DNA from: Allosalinactinospora lopnorensis
GTDB lineage: Bacteria; Actinomycetota; Actinomycetes; Streptosporangiales; Streptosporangiaceae
Length of the DNA: 64,000 nt
Direction: 5' to 3'
NCBI RefSeq assembly: GCF_000981225.1
Contig: NZ_LAJC01000004.1
Coordinates: forward strand, 1-64,000
Every line of letters begins with the position of its first letter. The stretch's first letter is position 1. The notes beneath the pieces were generated by a model, which did not search any database, was not told where the DNA came from, and saw only the letters and a list, made by a program, of their open reading frames with translations. A program made the translations under genes and the position numbers. Of the stretch, positions 1 through 64,000 are shown in pieces.

Positions 1-106
1 GTGACGGGAAGCGGGTGGGGATTGTCCCGAACCGGCCACTCGCGCATCCCGAAAGTGTGGATCCTGGATCCATGGTGAAAGCGTGACCCGATAGGCTCCC
101 CGCACT

Positions 107-928
107 ATGATGCGCCCTCTCTCACACAGCGCCCTGGGGCTGACCGTCGTGTTCGCGATGACCGCATGCCAAGGTAATGATCCGCAGGAGCAGGAGGAAG
201 CCGCGCCTTCTCCGGTGCCGGTGGCCGAGTTGGAGACGGTCTCGCTGCCCGGCTCTCCGAAGGAACTCGCCGACCGGGTCACCGAGCGGATGCAGGAGGC
301 ACTGTCGGTCGAGGTGGAGATCAGCGTCGAGCCGGAAGGGGACGAGGAGACCGGTTCACTGGAGGACGTCAGCATGACCCTGCTCCTCACCGATCCCCCG
401 GCCGCGCAGATGACGGTCGTGGACCATGAGGAAGACAGGCCGAGCACCGCCCACATCGTCGTCGAAGACGAGGTCATGTACGCCAAGCTCGAGGAGGAGC
501 CGATCCTGGGGGACAAGGAGTGGATGCGGATCTCCCAGGAGAAGATCGACCAGGCCGAGGAGGAGAGCGGGCCGTTCGCCGAGATCTTCCAGGTCATGCT
601 CAAGGAGACCAACAACTTTTTGGCCGAGGCCTCCGGTGAGTCGAGTCTCGATGTGGTCCGCCTGGGCGAACTGGACGCAGAACCCGAGACCGAGGACTCC
701 GACGACGGCGAGCTCACCCGCTACAAGGGAACGACCTCCACCCATGACCTGGCCGACGCCGAGCACGAGGAGTTCGAGCAGGTGGCCGAGCAAGGGCTGG
801 ACGAGGTCATCTGGGAGATCGCCGTCACCGACAAGGCCCTGCCCAGCGAGTTCACCGTGCAGCTCCTCACCCCTGACGGCGAGCGCGCCGAGAGTACCGT
901 CCGCTACAGCGACTGGGGACCGACGTGA
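107..928 (+). CDS. secreted lipoprotein, LppX/LprAFG-like
   Basis: A 273-residue exported lipoprotein. The N-terminus has a short charged stretch, a hydrophobic core (residues about 9-19) and a lipobox ending MTAC at Cys21, so it should be lipid-anchored on the outer face of the membrane. The mature part is very acidic, beginning with a Glu/Gln-rich linker. The spacing of the hydrophobic strands (MTLLLTDPPAAQMTVV, then a VVEDEVMYAKL segment) resembles actinobacterial LppX/LprAFG-type lipoproteins, but I see no catalytic motif. ATG at 107 is directly followed by a second ATG at 110; no clear Shine-Dalgarno precedes either. The ISL3 element begins about 400 bp downstream. Export and lipidation are well supported; the ligand is unknown. 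Confidence 0.75.
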   Translation: MMRPLSHSALGLTVVFAMTACQGNDPQEQEEAAPSPVPVAELETVSLPGSPKELADRVTERMQEALSVEVEISVEPEGDEETGSLEDVSMTLLLTDPPAAQMTVVDHEEDRPSTAHIVVEDEVMYAKLEEEPILGDKEWMRISQEKIDQAEEESGPFAEIFQVMLKETNNFLAEASGESSLDVVRLGELDAEPETEDSDDGELTRYKGTTSTHDLADAEHEEFEQVAEQGLDEVIWEIAVTDKALPSEFTVQLLTPDGERAESTVRYSDWGPT

Positions 929-1344
929 AGATCACCAAACCCCCCGAAGACAACACGGGAACACTGCAGGAGAGCCTCGAATACTGAGCGCACCCCCTGA
1001 GGACCGTCCGCGCCGTCCGCTCCTGACGACCACGCATCCGGCCAGACACGGACGGCCTTACCCTGTTTCCGTTCCCAACGTTCCGCCCGCAGGCGATCCC
1101 CGCTCCGGAAAGGCTGGCCGACCTCGTCCAGCCGCTTGATGGGCTCCAGAGGACGAGCCTCTGCTTATCGCGTTCCCGAGTCCGGCGTTCAACGGCAGTA
1201 CGGTCTTGTCGGTGCGGACGTGGAGCTGCGATTCCGGTGTGGAGCGATCAGTCGGGCTTGGTCCGGTGGCTTCCCCTGTTCTAAGCCAGCACGGATTGGC
1301 GTTCGTGGTGTCCCGGCCCCAGTCCAACCGCTGTCGGCGACGCG
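929..1344. other. intergenic stretch, no gene seen
   Basis: The spacer lies between the lipoprotein stop and the left inverted repeat of the ISL3 element. Open frames exist on both strands, but none has actinomycete codon pattern, a ribosome-binding site or recognisable sequence. I see no supported feature. Confidence 0.4.
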
Positions 1345-3062
1345 CCAATACTGGCTCTGGCACGGATTCGGTGAATCGCCTGCGGACGCCCGTCTGATCC
1401 CGCGATGATGCGCGGTGTCGCTCTCCTCCCTCCTCACCCTGCTCTTCCCGCACCTGGCCGACCTGCGGATCGATGACGTGTACCGGACCGGCTCAACGGT
1501 GCGGATCGCGGCGGCCACCCGAGGGGAAGACGCCGCCTGCCCGGTCTGCGCGACCCGGTCGAGACGCGTCCACAGCCGCTATGTGCGCCGCCTCGCCGAC
1601 ACCCCTGTCTCCGGTCAGGAAGTGATGATCCATCTGGGAGTCCGCCGGCTCTTCTGCGACGAACCCGCCTGCGAACGTCGGATCTTCGCAGAACAGGTGC
1701 CCGGTCTGACCGTGCCTCACGCCCGTCGCAGCCGGGGCCTTAGCGACGTGCTCGCCGGGATCGGCATGGCGCTGGGCGGGCGCGCTGGAGCACGCCTGGC
1801 AGCGCGCTTAGCCGCGGCCGTGAGCCGGATGACGCTGCTGCGCCAGGTGCGCGCCGAACGCGAGCCCGAGGTGTCCGTCCCCCGCATGTTGGGTGTCGAT
1901 GACTTCGCCCTGCACAAAGGCCACGTCTACGGGACCCTGCTGGTCGATGCCCAGACCCGGCGACCGGTGGAGCTGCTGCCGGAACGCTCGGCCCAGGCCC
2001 TCAAGAAGTGGCTCATCCAGCATCCCGGGGTGGAGGTCGTCTGCCGCGATCGGGCCGGCTGCTATGCCGACGGCATCGCCCAGGGTGCGCCGGGTGCGGT
2101 GCAGGTCGCCGACTGGTTCCACCTGTGGCAGAACCTTGCCGCGGCCGTGGAGCGCGCCGTTGCCCGCCATCGCCGCGAGTTCCCCCGCACCACGTCCGAG
2201 CCGACACCGACCGCACCGCCGGCTGAGTCGCCCCCGGCCGAGTCTCCCGGAATCAGGCAGGGGCCGCTGGCCGAGCGCACCCGCCGGCGCCACCGGCAAA
2301 TCCATGACCTGCTGGCTCGGGGCCGCACCATCATGGAGATAGTCGGCGAACTCGGCCTCGCGCGCAACACCGTGCGCCGCTTCGCCCGCGCCGCCGCAGC
2401 CGAGGAGCTGCTGGCCCGCGACGGCACCGGCAAGCGCCCCCGCAGGCTGCAACGCTATGACTCCTTCCCGCGCGAACGCTTCGCCCACGGGTGCACCAAC
2501 GCCGCCGTGCTCTGGGGAGAACTCCAGCAGCAGGGCTATGGGGGCAGCTATGCGAGCGTGCGCGACTACATCCGCCCCTGGCGCTCTGGCGTCGCACCGC
2601 CGCCGGCGCCGCAGCAGCCGCCCACCGTCCGCCAGGTCACCGCGTGGTTCCTGAGCCACCCCAACCACCTCGAACAGGAGCAGCAACTCCAACTCAAAGC
2701 GGTACTCGGCGCTTGTCCCGAACTGGCTAGCCTCAGCGAGCGTGTTCAGGGCTTCGCTCGCATGATGGCCGAGCGGCAGGGCCACCGGTTGGAAGAGTGG
2801 ACGAAGGCGACCCGGGGCGAGCGGATCCCCGAACTCGACTCCTTCGTCCGCGGCGTGGGCCGTGGACTGGGACGCCGTCGTGGCCGGGCTGACACTACCG
2901 CACAGCTCCGGCGTGGTCGAAGGCCACGTCAACCGGCTCAAGATGCTGAAGCGGCAGATGTACGGGCGCGCCAAGCCCGACCTGCTGCGCAAGCGCGTGT
3001 TACTCGCCGCCTGATCGGAGAAGAGCAAGACTTCATCGAATCCGTACCAGAGCCCACATTGG
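1345..3062 (+). mobile_element. ISL3-family insertion sequence
   Basis: A 1.7-kb element carrying an ISL3-type transposase. Imperfect terminal inverted repeats flank it: positions 1345-1375 read left to right match the reverse complement of 3032-3062 at 26 of 31 bases. The inner 23 bp, beginning GGCTCTGG, agree at 21 of 23. ISL3 elements normally duplicate 8 bp of target. The bases just outside these ends do not form an obvious 8-bp duplication, so the exact ends may differ by a few bases, or the copy is old or rearranged. Confidence 0.8.
1415..3014 (+). pseudogene. ISL3-family transposase (frameshifted near its 3' end)
   Basis: This is a DDE transposase of the ISL3 family. It has an N-terminal zinc-finger pair (CPVC at residues 42-45, CDEPAC at 81-86), catalytic Asp162 (LGVDDFALHKG) and Asp212 (VVCRDRAG), and an internal helix-turn-helix around LARGRTIMEIVGELGLARNT. 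One extra G at about 2864-2865 shifts the frame. Removing it restores GVGRDWDAVVAGLT and then the conserved SSGVVEGHVNRLKMLKRQMY segment carrying the catalytic Glu, ending at the TGA at 3012-3014. As written, the protein loses that Glu and runs on to 3073. Start GTG at 1415. Either the copy is dead or the base is a consensus error; other genes here show similar lesions. Confidence 0.85.
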
Positions 3063-3610
3063 AACGACGTTGACAACCGCGCCTGGCCAGATCGCCCAGA
3101 ACGGGTTGGTGGGCTTTCGCCCACACCTCGAGCTTCGCTCCAGAACTGGAACCGGCGCGACGCCCGCCGAGGGTTTGGACCTGCTCTGGGAGGGACCGTG
3201 CGTCTACGGGCCTGTCCAGAGTCCTTGCGGCCTGAACGAATTGCGTCCCTGGAATCAGCGGCCGAGACAGCACAGCACCGGCTGGCAACCCCTCGCCCCG
3301 GAGGAATTCGCGTTGATTCGCCCCCTCTGAGACTGCTGGCCCTCTTCACGTGGAAACATCGCAACATTCGCGCCGCGCGGCTAACTCGAGCCGAACGAAA
3401 CCGCTATAGCTCTGGGAAGCACCCGCATCTCGCGGCTATGGCCCGTAGAGCACTTCCTCGTTTCCCTTGGGCCCTCCGCCTTTTACTTGGGCCCTAGGGC
3501 CCAAATTTCGACCCAAAATTGGAGTCCGTCGATACAAGATCGTTCTGCGCGCGTAAAATGTCCCCCGAACCGCCTAGAAGTTAGAATCGCAGCCTTAGGA
3601 GGCCTGCGTA
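3063..3610. other. intergenic region upstream of the MinD-like gene
   Basis: About 550 bp without a credible gene. The right half (from about 3360) is less GC-rich than its surroundings and contains the TTGGGCCCT repeat cluster listed separately. The gene at 3611 is preceded by AGGAGG at 3597-3602, eight bases before its GTG. The left half shows nothing I can name. Confidence 0.4.
3467..3504. promoter_or_regulatory. TTGGGCCCT repeat cluster, possible operator
   Basis: The 9-mer TTGGGCCCT occurs at 3467-3475 and 3487-3495. It is then followed directly by its inverse, giving a perfect 18-bp palindrome, TTGGGCCCTAGGGCCCAA, at 3487-3504. Related ACCCAAAATTGG sequence follows. It lies about 107 bp upstream of the MinD-like start. 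The arrangement suits a dimeric DNA-binding protein; a terminator is less likely because no U-tract follows. Confidence 0.45.
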
Positions 3611-4630
3611 GTGCCGCCCACTCAGCCTCTCCCCGAGCCACACGCTGAAGAGGGCCCCTCACCAGCAGGAGCAAAGCGCCACGGCTCCGCGGCCTCACCG
3701 AAGCTCTCCCCCGACCTAAGCTCCGACGCGCTGATTCACCGTGAGCACCCGGCGCCCCGCGGAGGATGGCGGCGGGCGGTGTTCACCGTGACCGGAGGTC
3801 TCATCAACCCTGGGGACTCCAAGACAGAACTCCGCCGCCGACGCCTCGAAGCCGCGATACGGAAAGCCTCGATTCCCGGTTATCACCACTCCATCGCCGT
3901 TCTTGGAGCACAGAGGAACGTCGGCGCGACCACCACCGCGCTCGGGCTCGGTGCGACCCTGGCAACACAACGCGGTGATCGGATCATCGCTGTCGACGCC
4001 GATCCAGGGGGCGCTCCGCTGAGCACTCGCCTCCCTGTCCAGACACCCGCGGAGCGCGCCCTGCGCGATCTCTTGGACGATCCGGAGAGCGTGCTCCGCT
4101 ACTCCGAGATAAGCCATTTCATCGCTCAGGACGCCTCGGGGTTGGACGTGCTGCCCTCTACCCCAGCTGACACCAACGGCGAGTTTCTGAGCGACGACTA
4201 CCACCGGATAGTCGACGCCGTACAACGGTTCTACTCTCTGCTTCTCGTCGACGGTGGCAGCGTCATAGAACGCCCGGCGGTGCCCGCGATCCTCGAGCGC
4301 TCCGACCAGCTCGTGCTCGTCGCCCACCCGTCACGTGAAGGCGCGAACCGCGCCGCGACCGCGCTCGAAGAGATCACAGAACTGGGGTACGGTGAGCTCG
4401 CGTCAGCCGCCTTGCTCATACTTGCGCGGACGCCCGGCGGCGGACGGACGGAACTCGACAGCCTGCAGGAACAACTTTCACAACGGTGCCACCAAACCTT
4501 TCGGGTTCCCAGGGACGCGCGCCTGGGGCCGGGGAATCTCATCGACCTCGACCGGCTGCGCACGCGTTCCCTTTTCGGCTATATGGAACTCGCCGCAGAG
4601 GTCACCGCGGGATTCAGCGATCGCAGGTAG
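3611..4630 (+). CDS. MinD/ParA-like ATPase, EspI type, with degenerate P-loop
   Basis: A 339-residue protein of the SIMIBI (MinD/ParA/EspI) fold. A variable, proline-rich N-terminus of about 50 residues leads to a basic patch (GGWRRAVFTVTGG, RRRRLEAAIRK) typical of actinobacterial EspI-like proteins. The nucleotide fold starts at residue 94. Its deviant Walker A reads GAQRNVGATTTA (residues 99-110) instead of KGGxGKTT, so both lysines are missing, whereas the switch-like VDADPGG is kept and LLLVDGG fills the Walker B position. EspI-type proteins are linked to type VII secretion, and ParA-type ones to partitioning; no such partner lies here. GTG at 3611 is set by AGGAGG at 3597. It may bind nucleotide weakly or act as a non-catalytic paralogue. 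Confidence 0.75.
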   Translation: MPPTQPLPEPHAEEGPSPAGAKRHGSAASPKLSPDLSSDALIHREHPAPRGGWRRAVFTVTGGLINPGDSKTELRRRRLEAAIRKASIPGYHHSIAVLGAQRNVGATTTALGLGATLATQRGDRIIAVDADPGGAPLSTRLPVQTPAERALRDLLDDPESVLRYSEISHFIAQDASGLDVLPSTPADTNGEFLSDDYHRIVDAVQRFYSLLLVDGGSVIERPAVPAILERSDQLVLVAHPSREGANRAATALEEITELGYGELASAALLILARTPGGGRTELDSLQEQLSQRCHQTFRVPRDARLGPGNLIDLDRLRTRSLFGYMELAAEVTAGFSDRR

Positions 4631-4745
4631 ACCGGAATCCCCGCCCTCTGGCCGGTGAGACGTGAACGCGGCCCCCGTCGGCCCCCGTCCGCAAGGGCGC
4701 GCAGAATGGGGGCGGCGCGTTCACGCCACCGCCGGTCCTGGCCCC

Positions 4746-5479
4746 TCAGCGGTCGACAACCACGACGGTGTTGGCGACCTTGTCGTTCAGCGACTGCCGA
4801 CTCGGCTGGTCCCACAGCGGCCACAGGCCGTTGAGGAGCGGGAAGAGGTGGATGAGCTGGCCGATGAAGGGGATCATGTTCCCCAGGGCAGTGGGTCCCC
4901 ACCACATCAGTCCGCGCACGACCGAGGTGTTCACGGACAGCCCGCCGTTGGGCTGGGGGGCTTCCGCGAGCGGCAGAACGCGCACGCCCATCGTCATCTT
5001 GCCGACGGTACGGCCGTAGTTGTGCAGCATGAAGGTCTCGTAGCCGACGAGCAGACCGAGCACCAGCAGGCCGGCGAACAGGTCCGCGCCGAAGTGGGTG
5101 CCCCCGCCGAGGACGACGGGCCCGGTGGCTCCGGTGACCATGGCGCTGAACACGATCATGTAGACGAGGAACACCGGGAGGATCACCACGAGCGAATCGA
5201 TGATGCGCGCCACCAGGCGCTGCCACCATTCGGCCAGCGGCTTCCCGTCCACCATTGGCGCGGGTTGGGGTGCCATCCGTGAGGCCGGCCGTACGGCTGC
5301 CCCTGGCCCCCCGGTGGCGGCGGTGGGGGTCCGTAGGGCTGGCCGTACGAATGGTCCCCGGGAGGCGGTTGGCCGTAGGGGTTCCGCGGAGTTCCGTGCG
5401 GCTGCTCGCCATAGGGCTGCTGGGGCGGGGGGAAGGGTCCGTCCTCGTTCGGGGGCTGGCCGGGCGGCGGATAGTTCAT
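4746..5479 (-). CDS. RDD-family membrane protein (frameshift between Pro-rich head and RDD domain)
   Basis: The RDD domain (KPLAEWWQRLVARIID, then hydrophobic segments and HNYGRTVGKMTMGVRV) is a multi-pass membrane module, in some family members linked to ion or proton transport. It is read from 5276 down to 4746. A Pro/Gln/Tyr/Gly-rich cytoplasmic head beginning MNYPPPGQPPNEDG starts at 5479 behind a GAGGTG ribosome-binding site, but in a different frame. Adding one base at the CC pair at 5277-5278 (GG on the coding strand) joins them as ...PYGRPHGMAPQPAPM, the usual layout of actinobacterial RDD proteins. As given, either the head is truncated or the RDD part starts alone at ATG 5276. It lies about 120 bp downstream of mgtE on the same strand. 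The substrate is unknown. Confidence 0.75.
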
Positions 5480-5596
5480 CAGTGTCTGCACCTCATGGGG
5501 ATCCGTGCCTTCGATACTCCATACCTTCGGTACCCCGCCCATTTCATCATGGCGGCTCCCCCGCCGCTGTGGCTTGCCGCGGGTCGGCCGCCTTCT

Positions 5597-6934
5597 TCAC
5601 CACAGGACGAGTTTCGCGATCTCGAAGTAGATGATCAGACCCGTCCCGTCGACCAGGGTCGCGATGAACGGGGACGAGACCACGGCCGGGTCGACACCGA
5701 GCCGCTGCAGGACAAGCGGCAGGATCGCGGACACCAGGGCCGCCCAGAGGACGATGGCGGCGATCGTCAGCACCACGACCAGAGCGACCTGCGGCCCCAC
5801 CCCCAGCGCCCAGGCGCGGACCATCGCCACCGCGGCCATCGTCAGCGCCACGAGGGCACCGGTGCTCACCTCCTTGCGGACGACGTGTCCTATATCGCGC
5901 AGTCCGACCTCGCCGATCGCGATCGCGCGCACGAGGGTCGTCGTGATCTGGGTTCCGGTGTTGCCGCCGGTACCGATGAGCAGCGGGATGAAGAAGGCCA
6001 GCGCGATAACGGCTTCGAGTTCGGCCTCGAAGTGGTTGAGCACGGTCCCGGTGTAGGCCGAGGCGACGAAGAGCACGAGCAGCCACAGGATCCGCTTCTT
6101 CCACAGGGTCCACGGCGAGGCGTGCAGGTAGGGCACCTCGAGTGGGGCCGAGCCTCCCTGCCGCTCGGCGTCCTCCGTCGCCTCCTCCTCGGCGATGTCG
6201 GCGACGCTGTCGGCCGGGATGACGCCGATGATCCGGCCTTCGTCGACAACGGGGAGCGCCGCGAGGCCGTGGTCGTTCAGCAGCCGCGCCGCCTCCTCGC
6301 GGTCCTCGCGCGACGAGACCGAGATGACGTCGGTCACCATCTGGTCGCCTACGGGCCTCTCCGACGGGCTGAGCACCAGCGCGCGGAACGGGACGACGCC
6401 GCGCAGCGTCCGATCCTCGCCGGTGACGAACAGGTAAGTGGTCGCGGCACCGCTTGCGGCGCTGCTCCGCACCTGGTCGATCGCCTCGCCCGCGGGAGTG
6501 TCCACCGGGAGGGACACGAACTCCGGTGTCATGTGCGCGCCCGCGTTGTCGGCCGGCCAGGACAGCACGGAGCGCAGCGCCGCTGAGGAGCCCCGGCCCA
6601 TACGGGCCAGCAGTTCGACCACGAGCGGGACCGGCATCTCGCGGAGGATTCCGGCCGCCCGGTCGGGGCGCATGACCTTCAGGACCTCGATCCCGCCGGC
6701 GATACCGAGCTGACCGAGGAGACCGGCCGCGGTGTGCCGGTCCACCGAGTCGGCGAGCCGCGCGGTTCCGTGCGGGCCGAGCAGCGCCGACAGCCGCGCC
6801 GCCCGGTCCGTGTCGAGCCGGGCGAGTTCCTCGGCGCGCTCCCGGGGGTCGGTGACGTCATGGAGCCAGCCCTCCACGGACCCGCCGTGCGGGGAGTCGA
6901 GGCGGATCCGCAAAGACGTCCGTACGTGCTGCAT
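5597..6934 (-). CDS. mgtE: magnesium transporter MgtE
   Basis: This is an MgtE-type Mg2+ channel in the cytoplasmic membrane. In order it has an N-terminal superhelical domain (repeats such as RAAGILREMP), a tandem CBS pair (about residues 130-250: VSLPVDTPAGEAIDQV and DVISVSSREDREEAARLL), a connecting helix, and five C-terminal membrane helices. The pore region has FFIPLLIGTGGNTGTQ, the conserved motif lining the ion path. Start: ATG at 6934 (MQHVRTSL) has AGGGAGA six bases upstream; an in-frame ATG at 6949 lacks such a site. Upstream on the same transcript lie an M-box riboswitch and a short leader ORF, so expression should fall when Mg2+ is plentiful. The CBS domains give a second, protein-level Mg2+ gate. 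Confidence 0.95.
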   Translation of the reverse strand: MQHVRTSLRIRLDSPHGGSVEGWLHDVTDPRERAEELARLDTDRAARLSALLGPHGTARLADSVDRHTAAGLLGQLGIAGGIEVLKVMRPDRAAGILREMPVPLVVELLARMGRGSSAALRSVLSWPADNAGAHMTPEFVSLPVDTPAGEAIDQVRSSAASGAATTYLFVTGEDRTLRGVVPFRALVLSPSERPVGDQMVTDVISVSSREDREEAARLLNDHGLAALPVVDEGRIIGVIPADSVADIAEEEATEDAERQGGSAPLEVPYLHASPWTLWKKRILWLLVLFVASAYTGTVLNHFEAELEAVIALAFFIPLLIGTGGNTGTQITTTLVRAIAIGEVGLRDIGHVVRKEVSTGALVALTMAAVAMVRAWALGVGPQVALVVVLTIAAIVLWAALVSAILPLVLQRLGVDPAVVSSPFIATLVDGTGLIIYFEIAKLVLW

Positions 6935-7066
6935 GGTTTCTCCCTGCATTGGGCAATGGCAAAGGAATTCCCGGCGCGGAAAGCCGACGCCATTGAAATA
7001 GGGCGCAAAAGTCCGCGCACCCGCGGAATAAAGGGAAAGGGATGGAAAACCGTGCGGCGGTCGGCC

Positions 7067-7141
7067 TCAGCGTGCGCTGTTCGGGCGCACCGGGGCGGCA
7101 TGCCACGCGGTCGGGGCAGGGCGACTTCGACCCGTACTCAT
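7067..7141 (-). CDS. 24-codon leader ORF between the M-box and mgtE
   Basis: A short frame starts at ATG 7141 behind a near-perfect Shine-Dalgarno (GAGGAGGTGAGGC before ATG), much stronger than that of mgtE itself. It encodes MSTGRSRPAPTAWHAAP followed by VRPNSAR, then TGA at 7067-7069. It has four prolines, at residues 8, 10, 17 and 20. It lies between the riboswitch and mgtE, with about 130 bases to the mgtE start. Proline-containing leader peptides (mgtL, mgtP) sense low Mg2+ through ribosome stalling in Salmonella; a similar role here is inference. It could also be only a ribosome-loading site. Confidence 0.5.
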   Translation of the reverse strand: MSTGRSRPAPTAWHAAPVRPNSAR

Positions 7142-7284
7142 GCCTCACCTCCTCGGCTCGCGCCCGGACCGGCCAGAGCGCTCCTTCGACCGCGGGCGGG
7201 TCGCCCGCGGCGGCGGCACGACGAACGGCGCGGCGGTGACGTGGACGGACACCTGAACGTAGGTCGGGTCCTGGTCCTCGGAAG

Positions 7285-7450
7285 AGGACACCTCCACGTC
7301 AGAGCTTTGACACTGCGCGACGTGATCCCTGATGGGAAGCCACTTGGGGTCACCCCTTAAGCCGGGGAGACCTGTCCTAGCCCGACGGAGTCTCTCGACA
7401 GCGGCGGACCAGTGGCCTGTATTCGCGCAGGAGCCTCACCGAACGAGGTG
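7285..7450 (-). ncRNA. M-box (ykoK) magnesium riboswitch of mgtE
   Basis: Read on the minus strand, this leader contains the M-box core blocks in order: CTCGTTCGGTGAGGCTCCT near 7446-7428, ACAGGCCACTG, GTCGAGAGACTCC, the GGGGTGACCCC region, and near its 3' end CAGTGTCAAAGCTCTGACG. These match the Mg2+-sensing ykoK/M-box class, which folds around several Mg2+ ions and lowers downstream expression when Mg2+ is high. A small hairpin (7274-7289) follows as possible expression platform; I see no strong U-tract terminator, so control may be at translation or by Rho. The target gene is mgtE. The boundaries are approximate. Confidence 0.85.
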
Positions 7451-7698
7451 CTGCCCTTCCATAATGGACAGATCGCGCCGATACGTCAAATTTCGGGACG
7501 CACCGGTAATTGAGATCACTCGAATTCTCCGGCTCCGCCCCTGATCGCGCGGCTATTTCCCGTACGGAACCGGCGCTTTCTTCCCGCTCTTCCGTTGCGG
7601 TGCGCACGGGCGCCGCGCACGATCGCGCCCGGAGTCTCCGCCGCCCGCGAGATGGCGGGGCCGTTCCGCGGCGTGCGATAAAGGCGCCGAACGAACGG
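7451..7698. other. spacer upstream of the M-box; probable mgtE promoter
   Basis: The region between the riboswitch and the terminator of the ABC importer operon. No credible gene. The mgtE promoter must lie here, near 7451-7550 on the minus strand, where the sequence is locally less GC-rich; I cannot fix a -10/-35 pair with confidence. Confidence 0.35.
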
Positions 7699-7738
7699 CG
7701 GCCGGGGCCCGCCGGAGAATTCCGGCGGGCCCCGGCCG
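7699..7738 (-). terminator. intrinsic terminator-like hairpin after the ABC importer operon
   Basis: Perfect 18-bp arms (7699-7716 and 7721-7738) with a GAAT loop, about 40 bases past the stop of the substrate-binding protein gene. It is very GC-rich with no long T-run, as is common in actinomycetes. Confidence 0.8.
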
Positions 7739-7780
7739 TACTGCTCGGGGTTCCCGGGGGACCGTCAGTGACGGGTCACC

Positions 7781-9490
7781 CTACTCCGCCGTGAACCCGA
7801 TGTCCTCGTAGGTGCGGGAGGCCAGCCCGAACCCGCCGAAGTTGGCCAGGTTCTCGGGCACCGCCCAGGTCCCGGTTCGCTGGAAGAACGGGATGCCCTG
7901 CCCGTTCTGCCACAGCAGCGCGTCGATCTCATTGGCAATGGCGTTGTAGCTCTCGGGGTCGGTCTCCTCGGCCAGCTCGTCGAACTTGTCGTTGATCTCC
8001 TCGGTGGAGGCGCGGCTGTTGTTGTTGCCCCAGTCCTCGCCTTCCTCGTCGAACGGGCCCGCGTAGTTCTCGAAGCCCTCGCCGACGTAGGGGGTCGTTC
8101 CGACCTGGACGAAGGACGCCAGCTCGAAGTCGCCGGTGTAGATGTGGTCCTCGAAGTAGGCGTCGGTCGGCCGGGTCTCGACGCTGATGTCGATGCCGAT
8201 CTCGCCCAGCTGATCCTGGGTGATCTCGGCCTCGTTGGTGCAGGCCTGGATACCCGCCGGGCAGAAGTAGCGCAGGCTCAGCTCGTCGCCGTCGTCGTTG
8301 GTACGCACGCCCTCGCCGCCGTCGCGGGTCCAGCCGGCCTCGTCGAGCAGCTCCTCGGCGCGCTCTACGTCCTGCTCGCCCAGGTCGCCGGAGTTGTCCT
8401 GGAACCCGGGGGAACTGGAGCGCAGCAGCCGGTTGACGGTCGGGTCCTCCGGCCAGTCGATGGAGTTGAGCGAGGCCGCGGCCAGGGCGGAGCGGTCGAT
8501 CCCCAGCATGATGGCGTGCCGCACGTCGACGTCGGACAGCTCGTCGGTGTCCGCGTTCATCTCGATGTAGCGGTAGCCGTTGTCGATGGCCTCGGTGATG
8601 CGGCCGTCCGCACGCTCCTGCGCCCTCTCGTACACCGCGGCCTCGTAGCCCACGTAGAAGGTGTCGAGTTCGTCGTTGACGAAGAAGTTCGCCTGCGCCT
8701 CGGGATCGCCGGGCTGGAAGATGATCCGGTCCAGCTTGGCCGGTTCGCCCCACCAGTCGTCGTCGCGGACGACGGTCAGCGTCTCGTTGCCCTTGTCGAG
8801 CTCATCGAACTTGAACGGGCCGGCCGTGATGGGGATGTCCTCAAGGTAGTCCTCGTTGAACTTGTCGGCGTCGGCCATGACCTCCTTGGGGTAGAGGTGC
8901 TCGAAGAGGATGCCGATCTCGCCGAACGGTTCGGAGAAGTGGACGGTGAACTCGTACTCGCCGTCGCCCTGCTCGACCGAGTCGATGCGCTCGTAGCCGT
9001 ACACCTGGCCCGGGGCGCCGAAGTCGCCGTCTTCCTCACCGCTGAGGGTCATGGCCTGCTGCTCGTAGTCCTCCCAGGTGATCGGCTCGCCGTTGGACCA
9101 CTGGGCGTCGGGGTTGAGCTCCATGCGAAGCTCCAGGCCGTCGTCGCTGAGCTCGTGGTCCAGCACGTAGGGCTCGTAGTTGTAGACCTCGCCCTTCTCA
9201 TCGAACTTGAAGGGCATCGGCATTACCGAGGCCATGATGTCCGCGGCCACGCCGAGGTTGCCGTCGGTGTGGTGCAGCATGAACTGGGAGATCGGCTGGC
9301 TGGTGCCCCAGTTCAGGGTGCCGCCGTCCTCCAGGGCGTCCCGGTCCTGCTGGTTGACGTCCCACGCCGCGATGTCGTCGAGCGAGGCGGCCGCCCCGTC
9401 ATCGTCGCCCCCGCCACCCGAGCAGGCTGTCGCGGCCAGAGCCAGAGCCAGGGCCGGAGCGGCCAGGGCCACTTTCCGTCCGATTCGCAT
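7781..9490 (-). CDS. peptide-type ABC importer, substrate-binding lipoprotein (family 5)
   Basis: A 569-residue extracytoplasmic solute-binding protein of the oligopeptide/dipeptide (SBP_bac_5) family. The signal peptide carries a lipobox (AATAC, Cys at about residue 23) followed by a Gly/Asp-rich linker. Family features seen include the N-terminal GGTLNWGTSQPISQF segment, the RYIEMNADTDELSDVDVRHAIMLGIDR region, and FCPAGIQACTNEAEITQDQLGEIGI towards the C-terminus. It is the last gene of a four-gene operon (permease, permease, fused ATPase, this protein), 46 bp after the ATPase stop, and is followed by a terminator hairpin. Peptides are the likely substrate class; the actual ligand cannot be read from sequence. 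Confidence 0.9.
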   Translation of the reverse strand: MRIGRKVALAAPALALALAATACSGGGGDDDGAAASLDDIAAWDVNQQDRDALEDGGTLNWGTSQPISQFMLHHTDGNLGVAADIMASVMPMPFKFDEKGEVYNYEPYVLDHELSDDGLELRMELNPDAQWSNGEPITWEDYEQQAMTLSGEEDGDFGAPGQVYGYERIDSVEQGDGEYEFTVHFSEPFGEIGILFEHLYPKEVMADADKFNEDYLEDIPITAGPFKFDELDKGNETLTVVRDDDWWGEPAKLDRIIFQPGDPEAQANFFVNDELDTFYVGYEAAVYERAQERADGRITEAIDNGYRYIEMNADTDELSDVDVRHAIMLGIDRSALAAASLNSIDWPEDPTVNRLLRSSSPGFQDNSGDLGEQDVERAEELLDEAGWTRDGGEGVRTNDDGDELSLRYFCPAGIQACTNEAEITQDQLGEIGIDISVETRPTDAYFEDHIYTGDFELASFVQVGTTPYVGEGFENYAGPFDEEGEDWGNNNSRASTEEINDKFDELAEETDPESYNAIANEIDALLWQNGQGIPFFQRTGTWAVPENLANFGGFGLASRTYEDIGFTAE

Positions 9491-9536
9491 CCTTTATCTT
9501 CCTCCTTGGGTGTGCCGGCCGGCGGCCGGGGCGGGG

Positions 9537-11660
9537 TCAGACGACGGTGCGTTTCTCCGCGTAGTGGCAGGCGGCGCCGTGGTCGTCCTGCGAGACCGCG
9601 TTGAGTCCCGGTTCGGTGTCCACGCACGCCTGCTGTTCGGCGGTGCTGAGCGTGCGGAACTTGGGGCATCGCGGCCGGAAGCGGCAGCCGGACGGCGGGC
9701 TCGCCGGGCTGGGAAGGTCACCCTCCAGCACGATGGGGCTCCGGGTTCGCTCCTTTTCCGGGTCGGGCACCGGGATGGCCGACAGCAGCGCCTGGGTGTA
9801 GGGGTGCGCCGGCGCGGAGAAGAGGGAGTCCGCGGCGCCGATCTCCACGATCCTGCCCAGGTACATGACCGCCACGCGGTCGGCGATGTGCCGGACCACC
9901 GACAGGTCGTGCGCCACGAACAGGTACGACAGGCCGAGTTCGGCCTTGAGGTCGTCGAGCAGGTTGATCACGCCGGCCTGGATCGAGACGTCCAGAGCGG
10001 ACACCGGTTCGTCCAGGACCAGCAGCTTGGGTTTCAGGGCGAGGGCGCGGGCGATGCCGATGCGCTGGCGCTGGCCGCCGGAGAACTCCTGCGGGTAGCG
10101 GGCGGCGTGCGCGGGGTCCAGGCCCACAAGGGTGAGCAGCTCGTTGACCCGGGCCCGCAGCCCGGCGCGCGGGTGACGGTGGGTGCGCAGCGGTTCGGCG
10201 ACGACGTCGAACACCTGCATGCGCGGATCCAGGGAGGACATCGGGTCCTGGAAGACCACCTGGACATCGCGGCGGATCTCGAACCGCTCCCGGTGGCCGG
10301 CCCGGCCGGACTCCCTGCCCAGTACCGTCACCTTTCCGCTCTGCGGGGTCCGCAGGCTCAGGATCTCCATCAACGTGCTGGACTTGCCGCATCCGGACTC
10401 GCCGACCAGCCCCAGCGTCTCTCCCTCGGCTATCTCGAAGGAGATCCCGTCGACCGCGTACACCGTGCCCACGCGCCGCTTGAACACCGCGCCTTTCATC
10501 AGGGGGTGGTGCTTGACCAGCCCGTCGACGTCCAGGACGGTCTCGCGGTACTCACGGGGAGGCTGCCCGCTGCCGGCCCCGGACGCCTCAGGGAGCGGGT
10601 AGACGTCGGCGGCCGACCAGCCGTGCTCCTCGATCTCCCCTGTGCGGACGCAGGCCGCCGCGTGCCCCTCGGCGCCGACTGGCTGCAGTTCGGGCTCGGC
10701 CTCGCTGCAGGCGTCGATCGCCAGGGGGCAGCGGGGGGCGAAGGGGCAGCCGGACGGCAGGGCGCTGAGGGAGGGCGGGTTCCCCCTGATCGGGATCAGG
10801 GGGGCCTTCTCCTCGTCGTCGAGCCGGGGCACCGAGCCGAGCAGGCCCATCGTGTAGGGCATCCGGGTGCGGTAGTAGACGTCGTCGACCGCGCCGATCT
10901 CGACCGGCCGGCCAGCGTACATGACCAGCATGCGGTCCACGAGCCCGGCCACGACGCCGAGGTCGTGGGTGATCATCACGATGGCGGCGCCGGTCTCGCG
11001 CTGGGCGGTCTTGAGCACCTCCAGGATCTGCGCCTGGATGGTGACGTCGAGCGCGGTCGTGGGCTCGTCGCAGATGATCACATCGGGGCCGTTGGCGATG
11101 GCGATGGCGATCATCACGCGCTGCCGCATGCCGCCGGAGAACTCGTGCGGGAAGGCGCGGTACCGCTGCGCGGGGTTGGGAATGCCGACGAGCTCCAGCA
11201 GCTCGACCGCGCGGTCGGCGGCCTCCGCCTTGGAGACCGCCGGATTGTGCACCCGCACGGCTTCGGCGATCTGGTCGCCGACCGCGTAGACGGGGGTGAG
11301 CCCGGACAACGGGTCCTGGAAGATCATGGAGATGGTCTCGCCGCGCTTGGCGGACATCCTGCGGTCGTCCAGGCCCAGCAGCTCCTCGCCGTGCAGCCGG
11401 ATCGACCCGGTGACCCGCGCGTGGTCGGGGAGCAGGCCCATCGCCGCCAGCGAGGAGACGGACTTCCCCGAGCCCGACTCGCCGACGATGCCGAGGATCT
11501 CGCCCCGCCTGAGGCTGTAGCCCACTCCGCGCACGGCCCTGATGTCGGGCCCCTTCCCCTCACCGGGGAAGGTGACGTGCAGGTCGCTGACCTCGAGGAC
11601 AGGAGCGCTGCCGTTGCGCTGCTCCACTGCTGCACTCGTCTGGATCTCGGTGCCGGTCAT
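9537..11660 (-). CDS. peptide-type ABC importer, fused dual ATPase
   Basis: A DppD-DppF-type fusion of 707 residues with two complete ABC domains. The first has Walker A GESGSGKS (about residues 60-67), signature FSGGMRQR and Walker B VIICDEP. The second has GESGCGKS, signature FSGGQRQR and Walker B LLVLDEP. Each domain ends in the oligopeptide-type C-terminal extension with a cysteine-bearing motif ([12 protein letters not shown] and [12 protein letters not shown]), which in this family can hold an iron-sulfur cluster. The chosen ATG at 11660 (MTGTEIQTS) lies 20 bp after the preceding permease; an upstream in-frame start would overlap that gene. It energises import through the two adjacent permeases. 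Confidence 0.92.
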
Positions 11661-11679
11661 TGCTCTTGCCGCCCCTTGT

Positions 11680-12600
11680 CTAGGACCTGTGCTTGGACTG
11701 CGGGTCGAGGGCATCGCGCAGGCCGTCGCCGATCAGGTTGACCGCCAGCACCAGCACGACGAGCAGGCCGGTGCAGAAGACGAACAACCACGGATGCGTG
11801 GTAGCCGATCGCGACCCGGCGGCGATCAGCGAACCGAGCGAGACATCCGGGGGCTGCACGCCGAACCCGAAGTAGGAGAGGCTGGTCTCGGTGATGATGG
11901 CGGCGCTGACGTTGATGGTGGCGTCCACGACCAGCAGCGACGACATGTTCGGGATGATGTGCCGGAAGATGATCCTCCAGGCGGGTACCCCCATGTAGTG
12001 GGCCGCCAGCACGTACTCGCGCTCTTTCAGCGAGATGGTCATGCCGCGCACCATCTTGGAGGTGACCATCCACATGAAGGCGGCGAGCAGTATGACGAAG
12101 ACGACCCATCCCTTGTCGCGCAGCGCGGGGTAGAGGATCGCCAGGATCAGGAAGCTGGGCAGCACCAGCGCCAGATCGGTGATCCACATGAGGACCCGGT
12201 CCGTGACACCGAGGAAGTACCCGGCGAAGGCGCCGACCACCGCCGCGATGAACGTGGAGAGCACCGCCACCAGGATCCCGATGACGATCGACTTCTGCAG
12301 GCCCACCATGGTGTTGACGAAGATGTCGCGGCCGGTGTCGTCGGTTCCCCACAAGTGGTCGGGCGATGGCGGCTGCAGGAACGCGCTGTAGTCGCGCTCA
12401 CCGAACTCCCATGGGTTGAACAGCGGGCCGATCCAGGCCATGGCGGTCAGCAGCACGATGCAGGCGAGTCCTACGATGACCCGGCGCGTGGCGAGCATCT
12501 GCCGGAGCACGTTCACCCACCGGCCGGAAACGCGGACCTCGTCCGCACCGCCGTGGCCGGGGTCGGCTTCGAGGGCCGCGTGTTCGGCGGACATGCTCAT
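11680..12600 (-). CDS. peptide-type ABC importer permease (DppC/OppC-like)
   Basis: A 306-residue inner-membrane permease. The N-terminal 35 residues are hydrophilic, then comes one membrane segment ([18 protein letters not shown]). A periplasmic stretch with the family's [13 protein letters not shown] motif follows, then the five-helix transport core. The EAA loop, which contacts the ATPase, reads [24 protein letters not shown]. It sits 76 bp after the first permease and 19 bp before the ATPase gene. It partners the other permease as a heterodimer. Confidence 0.92.
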
Positions 12601-12676
12601 GGCGTCGTCTCCAGCCGGGTCGGAAGCGGGCGGGTGCCGGGGGCGGAGGCCGGCGGGTGCGGTCGGCGCGGCGTCA

Positions 12677-13660
12677 TCAACTCACCCTCACCCGCGGGTC
12701 GAGCCAGGCGTAGAGGATGTCCGAAAGGAACGAGGCCGCCATGATGCACACCGCCATGAAGCAGGAGACCGCGGCCACCGCGTGCACGTCGTTGGTGACG
12801 ATCGAATCGACCACCCACGAGCCCATGCCGTTCCAGTTGTAGATCTTCTCGGTGAAGGTCGTGCCGGCCATCATCACGCCGAATGTGAAGGTGAAGTAGG
12901 TGACCGTGGGGATCAGAGCGGTACGCAGCGCGTGCTTGAGTAGTGCGTCTCGCCGGTTGAGTCCTTTGGCCCGGGCCGTCCGCACGAAGTCGGAGCCGAG
13001 GACGTCGAGCATCATGTTGCGCTGGTACCGGCTGAACGCGGCGAACTGGGCCAGTGCCAGTGCCAGCGTCGGCAGGATCATGTGCTTGAGACGATCCCAT
13101 AAGGTGCCCCAGAATCCCGCTTCGAGGCCTAAAGTGCCCTCGCCGTTATAGACGAATACCTGGGCACCGACCGCCTGGTTGAACATGGTGGCGAAAACCT
13201 GCAGGGAAAGCGCGATGACCACGGCCGGAACCGCCAGGACGAAAAACGCTCCCGCGGTCGACGCCTTATCGAACAGCCGGTACTGCTTCACCGCCGCGTA
13301 CGCGCCTACGGCCACACCGATCACACTGCCGAGGACGGTTCCCACGATGATCAGCCGAAGTGAGACCCATACACGACGTTCGATCTCGTCGTTTACCGGG
13401 GTCCCGGTTACGGTCTTCCCGAAGTCGCCTTTCGCGACGCCGGAGGCCCATACGACCCAGCGCTCGGCGAGCGGTGTCTTGTCGTTCAGATTGAGTTCGT
13501 CCAGGCGCTGGTCGACCTGTTCCTCGGTCGGCCGGGGGCTCCGCTCTTCATAATTGACCCGGGGGCTCAGCGTTGTCGCTGCCAGGAGGTAGGCGAAGGT
13601 CGTGGCCAGCATGATCAGCACGACATAGTTCACTAGTCGCCTGACCAGGAACTTCCCCAA
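12677..13660 (-). CDS. peptide-type ABC importer permease (DppB/OppB-like)
   Basis: First gene of the importer operon, 327 residues. It starts with an N-terminal membrane helix (VNYVVLIMLATTFAYLLAAT), followed by an unusually long periplasmic insert rich in charged residues (about residues 33-75). The transport core follows, with GDFGKTVTGTPV and the EAA loop SDFVRTARAKGLNRRDALLKHALR. The family normally uses this subunit with the OppC-like partner encoded next. The start ATG at 13660 gives the expected MGKFLVRRLVNY head. The promoter should lie in the 560-bp spacer upstream. Confidence 0.92.
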   Translation of the reverse strand: MGKFLVRRLVNYVVLIMLATTFAYLLAATTLSPRVNYEERSPRPTEEQVDQRLDELNLNDKTPLAERWVVWASGVAKGDFGKTVTGTPVNDEIERRVWVSLRLIIVGTVLGSVIGVAVGAYAAVKQYRLFDKASTAGAFFVLAVPAVVIALSLQVFATMFNQAVGAQVFVYNGEGTLGLEAGFWGTLWDRLKHMILPTLALALAQFAAFSRYQRNMMLDVLGSDFVRTARAKGLNRRDALLKHALRTALIPTVTYFTFTFGVMMAGTTFTEKIYNWNGMGSWVVDSIVTNDVHAVAAVSCFMAVCIMAASFLSDILYAWLDPRVRVS

Positions 13661-14226
13661 TTGGGGCCTCCCACCTCATCGCCCGAGCGGTACACGTTCG
13701 ACAACTGCCGTGAACGGCCGGAATTGCCCCCCGGAACGGCACAAGCGCACTCATGCGGGCATGAGTTCGATAAGTCCCGCGCCACCGGTGGGGATCGACC
13801 CTCGACGACAACCGAAACATACACAAAATCCGGTTCACGGTCCGTGCTCCGAATTCCCAAGAGTGTGGGTTACTCTAAGACACTGACCGGTAACCTGCAC
13901 ATCAAGAAACGGCAACGGGCCTCGGATTCCGCCGTGCCGCAACATTTACGTGGGATATTAACGGAACGTACGGGGTGAGTGGCGCACAGTTCGTAGGCTT
14001 CGAACAATATTTCGATAAAATACCGCTGAAATGCCCGTTCCGGGAGAGTGCGCGCATACCCGCCGAGAATAGAGCTTCGCCCGCCGGGCCGGTGAATGTT
14101 TCTTTCACCACAGACGCCCGTCCGCCTCGCGAGAGCCGCGTCGCACGTGCGACGCAGAGGCGGGGTCCATTCGGTTCGCCGCGGCCGGCTCGTTCCGCCG
14201 GAAATATCGGGCACGCGAGGGTTTTC
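13661..14226. other. spacer with importer promoter; no gene seen
   Basis: Between the importer operon and the GNAT gene, both read leftward. It is clearly less GC-rich than its flanks (for example around 13800-14110). Frames on the minus strand near 13902-14111 lack the third-position GC bias of real genes here. It probably carries the importer promoter; no specific operator recognised. Confidence 0.4.
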
Positions 14227-14738
14227 TCACACCGGGATTGCGTATCTCAGCAAAGTACTGCCCATGCGCGTCTTGGAACGGCAGGCGCCGTCGAGGGCCC
14301 AGCCGTGCCGCTCGTAGAAGGCGCGCGGGCGGTGATTCGCCTCGGCGGTCCACAATGTCGCGCGCCGGTGGCCGGCTCCGCGGAGGTCGTCCAGCGCGCT
14401 CGCCATCAACGCGTCGGCCACCCCGCTCCCCCACGCCTCCGGATGGACGTAGCACATGTGCAGCTCTCCCACGTCGGAACCGGCATCGTCGTCGGCGGAC
14501 GGCCGTGTGACGACGAGCCCCGAGACCACCGTGCCGTTTCCGCTCGATCGCGCGGAGTCGGCGACGTGCACCACGACCTCCGGGCCCGGACGGCCCGAGC
14601 AAACATCTCCGGCCTGCGGGGCTCGGCTTTCAGCGCGTCCGCCGGCATGATGTGCGGCCACGCGGCCAGGGCCGCCTGGTAGAAGATCTCCCCCATGTCC
14701 TGGGTATCGCTCTCCCGGGCCGATCGTATCGATGGCAT
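14227..14738 (-). CDS. GNAT-family N-acetyltransferase (probable one-base frameshift)
   Basis: A 170-residue GNAT acetyltransferase if one base is restored. The N-terminal third (MPSIRSARESDTQDMGEIFYQAAL...) starts at ATG 14738. The remainder reads in another frame from about PEVVVHVADSARS through the acetyl-CoA region (MCYVHPEAWGSGVADALM, then HRRATLWTAEANHRPRAFYERHGW) to the stop at 14227. Adding one G to the GGG at 14582-14584 (CCC to CCCC on the coding strand) joins them as ...FARAVRAPEVVVHVA. The AWGSGVADAL stretch is the Q/RxxGxG/A pyrophosphate-binding motif. The acceptor substrate is unknown. Confidence 0.75.
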
Positions 14739-14800
14739 TCGACCATTCTGGCACCGCCCCGTGGCACCACCCTTGTGTGGGAGTGCCGCCCCGCACAAGG

Positions 14801-14837
14801 ATGGTGCCGCCCCCGCTTGCCGCGGGGGCGGCACCAT
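14801..14837 (-). terminator. terminator hairpin of the aldo/keto reductase gene
   Basis: Perfect 16-bp arms (14801-14816 and 14822-14837) around TTGCC, starting four bases after the stop of the leftward aldo/keto reductase gene. Relatives of the arm sequence recur just downstream (GGTGCCACGGGGCGGTGCC region near 14750-14790), possibly a second fold. Confidence 0.8.
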
Positions 14838-14840
14838 CGG

Positions 14841-15917
14841 TCAGTGTTCGCTGGAGCGCCGCCAGATGTTGACACCGAGGTCCTCTGCGTACCGGTCGAT
14901 CTCGGCCAGCTCCTCGCCGGTGAGCTCCGGGCCGCGCACCGCCGCGATGCTGTCTTCCAGCTGGGCGACGCTGCTCGCCCCGATGAGCGCCGAAGTCACC
15001 CGGGCGTCCCGGAGCACCCAGGAGATCGCGAGCTGGGCCAGGCTCTGGCCCCGTCTCTTCGCGATGCCGTTGAGCGCGCGGACCCTGCTCAGGTTCTCCT
15101 CGCTCAGCCAGTCCGCCGAGAACGCCTTCCCCGTTCTGACCCGTGAGTCCTCCGGGATGCCCTCCAGGTACTTGCCGGTGAGCAGCCCCTGGGCCAGCGG
15201 GGAGAAGACGATGCAACCGGCTCCCTCGCGCTGCAGTGTCCCGAGCAGGTCCTGCTCCTCGATCCACCGGTTCACCATGGAGTACGAGGGCTGGTGGATC
15301 AGCAGCGGGGTCCCCATATCGCGGAGGAGCGCCGCGGCTTCGGCCGTCCGCTCCGCCGAGTAGGAGGAGATGCCGGCGTAGAGGGCCTTGCCTGACTTCA
15401 CGGCCGTGTCGAGCGCCGACATCGTCTCTTCGAGCGGGGTGTCCGGGTCGAAGCGGTGGCTGTAGAAGATGTCGACGTAGTCCAGGCCCATGCGGGCGAG
15501 GGACTGGTCCAGGCTGGAGAGCAGGTACTTCCGGGAACCGCCGATACCGTAGGGCCCCGGCCACATGTCGTAGCCGGCCTTGGTGGAGATGACCAGTTCG
15601 TCGCGGTACGGCCGGAAGTCCTCGCGGAGGATCCGGCCGAAGTTGAGCTCCGCGGATCCGGGCGGCGGTCCGTAGTTGTTGGCCAGGTCGAAATGGGTGA
15701 CACCGAGGTCGAACGCGCGGCGCAGGATGGCCCGCTGGCTCTCCAGCGGCCGGTCGTCACCGAAGTTCTGCCATAGCCCCAGGGAGATCTCGGGCAGGTC
15801 CAGACCGCTGCGCCCGCTCCGGCGGTAGGGCATCCGCCCGTCGTAGCGGGAGGGGTCGGCTTCGTGGACGCCCGCGCTCGGGCTATCCAGTCGAGGAATG
15901 TCGGCTTCTCGCACCAT
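14841..15917 (-). CDS. aldo/keto reductase, YghZ-like (L-glyceraldehyde 3-phosphate reductase type)
   Basis: An NADPH-dependent (beta/alpha)8 reductase, 358 residues. It is close to Escherichia coli YghZ along its length: SLGLWQNFGDDRPLESQRAIL, FDLANNYGPPPGSAE (catalytic Asp and Tyr), STKAGYDMWPGPYG (catalytic Lys), YVDIFYSHRFD (catalytic His), and the C-terminal SALIGASSVAQLEDSI that contacts the cofactor. YghZ-type enzymes reduce L-glyceraldehyde 3-phosphate and other aldehydes. ATG 15917 gives a head slightly longer than YghZ (MVREADIPRLDSPSAG precedes VHEADPSRY); a later start is possible. It is a single-gene unit ending in a strong hairpin. Confidence 0.9.
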   Translation of the reverse strand: MVREADIPRLDSPSAGVHEADPSRYDGRMPYRRSGRSGLDLPEISLGLWQNFGDDRPLESQRAILRRAFDLGVTHFDLANNYGPPPGSAELNFGRILREDFRPYRDELVISTKAGYDMWPGPYGIGGSRKYLLSSLDQSLARMGLDYVDIFYSHRFDPDTPLEETMSALDTAVKSGKALYAGISSYSAERTAEAAALLRDMGTPLLIHQPSYSMVNRWIEEQDLLGTLQREGAGCIVFSPLAQGLLTGKYLEGIPEDSRVRTGKAFSADWLSEENLSRVRALNGIAKRRGQSLAQLAISWVLRDARVTSALIGASSVAQLEDSIAAVRGPELTGEELAEIDRYAEDLGVNIWRRSSEH

Positions 15918-16376
15918 GACCCCATGATCCCATCTGATGGCGGAGGTTCGCGCGGGGGAGTACCTGGTCCGCCGGCCGGTCGGGCCGCACCTGCGACCCC
16001 AACTCCACCGATATGACCGATTTCGGCCAGGTTTGGGGGTTAAAATGCGGATCGGAGCACGGCTGCCCTCGGATCCTGGCTGGCCACCGCTCTATGGTTG
16101 TCCACAGAGCGGCACGAGTTCCCGACCCCACCCGCTTCACCGGAAGTCAGCCCACGTATCCTGAGCGTGGATATGGCCTTCATGGCCTTGAGAACCTCCA
16201 AGGACCAGCAACGAACAAACCACGAGAGAGCGTCCACTACCCCAGTGGCTCCCGGCCATCCCCGCATTGCGCCGTGACCTCGCGCAGGAGGCATCGGACG
16301 CCTGAAGGGGGCCACACAGCACGTCACCGCGGTCCGAACGTGACGCCGATGCACTGCCCCGGGGAGTGATCAGCAC
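15918..16376. other. divergent promoter region, no gene seen
   Basis: The spacer lies between the leftward aldo/keto reductase and the rightward HATPase gene. Some open frames occur, but none has coding character or a ribosome-binding site. It should hold promoters for both flanking genes; I recognise no operator. Confidence 0.35.
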
Positions 16377-16910
16377 ATGTCCGATACCCCAACCGCGAGT
16401 TCGCGGGACCTCGGGCGCGCCCGGATCCCGAGCCCGCGCCCGGACAGTACCCACCATCCACTCCAACGTCCGGCAAAGTCTATGGAAGAGCAGCCCACAC
16501 CACCGGCCGAGGTGCCGGGCCCGCCGGCCCGGCGCCGGTTTCCGGGATTGCCCAACCAAATCAAGTACGCCCGCCGCTTCGTCGAACGGCAGCTTGCCGC
16601 CTCACCGGTGCTCGCGACCGCGACCCTGCTCACCAGCGAACTGTCGACCAACGCCGTCACGCACAGCGCGTCCGGCTCCCCCGGCGGCAAGTTCGAGGTG
16701 ACCGTCTACCTCACCTCGGGCTGGACCCGCGTGGAAGTACGCGACCTCGGCAGCCTGGAGGAGCCCCGCGCCCAGCACCGGGACCCCTACGACACCAGCG
16801 AGCACGGGCGCGGTCTCGACCTCGTCGATGCGATGGCCGTGAAGTGGGGCACCGAGCCCCGCGCCGACGGTCTGGGACAGCTGGTCTGGTTCGAGCTTCT
16901 CTGGGACTAA
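16377..16910 (+). CDS. HATPase-domain regulator (RsbW/anti-sigma kinase-like)
   Basis: A 177-residue protein: about 55 residues of low-complexity, Pro-rich head followed by a GHKL ATPase domain of the RsbW type. Visible motifs are the N-box LTSELSTNAVTHSASGS (ATP/Mg binding Asn), the G1 box EVRDLGSLEEP in place of the usual DxGxG, and the G2-type SEHGRGLDLVDAMAVKWG. Such single-domain ATPases are abundant in filamentous actinomycetes and act as anti-sigma factors or partner-switching kinases. The ATG at 16377 allows the full head; an internal ATG near residue 36 could also serve. No partner gene is adjacent. Confidence 0.8.
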   Translation: MSDTPTASSRDLGRARIPSPRPDSTHHPLQRPAKSMEEQPTPPAEVPGPPARRRFPGLPNQIKYARRFVERQLAASPVLATATLLTSELSTNAVTHSASGSPGGKFEVTVYLTSGWTRVEVRDLGSLEEPRAQHRDPYDTSEHGRGLDLVDAMAVKWGTEPRADGLGQLVWFELLWD

Positions 16911-17058
16911 CGGCCCCTCGTTCAGCGACTGACACCGTGGCTGGCGGACCAGACCGTTCCGCCTCCCGGACATGACGAAGGGTCCCCCCGGTGCGGGGAG
17001 ACCCCGATCGTCATCGTGCCGGTGATCATGCGGGCATCGCTGGGCGAGAGCCCATGCA

Positions 17059-17214
17059 CTAGGTGTCCTCCCCGGGGGCCGTCTCCTCTGGTGGCGTGGC
17101 GGGCAACCGGTACTTCTCGTACAGCTCCCGAGCATAGTCCTTGGCTTCCTGCGACGGCTCGTCCCCGAGTTCCTCACGCACGAGCTCGTCGAGTTCGTTC
17201 TTCTTGCTTTCCAT
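17059..17214 (-). CDS. small hypothetical protein, 51 residues
   Basis: A short, strongly charged protein (MESKKNELDELVREELGD... ending TPPEETAPGEDT). It starts at ATG 17214 with TAGGAG well placed upstream, which is why I favour this start over longer in-frame options. The first 40 residues are predicted helical and Lys/Glu-rich, the tail acidic and Pro-rich. No domain recognised. It has no obvious partner, lying between the HATPase gene and the RND transporter. Confidence 0.65.
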   Translation of the reverse strand: MESKKNELDELVREELGDEPSQEAKDYARELYEKYRLPATPPEETAPGEDT

Positions 17215-17500
17215 TGAGTCTCCTAGCGAGGGGCCCTGGCCCGCAGGGCGATTCGCTTGCATGTGGCGGTCTCCCCCGGCCGCGCACCTTCGCGCTCCGC
17301 CTGTTTCCAAGGGCACTGGCCTGTTCTTGTCTGCCGCCTACCTCGGTGGAGGCAAGCGAGAAACCCCCATCTTGCGGGACGGGGGAGGAGTCACAAGCTG
17401 CAGCTTGCCCGTCATGAGGGCCAAATAACAAATCGCGGCCCCGCACCCAGGGTCGCACGCCCGCGCCATGACCGTCGCGTCTCCCCCCAAAGGGACGAAA

Positions 17501-17540
17501 CGGGTGCCGCGCCAGCCTCCGCGGGCTGGCGCGGCACCCG
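17501..17540 (-). terminator. terminator hairpin of the RND transporter gene
   Basis: Perfect 17-bp arms (17501-17517 and 17524-17540) with a TCCGCG loop, beginning 15 bases after the RND stop. The remaining spacer from 17215 to 17500 shows no gene. Confidence 0.8.
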
Positions 17541-17554
17541 GGGACCGCCGGGGT

Positions 17555-20500
17555 TCACGCCCGGCCGGTCTCGTCCCCCGTCTCTCCCTTCTCCGTCCCG
17601 CCGTCGTCGGTGCCGCCACCGTTCTCGGCGCGCGCGGCGGCCAGCTTGGCCTCGCGCTTGGCCGTACGGCGCTGGAGGCGGCGCTCCTTGCGCGCCTCGG
17701 CCATCGTGTAGAGCACCGGTACGAGGACCAGCGTCAGCAGCGTGGAGGTCAGCAGGCCGCCGATCACCACAAGTGCCAGCGGCTCCGCGACAAAGGCGCC
17801 GCCCCCGGTGATACCCAGCGCCATTGGCGTCAGAGCGCAGATGGTGGCCATCGCGGTCATCAGAATGGGACGCAGCCGGTGGCGGGCCCCTTCGACGACC
17901 GCCTCGCCCAGCTCCATGCCCTCATTCCGGTACTGGTTGACGAGGTCGATCAGGACGATCGCGTTGGTGACCACGATGCCGATCAGCATCAGCATGCCGA
18001 TCAGCGCCGGCAGTCCCATCGGAACACCGGTGAGCAGGAGCATGCCGAGGGAGCCGGTCGCCGCGAACGGGATAGACACCAGCAGGATGACCGGCTGGAT
18101 GAGGCTCTTGAACGTCGCCACCATGATCAGGTAGACGATCACGATGGCCGCCAGCATGGCCACACCCAGCTCGACGAACGCCTCCTCCTGGTCGGCGCTG
18201 ACGCCGCCGAGGGTGGCGGTGGCGCCATCCGGCAGGTCGAGCTCCTCCAGTTCCTGTGTCAGCTGGGTGCTGACCGCACCGAGATCGTCGGCCGTGGGCG
18301 AGGCCGACACGGTCGCGGTGCGCGCGCCGTCGGCGCGGGTCAGCTCGGGCGGCTGGGTGACCTCCTCGACATCGGCGACATCGGTGAGCTGCACCTCGCT
18401 GCCGTCGGGTGTCGCGATCTCCAGGTCCTCCAGCGCGGAAACGCTGTCCGGCTTCTCCTCCATCCGGACGACCATGTCCCGCTCGGTGTCGTCGATGGTC
18501 GCGGCGCCGACGTCGGCGCCCTGGAACGCTTCGCTGACGGCCTCGCCGATCCGCCCCTCGGTCAGCCCTTCGTCCGCGGCCTCCTCACCGTCGACCTGCA
18601 CCTCCAGCGCCGGCTGCGCGTCGGTGATGTTGTTCTCGACGTCCTCGGCGCCGGGGATGTCGGCGAGCGTGTCCTCGACCAGTTCCGCGGCCTCTTCCAA
18701 GGTCTCGGAGTCCTCGGCCTTGACCTCGACCTCCAGGCCCGCGCCGCCCATGCCGCCGGTCTCGTCGAGGCGGATGTCGGTGTCGGTGTCGATGTCGTCC
18801 AGGGCCGCGCGGAGCTTCTCCTTGAACTCCGCCTGGTCGCCGTCGGGGTCGGCGGTGATCGTGTACTGGGTGGTGTCGGCACCGCCCCCCATCATCATCT
18901 GCTCGACGGGGTCGCCGCCGCTACCGATCGACGCCTGGTAGGACTCCACCCAGGAGAGCCCGGCGAGCTTCTCCTCGATCTTCTTCGCCTCCTCGTCGGC
19001 CTCCGCCAGCGAGGTGCCCATGGGCAGCTCCTGGTTGACGAGGTAGGTGTTCTCCCCCTCGTCGCCCAGGAAGTTGGTCTTGACGTTGGGCACCAGCGCG
19101 ATCGTGCCGAAGAAGAGGAACACGGCCACACCCAGCGTGATGATCCGGTGCCGGGTGGTCCAGCGGATGATCGGCAGGTACATGCGCTGCAGGGGAGTAC
19201 GCAGTTCGCGCCGCTGCTCCTCCGCCCTGATCCGCTCCGCCTCCTCGGGCGGGACCACCCTGGTGCTGCTGAACCAGTAGGCGAGTACCGGCACGATGGT
19301 CAGCGCGACCAGCAGTGACGCCGCCAGGGCGAGGCTGACGGTCACCGCGAACGGGCGGAAGATCTCGCCCGTCTGGCCGCCCACGAACGCGATCGGCAGG
19401 AACACCGCGATGGTCGTCAGGGTGGAGGAGGTCACCGCGGTGGCGACTTCGCGGACACCGGTCAGGACGGCGGTGAGCTTCTCCTCGCCGTAGCCGAGGT
19501 GCCGTTTGATGTTCTCCAGCACCACGATGGAGTCGTCGACGACACGCCCCACGGAAACGGTGAGCGCACCCAGCGTGAGGATGTTCAGCGAGTAATCGAA
19601 CACCTGCATCCCGATCATCCCCGCCAGCAGCGATGTCGGGATGGACACCGCCGCCACCAGCGTCGAGCGCAGGGAGAGCAGGAACAGCAGGATGACGAGG
19701 ACCGCGAAGGTCAGCCCGAGTCCGCCTTCCTCCGCCATGGCCGTGATGGAGTCGTTGATGTAGGGCGCCTGGTCCCATACGACGCTTATCTCGGCGTCCG
19801 CGCTGAGGAGCGGGGCGAGTTCGTCGACCCGTTCCTGAACCGTCTCGGAGATCTCGACGGTGTTGCCCTCGGGAGTCTTGGTGATCATGATGCCGAGGCT
19901 GGGATTGCCGTCCGTCCGGGTGATCGTGGTCTCGTCGTCGGCCCTAAGCTCGACCTCGGCCACGTCCTTCAGCCGCACCGGATCGGCGGGCGCCTGCGCG
20001 GCCCCGGATGCGCCCGCGCCCGGATCGCCGGCGGCGGGGGCTTCCGCGGCCCCGGCACCACCGCTCCCGCCCGGCAGCACCCAGACGTCCTCTACGTCCT
20101 CGATCGACTCCAGCTGCCCGCCGGTGGTGACGGTCAGTGTGCGGCCGTCCTCGGTGATGTCGCCACCCGGGGAGAGTACGCCGCTGGCCTGCAGCGCACC
20201 GGTCAGGTCGGCGGAACTCAGCCCTTCGTCCTCCAGCTCGTCCTCGTCAGGCGTGATGACGACCGTGGAGTCGCGGACGCCGGTGAGCTCGGCGGCACGC
20301 ACCCCGTCGATCGACTCCAGTTCCGGAATGAGCTGCTCTTCCAGTGGTTCGGCCAGGGCCTGCTCATCCCCGTTGTCGGCACCGGCGGCCAGCATCAGGA
20401 CGGGCATGTCGTCGAAGTTGAACGACAGCACCGAGGGGTCGACGCCGTCCGGCATCGCCGGTCCGACCTGGTCGACGGCCTGCTGGGCGGACCGGACGAC

Positions 20501-20821
20501 ATCCTCGGTCTCGTCCCCGTAGTCGAACTCGGCGACGATCGAGGCACTGCCGTTGCTGGAGGTGGAGGTGTAGCTGGTGATGCCGGGGACACCCTTGACA
20601 GCCTGCTCCAGCGGCTCGGTGACCTCGTTCTCCACCACTTGCGGCGAGGCCCCTTCGTACTGGGCGCTCACCATCACCATCGGCAGTTCAAACTCGGGCA
20701 TCAGCTCGCGCTTGGCCGAGGTCGTGGCCAGCAGCCCGAAGATGACCGCCGACAGTGTGATCAGCAGAATGAGAGCACGATTCGCGAGCGAGAGTTGCGC
20801 CAGCCGGTTCACGAGCCCCAC
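17555..20821 (-). CDS. RND-family efflux transporter (AcrB/HAE1-like)
   Basis: A 1088-residue inner-membrane RND exporter with the full duplicated layout. TM1 (LILLITLSAVIFGLLATTSA) is followed by a large extracytoplasmic loop, TM2-6, TM7, a second large loop and TM8-12. The proton-relay aspartates in TM4 are present as GRVVDDSIVVLENIKRHL (matching Asp407/408 of AcrB), and FVGGQTGEIFRPFAVTVSLALAASLL matches the TM5-6 block. The first loop has an Ala/Gly/Pro-rich insert (GAGAAEAPAAGDPGAGASG) absent from Gram-negative relatives. The last 50 residues are a charged cytoplasmic tail. No membrane-fusion or outer-membrane partner gene is adjacent, as expected for a monoderm. The substrate is unknown. 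Confidence 0.92.
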   Translation of the reverse strand: MGLVNRLAQLSLANRALILLITLSAVIFGLLATTSAKRELMPEFELPMVMVSAQYEGASPQVVENEVTEPLEQAVKGVPGITSYTSTSSNGSASIVAEFDYGDETEDVVRSAQQAVDQVGPAMPDGVDPSVLSFNFDDMPVLMLAAGADNGDEQALAEPLEEQLIPELESIDGVRAAELTGVRDSTVVITPDEDELEDEGLSSADLTGALQASGVLSPGGDITEDGRTLTVTTGGQLESIEDVEDVWVLPGGSGGAGAAEAPAAGDPGAGASGAAQAPADPVRLKDVAEVELRADDETTITRTDGNPSLGIMITKTPEGNTVEISETVQERVDELAPLLSADAEISVVWDQAPYINDSITAMAEEGGLGLTFAVLVILLFLLSLRSTLVAAVSIPTSLLAGMIGMQVFDYSLNILTLGALTVSVGRVVDDSIVVLENIKRHLGYGEEKLTAVLTGVREVATAVTSSTLTTIAVFLPIAFVGGQTGEIFRPFAVTVSLALAASLLVALTIVPVLAYWFSSTRVVPPEEAERIRAEEQRRELRTPLQRMYLPIIRWTTRHRIITLGVAVFLFFGTIALVPNVKTNFLGDEGENTYLVNQELPMGTSLAEADEEAKKIEEKLAGLSWVESYQASIGSGGDPVEQMMMGGGADTTQYTITADPDGDQAEFKEKLRAALDDIDTDTDIRLDETGGMGGAGLEVEVKAEDSETLEEAAELVEDTLADIPGAEDVENNITDAQPALEVQVDGEEAADEGLTEGRIGEAVSEAFQGADVGAATIDDTERDMVVRMEEKPDSVSALEDLEIATPDGSEVQLTDVADVEEVTQPPELTRADGARTATVSASPTADDLGAVSTQLTQELEELDLPDGATATLGGVSADQEEAFVELGVAMLAAIVIVYLIMVATFKSLIQPVILLVSIPFAATGSLGMLLLTGVPMGLPALIGMLMLIGIVVTNAIVLIDLVNQYRNEGMELGEAVVEGARHRLRPILMTAMATICALTPMALGITGGGAFVAEPLALVVIGGLLTSTLLTLVLVPVLYTMAEARKERRLQRRTAKREAKLAAARAENGGGTDDGGTEKGETGDETGRA

Positions 20822-21320
20822 CCGCCCTTACGCATGCCCGTTGTTCGGGAAGTCTTGGTGGGGTCGCCAAGGGGATTCTTGGCCATTCTGGACATGAGAG
20901 TTTGTGCTCCTGTGGGAAGGCTTTTCGGCTGCGGAAGACGGCACCGCTGCGAAGAGCGGTCGATGTCGACCCGTGCGGGCGGATGAACAGGGGATCGCAC
21001 GGGTTTGCCGGGCACGCGAAACCAACGATACTTCGCGTCATATCTGAAGTCAGCGCGAGTCGCGCGGTATCGGGGGAATGTCAGGGAAATGTCAGCGGCG
21101 CCTCAGGGACACTAAGGCCCTGAGCAGCCCATTCCTGGACGGCCGTCGTGGGTGGCGCGGAGGGGTTCCCTGGTCGGGCGGCCTATTGCGGCCACATCGG
21201 CGACGCGGCGGCATGCCGGGGTGCTCACCATGCCGCGGATGGGTACGGTCCACACCGGCGCGCCCGCGCCTGGTGCCGCGCCGCGCGCGAAGGCATCCTG
21301 GAGACGAGCGCGGGCGCCGA
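20822..21320. other. intergenic region upstream of the RND gene, no gene seen
   Basis: About 500 bp between the RND start and the ArsR stop, both read leftward. It presumably holds the RND promoter. I see no operator, RNA or small ORF that I would defend. Confidence 0.35.
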
Positions 21321-21659
21321 TCAGTCGACCGGGATCGGCGTGGTCTCACCGGGCGGCACGTGCTCGTCGGCAACGCCCCAGACCACATCCAGCAGGTCCT
21401 CCAGCGCGTGGACCAGTGAGGCGTCGATCAGTTCATAGCTCACCTGGCGTCCACGCGCCGTGGTGCGCACCAACCCGCACTCGCGCAGGCAGGCAAGATG
21501 ATTGGAGACGTTCTGCCTGGTCAGACCAAGCCGCTCGGCGAGCCCCGCCGGGTAGCCGGGCCCTTCCAGCAGGGCCAGGAGAAGCCGGCAGCGAGTGGGG
21601 TCGGAGAGGGCGCGGCCAAGGCGCTGGATCGCGGAGAGCCGCTGGTCAGAGGTCAACAT
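21321..21659 (-). CDS. ArsR/SmtB-family metal-sensing repressor, CmtR-like
   Basis: A 112-residue winged-helix repressor. It aligns by eye with mycobacterial CmtR (a Cd/Pb sensor): MLTSDQRLSAIQRLGRALSDPTRCRLLLALLEG, then recognition helix LTRQNVSNHLACLRECGLV. The two cysteines four residues apart in LACLREC match the CmtR ligands Cys57 and Cys61. CmtR's third ligand, a C-terminal cysteine, is missing; the tail instead reads VADEHVPPGE. The start at ATG 21659 lies seven bases from a TACAAT -10 element (21667-21672), so the mRNA is probably leaderless; an ATG at 21668 overlaps the -10. It is divergent from the CDF exporter, its likely target. Confidence 0.88.
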   Translation of the reverse strand: MLTSDQRLSAIQRLGRALSDPTRCRLLLALLEGPGYPAGLAERLGLTRQNVSNHLACLRECGLVRTTARGRQVSYELIDASLVHALEDLLDVVWGVADEHVPPGETTPIPVD

Positions 21660-21666
21660 GAAAATC

Positions 21667-21712
21667 ATTGTACATTGTTTGCTGTATTGACAGCTTAGAC
21701 TGTATAAACAGT
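21667..21712. promoter_or_regulatory. shared arsR/CDF promoter-operator region
   Basis: An AT-rich island between the divergent metal genes. It holds a leftward TACAAT -10 box (21667-21672), a TTGACA (rightward) near 21687, and dyad-like TGTATTGACAGC / GACTGTATAAACAG sequences suited to an ArsR dimer. At its left edge TGAAAATCATT (from 21659) resembles half of a Zur box. Exact operator boundaries are inferred. Confidence 0.5.
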
Positions 21713-21753
21713 GACGGCTGAACAATGCCTCACCGGACGACCAAGGGGAGCAC

Positions 21754-22665
21754 ATGGGTGCCGGCCACGGACACGGGCAGCCGACCGCGGGCGCCGCCAA
21801 TCGAGGGCGCCTCGCCGTCGTGCTGCTCATGATGCTGAGCGTCGCGGCCGTACAGGTCCTCGGCGCCGTCGCGACCGGCAGTCTGGCGCTGCTCGCCGAT
21901 GCCGGGCACACCGTGACCGACTCCTTCGGAGTGGCCCTCGCCCTGGCCGCGGTGTGGATCGCCGCCCGCCCCGCGTGCATGAAGCGCACGTTCGGCTATC
22001 AGCGCGCCGAGATCCTGGCCGCCGCCCTGAACGCCCTCGTGCTGTTCGCACTGTGCACATTCATCGTGGTCGAGGCCATCGACCGGCTACAGAACCCGCA
22101 CCCGGTCGCCGGGCCGGGGATGGTGATCGTGGCCGCGATCGGGCTGGTGATGAACATCGTCGCGCTGCTCGTCCTGCGGACCGGGCAGAAGGAGAGCCTC
22201 AACGTCCGCGGCGCCTACCTGGAGGTCATGGGCGACGCGCTGGCCTCGCTCGGCGTGATCGCCGGCGGGATCCTCATCTGGCTCACCGGCTGGGAGCGCG
22301 TCGACTCCCTCATCTCCCTGGCCATCGCCGCCGTCATCGTCCCCCGCGCGTGGAACCTGCTGCGCGAGGCGGTGCACGTCCTGCTGGAGGCCACACCGCG
22401 CGACATGGACCTCAACGAGGTCCGCGCGCACATGCTGCGCCAACCAGGGGTCATTGACGTCCACGACCTGCACGCCTGGACCATCACCTCCGGCGTCCCC
22501 GTCATGTCGGCGCATGTCGTGGTCACCGAGGATCGGCTCGCCGACGCCGGTAGGATGCTCGATGAGCTGCACGCCTGTTTGACCGGCCATTTCGATGTGG
22601 AGCACTCCACCCTGCAGATAGAGCCCGAGGGGCACGTCGACCACGAAGGTGCGCGCCACCACTGA
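21754..22665 (+). CDS. cation diffusion facilitator (CzcD/ZitB-like metal exporter)
   Basis: A 303-residue CDF exporter with six membrane helices and a cytoplasmic C-terminal domain. The TM2 metal site is canonical (LADAGHTVTD, HxxxD). The TM5 site reads LEVMGDALAS, i.e. ExxxD, where Zn/Cd exporters of this branch usually have HxxxD. A His-containing head (MGAGHGHGQ) and tail (HVDHEGARHH) may collect metal. The C-terminal domain carries the usual HDLHAWTITSGVPVMSAHVVV strand. It is divergent from a CmtR-like repressor, which points to inducible efflux of Zn2+, Cd2+ or a related ion; which metal is uncertain. Confidence 0.9.
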   Translation: MGAGHGHGQPTAGAANRGRLAVVLLMMLSVAAVQVLGAVATGSLALLADAGHTVTDSFGVALALAAVWIAARPACMKRTFGYQRAEILAAALNALVLFALCTFIVVEAIDRLQNPHPVAGPGMVIVAAIGLVMNIVALLVLRTGQKESLNVRGAYLEVMGDALASLGVIAGGILIWLTGWERVDSLISLAIAAVIVPRAWNLLREAVHVLLEATPRDMDLNEVRAHMLRQPGVIDVHDLHAWTITSGVPVMSAHVVVTEDRLADAGRMLDELHACLTGHFDVEHSTLQIEPEGHVDHEGARHH

Positions 22666-22829
22666 AGGAGCGCTCCCCGGTGGCCCTCCTCCACCGCGGC
22701 GCATCGTATCCGGCCGGGACACCGCGGAGCGGAGACCCGGCGCTAAGGGGTACTCGCAGGCGTGCATCCACGGCTCTTTATGGGAACATCGCTTCCGACC
22801 AGCGGTGACGACGAGAGTGGAGGCGGAGT

Positions 22830-24247
22830 GTGCCACTGAGGGACTCCGGCTTACGCAGCCGCCTCGTGCGCCTGCTACACCGCGGCAGGCGCAGCGTCTC
22901 ACCGGGCCAGGACATACCGCGCATACCGTGGGGGCGTCCCGCACGGATGTTCGTCGCCTTCTTCGCCATCGTCGATCTCACCGGGGCCGGACTCCTCATG
23001 CTGCCCGCCGCGACCACCGGGAACGAAGGACTCGCCCCCGTCGATGCGCTGTTCACCGCGACGACGTCACTGGCCGTCTGCGGGCTGAGCGTGATCGCGA
23101 TCGGCACGGACCTCTCCGTGTTCGGCCAGGTCGTCGTCATGATGCTGATCCAGGTCGGCGGTATCGGCATCATGACGCTGGCCTCGGTGCTGGGCGCCGT
23201 GGTGATCCACCGGTTCGGGCTGCGCATGCAGCTCAGCACCCAGGCCGAGACCCGCAACCTCGCCATCGGAGACGTCCGCGACGTGGTGCGGCGTATCGGC
23301 ATGGTGAGTCTGACCTGCGAAGGGGTGGTCGCCCTGATCCTCATCCCCCGGATGTGGCTGGGGTACGACATCCCCCTGGGTTCCGCTGTGTACAGCGGTG
23401 TCTTCCACGCGGTCTCCGCCTTCAACAACGCAGGACTGTCCCTCTACGACGACAGCCTCATGCGCTTCTCCGGCGATGCTGCCATCCTGCTGACGGTGGC
23501 CGTCGCGACCATCCTGGGCGGCCTGGGCTTCCCGGTGCTGCTGGAACTGCGCCGGCACCTGCGTTCCCGCACAAGTGGACCCTGCACGCCAAGCTCACGA
23601 TCTACACCACGCTGCTGCTCTACTTCGGCGGGGCACTGGTCGTGCTCGTGCTGGAGTGGTTCAATCCCGCCACACTCGGCCCACTGAACTGGCCGGCGAA
23701 ACTGATCGACGGCGTGTTCCACGGGGTCATGCCGCGCAGCGGCGGGTTCAACGTCGTCGACGTAGGCGCGATGGACGAGTCCACGTTGCTCGTCACCATC
23801 ATGCTGATGTTCGTCGGCAACGGCAGCGCCGGCACGTCCGGCGGCATCAAGGTCGCGACCCTCGCGGTGATCTTCCTGGTGGTGTGGGCGGAGATCCGCG
23901 GCCACACGCAGGTGCACGTTTTCGGCCGCCGCCTCTCCCCCGGCGCCATCCGGGAAGCATTGAGCCTGCTGTTCCTGTTGATGACAGTGGTGGTCGTTTC
24001 CACGGTCGCCCTGCTCGCCACCACACCGTTCGACGTCATCCAGGTGCTGTTCGAGGTAGTGTCAGCGAGCGGAGTTGTCGGGTTGTCCACCGGGATCACT
24101 CCGGAGCTGCCGTCGGCCGCACAGCTGCTGCTGGTCGTGCTGATGGTGGCCGGCCGGATCGGTCCCATCACCTTCGCCTCGGCACTGGCACTGCGCGAGC
24201 GGCGCCGTCGTTACGACTTTGCCGAGTCACGGCCGATCATCGGCTGA
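22830..24247 (+). CDS. ktrB: potassium uptake membrane subunit, KtrB/TrkH family (probable one-base frameshift)
   Basis: A K+ channel-like transporter with four selectivity-filter loops: TSLAVCGLSV, AVSAFNNAGLSL, MPRSGGFNVVD and VVSASGVVGLSTG. The first two are in the frame starting GTG/ATG near 22830 (MPLRDSGLRSRL), the last two in the +1-shifted frame that ends at 24247. One C missing from the CCC at 23566-23568 explains the break: CCCC gives LRRHLRSPHKWTLHAKLT, continuous with family sequence. Gating is by the KtrA-type subunit encoded 19 bp downstream. As written the protein would stop at 23687 with only half its pore, hence a consensus error or inactivation. Confidence 0.85.
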
Positions 24248-24266
24248 CGGAAACTGAGGAGTGCCA

Positions 24267-24935
24267 GTGCAGCGCGCTAGGCCCAACGACAAACGGGTAC
24301 TGGTCATCGGGCTGGGCAGGTTCGGTAGTTCCCTCGCTCTGGAACTCGTAACGCACGGCTGGGAGGTCCTGGGCATGGACTCCAACCCACGACTGGTCCA
24401 GTCCTACGCCGACATGCTGACCCACACCGTGGTCGCCGACGCCACCGACGACGAGGCACTGCGCCAGGTCGGTGCGCACGAGTTCAAGCGGGCCGTGGTC
24501 GCCATCGGCACCCACCTGGAGGAGAGCATCCTGGCCACCTCCCTCCTGGTGGACATGGGAGTCCCGGACATCTGGGCGAAGGCCACCAGCCGCCGACACG
24601 GCCGTATCCTGCAGCAGATCGGCACCCATCACGTCGTCCTTCCCGAACACGACATGGGTGAACGCGTGGCCCACCTGGTCTCGGGCCGGATGCTGGACTA
24701 CGTGGAGCTGGAGGAGAACTTCGCGCTCGGCAAGACCCGCGCCCCCCGCGAGCTGCTCGGCCGCAAGCTCGGTGAAACCGGGGTCCGGTCGAAGCACGGC
24801 ATCACCGTCGTCTGCATCAAGCGGCACGGCGAGGCCTTCACCTACGCGACCGCCGAGACCATCCCGCAGAAGGGCGACATCATCGTCGTCGCCGGAAAGA
24901 CCGAGGACGTCGAGCGCTTCGCGGAGATCAGCTGA
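24267..24935 (+). CDS. ktrA: potassium uptake regulatory subunit, KtrA/TrkA family
   Basis: A 222-residue cytoplasmic regulator of the preceding channel. An N-terminal RCK Rossmann domain (VLVIGLGRFGSSLALEL, GxGxxG, with acidic Asp after beta-2 in LGMDSNPRL) binds ATP/ADP or NAD(H). A C-terminal RCK-C domain follows (ENFALGKTRAPRELLGRKLGE...PQKGDIIVVAG). The single RCK unit is KtrA-like rather than the duplicated enteric TrkA. Two in-frame GTG codons (24261 and 24267) are possible; GAGGAG is better spaced from 24267. It forms an octameric ring in known relatives and gates KtrB in response to nucleotide. Confidence 0.9.
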   Translation: MQRARPNDKRVLVIGLGRFGSSLALELVTHGWEVLGMDSNPRLVQSYADMLTHTVVADATDDEALRQVGAHEFKRAVVAIGTHLEESILATSLLVDMGVPDIWAKATSRRHGRILQQIGTHHVVLPEHDMGERVAHLVSGRMLDYVELEENFALGKTRAPRELLGRKLGETGVRSKHGITVVCIKRHGEAFTYATAETIPQKGDIIVVAGKTEDVERFAEIS

Positions 24936-24994
24936 GCTCTCGGGGACACCGCTCCGCGTCCCCTTGGTGTCCCATGTCCGGACAGCCCCAGAAT

Positions 24995-25009
24995 TGACAA
25001 TCATTTTCA
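24995..25009 (+). promoter_or_regulatory. Zur-like operator overlapping the promoter of the ZnuA-type gene
   Basis: TGACAATCATTTTCA at 24995-25009 is a near-palindrome of the 7-1-7 Fur/Zur type. It overlaps TTGACA at 24994-24999, a good -35 element. Placement just before a zinc-binding lipoprotein gene fits zinc repression by Zur. Confidence 0.6.
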
Positions 25010-25041
25010 TTTTCCCGATGATTGGCGATATGCGATCTGGG

Positions 25042-25965
25042 ATGTCAGCGAAGGTGACGGCGGTATGCGCCGCCGGTGTGGTGATCACGGCTGTGGCCGG
25101 CTGCGGCGACGAGGGCACCTCCGGCGGAGGGGACGGCGCGGACCCCGGCCTCAGCCTGGTCACCGGCGTCTACCCGCTCGAATGGCTGGCCGCCCAGGTC
25201 GGCGGTGACCGCGTCGAGGTGCGGAACCTGACCGAGCCCGGCGTCGATCCGCATAGCCTGGAGCTGTCCCCGCGCGAGATCGGCCGGGTGAGCGAGGCCG
25301 AGGTCGCGTTCTACATCACGGGCCTGCAACCCGCGATCGACGACGCCGTCGCCCAGGAGGGCGCGGAGAACGCGCTTGATGTCGCCGGGCTGGTCGACCT
25401 GCTCCCTGCCGGCGGTGAGGACGACTACGGGCACGACCACGGCGAGGAGGATCCGCACATGTGGCTCGACCCGAGCCGCATGAGCGAGGCCGCCGACGGC
25501 CTCGCCGAGCACCTGGCCGAGGTGGACCCCGAGCACGCCGACGAGTACCGGGCCAACGCCGAGGCGAGCATCGAGGAGCTGACGGAGATCGACGGCGAGT
25601 ACGCCGCCACTCTGGAGGACTGCGAGAGCCGCGACATCGTGGCGAACCACGCGGCTTTCGGCTACCTCGCCGAGGACTACGACCTGAACCAGATCAGCGT
25701 CAGCGGAATCGACCCCGAATCCGAGCCCTCCCCGGCCCGCATGGCCGAGGTCGCCGATCTGGTCGAGGAACACGACATCACAACGGTCTTCACCGAGACT
25801 CTGGCCCCGCCCGAGACCGCCGAGACGATCGCCGAGGAGACCGGGGCGAAGACCGCGGTGCTCGACCCGCTCGAAGGCATCACCGAGGAGTCCCCCGGGG
25901 ACGATTATCCCTCGGTCATGCGGGCCAACCTCGACGAGCTGGGTTCCGCCCTTCGCTGTTCCTGA
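25042..25965 (+). CDS. zinc/manganese ABC transporter substrate-binding lipoprotein (ZnuA-like)
   Basis: A cluster A-I (SBP_bac_9) metal-binding protein. The lipoprotein signal peptide MSAKVTAVCAAGVVITAVAGC ends in a VAGC lipobox. Metal-ligand regions are visible: the first His in EPGVDPHSLELSP, a short His/Asp-rich loop (DDYGHDHGEEDPHMW), His in IVANHAAFGYLAEDY, and the acidic ligand region VFTETLAPPETAETIAEETG. In-frame ATGs at 25018, 25030 and 25042 exist; the first falls within the predicted -10 region, so a later one is more likely. No permease or ATPase gene is adjacent: the protein is an orphan, and must share a ZnuBC elsewhere or deliver metal otherwise. A Zur-like box lies just upstream. 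Confidence 0.88.
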   Translation: MSAKVTAVCAAGVVITAVAGCGDEGTSGGGDGADPGLSLVTGVYPLEWLAAQVGGDRVEVRNLTEPGVDPHSLELSPREIGRVSEAEVAFYITGLQPAIDDAVAQEGAENALDVAGLVDLLPAGGEDDYGHDHGEEDPHMWLDPSRMSEAADGLAEHLAEVDPEHADEYRANAEASIEELTEIDGEYAATLEDCESRDIVANHAAFGYLAEDYDLNQISVSGIDPESEPSPARMAEVADLVEEHDITTVFTETLAPPETAETIAEETGAKTAVLDPLEGITEESPGDDYPSVMRANLDELGSALRCS

Positions 25966-25987
25966 GTCTGCCCGGAGGGCATCGGAC

Positions 25988-26020
25988 AACGGCCCCGCCG
26001 AGCTGCTCGGCGGGGCCGTT
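25988..26020 (+). terminator. terminator hairpin of the ZnuA-type gene
   Basis: Perfect 14-bp arms (25988-26001 and 26007-26020) with a GCTGC loop, about 23 bases after the stop codon. Confidence 0.8.
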
Positions 26021-26092
26021 CGTATGCAATCCCACCTGGGATTTTGCGGATTGTTACACAACGGTACCCACCTGCAAAAGTCTCGGACAGTC

Positions 26093-26146
26093 CGTATGCA
26101 CGTGCGCTATCCTGTTCAAAGTACGGTGCTGATGCACGTGCATACG
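26093..26146. promoter_or_regulatory. paired CACGTG-core palindromes upstream of the DUF397 gene
   Basis: CGTATGCACGTGC (26093-26105) and its exact inverse GCACGTGCATACG (26134-26146) form a 13-bp inverted repeat with a 28-bp spacer. Each arm itself contains a CACGTG core, and the right one is the full palindrome ATGCACGTGCAT (26132-26143). The same 12-mer recurs at 28273-28284, upstream of the HATPase-regulator genes. The DUF397 start is 60 bp downstream. Confidence 0.65.
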
Positions 26147-26205
26147 ACAGTGCACAGACGCGTCGTACTCGAACCCGCACTTCAGTTGGATGTAAGGAGC
26201 TTCAC

Positions 26206-26439
26206 GTGACCGCTTACAACGGCATCGCAGCCGCAGAACTGCAAAACGCCGTCTGGCAGAAGAGCCTGCGCAGCAACTCCCGCGGCGCCTGTGTCGAGAT
26301 GGCCAAGCTCCCCGACGGCTCCATCGCCATGCGGAACTCCCGTTTCCCCAGTGGTCCGGCGCTGGTCTACACCCAGGCCGAGATCGATGCGCTGATCATG
26401 GGCGCCAAGGACGGCGACTTCGACAACCTGCTGAGCTGA
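26206..26439 (+). CDS. DUF397 protein
   Basis: A 77-residue DUF397 protein with the family marks: W near the N-terminus (VWQKSLRSN), the SRGACVEMAKLPDGSIAMRNSRFP core and a C-terminal VYTQAEIDALIMGAKDGDFD. GTG at 26206 follows AAGGAG at 26194-26199. DUF397 proteins are encoded next to DUF5753 XRE regulators in actinomycetes (bldB/whiJ/abaA-type sets) and modulate them; here the regulator gene is convergent, 118 bp away. The upstream palindromes suggest control by that regulator. Confidence 0.88.
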   Translation: MTAYNGIAAAELQNAVWQKSLRSNSRGACVEMAKLPDGSIAMRNSRFPSGPALVYTQAEIDALIMGAKDGDFDNLLS

Positions 26440-26556
26440 ACTCTCCCCAGCGCCGTCAAAACGCGTTACGTGACGCGGAGGAGGAGCTCCACGGCAACAC
26501 CAGGGGGGGTGGGGCTCCTTCGCTTCCGCCCCTCTTTTCCGTTCGAGCCCCGGTGG

Positions 26557-27432
26557 TCAGATCTCGCCGATCATGCTCTTGAGGATGCCCCGGGTCTCCA
26601 CGGGCGGCTCGGCAACAACACTCAGCCGTTCCATCGCCATCGTGTAGGTGTCGACCTCAGTCCGCTTGTCAAGGCAGAGCGAGCCGGTGAGCTGCTCCAG
26701 GTAGACGATGTCGGAAAGGTCGAAATCAGGGTAGCGCAGAATCGTGAAGGAACCGGCTTCGGCCGCGTGCGCCCCGATGCTGAACGGAATGACCTGTAAC
26801 GTGATATTGGGGTGATCGCACAGTTCGATCAACCGCTGCAGTTGTCTGCGCATGATGCCGGGGCCGCCGACGGGCCGGCGCAACACGGTTTCGTCGAGGA
26901 TCGCCCACAGCTTGACGCCGGTGTGCTCCTCCAGGCGTCGCTGTCTTCGCAGCCGCACTGCGACGCGGTCCTCCACGTTGGGGTCGGAACCGGAGGATCC
27001 TCCCGCGATGACGGCGCGAGCGTACTCCTCGGTCTGCAACAGGCCGGGAACGAGCTGGGCCTCGTACAGCCGGATCCGGGTGGCCGCTTCCTCCAGGCCG
27101 ACGTAGGCCTGGAACCAGTCGGGCAGCGCCTCGCCGTACTGCTGCCACCAGCCGGGCTTGTTGGTGTCCTTTGCGAGCTGGACCAGCGTGTCGACCAGTT
27201 CCTGGTCCTCGACGCTGTAGAACTTCAGCAGGTCTTCGACATCGCGCTGTTTGAATCCGACGCGGCCCAGTTCCATGCGGCTGATCTTGGATTCCGAGCC
27301 GCGGATCTCGTGGCCGGCGTCGCTGCGGCTGATCCCTTTGGCCTCGCGGTACTTGCGCAGTTCGGAGCCGAGGAGCATACGGCGAACCGTAGGACCGCTG
27401 CCCTCTTTCAAGCGGGCAAAGTCCACAGCCAC
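26557..27432 (-). CDS. XRE helix-turn-helix regulator with DUF5753 domain (WhiJ-like)
   Basis: A transcription factor of about 291 residues. The N-terminal XRE domain (GSELRKYREAKGISRSDAGHEIRGSESKISRMELGRVGF) is followed by the DUF5753 sensor-like domain (YEAQLVPGLLQTEEYARAVI, LDETVLRRPVGGPGIMRRQLQRLIEL, LQVIPFSIGAHAAEAGSFTIL). This family controls development and antibiotic production in Streptomyces together with DUF397 partners. Starts are clustered: an upstream in-frame GTG at 27450, then GTG at 27432 and 27426; the GGGGGAG stretch best serves the latter two. It is 175 bp downstream of the HATPase gene on the same strand. Confidence 0.88.
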   Translation of the reverse strand: MAVDFARLKEGSGPTVRRMLLGSELRKYREAKGISRSDAGHEIRGSESKISRMELGRVGFKQRDVEDLLKFYSVEDQELVDTLVQLAKDTNKPGWWQQYGEALPDWFQAYVGLEEAATRIRLYEAQLVPGLLQTEEYARAVIAGGSSGSDPNVEDRVAVRLRRQRRLEEHTGVKLWAILDETVLRRPVGGPGIMRRQLQRLIELCDHPNITLQVIPFSIGAHAAEAGSFTILRYPDFDLSDIVYLEQLTGSLCLDKRTEVDTYTMAMERLSVVAEPPVETRGILKSMIGEI

Positions 27433-27625
27433 TGCTCCCCCACCCTTCACTGCTTCGCCAACCTACTGTCGAGAGGAGCCGCCTCCACGCCCAGCGGCGC
27501 CCTTGCACGGTTACACGATATCGCTGTTGGGGACTTCCGTTGGGATGACGGGACACTACGAACAGGAATTGACACAGCGGTGGAGTCGCTCACGTCTTTT
27601 AAAGTAAAGAACATCAGGCGGTCGA

Positions 27626-28174
27626 TCAGCTGAACAGCGCCCAGACGAACTTGCCGACGGGGACGGTGGGCACGACGCCCCAACTGGTCGCGAAGCACGA
27701 GACGAGATGCAGCCCGCGCCCGGTTTCCAGCATGAAGTCGGGTTCCCGGCGCACCGGGAGCCGGTCGTTGGCGTCGCGGACGGCGCAGACCAATTCCCCT
27801 CCGCGTCGCAGCAGACTCAGCTGCACCAAAGGGGCATCAGCGATGCCGCACGGTCCCGGATTCGGCCCATGCCGCAGCGCGTTGGTGACGAGTTCGGAGG
27901 CGACCAGTTCGACGTTGGAAGCGAAGCGGGCCATGTTCCACTCCCGGAGGACGGCCAGCGAGATCTCGCGGGCCGTCGCCGGCGCCCCGGTATCGGCTTC
28001 CAGCCGCCAGGTAAGCGAGTCGTAACTGCCCGTTCCCCTCGGCGCGCCCCTCTGCGCCGTCCCTTGGCGCAGCGCGGGAAGCCACCACGCTCGGGGCGGC
28101 CCTGCATCGAGGGCCGACGTATGTCCCTCTTCCCACGTCCTACCCATCGAGTCCTGGGTTGATTGTCCGGTCAC
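27626..28174 (-). CDS. HATPase-domain regulator of the WhiJ/DUF397 set
   Basis: A 182-residue GHKL ATPase of the RsbW type. The disordered N-terminal 50 residues precede TAREISLAVLREWNMARFASNVELVASELVTNALRHGPN (N-box), CAVRDANDRLPVR (G1 region) and LETGRGLHLVSCFATSWGV (G2). In actinomycetes such ATPases sit beside DUF5753 regulators and DUF397 proteins, as here. It starts at GTG 28174, about 100 bp downstream (in its own direction) of the ATGCACGTGCAT palindrome. Probably a partner-switching or anti-sigma role; the target is unknown. Confidence 0.82.
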   Translation of the reverse strand: MTGQSTQDSMGRTWEEGHTSALDAGPPRAWWLPALRQGTAQRGAPRGTGSYDSLTWRLEADTGAPATAREISLAVLREWNMARFASNVELVASELVTNALRHGPNPGPCGIADAPLVQLSLLRRGGELVCAVRDANDRLPVRREPDFMLETGRGLHLVSCFATSWGVVPTVPVGKFVWALFS

Positions 28175-28272
28175 CGCGATCCCCTTCGCCGTCTGCAGTC
28201 GTCACGATCGCCTGGCGGTACCGGCGCGGGCCGTTACCGGCACCCTTCGAGGTTCCCACGTGCAAGGCCCGG

Positions 28273-28284
28273 ATGCACGTGCAT
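28273..28284. promoter_or_regulatory. ATGCACGTGCAT palindrome upstream of the HATPase gene
   Basis: A perfect 12-bp palindrome identical to that at 26132-26143. It lies in the 290-bp spacer between the HATPase gene and the GDPD gene. Presence before both arms of the DUF397/DUF5753/HATPase set suggests one shared regulator. The rest of the spacer (28175-28463) shows no gene. Confidence 0.6.
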
Positions 28285-28463
28285 CTTCCCCGTGCAGACA
28301 ATCTTAGGCCACGGAGCGCACAAGGTTCAGCAAAAACTCAGACTTCCTCTCAACCTTTCCTGGATGGCCGCTCGGAAGCTGTCACGTACCTCACACACGG
28401 AAAGGAAAAGAGGAGGTGAGCCGGATACTCCGGCGATATTCCGGATTCCGCGCCGTCTCGCCG

Positions 28464-29231
28464 CTAAGCGGCGAACGCGTGATCACCGGGGATTCGATCC
28501 GGGTAATCGGTGATGATCCCGTCCACCCCGTCGCGGACCAGTCGGCGGATCGCGTGCTCGTTGTTGGCCGTCCAGCCGAACATGGCGAGTCCCCGCGCGT
28601 GGGCGTGCCGTACATAAGGAGCGGTCACCTGGAGGTGGTGCGGGTTGATCAGGTGGGCGTAGCGGGCGATCCTGCGCAGTCCGAGCCGCCTGTAGGCCCT
28701 GCCGAGCACGGCCACCCGCAGGCCCGGCACAGAGGCCGCGACTGCACGGAGGGCGAACGGATCGAAGCTCTGCAGAATGAACCGCCCTTCGCCGATCGCC
28801 TCCCGCCAGTACGTGTCGGCACGCAGGCACGCGATCAGCCGGCGGCACATCCCGGGATCCCGGCGCTCGACCTTGAGCTCCACCAGCACACCCATGCCAC
28901 TGGCGCGCACCGTGTCCAGCGCCCCCTCAAGAGTGGGAACAGGCTCTCCCGCGAAACGCCGGCCGAACCAGGACCCGGCGTCGAGGCGGCGGATCTTCGC
29001 GAGCGTGAACTCCGAGACACGCCAGGATCGGCGGTCCGGGAAGACGCGGGCCACGTCGGTGGTGCGGCGCGGGGTCGGGTCGTGCATGGCCACGAACTCG
29101 CCATCGGCGGTCGTCCGCACATCGATCTCGACCATGTGGGCCCCGTACGCGCGGGCCGGCCGCAGCGCGGCCAACGTGTTCTCGGGTGCGTAGCCGGATG
29201 CTCCCCGATGAGCGACGACGATCATCCGCAC
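28464..29231 (-). CDS. glycerophosphodiester phosphodiesterase
   Basis: A 255-residue TIM-barrel GDPD enzyme that hydrolyses glycerophosphodiesters to glycerol 3-phosphate and an alcohol. Catalytic and metal residues are visible: VAHRGASGYAPENT (first His and Arg, with Glu), VEIDVRTTADGEFVAMHDPTPRRTT (Glu, Asp and second His), and a metal-binding Glu in LVELKVERRD. The C-terminal GLAMFGWTANNEHAIRRLVRDGVDGIITDYPD is typical. No signal peptide, so cytoplasmic. Single gene; the neighbour to the left is read in the same direction but is about 290 bp away. Confidence 0.92.
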   Translation of the reverse strand: MRMIVVAHRGASGYAPENTLAALRPARAYGAHMVEIDVRTTADGEFVAMHDPTPRRTTDVARVFPDRRSWRVSEFTLAKIRRLDAGSWFGRRFAGEPVPTLEGALDTVRASGMGVLVELKVERRDPGMCRRLIACLRADTYWREAIGEGRFILQSFDPFALRAVAASVPGLRVAVLGRAYRRLGLRRIARYAHLINPHHLQVTAPYVRHAHARGLAMFGWTANNEHAIRRLVRDGVDGIITDYPDRIPGDHAFAA

Positions 29232-29459
29232 CGCCCTCCCTGCCCGCTAGCTGGAGCCCGCGCCGGCGCCAAGGCCGTCGAGGACCGCAGGCCGGCGGTG
29301 AGAGCACGCCCCGACCTCACCCACTGTCCCGGCCTTGCCCCGGTGGGGCGCCCTCTAGCGCCAAGATATCCCGCCACCAGGCAAATTTTCACCGCTTTAC
29401 GCCTTAACAGCAGCCCACCGCCCGGTACTCGGCCTCCCCGTGGCCGGGGACAGGAGCTA

Positions 29460-30214
29460 CTACGCCTCCTCGCTGTGGAGCCCGTAGAAGGCGCGGGCAT
29501 TGGCCGACAGCGCGCGTTCGGCGAGTTCGGAGCCGAGTACCCGAACGACCAGATCCCGGTCGCCGGTACGGAACGGCCGCGCGGCCCGCGTCGAGGGCAG
29601 GTCGGTGCCGAACATCAGGCGTCCGGATCGACGGCGGCGATCGAGCGCAGTGCGGCGGCGATGTCGATGTCGCCGCGGCCGAACCCGGTCGCCTTGACCC
29701 GAGCGCCCGAGGCGACGAGATCGAGCAGGGCGGGCAGCCCGTCGGCCGAGAGCCCGAGGTGGTCCACACTGACGCGCGGCAGGGCCGCGATCCTGGGTGC
29801 CAGGTCGGGAAGCTCCCGCGAGTCGATGTAGAACTCCGCGGGCCAGTCGAGCAGCCGTGCGGCACGCGCCCCCAGGTCGACGAGCGCGTCGATGTCGCCA
29901 CGGCCGGCACCGCGGTGCACGTTGAACCGCAGCGCGCGCACCCCGGCCGCGTGCAACCTCCGCAGCTCGGCGTCGGAGGCCTCCGGGGGCAGCTGCGCCA
30001 CCCCCACGAACCCCTCCCCCAGTTCACGGAGCGCGGCCACCAAATGGTCCGGTGCCTCCCCCTGGTATGAGGCCGCCACCACGGCTCCTCCGGTCACCCC
30101 CAGGTCCGCGACGCGAGCGCGGTAGTCGGCCACCGTGAACGGTTCGGGCCGGTAGCCCTGGTTCGCCACAAGCGGGAAACGGGGGTCGATGATGTGGAAA
30201 TGGGCGTCAAACAC
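29460..30214 (-). CDS. amidohydrolase-family (PDC hydrolase-like) TIM-barrel enzyme, probable one-base frameshift
   Basis: An amidohydrolase_2-type metal-dependent hydrolase. The N-terminus has FDAHFHIIDPRFPL (HxH metal ligands). The barrel continues through VSVDHLGLSADG (His ligand) and GARVKATGFGRGDID. The last strand, MFGTDLPSTRAARPF (conserved Asp), reads in another frame and runs to TAG at 29460. One missing C (CCC to CC near 29618-29619, coding strand) accounts for the break: DPDALMFGTDLPS is restored. GTG 30214 begins right at the conserved head. It resembles 2-pyrone-4,6-dicarboxylate hydrolase/lactonase relatives, but the substrate is not predictable. As given it stops at 29615, losing the catalytic Asp. 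Confidence 0.78.
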
Positions 30215-30403
30215 CTCTGGCTGCCCTTCTTGCTCGCGGACGCGGCACGGTGCCGACCCGTACCTCGTTCCAAGGATCGACCACGCCAGGGGCTGGAGCA
30301 CATCGAGACCTGTCCACGGGTCGCACTCGGTCGGGCCTGGTCCCGGCCGAGCCCGCGTGGGATGCTGACGCCAGGCGGCACGGCGACCTACCTGGGAGAC
30401 GTC

Positions 30404-30899
30404 ATGACCGAACCGCGTGCCAGCCGCCCGTTCATGCCCGGCTACGGCATTCAGAGCCCCCATGAGGGGAGCGGCCTGCTGCCGTGGTCCTGGGCGGAGG
30501 AGCGGCTGCGGACCTCGCACGACTACTGGGTGTGCACGGTCTGGCCCGACGGCCGCCCGCACACCATGCCGGTCTGGGCCGTGTGGGACGCCCAGGAGCT
30601 CTGGTTCTGCAGCGGGCGCCGGTCACGCAAGCCTGCGACTTGATCCGCGGATCAGTGTCTCCACAGCCGACACCAAGCAGCCCGTGGTCGTGGAGGGCCG
30701 GGCAGGGATCGTCACCGAGAAAACGGTGCTGGAGTACCTGCTCGCGCTGATCAACGCCAAGTACCGGACGAGTTACGCGATGGAGTTCCTGGATCCCGGC
30801 CTGAACTCCACGGTCCGCGTGCGGCCGTCCCGGGTGATCGCACTGGACCTGGACGACTTCGAGGGCTCGCCGACGCGGTGGACGTTCGACCCGGCCTGA
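30404..30899 (+). pseudogene. pyridoxamine-phosphate-oxidase-like (PPOX class, FMN/F420) protein with a small internal deletion
   Basis: The split-barrel flavin/F420-binding fold is recognisable: SHDYWVCTVWPDGRPHTMPVWAVWDAQELWFCSGRRSRK in the first frame, then LRLDPRISVSTADTKQPVVVEGRAGIV and the C-terminal RVRPSRVIALDLDDFEGSPTRWTF in another. Between CGCAAG and CCTGCG at about 30631 the family's ARN residues are missing. Loss of about eight bases (GCCCGCAA, flanked by similar sequence) would explain the gap and the frame change; without it a TGA at 30641-30643 ends the protein. ATG 30404 has GGGAGA upstream. Either a true deletion or an assembly artefact. Related proteins bind FMN or F420 in the cytoplasm. 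Confidence 0.72.
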
Positions 30900-30955
30900 G
30901 TCCCGCCGCGACCGCCTACGTGTCCGCTTCTCTGGCGGCCACACGCCGACCCCGC

Positions 30956-30973
30956 ATACCACCTAGTCGGTAT
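30956..30973. promoter_or_regulatory. TetR-type palindrome upstream of the SDR gene
   Basis: ATACCACCTAGTCGGTAT is an 18-bp imperfect palindrome (ATACC...GGTAT arms with a CTAG centre), 56 bp before the FabG-like start. It has the size and shape of a TetR-family operator. No TetR gene lies nearby. Confidence 0.4.
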
Positions 30974-31028
30974 GAAGTGGATAGGATCGCTGCCATGTGT
31001 CCCGGACCACCCATCTGGAGGTAAAGCT

Positions 31029-31787
31029 ATGTCTGAGACCCCGCGTGTCGCGATCGTGACCGGGGCAGCCCGGGGAATCGGTGCGGCCACCGCGCGGCGA
31101 CTGGCGGCCGAAGGCCACTCGGTCGCCGTCATCGACCTCAAGCAGGAGGACGCGCAGCACACCGCCGAGGAGATCACCGCCGCCGGCGGCACCGCGATCG
31201 CGCTCGGAGCCGACGTCAGCGACGCCGACCAGGTGACGGCCACCGTCAACCAGGTGGCCGAACGCCTCGGCGCGCCCGCGATCCTGGTGAACAACGCGGG
31301 AGTGATCCGCGACAACCTGCTGTTCAAGATGTCCGAGGAGGACTGGGACGCCGTAATGGGCGTGCACCTGCGCGGCTCCTTCCTGATGAGCCGGGCCGTC
31401 CAGTCCCACATGACCTCCGAGGGCTGGGGGCGCATCGTGAACCTCTCCAGCGCCTCCGCACAAGGCAACCGGGGACAGGCCAACTACTCGGCGGCCAAGG
31501 CGGGCCTGCAGGGCTTCACCAAGACACTCGCCATCGAGCTCGGCAAATTCGGGGTGACGGCGAACGCGGTGGCACCGGGGTTCATCGCCACGGACATGAC
31601 CAAGGCCACCGCCGCCCGCGTCGGCATGGAGTTCGAGGACTTCAAGAACGCCGCGGCGGAGAGCATCCCGGTCCGCCGCGCCGGCACGCCCGAGGACGTC
31701 GCCGCCACCATCGCCTTCCTCACCAGTGAGGAGGCCGGGTTCGTCTCCGGCCAGGTCATCTACATCGCCGGCGGTCCTCTGGACTAG
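31029..31787 (+). CDS. short-chain dehydrogenase, 3-oxoacyl-ACP reductase FabG-like
   Basis: A 252-residue classical SDR using NADPH. Cofactor motif TGAARGIG (TGxxxGxG, residues about 11-18), NNAG, catalytic Ser in VNLSSASAQGNRGQ, and YSAAK (Tyr and Lys) are present. So is the FabG-like PGFIATDMT segment and C-terminal SGQVIYIAGG. ATG 31029 has GGAGG about seven bases upstream. FabG-like enzymes reduce 3-ketoacyl thioesters, but many stand-alone actinomycete copies act on other ketones. Single gene; the palindrome at 30956 may be its operator. Confidence 0.9.
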   Translation: MSETPRVAIVTGAARGIGAATARRLAAEGHSVAVIDLKQEDAQHTAEEITAAGGTAIALGADVSDADQVTATVNQVAERLGAPAILVNNAGVIRDNLLFKMSEEDWDAVMGVHLRGSFLMSRAVQSHMTSEGWGRIVNLSSASAQGNRGQANYSAAKAGLQGFTKTLAIELGKFGVTANAVAPGFIATDMTKATAARVGMEFEDFKNAAAESIPVRRAGTPEDVAATIAFLTSEEAGFVSGQVIYIAGGPLD

Positions 31788-31876
31788 CGGCCGCTCCGGG
31801 ATCCTGGCGCCCCGGCGCGCTTCGGATCCCGCCCCGGTTCCTCGGGCGTACCGCGGCCGGCGGCGCGCCCGCGGGA

Positions 31877-32887
31877 TCAGAGCAGCGAGGCGGCCTTGCC
31901 GATGCCTGCGACGGCTTCGTCGATATCGGCGTCGGTGATCTCCAGGTGGGTGACAAGCCGGATGGTCTGCGGGCCCATCGGGAAGCAGCCGACACCGTGC
32001 CCGGTGAACGCCTCGGCGTAGCGCGCGGCCCTCCCCTCGGGGGTCGTCACCAGGACCATGTTGGTGCGGGCGACGGCACTCAGCCCGGAGACCCGGGAAA
32101 TCCCGTCGGCCAGCCGCTCGGCGCGGGCGTGGTCGTCGGCCAGCCTGTCGATGTGGTGGTGTAGGGCGTGGAGGGCGCCGGCTGCGATGATCCCTGCCTG
32201 GCGCATACCGCCGCCGAACAGCTTGCGGGCGCGGCGGGCCCTGCGGATGGTCCCGGCGTCTCCGGCGACGGCCGAACCGACCGGCGCGCCGAGCCCCTTG
32301 GAGAAGCACACCGACACGGTGTCCGTCCCCGAAGCCACCTGCGCCGGGGCCACCCCCAGGGCGACGGCCGCGTTCCACAGCCGCGCCCCGTCCAGGTGCA
32401 GGCGCATGCCGTTCGTGTGCGCGAAGTCGGCCACACGCCGCTGCGCGGCGATCGGGACCACCCGCCCGATGAAGGTGTTCTCCAGGCTGACGAGGCCGGG
32501 TCGGGCCCGGTGGACGTCGTCGATCCCGGCGGCCCAGTGCTCCAGTAGTTCCTGGGGCGGGTACCCTTCCGGCGCACTGTAGGTGCGGGGCAGCGCCCGG
32601 CACAGAACCGAGAGGCCGCCCTGCTCGTTCGCCACGACGTGCCCGAGTTCGTGTGCCCAGACCTCCTCGCCGCTGTCGACCGAGACGTAGACCGCGATCT
32701 GGTTGGCCATGTGACCGGAGGGCACATACAGCGCCGCTTCCTTGCCGAGCAGGGCCGCGACCTCCTCCTCCAGCCGGCGGACAGTGGGATCCTCACCGAA
32801 GACGTCGTCGCCGACCTCGGCATCGGCCATCGCCTGCCGCATCTCCGGCGTAGGACGGGTGATGGTGTCGGAACGCAGATCAATCAC
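31877..32887 (-). CDS. ltaE: low-specificity L-threonine aldolase
   Basis: A PLP enzyme cleaving threonine/allo-threonine to glycine and acetaldehyde. Family signature pieces are clear: [41 protein letters not shown], the HMANQIAV loop, [28 protein letters not shown] (PLP-binding Asp) and [14 protein letters not shown] with the Schiff-base lysine. Two GTG starts are in frame: 32908 and 32887. AGGGGAAA is well spaced from 32887, which also gives the normal IDLRSDT head, so I use it. Cytoplasmic, probably tetrameric as in relatives. It is convergent with the SDR gene. Confidence 0.93.
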
Positions 32888-32986
32888 GGCGCCGTTTCCC
32901 CTTTCCACGCGGGAGATCGTCGGGGTTCAGCTTAGCCACCCTGGTCCGCCCGCGACCGCGGACGGCCGTCCGCAACGGCGGGCCCT

Positions 32987-33934
32987 TCAGTCCAGCTTCC
33001 TCTCGATGGCGTCGATGACCTCGGTGACGGCGTGCTCCACGCACTCGACCCCGCTCCCGTAATCCAGGTGGTGGTCGGAGAGCACAGCGATCAGGTACTC
33101 CTGGTCGCCGACCGCGACCCGGCCCGCGCTGTTGATGGCCCAACGGCCGCCGTCGCTCTCCAGCGGGACCCAGCCGTTCTTGAGTTCGGCCGTTTCGGGG
33201 TCGCCCGCGACCGAGACGCCCCACGCCTGCTCCGGCGCGACCTCGTCGAGCAGTTCGCGCGCGTATCCGCGACTGGCCTCCGAGAGCAGGCCGTCGTTGG
33301 TGAATATGCTGCGCAGCAGGTTCCGCTGGTCGGCGGCCGTGGTGGTGGTCGCGCCCCACACGCCTCCGGCTCCGGGCTCGGTGTCCCGCAGCCCGATGCG
33401 CTCGTTCCCCTCTGTCAGGCCGGTGTCGAAACCGATGAGCTCGTAGAGGGTGTCGGCGACGTTGTTGTCGCTGTACCGGATCATCTGCCCGGCGAGCTCG
33501 CGCTCCTGCCGGGTCAGCTCGCGCTCCTCGTCCTCGGCCTGGAGAAGCAGCAGGGCCAGGATGTCCAGCTTGACCAGGCTTCCGGTGACGAACTCCCGGT
33601 CAGCCTGGTAGTCGTAGGTGATCCCGGTGGTCAGCTCCTGCACCGAGAGGGCCAGCCGGCCTTCGCGGTCGGCCAGGTACCCGTCGAGGCCGCCAGTGAT
33701 GCGCTCCTCCTCCGCGGAGGTCAGGCGGACCTCGTCGTCGGTGGCCGAGGGCTGGGGCGGCGGTGGTGTTTCGGCCTGCTCCTCCTGCTCCCCGGCAAGG
33801 GGCGGAAGGAGGGCAAAGGTGAGCACCGCCGCGAACGCGGCGGCCAGCAGGGCAAGATCGATGGCGACCCGCCACCGCGGCCGCGGTGCCTCGGGGTTCC
33901 GCTGGTCTTCTCCGGGATCGTCGAGTTCGCTCAT
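32987..33934 (-). CDS. membrane-anchored serine hydrolase, class A beta-lactamase-like
   Basis: A 315-residue penicillin-recognising serine hydrolase. A cytoplasmic head of 22 residues and one membrane helix ([20 protein letters not shown]) lead to a Pro/Glu-rich linker and the extracytoplasmic domain. That domain has the active-site SxxK as GSLVKLD (Ser119, Lys122), the SDN motif [10 protein letters not shown] (155-157), and a KTG-like ELKNGWVPL on the expected strand. The Omega-loop Glu region of true class A enzymes reads differently (RDTEPGAGG), so it may be a peptidoglycan-related hydrolase rather than an antibiotic-resistance enzyme. ATG 33934 is chosen from an AGGGAG upstream. Confidence 0.82.
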
Positions 33935-34241
33935 GCGGTGTCGCACTCCCTTCACCTTCGAACGCCCGGGGGGAAGCGGAAGATGAGGCACGGCGAGCGG
34001 GAGGACACCGGGCCGTTCTGGAACGGTAACAGAGGGCAAACACTGCTTTCTAATACGACATACCGATTCGTCCGATTAAGCGGCATTGGAGTAGTACGCC
34101 CACCGCACGGCGGAGGAGGGAGAGGGCCGGGACTCGCGGGAAACGCCGCACCTAACGGACAATCGTCAGGAGGCGCGGGCCCCGGGTTTTCCCCGGATCC
34201 GAAGGCACACCCGGAAGCACACTCCGAGGGGAGCGAGGCGC
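33935..34241. other. divergent promoter region between hydrolase and Gfo/Idh/MocA genes
   Basis: About 300 bp, with a locally AT-richer part around 34035-34090 where promoters are likely. No gene or recognised operator. Confidence 0.35.
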
Positions 34242-35570
34242 ATGGCACCGGTTCGGGTTCTCATCGTGGGAGCGGGCGCGCGCGGCGGCCGCTACGCCGA
34301 CTGGATCCGCCGCCACCCCGATGTCGCCGAAGTGGTCGCGGTCGCCGAGCCTCGCGCGCAGTACCGCGAGCCGCTGGCCGACACCCACCACCTACCGCCG
34401 GAGCGGCGCTTCTCCGGGTGGGAGGAGGCCGCGGCACACCCCCGGCTGGCCGACGTCGCACTGATCTGCACGCTTGACGACCTGCATCTCCGGCCCGCCA
34501 TCGCGTTCGCCGACCTGGGGTACCACCTTCTCGTCGAGAAGCCCCTCGCGCAGACACCGGAGGAGTGCGCGGCCATCGTGGCAGCCGCGCGGCGGAACAA
34601 CGTGCTGCTGGGGGTCTGCCACGTGCTGCGCTACGCGCCGTACACCCGGCTCCTGCGGACGCTCGTCGACTCCGGTCGGATCGGGGAGGTCGTGAGCGTC
34701 GACCACATCGAACCCGTCGGATTCTGGCACTACGCGCACTCCTACGTGCGGGGCAACTGGCGCCGGACCGAGGACTCCGCTCCGATGCTGCTGGCCAAGT
34801 CGTGTCACGACCTCGACTGGCTGCGGCACATCGTCGGCAGAGAGGCCGTGGCGGTGTCGTCGTTCGGTTCGCTGCGGCACTTCCGCCCCGAGCAGGCGCC
34901 TGAAGGCGCGGCCGACCGCTGCCTCGACTGCCCGGTCGAGCACAGTTGTCCCTACTCCGCCCCGCGGATCTACGGGCGGTTCCTGGACCGCGGCGTCACC
35001 GGATGGCCGCTTACGGTCCTCACCCCCGTCCCCTCGCAGCGGACCGTGACCGAGGCCCTGCGCGAAGGGCCCTACGGCCGCTGCGTCTACCGCTCCGACA
35101 ACGACGTGGTGGACCACCAGGTCGTCTCACTGGAGTTCGCCGGGGGCGCGACCGCGACGTTCACCGTGTCGGCGTTCAACCGGGCGCGGCCCCGGGAGAC
35201 CTTCGTCCACGGCACACACGGCGAGCTGTACTGCGACGGGACCCGGATCACCCACCATGACTTCCTGACCGACTCCACAGAGACACTGGACGTCGCCGAG
35301 CACAACGACGGCCTGATCGGATCCGGGCACGGGGGCGGCGACGGCAACCTCCTGGCCTCCTTCTTCCCCGCGGTCGCGGCCCGGGACCCCGCCAAGGTCA
35401 TCACGGACGGCGAGGACACGCTCCGTTCCCACCTGCTGGTGTTCGCCGCGGAACAGGCCCGCCGCGAAGGACGCGTGATCCGCTTGGACACCCCCGCCTG
35501 GACCGCGGACGCGGAGGAGTGGGCGGGGACCTGGCCGGAGGCGCTCTACGGCCCGGCCCGGTCGGGCTAG
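34242..35570 (+). CDS. Gfo/Idh/MocA-family oxidoreductase
   Basis: A 442-residue NAD(P)-dependent oxidoreductase. The Rossmann motif VLIVGAGARGG (GxGxxG) is at residues 5-15. EKP of the family (LLVEKPLAQTPEEC) and the catalytic region AKSCHDLDWLRHIVG follow. A cysteine cluster (RCLDCPVEHSCPYSA) in the C-terminal domain is an accessory seen in a subset of the family and could bind Zn or an FeS centre. GAGGGGAGCGAGG precedes ATG 34242. Substrates of this family are often sugars or inositols; none can be assigned. Its last codons overlap the 3' end of the convergent ecfT gene by four bases. Confidence 0.9.
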   Translation: MAPVRVLIVGAGARGGRYADWIRRHPDVAEVVAVAEPRAQYREPLADTHHLPPERRFSGWEEAAAHPRLADVALICTLDDLHLRPAIAFADLGYHLLVEKPLAQTPEECAAIVAAARRNNVLLGVCHVLRYAPYTRLLRTLVDSGRIGEVVSVDHIEPVGFWHYAHSYVRGNWRRTEDSAPMLLAKSCHDLDWLRHIVGREAVAVSSFGSLRHFRPEQAPEGAADRCLDCPVEHSCPYSAPRIYGRFLDRGVTGWPLTVLTPVPSQRTVTEALREGPYGRCVYRSDNDVVDHQVVSLEFAGGATATFTVSAFNRARPRETFVHGTHGELYCDGTRITHHDFLTDSTETLDVAEHNDGLIGSGHGGGDGNLLASFFPAVAARDPAKVITDGEDTLRSHLLVFAAEQARREGRVIRLDTPAWTADAEEWAGTWPEALYGPARSG

Positions 35571-36166
35571 TCGACGCCGCGGGCCGTCATGGCCTCGCCC
35601 ATGGCCTCGGCCGATCGGACCAAGCCGACGATCACCGGCACCACCATCAGGTGCGGACGACCCCGCAGCCCGCGGGCGAGGTAGGCCTCGCGCGAGGCCC
35701 GCCAGGCCGAGGCGACCATGGGGATGGCGCGGACGGTCAGGGCGAGGACCAGGGCCACGCGTTCCGGCCGCACACCGACGAACCGCAACGGGCGGGCGAG
35801 ACGCTCGAACAGGGCCAGCATCTCACTCACCCGGGTGGTGAGCGTGACCAGACCGGACAGCAGCACGGCGACAGCGAGTTGGGCGCAGACCCGGAGCGCG
35901 ACCTGCCAGTCGCCGGTGAACGCCTGGAACAGCGCGATGAGCGCGAGGAACGGGAGCACCGGACGGAGCGTCCGCCAGGCGTACCGCGGCGGTAGCCCGC
36001 ACAGTGGGTAGAGCAGCGCGCAGCCGAGCGCCGCCGCGGCCGCGGTCCACGGATGGCCGACCACGATGACGGCCGTCACCGCACCGAACAGGCCGAGGAG
36101 TTTCGCGCCCACCGGGATCCGGTAGACCGCGGAGTCGCCGGGGACATAGAGGCCGAGCATGCTCAC
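35567..36166 (-). CDS. bioN: ECF transporter transmembrane subunit EcfT (BioN-like)
   Basis: A 199-residue membrane protein coupling the biotin S-component to its ATPase. Several hydrophobic segments are followed by the two coupling helices that carry the Ala-Arg-Gly motifs (SREAYLARGLRGRP and EAMGEAMTARGVD, the latter at the C-terminus). It starts at GTG 36166, overlapping the ATPase stop in a GTGA junction, so translation is coupled. With EcfA and BioY, it forms a dedicated biotin importer. Confidence 0.9.
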   Translation of the reverse strand: MSMLGLYVPGDSAVYRIPVGAKLLGLFGAVTAVIVVGHPWTAAAAALGCALLYPLCGLPPRYAWRTLRPVLPFLALIALFQAFTGDWQVALRVCAQLAVAVLLSGLVTLTTRVSEMLALFERLARPLRFVGVRPERVALVLALTVRAIPMVASAWRASREAYLARGLRGRPHLMVVPVIVGLVRSAEAMGEAMTARGVD

Positions 36167-36900
36167 GGCGCGGGTTCCCCGCCGACGGGCTCCGGAGGCT
36201 CCTCCCGCGGGGGATCGTCCAGCCTGCGCCGCATGAGCTGCGTGTAGTGGGCCACGGCGACGTCGGGGACACCGTCGAAGACGATGCGCCCCTCGTCCAT
36301 GACGAGCACGCGGTCGAAGTCTCCCAGCGTGTCCAGGTGATGCGTGAGGAGAACGATCTGCTGCGGAAGCGTGCGGAGGGTTCGCTGGATCATTGTGACG
36401 TTGCGCAGGTCGAGCAGGGTCGTCGGTTCGTCGCAGACCAGGATCTCGGGTTCGGTGACCAGGACCGAGGCCAGCGCCAGCATCTGCTTCTGCCCGCCGG
36501 AAAGCAGGTGCGCGGGGTGGTCCCGGTGTCCGTCGAGGCCGTGCCGCCGCAGGATACGCTCCACCCGTTCCTCGATCTCGATGCGGCTCAGCCCACTGCC
36601 GCGCAGCCCGATCTCGACGTCTTCCCCGACCGTCGGCATGATGATCTGGGTGCCGGGGTCGGCGAAGACGAATCCGACCCGCCGCCGGATCTCCTTCGCG
36701 TACCTGCGGGTGTCGCGTCCGTCCAGAAGCACCCGCCCGGAGTCGGGAACGAGCAGCCCGTTGAGCATCCTGGCGAGCGTGGACTTCCCGGATCCGTTCG
36801 CACCGATCACCCCGATCCGGCGCTCGGTCAGGTCCGCGGAGACGTCATGGAGCACCGTTCGCCCGTCATAGGCGTGCGTCACATTCTCCAGTTGCAGCAT
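36163..36900 (-). CDS. bioM: ECF transporter ATPase (BioM-like)
   Basis: A 245-residue ABC ATPase. Walker A GANGSGKST (residues 33-41), Q-loop region VFADPGTQIIMPTV, signature LLSGGQKQM and Walker B ILVCDEPTTLLD are intact, with the H-loop LLTHHLDTL. A Pro/Glu-rich tail follows the core. It lies 52 bp after bioY and overlaps bioN by four bases. It drives uptake through a solitary-type ECF complex in which BioY supplies biotin specificity. Confidence 0.92.
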   Translation of the reverse strand: MLQLENVTHAYDGRTVLHDVSADLTERRIGVIGANGSGKSTLARMLNGLLVPDSGRVLLDGRDTRRYAKEIRRRVGFVFADPGTQIIMPTVGEDVEIGLRGSGLSRIEIEERVERILRRHGLDGHRDHPAHLLSGGQKQMLALASVLVTEPEILVCDEPTTLLDLRNVTMIQRTLRTLPQQIVLLTHHLDTLGDFDRVLVMDEGRIVFDGVPDVAVAHYTQLMRRRLDDPPREEPPEPVGGEPAP

Positions 36901-36952
36901 GAGGCGAGATCATCCCTGGTCGGTACGGAACGGCACGGAACGCTGTAGCGGT

Positions 36953-37558
36953 CTACGCCGCCGTTTCCTCGGCGACCCGCCGTCCGGCCGGCGGAATCGG
37001 GTACGCGCGGTACACGGCCGCCGCGATCCCCGCGGCCAGGACCGCCTTCGCCAGATCGCCCGGGAGGAAGAGGTAAACGCCGACGACCGCGGCGAGGAGT
37101 TCGTCGCCCAGCACAACGGCGCTCCACGGCACTCCGACGAGGTAGACCACGACGATGCCGCCGAGGATGTTGATCCCCAGACCGGGCCAGAAGCGGTAGC
37201 GGGGCATCATGCGCTGCGCGAGGAGGCCGATGACCAAGGCCCCGACCACCCAACCGAGCAGGTACCCGCCGGTCGGACCGAGAAACGGCGCCAGTCCGCC
37301 GCGTCCGCCGGGCAGCAACGGGAGCCCGGCCAGCGTGAGGGCCAGGAAGGTGAGGACGGCGAGCGTCCCGCGCTTCGCCCCGAGGAGGCTGGACGCGAGC
37401 ATCACACCGAGCGTCTGCAACGTGATGGGAACCGGCCCGACCGGAATCGAGAACGGCATGCTCAGTACAGCGAGCAGTGCCGCGAACACCGCGATGAGCG
37501 CCGCGTCGCGGGCCGTGAGCCCTCGGTACCGGACACTGGACGTGGGGTCGTTTGCCAT
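36953..37558 (-). CDS. bioY: biotin transporter S-component BioY
   Basis: A 201-residue membrane protein with six helices. The BioY marks are present: PFSIPVGPVPITLQTLGVMLASSLLGAKRGTLAVLTFLAL near the N-terminus, then GPTGGYLLGWVVGALVIGLL, and LPGDLAKAVLAAGIA at the C-terminus. First gene of bioY-bioM-bioN, all leftward and tightly packed. BioY alone binds biotin with high affinity; energy comes from the two downstream products. A biotin-responsive repressor site may sit in the short upstream region, but I could not identify one. Confidence 0.95.
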   Translation of the reverse strand: MANDPTSSVRYRGLTARDAALIAVFAALLAVLSMPFSIPVGPVPITLQTLGVMLASSLLGAKRGTLAVLTFLALTLAGLPLLPGGRGGLAPFLGPTGGYLLGWVVGALVIGLLAQRMMPRYRFWPGLGINILGGIVVVYLVGVPWSAVVLGDELLAAVVGVYLFLPGDLAKAVLAAGIAAAVYRAYPIPPAGRRVAEETAA

Positions 37559-37698
37559 GGTTCTTCCTGTCTCGTCGTGACACCCGAAAGCGGACTGTAC
37601 GCCACCTATTGTCGGCTATGCCCGGTTCACAGGAGGGGTGGGGAACGGGACAGGGTTCGCCCCGCGCGGGTTGTAGGGATCGGCGGGCCGCAGCGGGG

Positions 37699-38766
37699 TC
37701 AGCCCGGCAGAACGCAGGCCGGGGCGGGGATCATGAGGCGGTGCCCCGTATCGGCCGGTATCCCGGTTCCCGGCTGCAGTTCCAGTACCGCGAGGCTGTC
37801 CGAGTCGTGGTTGGCGGCGACGATATGGCCGCGCTCGCCGGCCCGGCCCTCCAGTAGCGCGAAGTGCCTCGGAGTCCCCCCGCCCGTCGGGGTCTCGGCG
37901 AGGTGGCGCAGAACAGAGCCGTTCTCGGTGACCTCGAAGACCGCGATGGTGTCGGGCCCGCGGTTGGAGACATAGAGCCGGGTGCCGTCGGCGGACAGTG
38001 TGATCTCCGCGGGATGGTTCCGCTCCCCCCGCACCGTGGTGGCCGCGGTGTCCGCCACAGGCGTCGCGGTCGCTGTCACGGGATCCCAGCGGAGCACGTG
38101 GATCCGGGAGTCGAGTTCCCCGGTGACATAGATGTGCCCGCTCGGGTGGACGGCCAGATGCCGCGGCCCGGTACCGGGAGGCAGCCGCGCCGCTACGGCG
38201 GCGCCCGCCTGGACACCGTCCGGACCGAAGGCGTAGCAGCGCAGTTCGTCGGTGCCCAGATCAGCGACCAGCAGGTGCCGCCCGCCCGGAGCCGGTCGGA
38301 CACAGTGGGCGTGCGGCCCTTCCTGGCGCTTCCGATCCGGCCCGCTGCCGCTGTGCGCCAGCAGTGTCTCCCGCTCCCCTGGCGCGCCGCCGACCGTGAC
38401 CGGGTGCACGCTGACACCGCCATCGGCGTAGTTCGCCACGACCACGTACCGCCCGGACGAGTGCGCGAGCAGATGGCACGGCGATCCGCCACCGGTCGGG
38501 GCCGAGCCGAGTTCGCTCAGTCTCCCGCCGGCGTCGACCGCGAATCCGCTCACGCCGCCCCGCTGGGCCTCGTTGACCGCGTAAAGCCGCCGGCCGTCCA
38601 GGGGAGCCGCCAGGAACGACGGCCCGACCGTGTCCGCTACGACTTCGCCGCCGGAGAGCTCCCCTGTCCCCGGGTCGAACCACACCCGGTAGATTCCCGC
38701 CCCCGCACCGGTCGGCTCGGAGCCGGAGGTATAGCTCCCGATCCACAGCAACCGCAGCCCGGTCAT
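37699..38766 (-). CDS. lactonase-family beta-propeller (6-phosphogluconolactonase-like)
   Basis: A 355-residue seven-bladed propeller of the Pgl/lactonase_7 family (YbhE type). Repeated WD-like blades are visible (for example GGSPCHLLAHSSGRYVVVANY, GTGPRHLAVHPSGHIYVTGE, HPAEITLSADGTRLYVSNRG, GGTPRHFALLEG). HAHCVRPAPGGRHLLVADLG carries conserved His residues. Start ATG 38766 has AGGGGGAG directly upstream. YbhE hydrolyses 6-phosphogluconolactone in the pentose phosphate pathway; stand-alone actinomycete homologues may act on other lactones or be structural. No signal peptide seen. Confidence 0.85.
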   Translation of the reverse strand: MTGLRLLWIGSYTSGSEPTGAGAGIYRVWFDPGTGELSGGEVVADTVGPSFLAAPLDGRRLYAVNEAQRGGVSGFAVDAGGRLSELGSAPTGGGSPCHLLAHSSGRYVVVANYADGGVSVHPVTVGGAPGERETLLAHSGSGPDRKRQEGPHAHCVRPAPGGRHLLVADLGTDELRCYAFGPDGVQAGAAVAARLPPGTGPRHLAVHPSGHIYVTGELDSRIHVLRWDPVTATATPVADTAATTVRGERNHPAEITLSADGTRLYVSNRGPDTIAVFEVTENGSVLRHLAETPTGGGTPRHFALLEGRAGERGHIVAANHDSDSLAVLELQPGTGIPADTGHRLMIPAPACVLPG

Positions 38767-39100
38767 ACTCCCCCTTCGCCAGGACGGGCCCAGGCGGTCG
38801 CTCTCCGCGGGCGGCGGCACCGCGCCCTTTCCGGTCCCACAAGTGCCCGAACGTACCAGGGGGCACGCCGCGCGCCGGGACACGCCACTCCCGCGCCCCG
38901 GGATGCCGACATTCCGGCCCGGGTTCCTCGGCGTGCGCGCCGTTCCGTCCGGGAAGCAACCGGCCCGGCACCGGTGCGGAGCCGGCCGGTGTCCTGCGGG
39001 CAGCACAGAGGCCCCGCGGAGACGTTGTCTTCGCGGGGCGCACGTGTGCGGCGAGACGGGCGCTCGCCGTCGGGGTCGGGAAGGCCGCGCCCTCCCCCCG
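38767..39100. other. spacer between lactonase and conservon
   Basis: Holds the conservon terminator (39011-39039) on its right and probably the lactonase promoter on its left. No gene seen. Confidence 0.4.
39011..39039 (-). terminator. terminator hairpin of the cvn operon
   Basis: GCCCCGCGGAGAC / GTCTTCGCGGGGC, an almost perfect stem with a short loop, about 60 bases after the cvnD stop. Confidence 0.65.
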
Positions 39101-39706
39101 TCATCCGACCAGTTCGCCGGACTTGGGGCGGGAGAGTGCGTACTCCAGGAGGCAGGTCAAGACACCGCCTGAGGAACGGCGGTCGCGGGCGTCGAAGTCG
39201 ATGATCGGCACCCCGGGACCGATCTCCAGCGCCTCGCGGACCTGCTCGATCGTGTAACCGAGCTCACCGTCGAACTTGTTCAGTGCCACGACGTAGGGAA
39301 TCGTCTGGTGCTTCTCGAAGTAGTCGACCGCGTCGAAACTGTCGGCCAGGCGGCGGCTGTCCACCACGATGACCGCCCCGACCGCGCCCCGGACGATGTC
39401 GTCCCACATGAACCAGAAGCGGGCCTGCCCCGGTGTGCCGAACATGTACATGATCAGCTCTTGGTCCAGGGTGAGCCGCCCGAAGTCCATGGCGACGGTC
39501 GTGGTCACCTTGTCCGGGGTGACCGTTGTGTCGTCGTGCTCCCTGCTGGCCTCGGTCATTACGGCTTCGGTCGACACCGGGGGGATCTCCGAGACCGAAC
39601 TGACGAGCGTGGTCTTGCCCGCGCCGAAACCTCCGGCGATGACGATCTTGGTGGAGACCAGTGACGTGGAGCCGGGGGAATTATTGGAAGAGACGTTCGA
39701 GTCCAC
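39101..39706 (-). CDS. cvnD: conservon Ras-like GTPase CvnD
   Basis: A 201-residue small GTPase of the MglA/CvnD class. P-loop GGFGAGKTTL (residues 25-34), an IPPVSTE switch with Thr, then DFGRLTLDQELIMYMFGTPGQ (G3 region, GTPGQ in place of DTAGQ) and ALNKFDG (G4, NKxD). Starts at GTG 39706, overlapping the end of cvnC by 26 bases. In Streptomyces conservons, CvnA-D act like a eukaryotic G-protein-coupled signalling complex at the membrane, affecting development and metabolism. CvnD would be its switch. Confidence 0.92.
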   Translation of the reverse strand: MDSNVSSNNSPGSTSLVSTKIVIAGGFGAGKTTLVSSVSEIPPVSTEAVMTEASREHDDTTVTPDKVTTTVAMDFGRLTLDQELIMYMFGTPGQARFWFMWDDIVRGAVGAVIVVDSRRLADSFDAVDYFEKHQTIPYVVALNKFDGELGYTIEQVREALEIGPGVPIIDFDARDRRSSGGVLTCLLEYALSRPKSGELVG

Positions 39707-40040
39707 GGAGCGCCCTCTCCAGAACTTGGTTTTCTGACGGACTGTGGCCGGTGATGGTGGGGTGGATGTAGACGTGACCCTGATCGGCCAGGTCGCTCAG
39801 CAGTACCTGGGTCACCCCCATCGGAATCTTCAGTTCGGCGGCGATCTCGGCGACCGAACGCGTCTCTCTGCACATCCGATAGATGTTCTGCGACTCCGGT
39901 AGAAGGTTCGTCGGGGGCGTCGCACCGGCGTCCGCAACCGAGACCAGGGTCTGCACCATCAACGGATGGCGCGAACGGGTCCGACCGCCCGTGAAGGTGT
40001 ACGGCCGGATCCGAGCGCCTTTTCTCCTGCGATAACTCAT
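39681..40040 (-). CDS. cvnC: conservon DUF742 protein CvnC
   Basis: A 119-residue DUF742 protein with a winged-helix-like fold. Seen: the basic N-terminus RRRKGARIRPYTFTGGRTRSRHPLMVQTL, then ETRSVAEIAAELKIPMGVTQVLLSDLADQGHVYIHPTI. In conservons it bridges the Roadblock protein and the GTPase. It lies about 70 bp after cvnB and overlaps cvnD. It is very similar to the DUF742 protein at 61373-61729. Confidence 0.9.
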   Translation of the reverse strand: MSYRRRKGARIRPYTFTGGRTRSRHPLMVQTLVSVADAGATPPTNLLPESQNIYRMCRETRSVAEIAAELKIPMGVTQVLLSDLADQGHVYIHPTITGHSPSENQVLERALRGLERLFQ

Positions 40041-40110
40041 AGCGGTGGCAACCTCTTCGTGCTCCGATGCGCGCCCCGTGGTGGAGGGGCAGAGTAAGGC
40101 TGGGGGGACA

Positions 40111-40535
40111 TCACGGGGCCATGACCTCGCGCAGCTGGGACCGAAGTTGCGGGGTGAGCGCGTGGCCCGCGCTCTCCACGAGAAGCGTCATCTGGTAGGC
40201 GACGATCTTCATGTCGCTTCGCCTGAGGTCAGCACCGCCAGCGATGAGCCGTCGCTGATGGACATGACGAACAGGTAGCCGTTCTGCATCCGCAGGATCA
40301 GCTGCTCGGTCTCCCCCTTGGCGAACATCTTGGAGGTTCCCTCCGCCAGGCTCTGCAGTCCGCTGGCGATCGCCGCGAGCTGCTCGGCGTGCTGCTCGGG
40401 GAAGTCGCGCGAGGAGGTGAGCAGCAGGCCGTCGGAGGAGACCACGATCGCGTGCTCGACCCCTGGTACCTCGGAGACGAAGTTGGAGATGAGCCAGGCG
40501 AAGTTCTCAGCGCTCTCACTCAAGCGATTATCCAT
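40111..40535 (-). CDS. cvnB: conservon Roadblock/LC7 protein CvnB (probable one-base frameshift)
   Basis: A Roadblock/LC7 protein, about 141 residues once repaired; in conservons it serves as a GTPase-activating or docking partner for CvnD. The N-terminal part (ENFAWLISNFVSEVPGVEHAIVVSSDGLLL ... SISDGSSLAVLTSGEA) is in the frame starting ATG 40535. The C-terminal part (DMKIVAYQMTLLVESAGHALTPQLRSQLREVMAP) reads in another frame to TGA at 40111-40113. Adding one base within GTCGC at 40213-40217 (GCGAC to GCGGAC, coding strand) restores EADMKIV, exactly as in the second copy at 61786. As given it ends early at 40209. Confidence 0.85.
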
Positions 40536-40592
40536 GTCCGTCCAGATTCTCGTTCGGTGTGTTCAGGTACGCGTGGGCCGTTCATTGCGGAT

Positions 40593-42116
40593 CTAGTCAT
40601 CGGAACTCGCCGCCTGCTGTTGCCCTTCGATGAATCCCTCCAGGTCAGCGCGAATGCGCTCGGCTCTGTCGGCACCGCTGTCCGACTGTTCTTCGGACTG
40701 GCCGGCAGCCGTGTCGTCTTCGCTGGAGTTCGCTTCCTCCGGAGGAGCCATCGGAACGGGAGCTGTGTTCCTGTGGGCACTGCGGCGCGGCAGGCCAGCC
40801 GAGGTCACTGGCGACTGCGACGACTCCATGGCGCTGCTGTCCTCCTGCACTCGGGGGGAAGGAGCAGGCTGTTCCGGGCTGGAGCCCTGCGCCCGCGAAG
40901 CGGTCGCCGCGGACCGCTGGCCTGCCGAGGCCGACTGCTTGTCCGGCTGCGCGGACGACGCGGCCATCGGGTGCCGGCTCGGTTCGGAAGCCGGGCGGGG
41001 CCCGGTCGTGGTGTAGAGCTCGGCCGGCAGCACGACGTGTGCGCTCACACCGCGGAACGCACGCCCTTCGAGCTGCACCTCGACCCCGTACCGGTGGGCG
41101 ATCCGGCTGACCACGTAGAGGCCCATGTGCCGCATGACCTCTTCGTCGAGAACCGGTTCACCGCGAAGCCGGTCGTTGAAGGACTCCAACTGCTCCGGGG
41201 GGATACCGATCCCCTCGTCCTCAACGGTGATCAGCAGCCGCCCACCGGGCATCGCCTGGGCGCTGATCACAACTTGGGCGTGGTCGGGGGATTTCTCCGT
41301 CGCGTTGTCCATGAGCTCGGCCAGCAGGTGGCTGATGTCATCAGCGGCGTTGCCGGAGACGAACAGCTCCGGTAGCCGACCGAGCTGAACCCGCTGGTAC
41401 TCGCTGATCTCAGAGATCGCCGCGCGGGCGACGTCGAGGAGCGGAACCGGTTCGGTGGACGGATCGCCGGTGTCCTGGCCGGCGAGGACCAGGAGGTTCT
41501 CGCCGTTGCGCCGCATTCGCGTGGCGAGGTTGTCGATCTTGAACAGCTTTCCGAGGATCTCGGGGTCCTCGCTGCTGTCCTCCATATCCTCGACGATCTC
41601 GATCATGGATTCGACGAGGGTGAGATCGCGCATGGCCAGACCGGCCAACGTGGCCGTGACCAGCTTCTGCTGCTGCCCGTTGGATTTCGAAGCGGGCTGC
41701 GGCTCCGGCTCGGGTTCCGGCTGAGGGGCCGCAGGCGGTGGCTCAGGAGCGGCCTGCGGCGGCGCGGTGGGCGGGGCCGCCGCCGGTTGGGGAGCGAACG
41801 ACTGCTGCCACCCCGTCTGGTAGGGAGCGTACTGCTGTCCGCCCGGTTGCTGCGGGGCGTACCCCTGGGGGTGCGCGTACCATTGCGATGCCCCGTATTG
41901 TTGCTGGTAGTACCTCTGGGCTGCTTCCCAGTCCCATTGCTGGCCGCCGTAGGGCGGATACGCCCCGTAGGGCGGAGGGACAATGGGGGTGGCGGGTGGC
42001 TGTGCGGCTGCGTAGTGCCCGGGAACGCGCTTCCTACCGATCCCGATTCTGTTCAGGAACCGGCGCCACCGTCCACCCCGAGGCGCGGCCGGGGCGCTAT
42101 TCTCCGCTTGCATCAT
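40593..42116 (-). CDS. cvnA: conservon sensor-kinase-like ATPase CvnA (soluble form)
   Basis: A GHKL ATPase of about 507 residues. The N-terminus is Pro/Gln/Tyr-rich (GAYPPYGGQQWDWEAAQRYYQQQYG) and no membrane segment is visible, unlike many CvnA proteins that carry an extracytoplasmic sensor. A helical dimerisation-type region (LTLVESMIEIVEDMEDSSEDPEILGKLFKIDNLATRMRRNGENLLVL) precedes the ATPase with N-box LLAELMDNATEKSPD, G1 VEDEGIGIPPEQL and G2-like MRHMGLYVVSRIA. The tail is Ser/Gln-rich and disordered. The start is uncertain: ATG 42116 is used, and an in-frame frame extends to 42281. First gene of cvnA-B-C-D. Confidence 0.85.
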   Translation of the reverse strand: MMQAENSAPAAPRGGRWRRFLNRIGIGRKRVPGHYAAAQPPATPIVPPPYGAYPPYGGQQWDWEAAQRYYQQQYGASQWYAHPQGYAPQQPGGQQYAPYQTGWQQSFAPQPAAAPPTAPPQAAPEPPPAAPQPEPEPEPQPASKSNGQQQKLVTATLAGLAMRDLTLVESMIEIVEDMEDSSEDPEILGKLFKIDNLATRMRRNGENLLVLAGQDTGDPSTEPVPLLDVARAAISEISEYQRVQLGRLPELFVSGNAADDISHLLAELMDNATEKSPDHAQVVISAQAMPGGRLLITVEDEGIGIPPEQLESFNDRLRGEPVLDEEVMRHMGLYVVSRIAHRYGVEVQLEGRAFRGVSAHVVLPAELYTTTGPRPASEPSRHPMAASSAQPDKQSASAGQRSAATASRAQGSSPEQPAPSPRVQEDSSAMESSQSPVTSAGLPRRSAHRNTAPVPMAPPEEANSSEDDTAAGQSEEQSDSGADRAERIRADLEGFIEGQQQAASSDD

Positions 42117-42554
42117 GGGGGCCAGGGGGTGATCCCCGTGATCAGCGGACGACGGTGCATGTGCCACAGCACATCTCCTCGATACAAGGGATTGACTAGT
42201 GACGGTTACCCGGCGGTGGGTTGACCTGTGTTTCACGACGGCCCGACGGATACGAGGGGTCATGTTCCGCCCTCCGGCCATCCGGAGTCCGTATCACTCC
42301 GAACGGCTGGTATGCGAGCCGCTTTCCATTCCGCCAAGTAACAGCCGAATCGGCGGTCACGCTAGCACAGAACCCTTAACCCAGAAGGCATTTCCAGCCC
42401 TCTTACGGGCCAATTACGACGTTCTCCCCCATCACCTCGCGGACCGGCCACGATCGCGCACCGCAGAAGGCACACACCCGCCTTATGTGATTTACACCAC
42501 TCCTTGGATCCGGGTGGCCGGATTCCGGGCCCGAGACCCTGATCCTGCGGTCAC
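42117..42554. other. spacer holding the conservon promoter
   Basis: Between cvnA and the end of hrpA. Relatively AT-rich around 42180-42500, consistent with a promoter region for the conservon. No gene or clear operator. cvnA may start upstream of the ATG I chose, within the right part of this region. Confidence 0.35.
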
Positions 42555-45500
42555 TCAGCTCCGTGCGGCCTCGACGGCCCGGAGAATGCGCTTGTCCGAA
42601 ACCGGGTAGGCGGTGCCGATCTCTTGCGCGAAGTAGCTGACGCGAAGCTCCTCCAGCATCCAGCGGATCTCGACGACGTCGGGGGCCGCGGCGCGGTCGG
42701 GCCCCAGCGACGACACGAGCTTCTCCCAGGTCTGACGCATCTGCTCGACCTTGGCCATGTTCACCTGGTCCCGGCGCGGGTTCTCCGGAAGCTTCGCCAC
42801 CCGGTATTCGATCGCACGGAGGTAGCGGTGCAGATCAGGAAGCCGGTGGCGCCCCGCTTCGGTCACGAACCCCTTGTGAACCAGTCCGGCGAGCTGCCCC
42901 TGGATGTCGTTCAGCGACGGCAGGACCGCCAGGCTCGTGGTGCCCTTCAGCTTCCGCTGCACCTCGTGGGCCTTGGCGAGCACCCGGGTCACTTCGGACA
43001 CGACGCCCGCGAGGGTGTCGGCGAGCTCGGCCCGGACGTACTCCCGCAGCTTGTCGAACGCTTCGGCGTCCCAGACGACCGCGGAGGCGCTTCGCGCCGC
43101 GCCTGCCCGCTGCCCGCCACCGTCCTCACCCGCTTCGGCCATCAGCGCGTCGACGCTGCACAGCAGGCAGTCGTCCATCAGCGCCGGGATACCGCCGTGC
43201 GGGTTGTGGCTGAGCGCGAGCTTGCTTCTGTTGTCGAGGCCGCGCCGGACCAGCGGTTCCGGTGACGGGATCCGCAGCAGGAGCAGCCGCCGCACACCCG
43301 CCCACATCGACGTCCGCTGCTCGTCCTCGGTGTCGAAGATCCGGATCGCGACGCTGTCGCCCTCGTCGACCAGGGCCGGGTACCCTTTCACGGTCGCACC
43401 GGCCGACCTGCGTTCGAAGGTCTGCTGCAGAGGGCCGAAATCCCAGTCGGTCAGCCCCTCCTTCTCGATGCCCGCGGCCTGCTCCGAGATCGCCTCCTGC
43501 AACCGCGGTTTGAGCTGCGCGCGCAGGTCGTCGAGGCACTTGCCCTCGGCCAGCTTCCGGTTCTCGGCGTCGACGGCCCGGAAGGTGATCCGTAGATGGC
43601 CGGGAACCGTGTCCAGCCGCCAGCTGTCGGACGGCACCCTCTCGCCGCTCATCCGGGACAGTTCCCTCGCCAGCGCGTCCTGCAGCGGTTCCTCGTACGG
43701 GGTGAGCCGGTCGAGGACCGCCTTCGCATGATCGGGGACCGGCACGAAGTTGCGCCGGACGGGTTTGGGCAGCGAGCGGATCAGCGCCGTGACGAGCTCC
43801 CCCCGCAGTCCCGGGATCTGCCAGTCGAAGCCGTCCTCGCTGACCTGGTTGAGCACGGTGAGCGGGATGTGCACGGTGACGCCATCGGCCTCGGCCCCCG
43901 GTTCGAACTGGTAGGTCAGCGGGAAGGTGAACTCCCCTTGGCGCCACACATCCGGGTAGTCCTGCTCGCTGATCTCGTCGGCGCCCTGGTTGATCAGCAT
44001 CGACTTCTCGAACGAGAGCAGGTCGGGCTCGCTCCTGCGGGCCTTCTTCCACCACGTGTCGAAGTGCGCGGCGGAGACCACCTCCGTGCCGACGCGGTCG
44101 TCGTAGAACTGGAAGAGCGTCTCGTCGTCGACCAGGATGTCCCGGCGGCGCGCCCGATGTTCCAGGTCCTCGACCTCCTCCAGCAGCCGGCGGTTCTCGT
44201 GGAAGAACCCGTGGTGCGTGTCCCAGTCCCCCTCCACCAGGGCGTGCCGGATGAACAGCTCCCGGGACGTCTCCGGGTCGATGCGGCCGTAGGGCACCTT
44301 CCGCCCGGCGACGATCGGCACCCCGTACAGCGTGACCCGCTCGTAGGCCATGACCGCGCCCCGCTTCTTCTCCCAGTGGGGCTCGCTGTAGGTGCGTTTG
44401 ACGACGTGCCGCGCCAGCGATTCGGCCCACTCCGGTTCGATGCGGGCGACCACGCGCCCCCACAGCCGGGACGTCTCGACCAGTTCGGCCGCCATCACGT
44501 ACCGGGGCTGCTTCTTGAACAGTGAGGAGCCGGGGAAGATCGCGAAGCGGGCGCCGCGCCCGCCCAGGTACTCGTGCTTCTCCGGGTCCTTCAGCCCGAT
44601 GTGCGAAAGCAGGCCCGCCAGCAGGGAGATGTGCACGTTCTTCGGATCGGGGGCGGCGCTGTTGAGCGTGGCCCCCATGCCCTTGACCACCTGCCTGAGC
44701 TGACTGTAGATGTCCTGCCATTCGCGCACGCGCAGGTAGTTGAGGAATTCCGAGCGGCAGAGCCGGCGGAACTGGTTGCCGGACAGCGCCTTCTGCTGAT
44801 CCTGCAGGTACTCCCACAGGTTCAGGTAGGACAGGAAGTCGGAGTTCTTGTCCGCGAAGCGGGCGTGTTTCTCCGTGGCCGCCTGCTGCTTGTCCACCGG
44901 CCGCTCCCGCGGGTCCTGGATGGACAGTGCCGCGGCGATGATCATGACCTCGCGGACGCACCCGTTGTCCTCGGCCTCCAGCACCATGCGCGCCAGCCGC
45001 GGGTCGATCGGCAGCTGCGCCAGTTTCCGGCCGAGCGGAGTAAGGCTCCGACCGGTTTCCTTCCCGGCCGGATCGAGCGCGCCGAGCTCCTGCAGCAGTT
45101 GGACGCCGTCTTTGATCTGGCGGTGGTCCGGACCGTCGACGAACGGGAACCGGGCGATGTCGCCGAGTCCCAGCGACGCCATCTGCAGGATGACGGAGGC
45201 GAGGTTGGTCCGCAGGATCTCGGGGTCGGTGAACTCCGGCCGGGAGAGGAAGTCCTCCTCCGAGTACAGCCGGATGCAGATGCCCTCGGCCACGCGCCCG
45301 CACCGGCCCTTGCGCTGGTTGGCCGACGCCTGGGAGACGGCCTCGATCGGCAACCGCTGGACCTTGGTGCGGTGGCTGTAGCGGGAGATGCGGGCCGTTC
45401 CCGGATCGATCACGTACCTGATTCCCGGGACGGTCAGCGAGGTCTCGGCGACATTGGTGGCCAGCACGATCCGGCGCCCCTGGTGCGGGGCGAACACGCG

Positions 45501-46505
45501 GTGCTGTTCGGCGGAGGAGAGCCGGGCGAACAGGGGGAGGATCTCGGTGTCCCGGAGCCGCCGCCTCTCCAGGGCGTCGGCGGTGTCGCGGATCTCCCGC
45601 TCCCCGCTCAGGAAGACCAGGACGTCGCCGGGCCCCTCGCCCTGGAGCTCGTCGACCGCGTCGCAGATCGCCTGCGTCTGATCGCGATCCGGCTCCTCGT
45701 CCTCGTCGGCGATCGGCCGGTAGCGGACCTCGACCGGATAGGTGCGCCCGGAGACCTCCACGACCGGAGCATCGCCGAAGTGCCGGGAGAAGCGCTCGGG
45801 GTCGATGGTGGCCGACGTGATGATCACCTTCAGGTCCGGGCGGCGCGGCAGCAGCTGCTTGATGTAGCCGAGCAGGAAGTCGATGTTCAGGCTGCGCTCG
45901 TGCGCCTCGTCGATGATCAGCGTGTCGTACCCGCGCAGCATCCGGTCGTTCTGGACCTCCGCCAGCAGAATGCCGTCGGTCATGAGTTTGACGAGGGTGT
46001 CGTCGCCGGAGCGGTCGGTGAAACGGACCTTGTACCCCACGGTCTCGCCGAGCGGCGACGACAGCTCCTCGGCTATGCGTTCGGCCACGGTGCGCGCGGC
46101 GAGTCGGCGCGGCTGGGTGTGGCCGATGGTGCCCAGGACACCCCGCCCCAGCTCCATGCAGACCTTGGGCAGCTGGGTGGTCTTACCGGACCCGGTCTCG
46201 CCGGCGACGATCACGACCTGGTGGTCGCGGATCGCCTCGGCGATGTCGTCCTTCCGCTGGCTGACCGGCAGCGCCTCGGGGTAGCGGATCTCCGCCGGCA
46301 CGGCCGCGCGCCGCTGCTTGACACGCTGTTCGGCCCGCTCGATGTCGGAGGTGATCTCGGCGATGACGGCCGCCCGCTTGCGCTCGCCGCGCACCTTCTG
46401 CAGCCCGTCGACACGGCGGCGCAGCCGGTGCCGGTCGGCCGGCATCAGCTCGGGCAGTCGTGCGCGGAGTTCGGAGAGTGGGGATTTCACCGGCGACGTT
46501 TCCAT
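42555..46505 (-). CDS. hrpA: ATP-dependent RNA helicase HrpA
   Basis: A 1316-residue DEAH-box helicase of the HrpA type. Motif I GETGSGKTT (residues about 102-110), motif Ia TQPRRLAA, motif II DEAH (IIDEAHERSLNIDFLLGY), motif III SATI, and motif VI QRKGRCGRV are all intact. The HA2/OB-fold domain and the long C-terminal DUF3418 domain follow to the stop. ATG 46505 (METSPVKSP) is favoured over an in-frame start 15 codons earlier because family members begin near SELRARLPEL. HrpA remodels RNA and, in enteric bacteria, rescues colliding ribosomes. Single gene, divergent from the merR unit. Confidence 0.95.
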   Translation of the reverse strand: METSPVKSPLSELRARLPELMPADRHRLRRRVDGLQKVRGERKRAAVIAEITSDIERAEQRVKQRRAAVPAEIRYPEALPVSQRKDDIAEAIRDHQVVIVAGETGSGKTTQLPKVCMELGRGVLGTIGHTQPRRLAARTVAERIAEELSSPLGETVGYKVRFTDRSGDDTLVKLMTDGILLAEVQNDRMLRGYDTLIIDEAHERSLNIDFLLGYIKQLLPRRPDLKVIITSATIDPERFSRHFGDAPVVEVSGRTYPVEVRYRPIADEDEEPDRDQTQAICDAVDELQGEGPGDVLVFLSGEREIRDTADALERRRLRDTEILPLFARLSSAEQHRVFAPHQGRRIVLATNVAETSLTVPGIRYVIDPGTARISRYSHRTKVQRLPIEAVSQASANQRKGRCGRVAEGICIRLYSEEDFLSRPEFTDPEILRTNLASVILQMASLGLGDIARFPFVDGPDHRQIKDGVQLLQELGALDPAGKETGRSLTPLGRKLAQLPIDPRLARMVLEAEDNGCVREVMIIAAALSIQDPRERPVDKQQAATEKHARFADKNSDFLSYLNLWEYLQDQQKALSGNQFRRLCRSEFLNYLRVREWQDIYSQLRQVVKGMGATLNSAAPDPKNVHISLLAGLLSHIGLKDPEKHEYLGGRGARFAIFPGSSLFKKQPRYVMAAELVETSRLWGRVVARIEPEWAESLARHVVKRTYSEPHWEKKRGAVMAYERVTLYGVPIVAGRKVPYGRIDPETSRELFIRHALVEGDWDTHHGFFHENRRLLEEVEDLEHRARRRDILVDDETLFQFYDDRVGTEVVSAAHFDTWWKKARRSEPDLLSFEKSMLINQGADEISEQDYPDVWRQGEFTFPLTYQFEPGAEADGVTVHIPLTVLNQVSEDGFDWQIPGLRGELVTALIRSLPKPVRRNFVPVPDHAKAVLDRLTPYEEPLQDALARELSRMSGERVPSDSWRLDTVPGHLRITFRAVDAENRKLAEGKCLDDLRAQLKPRLQEAISEQAAGIEKEGLTDWDFGPLQQTFERRSAGATVKGYPALVDEGDSVAIRIFDTEDEQRTSMWAGVRRLLLLRIPSPEPLVRRGLDNRSKLALSHNPHGGIPALMDDCLLCSVDALMAEAGEDGGGQRAGAARSASAVVWDAEAFDKLREYVRAELADTLAGVVSEVTRVLAKAHEVQRKLKGTTSLAVLPSLNDIQGQLAGLVHKGFVTEAGRHRLPDLHRYLRAIEYRVAKLPENPRRDQVNMAKVEQMRQTWEKLVSSLGPDRAAAPDVVEIRWMLEELRVSYFAQEIGTAYPVSDKRILRAVEAARS

Positions 46506-46629
46506 ACAGTGCAAAGGATAAGAGTGCGGGCAAGGGGTTTTCCCGCGCATCGGGCCCGGCGTCCGCGCCGGCGGCCCCAGCTAGTAAGGAAGCGGATGCG
46601 GATCCGCGGAAATTCCCGGCGCGGAAGAC

Positions 46630-46661
46630 TTGAACCCGGACCCCACTCCGACTTCTAACCT
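46630..46661 (+). promoter_or_regulatory. MerR-type promoter with a 20-bp spacer
   Basis: TTGAAC (46630-46635) and TAACCT (46656-46661) are separated by 20 bases. The spacer contains the dyad CGGA-N6-TCCG (46637-46650). Overlong spacers with a central dyad are the hallmark of promoters twisted open by MerR-family activators. The ATG at 46668 lies about seven bases past the -10, so the message is probably leaderless and self-regulated. Confidence 0.6.
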
Positions 46662-46667
46662 GAATTC

Positions 46668-47102
46668 ATGCAGACTGGTCAGGTCGCCGAGACCTACACC
46701 GTCGCCCAGGTCGCCGCCCGGGCAGGGGTTGGCCCTGACACGGTCCGGTACTACGAGCGGACGGGGTTGCTGCCCGCCCCCGCCCGTACGTCCGGGGACC
46801 ACCGCCGCTACGGCGAGGCCGCGGTGGAACGGCTGCGGTTCATCCGCGGGACGCAGCGGTTGGGGCTGCGGCTGGCCGAGATCCGGGAGCTGCTGGTCCT
46901 GCGCGACACCGGGGTGTGCCCGTGCGAACCGGCCGAAGGGCTGCTACGCCGGCGTATCGCCGAGATCGACACTGAGGTCGAGCGGCTGTCCGCGCTGCGC
47001 GCGGAGCTGGTGACCACGTTGGAGCAGCTCGGCCCGGACTGTCCGGCTCCCATCTCCGAAACCTGGTGCCCGCCCGACCGCGCAGACACCGGAGGGAGGT
47101 GA
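46668..47102 (+). CDS. MerR-family metal-responsive regulator
   Basis: A 144-residue MerR regulator. The winged helix (YTVAQVAARAGVGPDTVRYYERTGLL and RRYGEAAVERLRFIRGTQRLGLRLAEIRELL) is followed by a dimerisation helix. Cysteines at 84 and 86 (TGVCPCEPAEGLLRRR) sit where metal sensors of this family bind their ion, and further Cys at 125 and 134 (PDCPAPISETWCPP) could complete a site. The stop codon TGA at 47100-47102 is embedded in the GGAGGGAGGTGA ribosome-binding site of the Cys-rich micro-ORF that follows. Both genes probably share the promoter at 46630. Which metal is sensed is unknown; CPC-type sites suggest soft or borderline ions. Confidence 0.88.
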   Translation: MQTGQVAETYTVAQVAARAGVGPDTVRYYERTGLLPAPARTSGDHRRYGEAAVERLRFIRGTQRLGLRLAEIRELLVLRDTGVCPCEPAEGLLRRRIAEIDTEVERLSALRAELVTTLEQLGPDCPAPISETWCPPDRADTGGR

Positions 47103-47107
47103 CCGTC

Positions 47108-47167
47108 ATGTGTCCTTGCTGCTCCGACCCCGGCTGCGAGTGCTGCGACCGCTGTGACTGCTGCTGA
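47108..47167 (+). CDS. 19-residue cysteine-rich peptide, candidate micro-metallothionein
   Basis: The frame encodes MCPCCSDPGCECCDRCDCC and then TGA: nine cysteines in 19 residues, in CxCC, CxCC and CxxCxCC arrangements, with three Asp and one Glu. GGAGGGAGGTGA lies five bases before the ATG, one of the strongest ribosome-binding sites in the window, and overlaps the stop of the MerR gene. This indicates coupled translation. A strong hairpin (47181-47230) ends the unit. The spacing and richness of cysteines resemble metallothioneins but it is far shorter than the usual bacterial ones. I do not recognise a named family. A metal buffer, a carrier or a co-sensor for MerR are all possible. Confidence 0.7.
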   Translation: MCPCCSDPGCECCDRCDCC

Positions 47168-47180
47168 CTCCGCTGAACCC

Positions 47181-47230
47181 GTGTTCCCGGGGCCGCCGCC
47201 CGGACCGGATCCGGGCGGCGCCGGGAACAC
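47181..47230. terminator. bidirectional hairpin between the merR unit and the CBS gene
   Basis: Arms GTGTTCCCGG..CCGCCGCCCGGA and TCCGGGCGGC.CCGGGAACAC with a short CCGGA loop make a stem of over 20 bp. It sits 13 bases after the micro-ORF stop and nine bases after the convergent CBS gene stop, so it can end both transcripts. Confidence 0.8.
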
Positions 47231-47238
47231 CCCGGTCG

Positions 47239-47673
47239 TCAGGACACGCGGTCCGCGGGCCCGGACTTTATGGTCTCGATGAACTCGCCCAGCTTGTCCT
47301 CGGGCAGGTGCTGCGCGAGATCGGCCTCGCTGATCATGCCTACCAACTGGTGCTCCCGGATCACCGGCAGGCGCTTGATCCTATGCTGCTTCATCTGCCG
47401 GAGCACGTCTTCGATGTCGGCGTCCGCGTCGACATAGAACGGTTTGCCGGCCGCCATCTCGGAGACGCGGCACTGCGCCGGGTCCTTGTCCTCGGCCAGG
47501 CACTTGATCACGATGTCGCGGTCAGTGAGGATCCCGTGCAGCCTCCTGTCCTCCCCGCAGATGGGCAGGGCACCTACTCCAAGATCGCGCATCCTGCGCG
47601 CGGCCTGGTTCACGGTCTCGTTCTCGTCGGCGCACTCGGCGCCCTTGTGCATGATCTGCGCCGCACTGGTCAT
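47239..47673 (-). CDS. tandem CBS-domain protein
   Basis: A 144-residue protein of two CBS domains (MTSAAQIMHKGAECADENETVNQAARRMRDLGVGALPICG...HGILTDRDIVIKCLAE, then VSEMAAGKPFYVDADADIEDVLRQMKQHRIKRLPVI...GMISEADLAQHL). Such stand-alone CBS pairs bind adenine nucleotides in a Bateman module and act as energy or stress sensors. Two cysteines (CADENE, CGEDRR) lie in the first domain. ATG 47673 has AAGGGGGGAG upstream. It is read in the same direction as the PKS and follows its last gene by 135 bp; functional linkage is doubtful. Confidence 0.88.
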   Translation of the reverse strand: MTSAAQIMHKGAECADENETVNQAARRMRDLGVGALPICGEDRRLHGILTDRDIVIKCLAEDKDPAQCRVSEMAAGKPFYVDADADIEDVLRQMKQHRIKRLPVIREHQLVGMISEADLAQHLPEDKLGEFIETIKSGPADRVS

Positions 47674-47808
47674 GTGGACTCCCCCCTTGAGTGTCCGCCC
47701 TGCCGTTCCCGTTCACTGCCGTCCGCGGCGGCAGGGCCTGATGGTGAGTCCTCTACCCACAATCCGCGCGGCACATATATGACTGTTGTCCGTCCACGTC
47801 GCCCCATG

Positions 47809-50640
47809 TCAGAGAAGATGCGGCGCACCAGCCGACCGGGCGGTCGCCGGCCGGTCGGCCAGCCAGTAACGCCGCCGCTGGAACGGGTAGGTGGGCAGGT
47901 CGACCGGCCGGGCTCCGGGAAACAGGGTGGCCCAGTCGACGGCGACACCATGGGTGTGGGCCAGGGCCAGAGCGGTGATCAGGGACCGCGGTTCCGGGTG
48001 ATCGCCGTGAAGGAGCGGGATGACCTCCGCCGGAGCCGCATCGGTAGCGGTACCGGCGCCGCCTCCTGCTGGTCGGCGTTCCACGCCCACCGGCACAGGC
48101 ACGGCGTGCGGGCCGAGTTCGAGAAAGGCACCGACCCCTTTGTCCCGGAGCCGGCTCAGGCCGTCGCCGAAGCGGACGGTTTCGCGGAGATGCCGAACCC
48201 AGTGGGAAGGGTCGGTGGCCTCTTCGGCGGTGAGGATCCGACCGGTGCGGTTGGAGACGACCGGGATGCTCGGGGGCCGGAACGACAGGCCGCGGGCGAC
48301 GCGGTGGAAGTCGTCGAGCACCGGCTCCATCCGGTGCGAGTGGAAGGCGTGGCCGACCCGAAGCCGGGCGGTCTTCGTTCCGCGTTCCTCCCATTCGCGG
48401 GCGACCTCGACCACGGGGTCGTTGTCGCCGGAGATGACGGTCGCTGTCGGCCCGTCGACAGCGGCGACCGCGACACCGTCCGTACGCCCGGCCAGGGATT
48501 CCCGGACGGCGTCCTCGGTGGCCTGGAGAGCGACCATCGCGCCACCGGGCGGCAACGCCTCCACAAGGCGTCCCCGGGCCGCGACCAGGGCGCACGCGTC
48601 TTGGAGGGAGAGGATCCCGGCGACGTGCGCGGCGGCGAGCTCGCCGATGGAGTGACCCATGAGGTACGCGGGAGCGATCCCCCACTGTTCCAGCGTCCGG
48701 TACAGGGCGACCCCGACGGCGAACAGCGCCGGTTGGGTGAACCCGGTCCGGTCCAGCAGGACCGCGTCCTGCGATCCTTCCGGCGCGAACATCACCTCGC
48801 GCAGTGGGCGCTCCAGCAGACCGTCAAAGTAGGCGCAGATTTCATCGAGTGCCTCCGCGAATACCGGAAACGCCTTGTAGAGCTCGCGGCCCATCCCCGG
48901 GTGCTGACTCCCCTGGCCGGTGAAAAGGAAGGCGGCGCCTCCCGGGTCGCTGGGAACGAGGCCCTGCACTGTGTTCGGCGCCGGTTCTCCCTCGCCGAGC
49001 GCCCGCAGCCCTTCGAGTAGCTGTTCGCGTCCACCGGCGATGACGGCGGCGCGGTGCTCGAAGTGGGTACGGGTAGCGGCCAGGGAGAACCCCACATCAG
49101 CGATGCCGGCGTCGGGATCTTCCCGCACGCGTGCGTACAGGCGCCGCGCCTGGGCGCGAAGGGCCGCTTCACTGCGCCCGGAGACCAGCCACGGCAGCTC
49201 CGGCGCGACGCCCGCGCTCGGCGCCGGAACACCACTGCCGGCCTCGTCTCGCGGCGGCGCCTCCTCCAGGACGAGATGGGCGTTGGTCCCGCTGATCCCG
49301 AACGCGGATACCGCGGCCCGGCGGGCGCGCTCCGTCTGCGGCCAGGGGTTGGTCTCGGTCAGCGGCCGTACCGTTCCCTCGGACCAGTCGACGTAGGGCG
49401 ACGGCCGGTCGGCGTGCAGGGTCTTGGGCAGGGTCCGGTGCCGGAGTGCCATGACCGTCTTGATGACCCCGCCGACCCCGGCGGCGGCCTGAGCATGGCC
49501 GATGTTGGACTTCAGTGTGCCCAGCCACAGCGGACGGTCGTCGGGCCGGTCCGGGCCGTAGACCGCCATGAGCGCCTGGACCTCGATGGGATCGCCCAAC
49601 GGGGTGCCGGTCGCGTGGGCTTCAACGGCGTCGATGTCCGCAGGAGTCAATTCGGCGGCGGCCAGGGCCTGACGGATGACCCGCTCCTGGGACGGGCCGT
49701 TGGGAGCGCTCAGCCCGTTCGAGGCGCCGTCCTGGTTGACGGCACTGCCGCGGATCAGGCCCAGGATCTGGTGCCCGTTGCGCTGGGCGTCGCAGAGTCG
49801 TTCGAGAAGGAGCACGCCCGCCCCTTCGGCCCAGCCGGTGCCGTCGGCCTCGGCGGCGAAGGACTTGCAGCGGCCGTCCGCCGCCAGGCCGCGCTGCCGG
49901 GAGAACTTGACGAACACCTCGGGGCCGGACATCACGGTGACGCCTCCCGCGAGCGCCATCGCGCATTCCTGCTGTCGCAGCGCCTGGCAGGCGAGGTGCA
50001 GTGCCACCAGTGAGGAGGAGCAGGCGGTGTCAACGGTGACCGCCGGCCCTTCCAGGCCGAGGGTGTAGGCGACCCGGCCGGAGATGACGCTTTCGGCGTC
50101 CCCCGTGACCAGGTAGCCCTCGAAGCCCTCCATCGCCTCGTGGACCCGTGAGCCGTAGTCCTGGGCCATCGCGCCGATATAGACACCGGTGCGGCTTCCC
50201 CGTACCGATGCCGGGTCGATGCGGGACCGTTCCAGCGCTTCCCACGCGACCTCCAGCAGTACCCGCTGCTGCGGATCGGTGGCCAGCGCCTCACGCGGCG
50301 AAATATCGAAGAACCCGGCGTCGAAGTGGCCGGCGTCGTAGAGGAAGCCGCCTTCGCGGGCGTAGCTCGTACCGGGCTGGTCCGGGTCGTCGGCGAACAG
50401 TTGGTCCAGGTCCCAGTCCCGGTCGGCCGGGAATTCGGAGACGGCGTCGGTTCCTTGCGCGACCAGGTCCCACAGCTGTTCCGCAGATTCCACCCCGCCC
50501 GGGAACCGGCATCCCATCCCCACGATCGCGATGGGCTCTGCGGCCCGTTCCACGAGCCGCTGGTTCTGCTCCCGCAGGCGTTCGTTCTCCTTCAGGGAGG
50601 AACGCAGCGCCGCGACGAGTCTGTCGTTTTCGGTCGTCAT
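47809..50640 (-). CDS. type I polyketide synthase, terminal KS-AT protein lacking an ACP
   Basis: A 943-residue PKS. An N-terminal coiled coil ([20 protein letters not shown], extended to about residue 33) is a docking domain. The ketosynthase follows ([15 protein letters not shown]; catalytic Cys207 in DTACSSS; the two KS histidines in [12 protein letters not shown] and [11 protein letters not shown]). Then comes an acyltransferase with FTGQGSQ, GHSIGE and HAFHS, the last pointing to malonyl-CoA. After the post-AT linker ([15 protein letters not shown]) the protein stops within 20 residues: no DH, KR, ACP or thioesterase is encoded, and none lies in any frame downstream. Starts one base after the stop of the preceding PKS gene. 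It needs an ACP in trans, or is a truncated remnant. Confidence 0.9.
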
Positions 50641-50641
50641 C

Positions 50642-53600
50642 TCAGAGTTCACCGCCCTCTCCGTGGGCGTCGTCGCCCAATGCCAAGCCGACAAGATCGT
50701 CGACCTTCATGGCGTCGATCGAGTCGGCCGCAGTACCGGGATCCGCTCCCGCCGCCCCGCTGTCGCCGCGGGCGAGATCCAGCAGCGCGTCCAACAGGCC
50801 GGAGTCGCGGAGCCTGCTCAGCGGGATCGACTCCACCGCCCTATGTGCTTCGTCCTTCTCATCGCCGTCTTCGGCCGTGGCAGCGGGCTCGGGAGCCAAC
50901 CGCCCGTGCAACTCCCGAACGACCTCCCCAGGGGTTGGGCAATCGAAGAGGAGCGTCGCCGGCAGCCGCAGCCCGGTCGCCGCGCCGAGCCGGTTGCGGA
51001 ACTCGACAGCGGTGAGCGAGTCGAACCCGAGCTCGGTGAATGGGCGGCCGGGTGAGACCGCGTCGGGAGTGTCGTGCCCCAGGACCTGGGCGGCGTGCGC
51101 ACGGATCAGGTCGAGTAGGGCGCGGTCCCGTTCCGCCCCGGTCATGCCCGAGAGCTGCCGGGCCAGGTCGGGGGCTTCGGTCGGCGCGGAATTCGCGACA
51201 GGGCGGGCCGGGCCGGGCACCAAGTCCCGCAGTACGGAGGGAGGCGGCCCGTCCTGGGTCGGGGGCGCCTGTGTGTCCAGGTGCGCTGTGACCACGTACG
51301 GGCGGCCGAGGTCGTAGGCCGCGTCGAACAGCGCCAAGGCGTGCGCGGAGGACATGGGGACGAGCCCGGACCGTCGCATGCGGGCCACGCCCGTATCACC
51401 GAGGTGGCCGGTCATACCGCTGGCCTGCTCCCAGAGCCCCCAGGCCAGTGATGTGGCGGGCAGACCGCGGGAGATCCGGTGGTGGGCGAGCGCGTCCAGG
51501 AAGGTGTTGGCCGCCGCGTAGTTGCCCTGTCCCGGGCCGCCGATCGTGCCCATGGCGGAGGAGAAGAGGACGAAGGCCGCCAGCGGCCGGTCGGCGGTCA
51601 ACTCGTGCAGGTTGAGTGCCGCGTCGATCTTGGGGCGCAGCACTCGATCGGTCTGGTCCGCGCTCAGGGAGGCGATCGTGGTGTCGTCCAGCACTCCCGC
51701 CGCGTGCACCACGGCTGTCAGTGGGTGCTCGTCGGGGATCGACGCCAGGAGCGCGGCGAGTGCGTCGCGGTCGGCGGCATCGCACGCCTGAACAGACACC
51801 CGGGCCCCCAGTTCCGTCAACCCGGCCCGCAGCTCCGCTACCCCTTCGGCGGCGTCGCCCTTCCGGCTGATCAGGAGAAGGTTCCGGACCCCATACGCGG
51901 TCACCAGGTGCCGGGCTACAAGGCCCCCCAGAGTCCCGGTTCCGCCGGTGACGAGGACGGTGCCGTGGGGGTCCAGGGGCGTCCCCGCAGCGCCGGCGCC
52001 TTCCGGCGGCTCAGCGGCCGTTCGCGCACCGATCCTGCTCAGACGGGGGGCGTAGATGTCTCCGTCGCGCAGGGCGAGCTGCGGTTCGTCCGCCGCCAGT
52101 GCCTGCTCCAGCAGCGCCGCATCGTGCTCGGAGACGACTTCCGGCCCCACATCGTCGAGATCGAGCAGGACCGACCGCCCGGGCTCCTCCGACTGGGCGG
52201 AGCGCACCAGGCCCCAGATGGGAGCCTGCGCCAGCCCGTGGACTTCGTCACCGGGCCGCACCGCGACGGCTCCCCGGGTGACCAGCACCAACCGCGACGC
52301 GGTGAAACGCTCGTCGGCCAGCCACGCCTGGAGGGTGTTCAGCGTTTGCAGCGTGGCCGAACGTACCGCCTGCGCGTCCTTGGCGGCGCCGACCACCGGG
52401 CACGGCGCGAACACCGCGTCGGGGACGGGAGCGCCCGCATCGATCGCTTTGCCCAGGGCGGCCATGTCGGGATAGGCGTCTCCAGCGCCCATCCCCGCGC
52501 TCTCCGTCCCCAGTGAAGCCCATTGGCCGCGTGCCGGCTCCGATTGCGGCCGCGGGACCGGCACCCAGTCCAGCGCGAAGAGCGAACCCCGCGCGCGAGA
52601 GCGAACGGCGCCGATCTTCTCGACCGCCACCGGCTGCATCACCAGCCTGTCGACCGACGCCACAGGCGCGCCCGCGGGATCGGTGACGAGCAGGGACGCG
52701 CTGTTCTGCCCGGTCGCGGATATGCGCACGCGCGCGGCGAGGGCGCCGGTGGCGTGCAGGGAGACACCGCTCCAGGCGAAGGGAAGCTGGATCGGCTCGT
52801 CAGTGGAGGCCTGAGCGAGTCGGAGCGCGTGGAGCGCCGCGTCCAGCAGCGCCGGATGCAGACCGAACGAGGGGGCCTCGTCCTGTAGTTCCGGGGGCAG
52901 GGCGAGCTCGGCATAGACGTCCTCGCCCCGCTGCCACGCGGATCGAAGCCCGCGGAACGCGGGTCCGTAGGCGTAGCCCATTCCGGCGAGCCGCTCGTAG
53001 CCGCTGTCGAGGTCGACCGGCAGCGTGCCCGCGGGCGGCCACGGGAGCAGGGTGTCGTGCGGAGGTGTCTGACCGGTGCCGCTGAGCACACCGATGGCGT
53101 GCCGCTGCCACCGGTCCCCGGTCGCGTCCTCCCCTCGGGAATGCACGCTGAAGGCGCACCGGCCGGACCCGTCCGGTGGCCGCACGACCAACTGGAGTTG
53201 GACGCCGCCTTGTTCCGGAAGAATCAGCGGCGACTCGACGACGAGCTCGTCCACTTTGGCGCATCCCACTTCGTCGCCTGCCCGGATGGCGAGTTCGGCG
53301 AACGCGGTGCCGGGCAGGAGGACGGTGCCGGCGACGGCGTGGTCGGCCAGCCACGGATGCGTCTGCAGCGACAATCGGCCGGTCAGCAGCGCACCACCGC
53401 CGTCGGCCACCTCGGATGCGGTGCCCAGCAGCGGATGCTCGGCAGGGGCCAGGCCGAGGGTGCGCGCGTCACCGGCCCCCTTAGGCGCATTGAGCCAGTA
53501 GCGCCGGCGCTGGAACGGGTAGGTCGGCAGATCCACGCGCCGGGCCCCGCTCCCCTGGAAAAGGCGTCCCCAATCGACCGGGGCGCCCTGCACGAACGCC

Positions 53601-56600
53601 TCAGCGGCCGATCTCAGCAACCGCTCCTGGCCGCCCTCGTCACGGCGCAGCGTCCCCACCGCCGTACCGGCGGCACCGGCGTCCTCCAGGGTCTCGGTGA
53701 TCCCGCCCACCAGCACCGGATGCGGCCCCACCTCAATGAAGAGCTCGTGGCCGGCATCGCTCAGGGCCCGAACCGCCGACTCGAACCGCACCGTGTGCCG
53801 CAGACCCCGGTACCAGTACCCGGCGTCCAGCGGCTCGCCCTCCAGCACCCCGCCCGTGAGACTGGAGTAGAACGGGACCTCCGGTTCCCCTGGGGCGATC
53901 CCCGCCAGCTGCTCCAGAACCCGTTCCCGGATCGCCTCGACGTGCGGCGTGTGCGAGGCGTAGTCGACATCGATCACCCGAGCCCGGACCCCCTCGGCTC
54001 GTACTCGGCCACCAGGTCACGCAGCGCGTCGGGCTCGCCCGCCGCCACGGTCGACACGGGACTGTTAACAGTGGCGAGGTGGACGCGCCCGTCCCACTGC
54101 GCCAGACGCTGCTGAACCCGCTGCGCCGGGAGTGCGATGGACGCCATCCCGCCGCTTCCGGCAAGGGCGGCCACCGCCTGGGAGCGCAACGCCGCGATCG
54201 TCGCCCCGTCCCGCAGGGACAACACCCCCGCCACGCACGCCGCCGCGATCTCCCCCTGCGAATGGCCGACCACCGCCGCCGGCTCCACCCCCATCGAACG
54301 CCACACCTCGGCCAGCGAGACCATAACGGCCCACAGCACCGGCTGCACGACCTCCGCCCGTTCCAACGAGGGAGCGCCCGGCTCACCCCGCACCACGTCA
54401 AGCAGCGACCAGTCGACGAACGGGTCCAGCGCCTCGGAGCACGCCGCCATCCGCTCCGCGAACACCGGCGAGGTCTCCAGCAGCTCCCGCGCCATCCCCG
54501 GCCACTGGGTCCCCTGTCCGGGGAACACGAAGACGACGCGCTGCGAGGTTCCAGCGGCCCCCCGCACCACATCGGCCTTCGGCTCCCCGGCAGCCAACGC
54601 GGCCAGGCCGTCCAGGAAGCCGTCACGGTCCCGGGCCAGCACAACCGCCCGGTGATCGAACGTCGAACGCATCGTGGCCAGCGACATCCCGACATCGGCC
54701 GCCGCCATCGCCGGGTCGGCCGAAACCGCCTCACTCACCCGCTCGGCCTGCGCCTGCAGCGCCGTCCCCGACCTTGCGCAAACAACCCACGGAAGAGGTC
54801 CCCCGCCCATGATGGCCCCCGAGACGGTGGTCGTCTCGGTGCCGTCAACGGCGGATTGCTCGGCCGGGGGCTCCTCGATGATGAGGTGGGCGTTCGTTCC
54901 GCTGATACCGAAGGAGGAGATCGCCGCCCGGCGCGGTTCTGCACCGCCCGGCCATTCCACCGGCTCGGTCAACAGCGCCAGCGCCCCCGCAGACCAGTCC
55001 ACCCGCGGCGACGGCTCATCGACGTGCAACGTCGGCGGCAATGTCCCGTGCCGCAACGCCTGCACCATCTTGATGACCCCGCCCACGCCCGCGGCCGCCT
55101 GCGTATGCCCGATATTGGACTTCAACGACCCGAGCCGTACCGGCCGATCCGACGGCCGGTCCCGCCCATACGTGGCCAGCAACGCCTGCGCCTCGATCGG
55201 ATCCCCCAGCCGCGTGCCCGTCCCGTGGGCCTCCACCACATCGACATCGCCCACTGACAACCCGCCGTCAGCCAGCGCCTGCCGGATCACACGCTGCTGG
55301 GAGTGGCCGTTCGGCGCCGTTAGCCCATTCGACGCCCCGTCCTGGTTGACCGCGCTCCCGCGCATCACGGCTAACACTGTGCGCCCATGCCGGCGAGCAT
55401 CCGACAGCCGCTCAACCAGCACCAGTCCCACGCCCTCGCCCCAGGCCGTGCCGTCCGCGGCCGCCGCGAACGCCTTGCACCTGCCGTCCGCAGCGAGCCC
55501 GCGCTGCCGGCTGAATTCCACGAACATTCCGGGAGATCCCATGACGGCGGCACCACCCGCAAGAGCCATCGTGCACTCGCCCCGGCGCAGGGACTGGACG
55601 GCCTGATGCAGCGCGACCAGCGACGAGGAGCACGCGGTGTCGATGGTGAGTGCGGGCCCCTCAAGACCGTAGACGTAGGAGATCCGGCCGGAGGCGACGC
55701 TCACGGTCCCCCCGGTCAGCCGATATCCGCCCGAGTCCTCGGTCTCCTCGTGCTCTTCGTACAGGCGTGGGCCGTAATCGGCCGCCATCGCACCGACGAA
55801 CACCCCGATCCGCCGGCCTCGTAACCCGTCGGCGACGAGACCGGCCCGTTCGAACGCCTCCCACGACGCCTCCAGGAGCAGCCGCTGCTGGGGGTCCATC
55901 GCCGCGGCCTCCCGCGGGCTGATCCCGAAGAAGGCGGCGTCGAACTCATCGGCCTCGTGCAGGAACCCGCCGTGCCGGGTGGCCGAGCCCCCGGATTCCA
56001 TGCGGCCGGGGCCGTGCAGTGCGTCGAGGTCCCAGCCGCGGTTCGTGGGGAACTCCGAGATCGCGTCCGTCCCCTGCTCGACCAGCCGCCACAGCTCCTC
56101 CGGGGAGTCCGCGCCGCCGGGATAACGGCAGCTCATGGCGACGATGGCGATCGGCTCTCCCAGATCGCCGGCAGCCTCGGGGGCGTCTTCGGATGCGGGG
56201 GCGACCTCTCCCAGAAGCTGGACGCAGAGGTGGCCGGCCAGATCCTCGGGTGTGGGGTGGTCGAACAGCAGTGCCGCGGGCAGCCGCAGCCCGGTGGCCT
56301 CGGCCAGCCGGGTGCGCAGCTCCACGGCCATGACCGAATCGAACCCCATGTCCCGGAACGTCTGCGTGGTCCGGATCTCCTCCGGCGAGTCGTGTCCCAG
56401 CACGATCGCCGTATTCACCCGCACCAGCTCGTGTACGGTCTGCTCCTGCCGTGCTTTGGGCATCTCCAGCAGGCCTCGGATCGGCGCCTGCTCCCCTTCG
56501 TCTTCGCCGTCGTCGGCCTCGGCTCCATCGGACGGCCGTGCGCCGCCGTCTGCCGCGCCCCGCGGCGCGTCGACCACGCCGTTCGCGGGCGCCTCGAACC

Positions 56601-59280
56601 AGTGGCGCCGCCGCTGGAACGTGTAGGTGGGCAGATCCACGACCCGTCCCCGACCCTCGAACACAGCTCGCCAGTCGACGTCGACGCCGTTGACATACAG
56701 CCCTGTGAGTGTGGCGGTGATCGAGCGCTCTTCAGCACCGTCGCGCAGGCCGGGCAGGAATACCGCACCAGTGTCGCCGCACGCCTCGTGCCCCATGGTG
56801 GCCAGGGCGCCGCCGGGCCCGAGCTCGCAGAACACCCGGGTGCCCTCGTCGTGCAGGGTGGCCACACCGTCGGCGTACCGGACCGGCCGCCGGACATGCT
56901 CCACCCAGTAGTCCGGCGAGCAGAGCTGCTCGGCCGTTGCGAGCCGCCCTGTCAGCGTCGACACGATGCGCGGACCACGCGGGGCCTCGAAGGTCAGCTG
57001 CTGAGTCTCAGCGCGGAACTCCGCCAGGACCGGTTCCACGAGCGGAGAGTGGAACGCGTGGCTGACCTTGAGTCGCCGGATCTTGTGGTTCCGGCGGGCC
57101 AACTGCTCCGCGATCCCGCTGACCGTCGCCTCCTCACCGGAGACGACCACGGACTCCTGACCGTTGACCGCGGCGATCCCGGCCCGCCGGCCCTGGCCTT
57201 CCAGGAGGGGAAGGACATCCTCCTCACTGGCCTGCACCGCGATCATCGCCCCGTTCGGACACTGCTGCAGCAGCCGAGCACGCGCTGCGACCAGCGCGCA
57301 TGCGTCGGGCAGCGACAGCACCCCGGCCACGTGGGCTGCGGCGAGTTCGCCGATGGAGTGCCCGGCGAGATGAGCTGGACACACCGACCATGACTCCATC
57401 AGCCGGTACATCGCAACGCCCAGCGCGAACAACGCAGGCTGGGTGTACTGAGTCTGATCCAAGAGGGCAGCGTCGCTTGAGCCCTTCTCGGCCCACATGA
57501 CATCGCGGAGGCTTCTGGGCAGCCGTCCATCAAGTTCGGCGCAGACATCGTCGAACGCCCGGGCGAACACGGGGTACAGCTCGTGCAGTCGCCGTCCCGC
57601 CCCCACCTGTTGGGAGCCCTGACCGGGGAAGAGGAAGGCGAGCCCTCCCTCGGAAGGGGATCCGCGCACCACTCCCGGTGCGGGTTCTCCTTTCGCCAGA
57701 GCTGCCAGGCCGGCGAGGAAACCGTCACGGTCGGCGGCGACCACGCCCGCTCTTCGCTCGAACATCGAGCGCGTGGTGGCCAGTGAGAACCCCACATCGG
57801 CGGGTTCGAGTGCGGTGCCGGCTGAGATGAACGCGTGGAGCCGTCCGGCCTGCGCGCGCAGCGCCTGCTCGTTCTTGGCGGAGACGAGCCAGGGAAGGGT
57901 CCGCGCGGGCTCCGGGTTGTCGGCGCTCTCCTTGGGAGCGCAGCCGTTGCCCACCGCCGGCGGTCCGGCCAGCACCACATGGCAGTTGGTTCCGCCCATA
58001 CCGAACGACGAGACTCCGGCGGTCAACGGACGTTCTCGCTCCGGCCACGCCCGCAGCTCGCTCTGAACACATAAGCCCAGTTCGTCCAATGGGATGCGGG
58101 GGTTGGGCGTCTCGAAGTTCAGGCTGGGGGGAAGCTCCCGGTTCGCGATGCTCAACACCGCCTTGAGGAGACCCACGATCCCCGCGGCCCCTTCCAGGTG
58201 ACCCACGTTGGTCTTCGCCGACCCCACCGGGAGCGGGGATCCGGACGGTCTCGCGGCGCCCAGCACCGCTCCCAGAGCCGCAGCTTCCACCGGGTCACCG
58301 GCCGGTGTCCCGGTCCCGTGCAATTCGACGAAGTCGAGGGCGCGCGGTTCAACTCCGGCGCGTAGACACGCCTCCCGCAGCACCTGTTCCTGTCCGCGTT
58401 GCCCAGGCACCGTCAGGCCCTCGGTAGCACCGTCGTTGTTCAGCGCGCCGCCCCGGATGACGCAGTAGACCCGATCGCCGTCGGTCTGGGCCTGGTGCAG
58501 CGGCTTGAGAATCACCGCCCCGCCGCCTTCGCCTCGGACGTAACCGTTGGCGCGCGCGTCGAATGTGTGGCAGCGCCCGTCCGGCGAGAGTCCACCGATC
58601 TTGGCAACGCGTGCCGTGGCCTCGCCCGCAATGTTCAGGTTCACCCCGCCCGCAATGGCCAGCCTCGATTCGCCACGGCGCAGGCTCTCACATGCCATAT
58701 GCACGCTCACCAGCGAGGAGGACTGGCCGGTGTCCACAGTGAGGCTGGGCCCGTGCAGCCCCAGGGTGTAGGACACTCGGTTGGCGAGCATGCTGCGGTG
58801 CAGGCCGGTCATGCTGTGGTGGGTCACGGCCTCCACTCCGTAGCGGCTCTGCATTGCTGCATAGTCGTCGGCGATGGCGCCGATGAACACGCCCGCCTGG
58901 CTGCCGTGCAGCTCATCCGGCGGAATGCGAGCGTCCTCCAGGGCCTCCCACCCCAGTTCCAGCATTAATCGCTGCTGCGGGTCCATCGCCGCGGCCTCTC
59001 GCGGGGAGATACCGAAGAATGCGGCGTCGAAGTGGTCGATGTGATCGAGGAAACCGCCCCGCCGGGGGCCGGACGAGTCATCCGTTGAGCCGACATCCTC
59101 CCACCTGCCGGCCGGCGGGTCCGTTATCGCCTCCCCGCCCTCTCTCAACAGGTTCCAGAAATGCGCCGGACCGGAAGCACCCGGTAGGCGGCATGACATA
59201 CCGATGACCGCGATGTCTCTGGTCGACGCAGCCGACTCCCCGGATTCGGAAACGGCGAATTTCAGATAAACCGGCAACAC
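50642..59280 (-). CDS. type I polyketide synthase: KSQ-AT-ACP loading module plus KS-AT-DH-KR-ACP (probable one-base frameshift in AT2)
   Basis: Repaired length is about 2879 residues. Loading module: KS-like domain with Gln186 for Cys (DTGQSSSL), a KSQ decarboxylase; AT with GHSIGE and HAFHS (malonyl); ACP with Ser982 ([10 protein letters not shown]). Module 1: KS (Cys1217, DTACSSS); AT with GHSQGE and YASHT (methylmalonyl); DH with [10 protein letters not shown] and [12 protein letters not shown] with TGGTGTLGG, the B-type LDD (HAAGVLDDT) and catalytic Tyr in GQGNY; ACP (GFDSLTAVE); C-terminal docking helices. No ER. The break is in AT2: the C-run at 53989-53993 has five bases where six restore [18 protein letters not shown]. 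As written, two proteins result (59280-53974 and 53977-50642). Predicted ACP product: 2-methylbut-2-enoyl. GTG start at 59280. Confidence 0.9.
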
Positions 59281-59844
59281 GTTTTACCACTCTCATCACT
59301 ACTCATCCACCGAGGTATAGAGAATGCAAAATCCGGATCCGAAGCCGTTCGAAACAGCTTCCCAGAACGACTTTCAGCAAGGCCGGACACTCGCTCCGAT
59401 TCGGAACGGCGGCCAGAATTGAAAATTCTTCTGCAACCTCCGCGTCCGTTCAATTCCCGTCAGTCTCGGACACGTCGAAGACGGCTCGACAGGGCGGATC
59501 GGCGGACACACGCGAATGCGGGCTCCTGCCGTGATGACGATCTCCTAACCAGGGCCTGGCGGCGCGGTGGAACGGGGGATTCAACACGTGGCTGTCGCGG
59601 CGGGATCACATGCCTGGAGGTCTGGCCAAAGGCGGAGCTGGGCATTGACGACGAACACTCAAAAGCGACAAAGCGGATTTTTAAGACGAGAGTCACACTG
59701 GTTCACATGCGTTACTTATCAGTACGAACTTCGCTAGGATCATAACCCCTGCTCAGATATGTGACAACGGGTGGTTTGTTTCGGACACAGACATATCGGT
59801 TAGGGTCGGGGGCCCCTACTTTTGATGCCGCCCAGAACAGTATT
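59281..59844. other. spacer with the PKS promoter, no gene seen
   Basis: About 560 bp between the PKS start and the terminator of the flavoprotein gene; both neighbours are leftward. The right half is AT-rich (around 59640-59820), where the PKS promoter is likely. No regulator gene or recognised operator. Confidence 0.4.
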
Positions 59845-59878
59845 CGGCCCGGGAGTCCGTCGACGGACTCCCGGGCCG
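59845..59878 (-). terminator. terminator hairpin of the flavin monooxygenase gene
   Basis: A perfect 34-base palindrome (17-bp arms, CGGCCCGGGAGTCCGTC and its complement) about 30 bases after the monooxygenase stop. It separates that gene from the PKS genes. Confidence 0.8.
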
Positions 59879-59910
59879 TGCCCCGGAACGTTAGGCGTCC
59901 CGGACCGCTC

Positions 59911-61167
59911 TCACGAGGCGTGCGACGCCTCGACCTCCGCCAGGTACCTACGCGCCAGATCAGGGTCGAAAAGCCAGTTCTGGTAGTCAGGCGGATAGTC
60001 CCACCCCTGGATCCAACGGTCGGCGATCTCTTGGTACTTCAGGGCCCCGTCCACCATCTCCTGGAAGTGCTCGGGAAGCCCCGGTTCCCACAACGTGGAG
60101 AGCATTTCGGCCCACTGCTGCACCGGAAGCCCGTACTCCCAGAACTTCTCGAATATCAACGTCAGGGTCTCCCGGTCGAAGGTTCGGTCCCCGTGTCCGA
60201 CGATGTTCTCCAGGTAACTCTCCGCGCACCGGATGGAATTGTTCCAGCCCTGCCCGCTGAAGGGGTCCATGGTGATCACGACATCGGCGATTCCCAGGAC
60301 GAGCCCTCCCGATGGCAGGGTGCCCACCGGGGCGCGCACCTGCGGGGTGAGGTCCTCGATCAACGTGCTCTTGCCGTCGACCAGCTGTGCGTCCTTGCAC
60401 CGCTCGTAGTAGTGCGGGGCGTACCTGCGCAGAAGCTCCTTCATCCGGCGTAACTGCTCCCCCATAGCCGGCCGGTCCGCCCAGGCGTCCATCGGACCGC
60501 CCTGCTTGCCGACGAGGAACAGGGAGTGACAGGGCCCTTCGGCGGTGAGGGTCGGGATGAAGATGAAGTTGCCCGCACCAGCCGCACCCCCGGCCCACCC
60601 GATGTCCTCGCTCTCACCGGGATCGGGCTCAACGCCATAGATGTTCGCCTGCGCGATCACCCGGGGACGAGCACCGCTGAAGCGGGAGGTGTCGGCGTCG
60701 AACAGCTCCCCCAGCTCGCCACCTCCCACCGCGACCACGACAAGGTCGAACATCCGGGAGAAGTAATCGAGATCGGTGACTGTCACACCGTGGATGACGA
60801 CCTTGCCGCCACGGTCCTCGAAGTATTCGAGCCAGTCGGCGATCTTGACACGGCGATCGACCGATATCGTGTAGGACTCGCCTCTCCCACTCTTCCCCTT
60901 GATAGCCACCGATGGCGCGTCGGGAGGGTAGAGGTGCAGCTTGAACATGTCGATCTTCGGGGCCTGCGGGCTCCAGAAGTCCAGGCGGTGCTCGCGCTCG
61001 TACTCCAGCGCGGTCGGCGGCGTGAACTGCGTGATCGCGGGTCTGCCGGTGCGGATCTCAGTGGAGGTCTGACTGGTGATGACCGTAACGTCGTACCCGT
61101 GATCCAGCAGGCCGTGGGCCAGATGAAGGCCTGAGTGCCCTGCACCGACAACGAGAACCTTGCGCAT
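59911..61167 (-). CDS. FAD-dependent monooxygenase, styrene/indole monooxygenase (StyA)-like
   Basis: A 418-residue flavoprotein. The FAD-binding GAGHSGLHLAHGL (residues 8-20, GxGxxG) begins at residue 8 and VITSQTSTEIRTGRPAITQFTPP matches the StyA-type second strand and arm. Next come VVVAVGGGELGELF, FSGARPRVIAQANIYG, the PMDAW loop, and GIADVVITMDPFSGQGWNNSIRCAESYL (the flavin Asp/Gly motif). Two-component epoxidases of this family take reduced FAD from a separate reductase and epoxidise an alkene or indole. No reductase gene is adjacent. It lies upstream of the PKS on the same strand but ends in its own terminator, so a biosynthetic role is inference. ATG 61167 gives the normal head. Confidence 0.88.
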   Translation of the reverse strand: MRKVLVVGAGHSGLHLAHGLLDHGYDVTVITSQTSTEIRTGRPAITQFTPPTALEYEREHRLDFWSPQAPKIDMFKLHLYPPDAPSVAIKGKSGRGESYTISVDRRVKIADWLEYFEDRGGKVVIHGVTVTDLDYFSRMFDLVVVAVGGGELGELFDADTSRFSGARPRVIAQANIYGVEPDPGESEDIGWAGGAAGAGNFIFIPTLTAEGPCHSLFLVGKQGGPMDAWADRPAMGEQLRRMKELLRRYAPHYYERCKDAQLVDGKSTLIEDLTPQVRAPVGTLPSGGLVLGIADVVITMDPFSGQGWNNSIRCAESYLENIVGHGDRTFDRETLTLIFEKFWEYGLPVQQWAEMLSTLWEPGLPEHFQEMVDGALKYQEIADRWIQGWDYPPDYQNWLFDPDLARRYLAEVEASHAS

Positions 61168-61372
61168 CTGAAGTTTCCTTCTCGGGGGGCGACAGCGGGG
61201 GCGGGTATCCGCCCCGAGGAGAGAAGCGCTGGACAGGATTGGCAAGCCGGCTGGCGGGCTCAGCAGCCCTGTCGCCGTCCAGAGCATAGCGGAGCAGCGC
61301 CTTCAGCCCGGCACCTGCACAGGGCCTTGGCGGACCTCGAAGCCAGGGCTCCGATCACCTGGTCGGTCATCC

Positions 61373-61729
61373 CTAGAAGAGCCGCTGGAGGCCACGAAGC
61401 ACCCTCTCGAGGAGCTGGGTGTCCGATGGGCCGTCACCGGTGATGGTCGGGTGGATGTAGGCGAGTTCCTGTTCCGCGAGATCACTGAGCAGCACCTGGG
61501 TGACCCCCAAAGGGAGTTCCAGCTTCGCGGAGATTTCGGCGACGGAACGCGATTCCCGACACAGCAGGTAGATGTTCCGGGACTCGGGCAACAGGTTCCC
61601 GGGCGGATCCTGGCCGTCGTCCACGGTCGAAATGATGGTGTGCACCATGAGCGGATGGCGCGATCTCGTCCGCCCGCCCGTGAAGGTGTAGGGACGGACG
61701 CGGCTCCTCTTGCGCCTTTGGTAGCCCAC
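61373..61729 (-). CDS. DUF742 protein, second CvnC-like copy
   Basis: A 118-residue DUF742 protein nearly collinear with the one at 39681: RRKRSRVRPYTFTGGRTRSRHPLMVHTI, ESRSVAEISAKLELPLGVTQVLLSDLAEQELAYIHPTI and a matching C-terminus ERVLRGLQRLF. Start at GTG 61729. It follows the Roadblock gene by 56 bp. No GTPase or kinase gene completes the set here. Confidence 0.88.
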   Translation of the reverse strand: MGYQRRKRSRVRPYTFTGGRTRSRHPLMVHTIISTVDDGQDPPGNLLPESRNIYLLCRESRSVAEISAKLELPLGVTQVLLSDLAEQELAYIHPTITGDGPSDTQLLERVLRGLQRLF

Positions 61730-61785
61730 TAGCTGTACGACCCCCTTCGCCCGTCAGGCCGGGGAGCTTCCTGCACCACGCGCCC

Positions 61786-62205
61786 TCAGCTCCCCACCGT
61801 TTCGCGGAGCTGGGAGCGCACCTGCGGCGTGAGAACGTGGGCGGCGTCATCCACAAGCCGCGCCATCTGGTGGCCGACGATCTTCATGTCCGCTTCGGAG
61901 GAGCTGAGCACCGCGAGGCAGGAACCGTCGCTGATCGCCGTCATGAGCAGGTGGCCGCGTTTCATGCGGACGATGAGCTGTTCGCACTCTCCCTTGGCGA
62001 ACATCCGAGCGCCGCCCTCCGTCAGGCTGCTCAACCCGCTGACGACCGCAGAGAGCTGCTCCGCGTACTCCCGCGGAAAGTCCTGGGAGGCGGTCAGCAG
62101 CAGGCTGTCGGACGAGACCACAATGGCGTGCTCAACCCCGCTCACTTCGGAGACGAAGTTGGAGACCAGCCAGGTGAAGTTCTCGGCGTTCTCACTCAAC
62201 GACAA
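61786..62205 (-). CDS. Roadblock/LC7 protein, second CvnB-like copy
   Basis: A Roadblock/LC7 protein of about 139 residues (SLSENAENFTWLVSNFVSEVSGVEHAIVVSSDSLLL ... SSSEADMKIVGHQMARLVDDAAHVLTPQVRSQLRETVGS). I favour TTG 62205 (then SLSENAENF) with GAAGGA about nine bases upstream; a frame open to ATG 62268 would add 21 unrelated residues. The intact C-terminus shows what the frameshifted cvnB at 40111 should look like. It pairs only with DUF742 at 61373. Confidence 0.85.
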   Translation of the reverse strand: MSLSENAENFTWLVSNFVSEVSGVEHAIVVSSDSLLLTASQDFPREYAEQLSAVVSGLSSLTEGGARMFAKGECEQLIVRMKRGHLLMTAISDGSCLAVLSSSEADMKIVGHQMARLVDDAAHVLTPQVRSQLRETVGS

Positions 62206-62613
62206 GGCATCGCTTCCTTCGATCGACGGACAATAGGAAATCGCCCCCAGAACGCACAAGCGCCCCACCGGAACACCGAGGTCATAGGGATTTCTGCACT
62301 ACAACGGCAGTTTTCCGCTCTTTCCACGAATGAACCGCTGATTCGGAGGTCAGCTTAGCAAAAAACGCGTTCCACGCTAACTCTTCACGATATTCGCAGA
62401 TCAAGCCAATCAACCTGGAATAACGGCGATACACGACGGCAAGGAGATGCGCCCGGTTTGCCTATGAAGCGCGGTTCGTTAACCGCAGAGACGTAAGAGG
62501 CGGGGCGGCTATATACAGACTCCCGGAATACTCCCGGGAATCCCATAGGTCCGTTATCAACAGGGATGGCCGGAAACCCGCCGCCCCTGAGCTCCGCCGG
62601 ACCGCCGCAGCGG
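62206..62613. other. spacer upstream of the orphan cvnBC pair
   Basis: AT-rich around 62280-62420, likely the promoter of the leftward pair. No gene I would defend in this stretch. Confidence 0.35.
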
Positions 62614-62847
62614 TCACATGACCGGCGGCTCGGCCAGGAGAACGACCTGATCGGCTGCAACATCGAACCCGAGCACCGGACGGCCGCGGTCCCCTTCCGG
62701 CTCCATCAGCACCGGTTCGCCCAGCCGCCGCCCGGTCGCCCGCAGAAGACCGCAGAACACGTCGAGTCGCTGCCGGCCCCGCAACTTCCGCAGGTCGACA
62801 TCGAAGTCGACCTCGTCCGGCTCCTGGAAGCGGAAGATCGCCAGCAC
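62614..62847 (-). CDS. small hypothetical protein, 77 residues
   Basis: Reads MLAIFRFQEPDEVDFDVDLR followed by KLRGRQRLDVFCGLLRATGR, then a short strand-rich tail ending LLAEPPVM. It has the look of a real protein: alternating hydrophobic strands, good third-position GC, and balanced charge. GTG start at 62847, but without a clear ribosome-binding site, and no earlier start is in frame. I recognise no domain. The opposite strand is also open, so the call is tentative. Confidence 0.5.
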   Translation of the reverse strand: MLAIFRFQEPDEVDFDVDLRKLRGRQRLDVFCGLLRATGRRLGEPVLMEPEGDRGRPVLGFDVAADQVVLLAEPPVM

Positions 62848-63055
62848 ACCGGCCGCCGGCCGGGCGGGACAGCACCGCCTCCGCCCGTGGCACCGCCCTT
62901 TCAGGCGGTACGGGAGGTTTCACCTGCGCGGGTGTGGAGATCTCGTTGGCATAGGAGGAGAGCGGCCACCGCCGACACAGGCCCTTTCTCGCGTGTTGAC
63001 GTGGCGACTACCCAGGATCAGAGGGGAACGCGGAAGACCGGGGAAGGAGTCCGTG

Positions 63056-63727
63056 ATGTCGTTGTTCACTGACCGGGAGGACGCGGGACGGCGCCTCGCC
63101 GCGGAACTGGAGCATCTGAAAGGCGAAGACGCCGTCGTTCTGGCTCTGCCGCGCGGTGGAGTGCCCGTGGGTTTCCAGGTCGCCGCGGCGATCAGCGCGC
63201 CGCTGGATGTGATCGTCGTCCGCAAGCTCGGTGTCCCCCACCAGCCGGAATTGGCGCTGGGCGCCATTGGCGAGGGAAGCGTGCGGGTGATCAACGACCG
63301 CGTGGTCAGCCTCGCCGAGGTCAGCGCGGAGCAGATCGCCAGGGTGGAGGCGAGCGAACGAGCGGAGCTGGAGAGCCGCATACGCCGGCTGCGCGGGGAC
63401 CGTCCGCAGGTGCCCGTGGAAGGGCGGGTCGTGATCGTGGTGGACGATGGTATCGCGACGGGGTCGACCGCCCACGCCGCCTGCCAGGTGGCGCGGGCGC
63501 GGGGCGCGGCCCGCGTGGTCCTCGCGGCGCCCGTGGGGTCTGCCGACTCCATCGCGCGGCTGCGGAAGGCCGAGGACATCGACGAGGTCGTCTGTCCGGA
63601 GACGCCGCGCTCCTTCTCGGCCATCGGCCAGTTCTACCGGGACTTCTCCCAGACCTCCGACGCCGAGGTGGCGGCTCTGCTGGCCAGGGCCGCGGCCGTA
63701 CACAGCGGTGGGTCCGAGCGGGGCTGA
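63056..63727 (+). CDS. phosphoribosyltransferase-family protein
   Basis: A 223-residue type I PRTase fold. The PRPP loop VVIVVDDGIATGSTAHAA (residues about 143-160) is canonical, preceded by LPRGGVPVGFQVAAAISAPLDVIVVRKLGVPHQPELALGAIGEG, a pattern shared by stand-alone actinobacterial PRTases often found beside dormancy or stress genes. ATG 63056 has GGAAGGAG seven bases upstream. The base or other acceptor is unknown; some members may act as regulators or on phosphorylated substrates. Confidence 0.88.
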   Translation: MSLFTDREDAGRRLAAELEHLKGEDAVVLALPRGGVPVGFQVAAAISAPLDVIVVRKLGVPHQPELALGAIGEGSVRVINDRVVSLAEVSAEQIARVEASERAELESRIRRLRGDRPQVPVEGRVVIVVDDGIATGSTAHAACQVARARGAARVVLAAPVGSADSIARLRKAEDIDEVVCPETPRSFSAIGQFYRDFSQTSDAEVAALLARAAAVHSGGSERG

Positions 63728-63858
63728 CGGCCGTGCGGTGGCGGGAGCGTCTCGGTGCCCCACTGGACGGCGGCCACGAAGGCCATGTTTGACCGCCCGA
63801 CCACCGGGGCAGCCAAAGTGCATTCAGGGATGAAGGGCGTCCGGATCGGGGGGATCCA

Positions 63859-64000
63859 ATGGCTGCCTGCGAGGTCTGCGGAAACGAGTACGAACGGGCC
63901 TTCGAAGTGCGTATGGCCGGGCAGAGCCACACCTTCGACAGCTTCGAATGCGCGATACACCGGCTGGCGCCGTCCTGTGAGCACTGCGGTTGCCGGGTGA
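63859..64000 (+). CDS. prokaryotic-metallothionein-like protein, N-terminal part (runs off the window)
   Basis: From ATG 63859 the frame reads MAACEVCGNEYERAFEV, then RMAGQSHTFDSFECAIHRLA and PSCEHCGCRV, and is still open at the last base. CxxC at residues 4-7, Cys in SFECAIH and the CxxCxC group match the small zinc-binding proteins annotated as prokaryotic metallothioneins in many actinobacteria and proteobacteria, which normally continue for about 30 more residues with a second Cys/His cluster. GGGGGGATCC precedes the start. Likely a Zn2+ binding cytoplasmic protein; whether it buffers metal or has a structural zinc site is not decided. Confidence 0.75.
   Translation, partial: MAACEVCGNEYERAFEVRMAGQSHTFDSFECAIHRLAPSCEHCGCRV

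Follow-up and report, generated by a model that had tools for sequence, protein, structure and literature searches.

A MerR-type regulator paired with a tiny cysteine-rich peptide in Actinomycetota: a putative one-operator metal-buffering circuit

In the actinomycete Allosalinactinospora lopnorensis, a MerR-family gene is followed at once by an open reading frame for a peptide in which 9 of the 19 residues are cysteine, an arrangement that raises the question of whether so short a peptide could be the dedicated partner of a metal-responsive regulator. The window, as we use the term here, is the whole stretch of DNA that was analyzed, 64,000 nucleotides in length. An earlier note on this DNA had described a MerR gene with a CPC motif, a 19-residue, nine-cysteine ORF five bases past its stop, a strong Shine-Dalgarno sequence across that stop and a hairpin closing the operon. 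Direct reading of the sequence bore out all four of these elements and added a promoter/operator that is absent from the note's description:

46630-46661, + strand: MerR-type promoter/operator; -35 TTGAAC, 20-bp spacer, -10 TAACCT, with an imperfect dyad CGGA-N6-TCCG in the spacer
46668-47102, + strand: merR, a 144-aa MerR-family regulator with Cys84 and Cys86 (CPC), Cys125 and Cys134; stop TGA at 47100-47102
47095-47102, + strand: strong Shine-Dalgarno sequence GGAGGTGA, overlapping the merR stop codon
47108-47167, + strand: micro-ORF MCPCCSDPGCECCDRCDCC, 19 aa with 9 Cys; ATG at 47108, TGA at 47165-47167; proposed micro-metallothionein
47181-47230, + strand: 50-nt terminator-like hairpin behind the micro-ORF, interrupted by a single 3-nt bulge and lacking a U-tract; folding z = -3.25
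47239-47673, - strand: CBS-domain gene converging on the merR/micro-ORF pair from downstream

The gap between the merR stop and the micro-ORF start is 5 nt, the merR start codon lies 6 nt behind the -10 element, from which the window merR is probably leaderless, and hrpA stands upstream of merR in divergent orientation.

Profile searches against Pfam recovered MerR_1 (PF13411, E 2.6e-19), MerR (PF00376, E 2.1e-14) and MerR-DNA-bind (PF09278, E 3.2e-17) in the window regulator, all above the gathering score and together accounting for the HTH and effector domains. Among the NCBIfam profiles, the highest scores came from mercury MerR and CadR-PbrR, with TIGR02051 as the best match at 94.2 bits against a cut-off of 150.85; no equivalog cut-off of the MerR, CadR-PbrR, ZntR and CueR classes was reached, and the SoxR score also fell below its cut-off. 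The top solved chains were 4ua1 (labelled 'Regulatory protein', which we take to be a Bacillus MerR), CadR and a mercuric resistance regulator, and C86 aligns with the Cys column of the CadR and MerR chains, whose aligned Cys columns are presumably metal ligands. In MerR proteins, the metal site sits between two subunits. In an alignment of 23 sequences, the window included, C84, C86 and C125 are invariant and C134 is present in at least 90%; the three loci in which C134 is replaced (L002, L081 and L190) all still carry the micro-ORF. The subfamily thus shares with MerR, CadR, PbrR and ZntR the HTH and effector domains, a long-spacer promoter with a dyad and Cys in the ligand columns, but differs from them in the motifs RDTGVCPCEPAE and CPDPxPGxWCPP, in an extra Cys at -2 (CPC) and in its partner, a micropeptide rather than a pump or reductase.

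This MerR subfamily is sparse. With the best 10-12 first-look candidates per genome scored, 8 of 341 genomes of the family had a match of at least 197 bits, the next among the matches listed being a damaged member (L081) at 127; the class sample had a match of at least 204 in 6 of its 394 genomes, the next among the matches listed scoring 120. On these scores, the profile appears to separate the subfamily from other MerRs. The resulting set comprised 37 loci, 14 from whole genomes, one of which is the window, plus 23 from named records among the matches listed, the latter from Amycolatopsis, Saccharothrix, Lentzea, Geodermatophilus, Glycomyces, Ornithinimicrobium, Thermocrispum and others, with several metagenome assemblies among them. 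Several of the 37 loci are close kin (five are from Amycolatopsis), so the counts given below overstate the number of independent events. Where one gene was represented by duplicate loci, these (L073, L074, L076, L083, L086, L092, L093, L096 and L113) were excluded from the conservation counts, and the micro-ORF starts in L075, L099 and L151 were set by hand.

The earlier note had staked its case on conservation of the short ORF behind orthologous merR genes, and it proved to be kept in 36 of the 37 loci: in 35, a distinct Cys-rich ORF of 12-32 aa follows merR, and in L098 the Cys-rich stretch lies in frame with merR, as a fusion or with an internal ATG start. The sole locus without a Cys-rich ORF behind merR is L046. 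Among paralogous MerR genes, one of 76 had such an ORF, and since that one is the damaged member L081 the figure becomes 0 of 75, counted in the same way as for members, by a looser ORF criterion of 10-45 aa with at least 4 Cys and at least 20% Cys, and with any unreadable loci scoring negative. A sequence resembling a Shine-Dalgarno precedes 31 of the 35 catalogued micro-ORFs, and the 70-nt stretches behind the 35 have a mean folding z of -1.7, with values below -1 in 22. The 35 peptides consist of 37% Cys, 16% Asp and 11% Gly, with W, Y and F together at about 1%; between the cysteines, the filler is Asp, Gly, Ser, Glu, Thr and Pro, and the sequences are otherwise divergent. Counting a plasmid copy (L190), 30 of 36 peptides end in Cys-Cys (shuffled mean 4.8) and 18 of 36 contain CCx[DNS]xxC (5.0 in shuffles), in tests formulated after the peptides had been inspected. 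A profile scan covering six longer relatives of 23-32 aa, with a lower length limit that excludes the window's 19-aa peptide, found no match in Pfam and NCBIfam up to E 1, metallothioneins included. ORFs so short are generally skipped by gene callers; the earlier note's suggestion that this one would be fits a single case, the Rhodococcus plasmid pGA1, which has the standard form with operator (by eye) and micro-ORF MHDCCEDPMCPPELCGCGC and no listed CDS for it, in a gene table that is stated to be incomplete. We also observed two loci, L081 and L195, in which merR is damaged (by an internal stop and an internal loss, respectively) while an operator-like element and an intact Cys-rich ORF persist, which, barring assembly errors, looks as though the peptide can outlast its sensor.

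The promoter is conserved to a similar extent. In 36 of the 37 loci, TTGANN-N20-TANNNT with an internal dyad stands directly before merR, with the same 20-bp spacer, in agreement with the supposition that one MerR-type promoter serves both sensor and peptide; in the window, the dyad is weak (4 of 8 pairs). In 34 of these 36 loci an in-frame start codon lies 6-7 nt past the -10, and in L098 it lies 8 nt past it; further candidate merR starts lie downstream in some loci, and no in-frame start codon was found behind the -10 in the damaged L081. Start codons at this distance suggest a leaderless merR message made from MerR's own operator. Searched with zero mismatches, the operator pattern occurs exactly once in 10 of the 13 member genomes, and with one mismatch exactly once in 12 of the 13, always at merR, in a pattern that is blind to weaker or differently spaced sites and with 3 of the 13 assemblies under 85% complete. 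The window's genome has a single copy at either setting, the thirteenth genome (G496) reads TTGAGG at its site, and reversed-pattern controls gave 0 hits. Across 338 genomes of the family, 13 sites were found: the 8 intact members account for 8 and the damaged merR of G361, whose Cys-rich ORF is intact, for 1, and the other 4 lie beside other MerR kinds. Because the operator occurs once per genome and at merR (12 of 13), the peptide is the only evident target, and at the resolution of the pattern used the operon would be the whole regulon. In two loci (L192 and L194), a site matching the operator pattern accompanies a different MerR and faces a gene of 144-155 aa that looks membrane-protein-like by eye.

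The exceptional locus L046, from Mycobacterium sp. ENV421, has its operator reversed, towards a divergent P-type ATPase. This protein scores above the heavy-metal thresholds TIGR01525 and TIGR01512 and, by a small margin, above TIGR01511 for copper, thereby exceeding both the cadmium-family and the copper threshold, and by these profiles the tested L046 pump appears to be a heavy-metal P1B ATPase. Of 130 plasmid records matching in the plasmid search, three were examined. The Mycobacterium abscessus plasmid pGD22-1 has the same layout as L046 with an identical MerR and no micro-ORF, so the two count as one example. A second example is provided by the Streptomyces plasmid pFRL4, which likewise has no micro-ORF and an operator directed towards an annotated cation-translocating P-type ATPase with the stretch ACSCSFAMATP in common with that of L046. 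The ATPase genes under the flipped operator are:

L046, 1857-3872, - strand: P-type ATPase with ACSCSFAMATP (CSC)
L188, 1814-3823, - strand: P-type ATPase with ACSCSFAMATP (CSC)

P-type ATPases usually have CPC at the CSC position. The N-terminal regions of the L046 and L188 ATPases hold short Cys clusters, CGGCGDSC and CGCDDAC, reminiscent of the micropeptides. In a tree with 29 paralogs chosen by hand, L081 left out and few alignment columns, the L046 and pFRL4 regulators cluster together and are nested, with moderate support, among micro-ORF carriers. This nesting makes a change from peptide to pump the likelier direction. The swap argues that the inducer may be a soft heavy metal, and the presence of P-type ATPases in the rewired relatives suggests that the peptide acts as an effector.

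A sister MerR clade, marked by CPCGHT or a near variant of this motif, emerged from a phylum sample of 396 genomes, in which the best 10-12 first-look candidates of each were scored; L171 and L173, which have neither CPC nor operator, were excluded from it. A Cys-rich micro-ORF or an in-frame joining occurs in 13 of its 20 loci, with two tandem micro-ORFs each in L154, L158 and L160 and the Cys-rich stretch in frame with merR in L161 and L168. Three of the 20 loci have longer Cys-rich proteins behind merR (L164, 98 aa; L167, 81 aa; L170, 63 aa). These proteins contain CGCG/CACGC clusters and match no Pfam or NCBIfam family above cut-off, and those of L164 and L170 have what looks by eye like a coiled-coil stretch. 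In L157 and L172, a thioredoxin-like gene (VFTAxCPVCEPA) lies directly behind merR under a similar operator, and in L155 and L156 no Cys-rich ORF was detected by the criteria used. Most loci of the clade have the same operator by eye, clearest as CTTGACCTTGGAG...CTCCAAGG, from which L164, L167 and L170 deviate.

Taken with the conservation, the gene order, the Shine-Dalgarno/stop overlap, the operator, the in-frame joining and the ATPase replacement lead us to propose, with a probability of roughly three in four, an autoregulated one-operator soft-metal circuit of two genes whose effector is a putative micro-metallothionein. Activation through promoter remodeling is established for the MerR family. 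In the proposed circuit, MerR would bind the 20-bp spacer of its own promoter, and a thiophilic metal (of the Zn/Cd/Pb/Hg or the Cu/Ag class) would fill a Cys site formed by C86 with C84, C125 and C134. The metal-loaded regulator would remodel the promoter so that RNA polymerase fires, giving a transcript that begins at or beside the merR start codon and would be translated leaderlessly. Expression of the peptide would follow when ribosomes ending merR reinitiate at the strong Shine-Dalgarno sequence, and the 19-residue Cys-rich product would bind and chelate cytosolic metal until free metal falls and the regulator switches off, which would close the feedback loop.

Among the alternatives, the one that survives best holds that the peptide acts mainly on MerR itself, stripping metal from it or delivering metal to it and so setting threshold and reset time, with no bulk detoxification. 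The regular pairing, an operator whose only evident target is its own operon, the in-frame joining in L098 and in the sister-clade loci L161 and L168, and a size that limits chelating capacity would all fit such a role. However, the rewired relatives have a P-type ATPase instead of the peptide, as would be expected of an effector, the sister clade can hold two tandem peptides or longer Cys-rich proteins, and the in-frame cases may be separate ORFs that begin at an internal ATG; we therefore consider this role improbable, though with some standing. Considerably less probable is a sensor that answers oxidants or reactive thiol agents, with the peptide as a thiol or redox buffer. The MerR family does include redox sensors, and a thioredoxin-like gene takes the peptide's place in two sister-clade loci, but the cysteines at the MerR/CadR ligand columns and the P-type ATPases of the rewired relatives, of heavy-metal type where tested, speak against it.

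The genomic neighborhood bears on a regulatory role for the ORF. We considered a conserved resistance neighborhood and did not see one among the 15 largest neighbor clusters listed, none of which contains a gene at a constant place across genera. Several of these clusters reflect Amycolatopsis or Glycomyces synteny, one of 10 loci was read as an antisense artefact over merR, and in two others, one of 7 loci that holds a response-regulator protein and one of 5 (L045, L050, L054, L055 and L060), the members lie at differing places or strands; flanks of the whole-genome loci extended about 1.5 kb, and ten neighbor proteins were scanned with Pfam. In 23 of the 37 loci the first downstream ORF runs in the opposite direction, as assigned by a crude caller that gave the wrong strand behind the window and was ambiguous in L151. 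A Cys-responsive ORF, in which the speed of translation through Cys codons would govern attenuation of a downstream gene, would account for a hairpin behind a short ORF that is rich in Cys codons, and such attenuators have been reported in actinobacteria, as the polycysteine leaderless uORFs of mycobacteria (Canestrari et al. 2020, as cited in PMC9031893). The likeness to those attenuators extends to tiny Cys-rich ORFs in actinobacteria and leaderless transcripts. Those uORFs, as presented there, lead their transcript and control what follows; unlike them, the micro-ORF here follows merR with its own Shine-Dalgarno sequence, and the gene that appears leaderless is merR. In the window, the micro-ORF is followed by a convergent gene, the listed clusters and the strand counts given above offer no regular downstream target, residues other than Cys recur around CCxDPxC, and the ORF sometimes shares the reading frame of merR, so that we hold attenuation to be very unlikely. 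Despite its shortness and the TGC runs of GC-rich DNA, a chance ORF has next to no probability and is rejected on the paralog comparison (36 of 37 members despite sequence divergence, against 0 of 75), on its intactness behind two damaged merR genes, and on 5000 dinucleotide-preserving shuffles of the 161 nt at 47055-47215, of which 20 gave an ORF of 10-45 aa with at least 4 Cys and at least 20% Cys, and none (0/5000) one with at least 9 Cys and at least 40% Cys.

The proposed micro-metallothionein circuit has partial counterparts in several known systems. MerR activators paired with a small thiol metal-binding protein include GolS-GolB, CupR-CupA and CueR-CopZ. Chaperones of the GolB, CupA and CopZ type are folded domains, and the regulons include P-type ATPases. 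The present pair resembles these in joining a MerR activator to a small thiol partner, and differs in that a second operator was not found in 12 of 13 genomes. Among bacterial metallothioneins, SmtA/BmtA and mycobacterial MymT measure about 50-56 aa, and the known ones are under ArsR/SmtB- or RicR-type control; we know of none as short as these peptides. The likeness lies in Cys density, CxC and CC clusters, few aromatics and an acidic/Gly filler, but compared with SmtA/BmtA and MymT the peptides here have 12-32 aa, no profile match (six tested) and a MerR-type regulator in the operon. Metallothioneins had been predicted in silico in actinobacteria (Schmidt et al. 2010, as cited in PMC4531530), a study that, to judge by its title, concerns the same phylum and the same idea of unrecognized Cys-rich metal binders, and PMC4531530, where it is cited, links unrecognized Cys-rich actinobacterial proteins to ChrA transporters. 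Among the matches listed in the open-licence full-text literature, a scope that most subscription journals lie outside, no paper on such a MerR-micropeptide pair was found. MerR-controlled metal resistance and metallothioneins are already known kinds; what appears new, within those open-licence matches, is a MerR with a Cys-rich peptide of 12-32 residues as its only evident partner.

The recurrence of the pair with its own switch in many actinobacteria points to an unannotated family of tiny, putatively metal-binding peptides, a class that may be missing from annotation. On sequence grounds, we find it fairly likely that a micro-metallothionein family of 12-32 aa exists across Actinomycetota with a dedicated, autoregulating MerR and a one-operator regulon, that the sensor was rewired to an efflux ATPase on mobile elements, and that a look-alike occurs beside ArsR. 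If so, an entire detoxification effector would be one micropeptide, and sensor, promoter, coupling and effector, in about 540 bp and with no other target found, could serve as a minimal model of metal buffering and as a small building block for metal biosensors. Peptide and ATPase have been exchanged naturally behind the same sensor, which would also allow buffering and efflux to be compared directly, and the combination of MerR subfamily, operator and Cys-rich tail ORF provides a search rule for more.

Cys-rich micro-ORFs were also seen free-standing. In L130-L134 and L136-L139, these take forms such as MDCCDDQTTDCCDTGCC (positions 1514-1567 with the locus oriented to the strand of the micro-ORF), and in most of these loci a short ORF of about 64 aa precedes the peptide. 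By eye, several loci have a TTCGA...TCGAA dyad upstream, an ArsR-type gene is divergent from the peptide in L130, L131, L136 and L139 among the loci examined, and the setting is of arsenic type, L131 having an ArsC-like gene and L130 a flavoprotein-like one. A further free-standing peptide, MDDCCEPECCESSSCC, lies at 5492-5555 of contig C476 in genome G456, and another, MEDCCDDLQGCETGCC, on the reverse strand of L125 (339-389), behind a flavoprotein-like gene and with a ChrA-like gene farther on (by eye).
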